Source: Clostridia bacterium
GTDB lineage: Bacteria > Bacillota_A > Clostridia > Oscillospirales > Acutalibacteraceae
NCBI GenBank assembly: GCA_024699005.1
Contig: JAILQN010000081.1
Location: 1-6,048, forward strand
Direction: 5' to 3'
DNA: 6,048 bases
The notes under the pieces are model-generated. The model had not been told where the DNA came from. It ran no database searches and saw only the letters and a program-made list of their open reading frames with translations. The number at the start of each line of letters is the position of its first letter. Position 1 is the first letter of the stretch. Below, in pieces: positions 1-6,048 of this stretch. Made by a program: the position numbers and the translations under genes.

Positions 1-180
1 TGGACGCTCGGTGCGGTTTCAAAAGGAACCTCCGTGAGGAGCTTAACTGAAATCACGGCGGAATCGGAGAAAGGCGCCCGTTCCTCCGCCAGCACGATCA
101 TCTCAGCGCCGGAAAAAAGCGTCGTTGCTGTAAATACTGCCCTGCCGCCGGAGGTTTCTACCGAAAAGCGGAGGTATTGA
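1..180 (+). CDS. 3' end of an unrecognised gene (partial)
   Basis: An open frame enters from the left edge and ends at TGA 178-180, giving the last 59 residues of a protein. The visible tail is rich in Ser, Ala, Glu, Lys and Arg and ends in a basic K-R-R-Y. No catalytic motif, membrane segment or known domain can be seen. The stop sits inside the ribosome-binding region of the next gene: GGAGG at 170-174 lies within its last codons. The two genes are therefore probably co-transcribed and translationally coupled. The base composition is moderately GC-rich, like the first third of the next gene. I do not recognise the family. Real coding is likely because of the coupled arrangement, but too little is visible to name it. 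Confidence 0.5.
   Translation, partial: WTLGAVSKGTSVRSLTEITAESEKGARSSASTIISAPEKSVVAVNTALPPEVSTEKRRY
170..174 (+). promoter_or_regulatory. Ribosome binding site that selects the GTG start at 183
   Basis: GGAGG lies 8 nt before GTG 183 but only 2 nt before the alternative TTG 177, so GTG 183 is the better start for the following gene. Confidence 0.6.
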
Positions 181-182
181 TA

Positions 183-830
183 GTGTATGGAAGTGGGGTT
201 ATAGAGCCTTACAGCACAAATACCCTCACAAGGATCATTGGATCCGTCTTCCACATATGGGCCAGTATCGGTGACCGTGCGGGCAGGACCGTTCAGAGAC
301 TCAACGAGCTCTACGCCACAAACGGCCAGATCGGCTACGTTTCCACCGAGCGCGTGGACGGCAAGGTTATTCTGCCGGAAGGCATCGAAAACGCAGATGA
401 TGAGTATTTAGAAACCACATTCGGCAAACTTTCGGATAAAGAAAAAAAGTGGATACAAAACGCCTTAGAGCTGCTTAAACAAGATTACTCACTAATAGCC
501 GTGATAAAAACACTGAAACAGGCGTTGGATGATCAATCGCTTGCGAAAGAAGAGCGGATTCAAATCGAAGCAAAATGTGAAAAAGCTATCATTCAGCTTC
601 TTGAGGACAGAGATAAAATGAATCTCGCTGTGGAAAACTACTTGTCCGCGTATTTATTATCATTCCATAAAGGTTTTGACTTGATTGATACCGGCATGCA
701 GACACATGACACAGATCTTGTGATTCAGGGGAATGTGTTAATACAAGAACAAATGGGTTACGACACCCAATTCTGTAACCAATCAGAATTTGATAAACTG
801 ATGGCTTCGGACGACGATTTTAAACTATGA
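183..830 (+). CDS. Hypothetical protein, about 215 aa, possibly two-part
   Basis: I do not recognise this family. The frame can begin at TTG 177, but GTG 183 has the better spacing from GGAGG 170-174 and is chosen here. Residues 1 to about 75 contain the stretch S-I-G-D-R-A-G-R-T-V-Q-R-L-N-E-L, followed by beta-like sequence (Q-I-G-Y-V-S-T-E-R-V-D-G-K-V). From about residue 78 the protein is acidic and helical, with Lys/Glu/Leu-rich segments, and it ends in a conserved-looking tail (E-F-D-K-L-M-A-S-D-D-D). The DNA for the second part is clearly more AT-rich than for the first. There is no signal peptide, transmembrane segment or enzyme motif. It stops 14 nt before the TerB-like gene, which has its own strong ribosome binding site, so the two are likely one operon. 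It could be a cargo or host protein of unknown role. The gene call is firm; the function is unknown. Confidence 0.7.
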   Translation: MYGSGVIEPYSTNTLTRIIGSVFHIWASIGDRAGRTVQRLNELYATNGQIGYVSTERVDGKVILPEGIENADDEYLETTFGKLSDKEKKWIQNALELLKQDYSLIAVIKTLKQALDDQSLAKEERIQIEAKCEKAIIQLLEDRDKMNLAVENYLSAYLLSFHKGFDLIDTGMQTHDTDLVIQGNVLIQEQMGYDTQFCNQSEFDKLMASDDDFKL

Positions 831-837
831 TAGGAGG
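831..837 (+). promoter_or_regulatory. Strong ribosome binding site for the TerB-like gene
   Basis: TAGGAGG lies 7 nt before ATG 845, directly after the TGA of the upstream gene. This fixes the start at 845 and indicates co-transcription. Confidence 0.7.
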
Positions 838-844
838 AAAATAA

Positions 845-1273
845 ATGCTGATCATTCAAAAGAAAAGCGCATTTTCTATATTTTACGGGTTGATCTTCGT
901 GGATGGCGAAATCGGTGAAGATGAATTGCATAAATTAGACGAATTGGGTAACGAGATAGATCCAGAGTTTTTTGCTGACTATCGTAATGTTGTTATCGCT
1001 GCGGGACACGCTCTGCGAGACAAAATGATCGATGAAGAAGATCTTTATGACGTAATCGCCGAAGATGTTCAGGATGCAATACGTGATACAGTTGATATCC
1101 CCGAACAAGGCGTTCCTTCTCGATTGCTGCTTTGGAATATGATGACGCTCGCTTTCAGCAACGGTGATTATGCCGACATACAACGCAGACTCATTAAGCA
1201 TCATTACTCAACGAAGAAGTATTCAGAAAAGAAAAAAATGCCCACCGGGAACCGCTTTCCCGATGGGCAATAG
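845..1273 (+). CDS. TerB-like helical protein with an apparently replaced C-terminus
   Basis: ATG 845 follows TAGGAGG at ideal spacing. The 142-aa product has two copies of the helix/acidic-loop pattern typical of TerB-like (tellurite-resistance-associated) domains. These are F-V-D-G-E-I-G-E-D-E-L at residues 18-28 and, near residues 95-115, L-L-W-N-M-M-T-L-A-F-S-N-G-D-Y followed by R-R-L-I-K-H-H. TerB-like domains are small all-helical, metal-linked modules found beside stress, phage-defence and secretion genes; the substrate of this one is unknown. A normal second half would continue into further helices after R-L-I-K. Here it runs instead into a Lys/Ser-rich stretch and 10-12 residues encoded by the hairpin of the opposite-strand phage terminator (1239-1269). 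I infer that the native 3' end was lost when the phage joined here. The family call is moderate; the truncation is an inference. Confidence 0.6.
   Translation: MLIIQKKSAFSIFYGLIFVDGEIGEDELHKLDELGNEIDPEFFADYRNVVIAAGHALRDKMIDEEDLYDVIAEDVQDAIRDTVDIPEQGVPSRLLLWNMMTLAFSNGDYADIQRRLIKHHYSTKKYSEKKKMPTGNRFPDGQ
1227..1269 (-). terminator. Rho-independent terminator of the minus-strand phage operon
   Basis: On the minus strand, the stem GCCCA/TGGGC plus CGGGAA/TTCCCG (arms 1239-1251 and 1257-1269, one C-A mismatch, 5-nt loop) is followed by seven T residues (1238-1232), a C and four more T residues. It lies 17 nt past the endolysin stop. Hairpin and T-tract are orientated only for the minus strand: on the plus strand the A-tract precedes the hairpin. 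The last codons of the convergent TerB-like gene are embedded in it. Confidence 0.9.
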
Positions 1274-1285
1274 ATTAATATTCAG

Positions 1286-2185
1286 CTATTTCTCCGGCAG
1301 CTTAAGCTTCTGCCCTGAGTAAATCACGTTTGTTTTCAGGTTGTTGAGTTTGACAATCTCAGTATAGCGACGACCATCGCCGAGCTGCTTCCGTGCGATC
1401 TCCCACAGCGAGTCGCCGTGAACTACGGTATATATCCGCTCTGTTTTTGCCGTGTATACCGCTTTACCGTTCGCGTCGAAAACAGAGTAACCGGGGGTCT
1501 TGTCAGCGCAGGCCTTCGCGTTTGCAAGCTCTTTGAAAGCGCCTTTCTGCGATTTGGAATCTGCCCAGGTCTTGCGGACGCGATAAAGCGTCTGAACGGA
1601 AGTCGCTGGCTTGGTCGGAACGGATGTCCCGCCGGCAGTGGTACCGCCCTGAAGCTTCGCCGTGACCTGCTTTGCCAGATCCGCCATGTGGTTCATCATC
1701 CACGTACCGGGGCAGGCCGTGGACGCGAACCAACGGTGCACCGTCAGGATCATCTCGTCAGCCTTGGGAGTGTAATTGAGTGTCTTTGTTTTGTCCCCGA
1801 ACCAGATGAGTTTCGTCTTTCCATTGCGCCTGCATATGTCTACACACAGCTCGACAAGCATCGCGTAGACAGTTCCGTTAAACGCGTAGGGCTCCGACGT
1901 GTCCGATGCGCACTCGATGGTAATGGCGCGGTGATCATTCTCCCTGCTTGAGGAGCACCACGAGCGGTTCTTCTCATCCACGTAGAGCCCGACCCTGCCG
2001 GTTTTGTCAATGCCGTAATTCGCGGACACCTCCCGGCTGCCACAAAATATCTCTCCTAAGGTCTCGGCCGTACACTGACCGACTACGCAGTGGGGAGTTA
2101 TGCGGTCGATGGAGTGCGTTCGCTGCCCGGAGTTGTGCGGGCTGAGTTTTGTGTAAACCACCATTTTGGAATTCGTATAAGCCAT
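1286..2185 (-). CDS. Endolysin: N-acetylmuramoyl-L-alanine amidase (Amidase_2) with C-terminal LysM
   Basis: This 299-aa phage lysin cuts the amide bond between N-acetylmuramic acid and L-alanine in peptidoglycan at the end of infection. Residues about 20-165 form an Amidase_2 (T7-lysozyme/PGRP-like) zinc amidase. The expected zinc ligands are His32 (in T-P-H-C-V-V-G-Q), His150 and Cys158 (in V-H-R-W-F-A-S-T-A-C-P-G), with catalytic-site residues Tyr57 (S-A-N-Y-G-I-D) and Thr156. After a Gly/Thr/Pro linker (about 180-197) comes a Y-R-V-R-K-T-W segment (200-245) that looks like the SPOR-like module often found in clostridial prophage lysins. A LysM peptidoglycan-binding domain follows (251-297: Y-T-V-V-H-G-D-S-L-W-E-I-A to I-Y-S-G-Q-K-L-K-L-P). 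ATG 2185 is chosen over a TTG at 2203 because AAAGGAG (2200-2194) sits 8 nt before it. There is no signal peptide, so export depends on the holin. All domains appear intact. Confidence 0.95.
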   Translation of the reverse strand: MAYTNSKMVVYTKLSPHNSGQRTHSIDRITPHCVVGQCTAETLGEIFCGSREVSANYGIDKTGRVGLYVDEKNRSWCSSSRENDHRAITIECASDTSEPYAFNGTVYAMLVELCVDICRRNGKTKLIWFGDKTKTLNYTPKADEMILTVHRWFASTACPGTWMMNHMADLAKQVTAKLQGGTTAGGTSVPTKPATSVQTLYRVRKTWADSKSQKGAFKELANAKACADKTPGYSVFDANGKAVYTAKTERIYTVVHGDSLWEIARKQLGDGRRYTEIVKLNNLKTNVIYSGQKLKLPEK

Positions 2186-2208
2186 TAAATAATCTCCTTT
2201 CAAAAGTT

Positions 2209-2233
2209 CAGACGGCCCGTAATGAGCCGCCTG
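2209..2233 (-). other. Hairpin between tail-fibre gene and endolysin
   Basis: CAGGCGGC and GCCGTCTG (minus strand) form an 8-bp stem with one G-U pair and a 9-nt loop, just before the endolysin ribosome binding site. Only CTTTTG follows, so at best it is a weak or partial terminator. It could also be an RNA-processing or stability element that sets endolysin level relative to the tail genes. Confidence 0.5.
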
Positions 2234-2258
2234 TCTTAATAAATCGTTGTTGCCCAGG

Positions 2259-2891
2259 TCACCATACGACCCAGCAGTATGTCTGCCGGTAAAAGCTCTG
2301 CTTACTTAACGTTCCCGTATCACCAAGTCGCAGCTTCGGTAAACTTACTGTTACGGAACCATTTGTACGGTCCCATGAAACGCAATTTGCTACGGAGGCA
2401 TCGGCCACAAGAGTGTACGCTCCCGCTCCCGAAGTCTCTGCGTTGTTGTACGCGCATATGGCGTAATGGTACCTGTCAACCGTTCCGGGGACACATACGA
2501 AACGATTCATCGCCCCGTTATTCGCCGAGTTCTTACCCTGCCATCCGGGTTTTAGTATCATTATGTTCGTCGGTGTCCCGGTTATTCCCGAGATCGTATA
2601 TGACGTCGGAGTATTTGATCCTGTATCATAAGACCCGAATTGAGGTATTGTGAGCGTTCCGGTAACTTTTCCGCTCTTGCCTACAGCAGTATTTCCGTAT
2701 GCGACATTCGACGCGGCTGCCGTCAGACTTGACGGGTCGAAACTCGCCGTGACTCCGGAATAATAACCGCTCCCGACGCTTCCGGACAGCGTAGTCGGCG
2801 TCAGGGCTATGCTCCCGGCGCTCCTGTTGACGTAGGCCGCTATCGCCGCATCCATCTGCGCCCCCGTAAAACCTGATTGATGATCTGCCAT
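2259..2891 (-). CDS. Tail-fibre / appendage-like phage protein
   Basis: This 210-aa protein is made mostly of Ser, Thr, Gly, Ala and Asn, as in phage adhesion proteins. Residues about 5-23 (G-F-T-G-A-Q-M-D-A-A-I-A) are a short helical start common in phage tail-appendage proteins. Residues 30-82 hold repetitive beta sequence, including G-N-T-A-V-G-K-S-G-K-V-T-G-T-L, typical of clostridial tail proteins. The C-terminal half is beta-rich with several aromatic residues and ends W-V-V-W. It probably helps bind the host surface, but no receptor can be inferred. ATG 2891 is chosen because it overlaps the upstream stop as TAATG and has GGAGGG 9 nt ahead; a longer in-frame start at 2912 lies inside the upstream gene. 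It is the last structural gene before the lysin. The general class is likely; the exact role is not known. Confidence 0.7.
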   Translation of the reverse strand: MADHQSGFTGAQMDAAIAAYVNRSAGSIALTPTTLSGSVGSGYYSGVTASFDPSSLTAAASNVAYGNTAVGKSGKVTGTLTIPQFGSYDTGSNTPTSYTISGITGTPTNIMILKPGWQGKNSANNGAMNRFVCVPGTVDRYHYAICAYNNAETSGAGAYTLVADASVANCVSWDRTNGSVTVSLPKLRLGDTGTLSKQSFYRQTYCWVVW

Positions 2892-3145
2892 TATGTCACA
2901 CCCTCCAGCCAACTCTCAATGACAGCGGCCGTATATGCGGACGTGTATTCTCCGCCCGCATCTGCAGTCTTGAAATATCCTCCGCCACGGTTTTTCCAGT
3001 CATATCCGTCGGATGTTCTTAAGCCCGCAGATGTTTCCACAATACACCACAGCTTGAAACCCGTCTCGCCGCCCGCGATAAAGGGCCCCATATACTTCCG
3101 CTGCCCGTTGTACTCTATACCGAAATCGGTGATCGTTACCGCCAT
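2891..3145 (-). CDS. Small phage protein of unknown function (84 aa)
   Basis: I do not recognise a named family. The 84-aa product starts M-A-V-T-I-T-D-F-G, is rich in Gly, Tyr and Trp, and ends in a short helix (Y-T-A-A-V-I-E-S-W-L). It has no membrane segment or signal peptide. Such small beta-rich proteins commonly sit among tail or baseplate accessory genes. The start is ATG 3145, with GGAGG 11 nt upstream inside the preceding gene; the gap to that gene's stop is 3 nt. Its own stop overlaps the next start by 1 nt (TAATG). Expression is therefore locked to its neighbours, which suggests a part of the same tail assembly. Coding is well supported by the tight packing; the function is inferred only from context. 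Confidence 0.75.
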   Translation of the reverse strand: MAVTITDFGIEYNGQRKYMGPFIAGGETGFKLWCIVETSAGLRTSDGYDWKNRGGGYFKTADAGGEYTSAYTAAVIESWLEGVT

Positions 3146-3148
3146 AGA

Positions 3149-3469
3149 TCAGGACACCTCCGCCTGCTCTCTGACTCTCGCCACAAGATCGATTATTCTC
3201 ACCACCGGCGGGACGGTTATCTCAAACTCGATCGTGTATGTCCCCGCCTCATGGGGATTGAACATAAAGGTAACGGTATGCTTTTCGTTATCTATTACGC
3301 ACGCACCCGCAGCGGTCACATTCCGGTTCTTGTCAACGACCTGGTAGAGCGCCTCGGTTATCGTGAAGATATCGGCTTCGGAGTCCGTGACCTGGATGGT
3401 TATCGGTCTGTTCTCTCCGACTACGTACGGTTCAGGCAGGTTGTACCTGCCCTTGCATATGCAGTTCAT
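3149..3469 (-). CDS. Small beta-sandwich (Ig-like) phage protein (106 aa)
   Basis: The 106-aa product begins with a Cys-containing stretch (M-N-C-I-C-K-G-R-Y). It then alternates beta-strand-like segments, such as P-I-T-I-Q-V-T-D and H-T-V-T-F-M-F, and ends with A-G-T-Y-T-I-E-F-E-I-T-V. The G-T-Y-x-I/V-x-F pattern is characteristic of the last strands of an Ig-like or fibronectin-like sandwich. It probably forms part of the tail tip or decoration together with the two upstream Ig-like genes. ATG 3469 overlaps the upstream TGA as ATGA, and AAAGGAG lies 8 nt ahead, so re-initiation is likely. It has no signal peptide or membrane helix. It could instead be a neck or capsid-decoration protein. 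The fold suggestion is moderate; the role is inference. Confidence 0.7.
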   Translation of the reverse strand: MNCICKGRYNLPEPYVVGENRPITIQVTDSEADIFTITEALYQVVDKNRNVTAAGACVIDNEKHTVTFMFNPHEAGTYTIEFEITVPPVVRIIDLVARVREQAEVS

Positions 3470-3834
3470 TTACAACACTCCTTTACCACTTTGAATATCA
3501 ACGATTCATCCGCAAGAATAAATGCCGGGCTTTCATCAATGAGTTCAAATACGACGCGCTCATCCAAGACCGTAAAGATCAGCGTCTCATGAATAAGCGT
3601 GAACCTTACCGGGTCCTCGTCAAGCTGAAAGCAGACGTTACCCGAAGATAAATACAGAATTCCGCACCAGAAGCCGATGTCGCCGTCGTCGTCTATCGCG
3701 TAAAACCGACAGGCGTATTGCCCGTCGGTCATATCGGCGGGAACGGCGCACGTCCATAGGCCGTCCCCGCCTTCGTTTTGAAATTCAACCTGCCAATTAT
3801 CGCAGGTGCCGTATACACGGACTATCCTGTTCAT
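3466..3834 (-). CDS. Phage Ig-like protein with six tandem 9-residue C-terminal repeats
   Basis: The 122-aa product has two parts. Residues about 3-65 look like an Ig-like domain: R-V-Y-G-T-C-D-N-W near the start, then P-A-D-M-T-D-G-Q-Y-A-C-R-F-Y-A-I-D and W-C-G-I-L-Y-L, the pattern of tail-associated bacterial Ig-like domains. Residues 69-122 are six back-to-back 9-residue repeats with Phe at positions 69, 78, 87, 96, 105 and 114 and consensus F-x-[LV]-x-x-E-x-x-x. They give alternating hydrophobic/acidic beta-like sequence. The start is ATG 3834, overlapping the upstream stop by one base (TGATG); a GTG three bases earlier is possible. No Shine-Dalgarno sequence is clear, so translation is probably coupled to the preceding gene. 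It is likely a tail accessory protein; the role of the repeats is unknown. Confidence 0.75.
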   Translation of the reverse strand: MNRIVRVYGTCDNWQVEFQNEGGDGLWTCAVPADMTDGQYACRFYAIDDDGDIGFWCGILYLSSGNVCFQLDEDPVRFTLIHETLIFTVLDERVVFELIDESPAFILADESLIFKVVKECCK

Positions 3835-4901
3835 CACGCATTACCGTTGCGGACAAACGCCGTAATAGTAATGACCGTTCCGGCGTTAGTCGGATTAGGA
3901 GTTACGCGCACCCAGTCGAACACCGGCACGGTATTGTTCTGCACGATTACTCCGGTCCAGATGGTCGTCAGCCCGGCGCTGTTCGTCGCCGTGATCGTCA
4001 CGTTGTTTGACGCGTTCTGAGTAAGCTGAACGATAATGTCAAACGTACCGCCCGTTGCCGTCGTGGTGTATTCCGTACCGTTCACGTCGACCGTGATCTG
4101 AACGGGGCTTGTCTCATCGTCCGTAGTCGTACCGGTGATGTGATAGCTCATCTCCGCCGTTACCACGCTCGCCGAAGACGGAGACGTTACCGCCAGCGTA
4201 GGAGCCGTTACATCGCATACGAATGTGATGGTGCTTGTAGTCGTCGTATTCCCGTCGCAGTCCCCGATGGTAAAAGCAACAGTATGAGACGCCCCCACAC
4301 CCGTCGTCGAGAGAGCGTTTTTCGGAGTAGCGGTGCAAAGATACTCGCCGGTTTCAGAATCGTAAGAGTAATCGGTGGTAAAATTCTCTTCAATGTCCGC
4401 ACCGGAGTAATTCACACCGTCAAGGGTGATAACGAGCAGATTGAAGTCTATACCCGAATCTCCCTGCCCCTCTGTCGTTGCTGTGGCGTCCATTGCACCG
4501 ACGTCCTTGATCTTTACCGCGAAGGTAGGTGTCGCCGTATCAAATTTCTGATTGGCCGTCGGTGTGATGGTTGTGACTGTCGGCGCGACCTGCTCTTTTA
4601 CTCTTAAGCCCAGAGCCTCGAAACCCGCGTCTGCCATCGTGTAGTTTTCGGAAGATGTCCCAGCGTTGTTTACGGCCCATAACGTGCCGGAGAACACGCC
4701 GACCGACTTGCCGTCGATCGTCCGTTTGGTATTCTGTTTGAAAGATGAACCGAGCGGCAGGGTCTCCGTTCCGACCCAGCCGCCGACTACGTTCCCATTA
4801 TCGTCGGTTACCGTAGCGTCGTAAGTTAACGTGATTGTGTGCTGCGTCCCCGCAGCGTCCGTGTAGCGGTAATATACCGCTCCGTCTGTCATTGCCGCCA
4901 A
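3834..4901 (-). CDS. Multi-domain Ig-like phage tail protein (355 aa)
   Basis: The 355-aa product is rich in Thr, Asn, Val and Ala. Residues 1-100 form an N-terminal region (W-A-V-N-N-A-G-T near 75-82) that probably docks to the tail. Two Ig-like sandwiches follow. One (about 105-230) begins V-A-P-T-V-T-T-I-T-P. The second (about 232-320) begins T-A-P-T-L-A-V-T-S-P and has a G-T-T-T-D-D-E strand and a late N-V-T-I-T-A-T-N-S-A-G-L strand, resembling glucodextranase-like/Big-type domains. The last 30 residues carry V-T-P-N-P-T-N-A-G, a C-terminal motif seen in related phage proteins. Ig-like domains on phage tails are thought to bind surface sugars weakly; that role is inferred here. The start is TTG 4901, because AGGAGG (4916-4911) lies 9 nt before it, whereas ATG 4892 is 18 nt away. 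No lytic motif is present. Confidence 0.8.
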   Translation of the reverse strand: MAAMTDGAVYYRYTDAAGTQHTITLTYDATVTDDNGNVVGGWVGTETLPLGSSFKQNTKRTIDGKSVGVFSGTLWAVNNAGTSSENYTMADAGFEALGLRVKEQVAPTVTTITPTANQKFDTATPTFAVKIKDVGAMDATATTEGQGDSGIDFNLLVITLDGVNYSGADIEENFTTDYSYDSETGEYLCTATPKNALSTTGVGASHTVAFTIGDCDGNTTTTSTITFVCDVTAPTLAVTSPSSASVVTAEMSYHITGTTTDDETSPVQITVDVNGTEYTTTATGGTFDIIVQLTQNASNNVTITATNSAGLTTIWTGVIVQNNTVPVFDWVRVTPNPTNAGTVITITAFVRNGNA

Positions 4902-4910
4902 TAGTATCAG

Positions 4911-4916
4911 CCTCCT
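4911..4916 (-). promoter_or_regulatory. Consensus ribosome binding site selecting TTG 4901
   Basis: AGGAGG on the minus strand is 9 nt before TTG 4901 and 18 nt before the nearest ATG (4892), so the rarer TTG is the likely start of the Ig-like gene. Confidence 0.65.
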
Positions 4917-4934
4917 GTGATCCGTCTATATTTT

Positions 4935-5267
4935 TCATTTCGTTTCGCTGTCTTCGGAGCTGTCCGATTTGTGATGCAACTGCTCCAGTACGTCTTTCAC
5001 CTTGCCGGGAAACGGCAGACCGAGCTGTGCAGCGTTTTCCAGAATGGATATCCCCTCGTTTGAGAGATAAAAGAAAATGACCGCGGTCCGCATTATCGCG
5101 TGTTCCCCGAGGACGTAGACGTCCAGAATATTCGCTATTCCGACAATGCAGAAAATGACCACCTTCTTGGCGATCCCCTTGAAGCCGACCTGGCTGGACA
5201 GCTCCTTATGGGAAATCGCAACAAATACGCCCGTATCTGGATGTGCAGGATTTACTTTTTCAAACAC
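4935..5267 (-). CDS. Chimeric, N-terminally truncated phage holin (fused to the start of a SAM-synthetase-like gene)
   Basis: From about residue 12 to the end this is a class 4_1 (toxin-secretion/phage-lysis) holin: T-G-V-F-V-A, then G-F-K-G-I-A-K-K, a membrane segment at 36-53, a second at 58-76 and the family signature F-F-Y-L-S-N-E-G-I-S-I-L-E-N-A. The tail is hydrophilic and acidic. Holins form the membrane lesions that release the endolysin. Family members are usually about 130-150 aa, with an additional N-terminal membrane region before a D-Y-x-T-G motif. Here (110 aa) that part is absent. The first 11 residues (M-F-E-K-V-N-P-A-H-P-D) instead match my memory of the start of phage-type S-adenosylmethionine synthetases. 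GTG 5267 has AAGGAAAGG (5281-5273) ahead, inside the end of the terminase gene. I infer an in-frame deletion fusion; lysis activity may be lost or changed. Confidence 0.85.
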   Translation of the reverse strand: MFEKVNPAHPDTGVFVAISHKELSSQVGFKGIAKKVVIFCIVGIANILDVYVLGEHAIMRTAVIFFYLSNEGISILENAAQLGLPFPGKVKDVLEQLHHKSDSSEDSETK

Positions 5268-5271
5268 TGTT

Positions 5272-5820
5272 TTATCCTTTCCTTGCCCGAAGCAATCGTT
5301 CCATCAGGTCATCCTGCGGCGAGGGACCGCCGTAGTCCGTGGTACAGTTTTCTTTTACGATTTGGAATATCTCATTCCACATCCGCACAGCCTGATTCAT
5401 GTAATTGATACCGATGTTAATAAACGGGGACGGTATCGGCTTTTGTGTTGTCGGGTGCTTACTGAGAAAACCCATACGGTTTGTCATTTCTTCGCACTGC
5501 ACCCACCGGGCAGAACACATGGCATAGCGCTCAAGCAGCTGCGGAGATACCTTCGCCACACAGCCGATCTTTTTCAGCCATTCCCATGTTTCCTTGTAGA
5601 TCTCCTCTGCCTGCAGAGTGGTTCCGTCGCGCTGCTCAGCTGAAAGGAAATCGTGCGGCTTCGGCATTTCAACACCCTCGACCTCGGGAATATCCAGGAT
5701 CTCAAGTTTCCGGCCGCCTGGATTTCCGTTATCCAGCTTATCCTTGACAGCGGTTCTCTTCCTTCCCGCACCGGGTCTTGCTCCGCCTCTGCCGCCTGTA
5801 TTATTTGATTTTGTAGGCAC
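5272..5820 (-). CDS. terS: Phage terminase small subunit, P27 family
   Basis: The small terminase subunit recognises the phage packaging site and guides the large subunit, which cuts and pumps DNA into capsids. The 182-aa product has a basic Gly/Arg-rich N-terminus (G-A-R-P-G-A-G-R-K, residues 13-21) and the P27-type signature G-N-P-G-G-R-K-L (32-39). A helical region follows, with Y-K-E-T-W-E-W-L-K-K-I-G and L-L-E-R-Y-A. The end, D-D-L-M-E-R-L-L-R-A-R-K-G, is the usual P27 C-terminus. GTG 5820 is chosen because AAAGGGGGTGA (5836-5826) lies just before it; the open frame upstream to 5943 is low-complexity leader without a ribosome binding site. The gene looks intact, yet the large terminase that normally follows is missing: the next start is 4 nt away and belongs to the holin fusion. 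Confidence 0.9.
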   Translation of the reverse strand: MPTKSNNTGGRGGARPGAGRKRTAVKDKLDNGNPGGRKLEILDIPEVEGVEMPKPHDFLSAEQRDGTTLQAEEIYKETWEWLKKIGCVAKVSPQLLERYAMCSARWVQCEEMTNRMGFLSKHPTTQKPIPSPFINIGINYMNQAVRMWNEIFQIVKENCTTDYGGPSPQDDLMERLLRARKG

Positions 5821-5825
5821 TATCT

Positions 5826-5836
5826 TCACCCCCTTT
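5826..5836 (-). promoter_or_regulatory. Ribosome binding site that sets the small-terminase start
   Basis: AAAGGGGGTGA on the minus strand pairs extensively with the 3' end of 16S rRNA and is followed after 5 nt by GTG 5820. It excludes the longer frame beginning at 5943. Confidence 0.7.
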
Positions 5837-5950
5837 CTCGCGTCCGGGTCTTTTACCCGTTTGAAAACGCTTTTTTTTGAACGCGCGACCCCGGGCCGTT
5901 GCCCGAAAAAATATATCGTAGAGATTTTGACCGGCCCACCCAAAAAAAGT
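5837..5950 (-). other. Structured GC-rich leader upstream of the small terminase; candidate cos/packaging region
   Basis: No gene is seen here. The leader alternates homopolymer A/T runs with GC-rich hairpins: CGGGC/GCCCG (5892-5905, 4-nt loop) and CGGGT/ACCCG (5845-5859, 5-nt loop), plus a CCCGGG and a CGCGCG block between 5883 and 5895. P27-type small terminases usually belong to cos phages, and the cos site commonly lies just upstream of this gene. The cos reading rests on position and composition only; the hairpins could instead be 5' leader RNA structure. Confidence 0.35.
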
Positions 5951-5966
5951 TTATATAATTATATAA
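5951..5966. repeat. 16-bp perfect AT palindrome in the divergent control region
   Basis: TTATATAATTATATAA is identical to its own reverse complement. It contains TATAAT-like hexamers on the minus strand (5963-5958), so it may be the -10 region of the phage operon, an operator, or both. Confidence 0.55.
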
Positions 5967-5970
5967 TAGG

Positions 5971-5999
5971 TTGTATTTCTCCTAAAACAATGATATACT
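5971..5999 (+). promoter_or_regulatory. Putative sigma-70/sigma-A promoter for the divergent gene at 6031
   Basis: TTGTAT (5971-5976) and TATACT (5994-5999) are separated by exactly 17 bp. The -10 matches consensus in 5 of 6 positions and the -35 only in TTG. Transcription would start about 25 nt before ATG 6031. It lies beside the palindrome, so shared control with the minus-strand operon is possible. Confidence 0.5.
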
Positions 6000-6030
6000 C
6001 TTAATAACAGATGAAAGGAAGTGAGCAGTC

Positions 6031-6048
6031 ATGACTGTAAACACAAAC
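6031..6048 (+). CDS. Start of a divergent gene (partial, six codons visible)
   Basis: ATG 6031 is preceded by AAAGGAAGTGAG (6014-6025) at good spacing and by a promoter-like sequence at 5971-5999. Only M-T-V-N-T-N is visible before the window ends, so no family can be assigned. Its direction, away from the phage operon, suits a regulator, recombinase or an unrelated flanking gene. An upstream ATG at 6011 is closed by TGA after seven codons and is not the start. Confidence 0.55.

Follow-up and report, generated by a model that had tools for sequence, protein, structure and literature searches.

Within the window, by which we mean the whole 6,048-nt stretch of DNA analysed here, the first 11 codons of a phage metK-like gene are fused to a holin gene. 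The fusion itself is confirmed as an observation in the sequence, and comparison with related sequences supports its core reading, namely that a metK-like head has been joined in frame to a holin entered mid-protein. In our estimate, with a probability of roughly three in four, this represents a scar of illegitimate recombination in a defective prophage related to Ca. Heliusvirales, and the product would be a non-functional holin remnant. The origin by deletion and the defective state of the prophage both appear probable.

Two gene fragments in one reading frame

The fused ORF (5267..4935, minus strand) starts with GTG four bases past the stop codon of terS and encodes 110 aa. Its translation reads MFEKVNPAHPD followed, after the join behind residue 11, by TGVFVAISHKELSSQVGFKGIAKK..., and the frame is open through to the native holin stop. 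The features to which we refer below are the following.

5272..5820 (stop included), minus strand: terS, an intact small terminase gene of the P27/Terminase_4 type, with a GTG start at 5820
5235..5267, minus strand: metK-like first 11 codons (GTG, then FEKVNPAHPD), identified from related phages and by blastn
5233..5235, minus strand: probable recombination junction with an overlap of 1-2 nt, placed by base-by-base comparison
4935..5234, minus strand: 3′ part of a Phage_holin_4_1 gene (PF05105), from codon 43 to the end in the numbering of P0003
2259..4901, minus strand: cassette of Ig-like and tail-fibre-like genes (355, 123, 106, 84 and 217 aa), which separates holin from endolysin
1286..2185, minus strand: intact endolysin gene (Amidase_2 and LysM), with ATG at 2185
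267..386, plus strand: 120-bp piece of a Heliusvirales-type major head gene, on the strand opposite to the fusion

The gene upstream of the fusion matched PF05119 with 27.6 bits (cut-off 24.7) and phrog_83 with an E-value of 4.6e-38, and scored 15.9 against TIGR01558, below the cut-off of 45.6; over 182 aa its product is ~90–91% identical to the terS products of the best IMG/VR loci. The proposal, made in the initial annotation, that metK lies directly after a P27-type terS proved right for its relatives among the Ca. Heliusvirales phages, and the first 11 residues do correspond to the start of that gene. Each of 80 metK loci (the best 80 of 596 confirmed in IMG/VR) carries the head M[F/I/Y]EKVNPxHPDK, and 24 of the 80 read exactly MFEKVNPAHPDK, in a sample that favours this head since it comprises the best 80 of 596 and since one of the search words was MFEKVNPC. 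In five phage records with terS and metK side by side, the metK-like gene starts with MFEKVNPCHPDK in four cases and with MIEKVNPMHPDK in one. After its start codon the head of the fusion is matched at 10 of 10 residues, and the chance of such a match for residues 2–11 would be ~8e-14, a rough product of approximate residue frequencies. Two differences are apparent: a T occupies the position where metK heads have K after the D, and the start codon is GTG, as opposed to ATG in all 80 heads (again the best 80 of 596). The GTG lies at 5265–5267 (minus strand); terS apparently also begins with GTG (5820).

The identity of the donor gene is borne out by its relatives. All three of the metK-like products that were tested matched PF00438, the N-terminal domain of SAM synthetase (S-AdoMet_synt_N), above the cut-off, and both of two tested matched phrog_1569 over their whole length. 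The fusion shares with this gene the 11 codons, the ribosome-binding stretch and the site behind terS, but lacks the remaining ~250 codons, and the fused protein gave no match to PF00438 (E up to 1) or to phrog_1569 (E up to 0.1). The donor ribosome binding site, GGAAAGG at the end of terS, has been retained, as the initial annotation had proposed. The step in base composition that it described is also present (GC content of 36% over the initial 33 nt and 52% beyond them) but barely diagnostic, the 80 metK heads (best 80 of 596 confirmed) averaging 45% with a range of 27–55%.

The remainder of the protein belongs to the Phage_holin_4_1 family. Residues 12–98 matched PF05105 in hmmscan from profile position 27 to 115 of 116 (108.2 bits against a cut-off of 22.2, E 3.3e-31), residues 12–105 matched TIGR01593 (toxin secretion/phage lysis holin), and the invariant positions of an 18-sequence holin alignment are all present. 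The nearest database holins, P0002 and P0003 (141 aa), are 85–86% identical to the fusion over 90% of the query. They begin with M(K/R)SAWNAIQAAFT...DYITG, and the fusion enters this sequence at the T of DYITG, in agreement with the suggestion that the holin had been entered mid-protein. Residues 1–42 of P0003 are thus missing, and the fusion has a foreign start in place of the complete N-terminal part with its first membrane segment, whose loss had likewise been predicted. The strongest hydrophobic stretch of P0003 (mean 2.52 over 19 residues) falls in the missing part; the second hydropathy maximum (2.35) and a weak third region are retained. The predicted structures (mean pLDDT 52.7 for the fusion and 51.9 for the full holin P0003) are too poor to be compared, and a search for solved structural relatives of the fusion returned none at E up to 1.

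Holins of similar length do exist, for example P0030, P0090, P0106 and P0115 (116, 110, 109 and 104 aa, among the matches listed), and the fusion could in principle belong to an ordinary, naturally short subfamily whose N-terminus resembles MetK by chance. These four proteins, however, start as holins ahead of DYxTG, and an N-terminal part upstream of DY.[TS]G is found in all 79 of 83 holin loci that gave a row in this comparison (L021, L036, L042 and L069 gave none). The head of the fusion, by contrast, is matched at every residue after the start, sits where metK starts behind terS and belongs to a stretch of continuous DNA homology. Each of 80 holin loci, the best of 519 confirmed, resembles the fusion from its residue 12 onwards, and among the candidates obtained from the protein database with residues 1–40 the head was found only in P0001, the window's own protein. 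We therefore rejected this explanation, the least probable of those considered.

The junction and its uniqueness

The homology on both sides ends sharply at the same place, which supports a recombination scar. When the window was compared by blastn with the related loci, 79 matches, one per locus, were obtained on the terS side; none extended left of 5231, and their left ends lay at 5231 (26), 5234 (5), 5236 (8), 5243 (1), 5248 (22) and 5269–5299 (17), so that in 62 of the 79 (left ends 5231–5248) the match continues from terS into the metK head. Four more metK loci matched the head alone (5234–5266, 94% identity). On the holin side, 77 matches had right ends between 5165 and 5235, mostly at 5201–5220 with seven at 5234–5235, and none reached right of 5235. 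No match in any of these three groups crosses the join. Similarly, when the whole window was compared with phages by megablast, a single record was returned, PV036423 (Ca. Heliusvirales), aligned over 5234–5835, and this alignment stops at the predicted junction.

Base-by-base comparison places the junction at 5233–5235, inside the interval of about 5230–5240 that had been put forward from the letters alone. Of the 80 metK rows, 43 agree with the window as far as GATA, and in the other 37 the agreement ends with the third base of the Asp codon. Holin rows were found for 77 of 81 loci. In 20 of them the Thr codon is ACG, and to its left two of the 20 share one further base with the window while the other 18 share none. 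An overlap of only 1–2 bases is in keeping with illegitimate recombination. Codon 11 of a metK-like gene behind terS would thereby have been joined to codon 43 of a holin gene.

The exact junction sequence had no match in viral contigs, and a degenerate junction pattern had none either there or in the genome contigs. A search with residues 1–40 against 5.8 billion proteins gave four candidates, the window's own protein, which was covered to 100%, and three full-length holins covered to 73%; P0001 alone among them carries the head. It is also the only protein to cover >90% of the query when the whole fusion was used (best 120 of 7,995 matches). In the family of G001, a roe-deer rumen Clostridia MAG (from JAFVBH010000040.1), 104 of 398 genomes, drawn from a larger group, contain matches to the fusion protein; among the matches listed for these 398 genomes none starts before residue 5, and three weak ones (35–37% identity) start at residue 5 or 6. 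A holin with this N-terminus, the observation that would contradict a fusion, was thus not found among the matches listed. Our literature search found no paper joining SAM synthetase, the terminase small subunit and a prophage.

The main alternative to recombination in the prophage, to which we give a much smaller though appreciable probability, is that a chimeric molecule formed during amplification or library preparation, or a misassembly, set terS–metK DNA beside lysis-module DNA. It would agree with the occurrence of the fusion on a single 6,048-nt contig, with a gene order in the window unseen in the relatives compared, and with the presence of further joins on the contig, such as the 120-bp capsid piece with unrelated DNA on either side. 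Against it, the 1–2 bases shared at the join would leave no word on which a k-mer assembler could cross, the frame is kept, and terS, the fusion, the Ig cassette and the endolysin all lie on the minus strand. Since no word is shared across the join and the surrounding genes are intact and on one strand, we favour several rearrangements over a chimeric contig by between four and five to one.

Gene order in relatives and further rearrangements

Intact phages with terS–metK at one end and the full holin at the other had been proposed as a check, and two complete phages carry these genes ~24–27 kb apart. The metK-like gene of PV036426 begins at 25778 and the holin gene occupies 50239–50661, ~24.5 kb away on the same strand, with methyltransferase, major head and tail genes named in between. 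In PV036413 the metK-like gene (annotated at 31063–31890) and the holin (4641–5054) are both on the reverse strand, ~26.8 kb apart, and are separated by genes annotated as methyltransferase, terminase large subunit, portal, major head and tail. NatCom_11578 (PV036426), NatCom_991 (PV036413) and NatCom_17901 (PV036423), all Ca. Heliusvirales deposited as complete genomes, share terS and the metK start with the window; the first two, in which the holin and late genes were read, also have holin and endolysin of similar types. In G001, terS–metK–methylase lies near one end of contig C17, and contig C29 carries amidoligase, terL, portal, capsid, tail, full holin and endolysin genes, an arrangement consistent with one prophage split by assembly. 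The part of the window at 5874–6048, which has an ATG on the plus strand at 6031, is 75% identical to the G001 region upstream of terS–metK.

The window, unlike these phages, has no terL, portal, whole capsid gene or tail genes between terS and holin. Since the late genes lie between the two points in the relatives, the event that joined metK to the holin would also have removed or displaced the DNA-methylase, large-terminase, portal, capsid and tail genes, so that metK, the holin and particle formation would all have been destroyed by the recombination. A parent that has the same flanks but lacks the rearrangement was not found, and the event is therefore not polarised. Two further points weigh against a scar in a decaying element: terS, the holin remainder and the endolysin are all open frames, so that the fused ORF shows no decay of its own, and the fusion occurs on a single contig.

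A single deletion does not explain the whole window, because holin and endolysin are separated by the Ig cassette and a capsid piece lies on the opposite strand; together these suggest more than one rearrangement. Such additional joins were not mentioned in the initial annotation of the fusion. The endolysin is 76% identical over 248 aa to the one behind the intact holin of G001, but in the window it does not directly follow the holin, where it would be expected. Where both genes were found by similarity (54 loci), the endolysin follows within 66 nt of the holin in 20, as it does in G001, and in the other 34 the similarity to the endolysin set in no earlier than residue 50 of the query. Searching with the endolysin brought up 43 loci, with a holin match in 29 and none found in 14; in those 29 the largest gap between the two genes is 1,115 nt, compared with ~2.7 kb in the window. 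Within the cassette, the 123-aa protein matched Big_3_4 above the cut-off and the 355-aa protein matched Big_7 just below it. Their relatives in G001 (46% identity over 76 residues and 29% over 336, respectively) are encoded side by side before terL (L091, 3437–4668), which suggests that the cassette may move between positions. Searches with the Ig protein of 355 aa and with the 217-aa protein gave no viral relatives.

The capsid piece at 267–386 is sharp-edged. It was matched in 16 phage records and eight compared loci, and both of its flanks remained unmatched by the same records and loci. It is open in frame within an ORF at 177–830 (plus strand) and is 98% identical over ~41 residues to the database capsid protein P0126. 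A stray piece of this kind fits a decaying element. L053, considered as a second fusion of the capsid ORF, was rejected since the extension proved to be a spurious alignment past a stop codon. The neighbouring plus-strand genes at 387–830 and 845–1273 and the minus-strand region 3–266 could not be assigned usefully to any Pfam or PADLOC family. The 845–1273 ORF (142 aa) has relatives in two of the 398 G001-family genomes (30–34% identical), and its end overlaps what looks by eye like a hairpin-like, GC-rich repeat near 1240–1270. The open frame at 3–254 (minus strand) is protein-like, without a family match or a counterpart in G001, and its start may be cut at the border of the capsid piece near 266.

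Cryptic, or decayed, prophages have lost late genes and bear deletion scars with intact genes left between them. The window appears to resemble them in all of these respects.

Fate of the product and significance

The in-frame fusion of a SAM-synthetase-like start to a mid-protein holin, as first proposed, has thus been traced to its two sources, its join and its frame. What the product might do is another matter. A random join preserves the frame with a chance of one in three, so that the open frame is no evidence for a selected protein. Since the metK part is without a recognisable domain and the holin is truncated, it is economical to assume that metK is gone and the holin dead. Even if translated from the retained ribosome-binding site and GTG, the product would presumably be a non-functional holin remnant. 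Of the functional suggestions made in the initial annotation, inactivity seems the most economical, and an antiholin or other role appears unlikely.

It may nevertheless be argued that a working protein has been selected, a shortened holin that would act as a putative antiholin or tamer pore from the terS–metK translation start. The in-frame join, the kept ribosome-binding stretch, the full ORF to the native stop and the conserved residues of the holin core would be in keeping with this. Moreover, in TcdE, a related case, lysis is altered by the length of the holin: the forms initiated at Met1, Met25 or Met27 are not alike in lysis, and even those that begin 24 or 26 residues further on cause lysis of E. 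coli, to varying extents (PMC3369941). Altered activity of the fusion product is accordingly possible by analogy, but the 42 residues missing here make for a deeper truncation than in the TcdE forms described there. The fusion is, in addition, a single copy, so that there is no sign of selection, and it starts with GTG where all 80 relatives (best 80 of 596 confirmed) have ATG. We regard a selected protein as improbable. Less probable still is a variant in which terS, the short holin, the Ig cassette and the endolysin form a reduced unit that has been kept, a putative antiholin or tame pore releasing Ig-like proteins instead of particles.

A recombination scar in a defective prophage, the reading that we prefer, adds a further example to a familiar class of events. 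A protein head of 11 residues, read by eye, was enough to place the breakpoint within three bases and to name the phage module that is missing. If reads confirm the join, it would be a clean case of two genes fused in frame through illegitimate recombination as a prophage decays. Should its product turn out to be active, it would mean that lysis genes can acquire new N-termini together with new expression signals.
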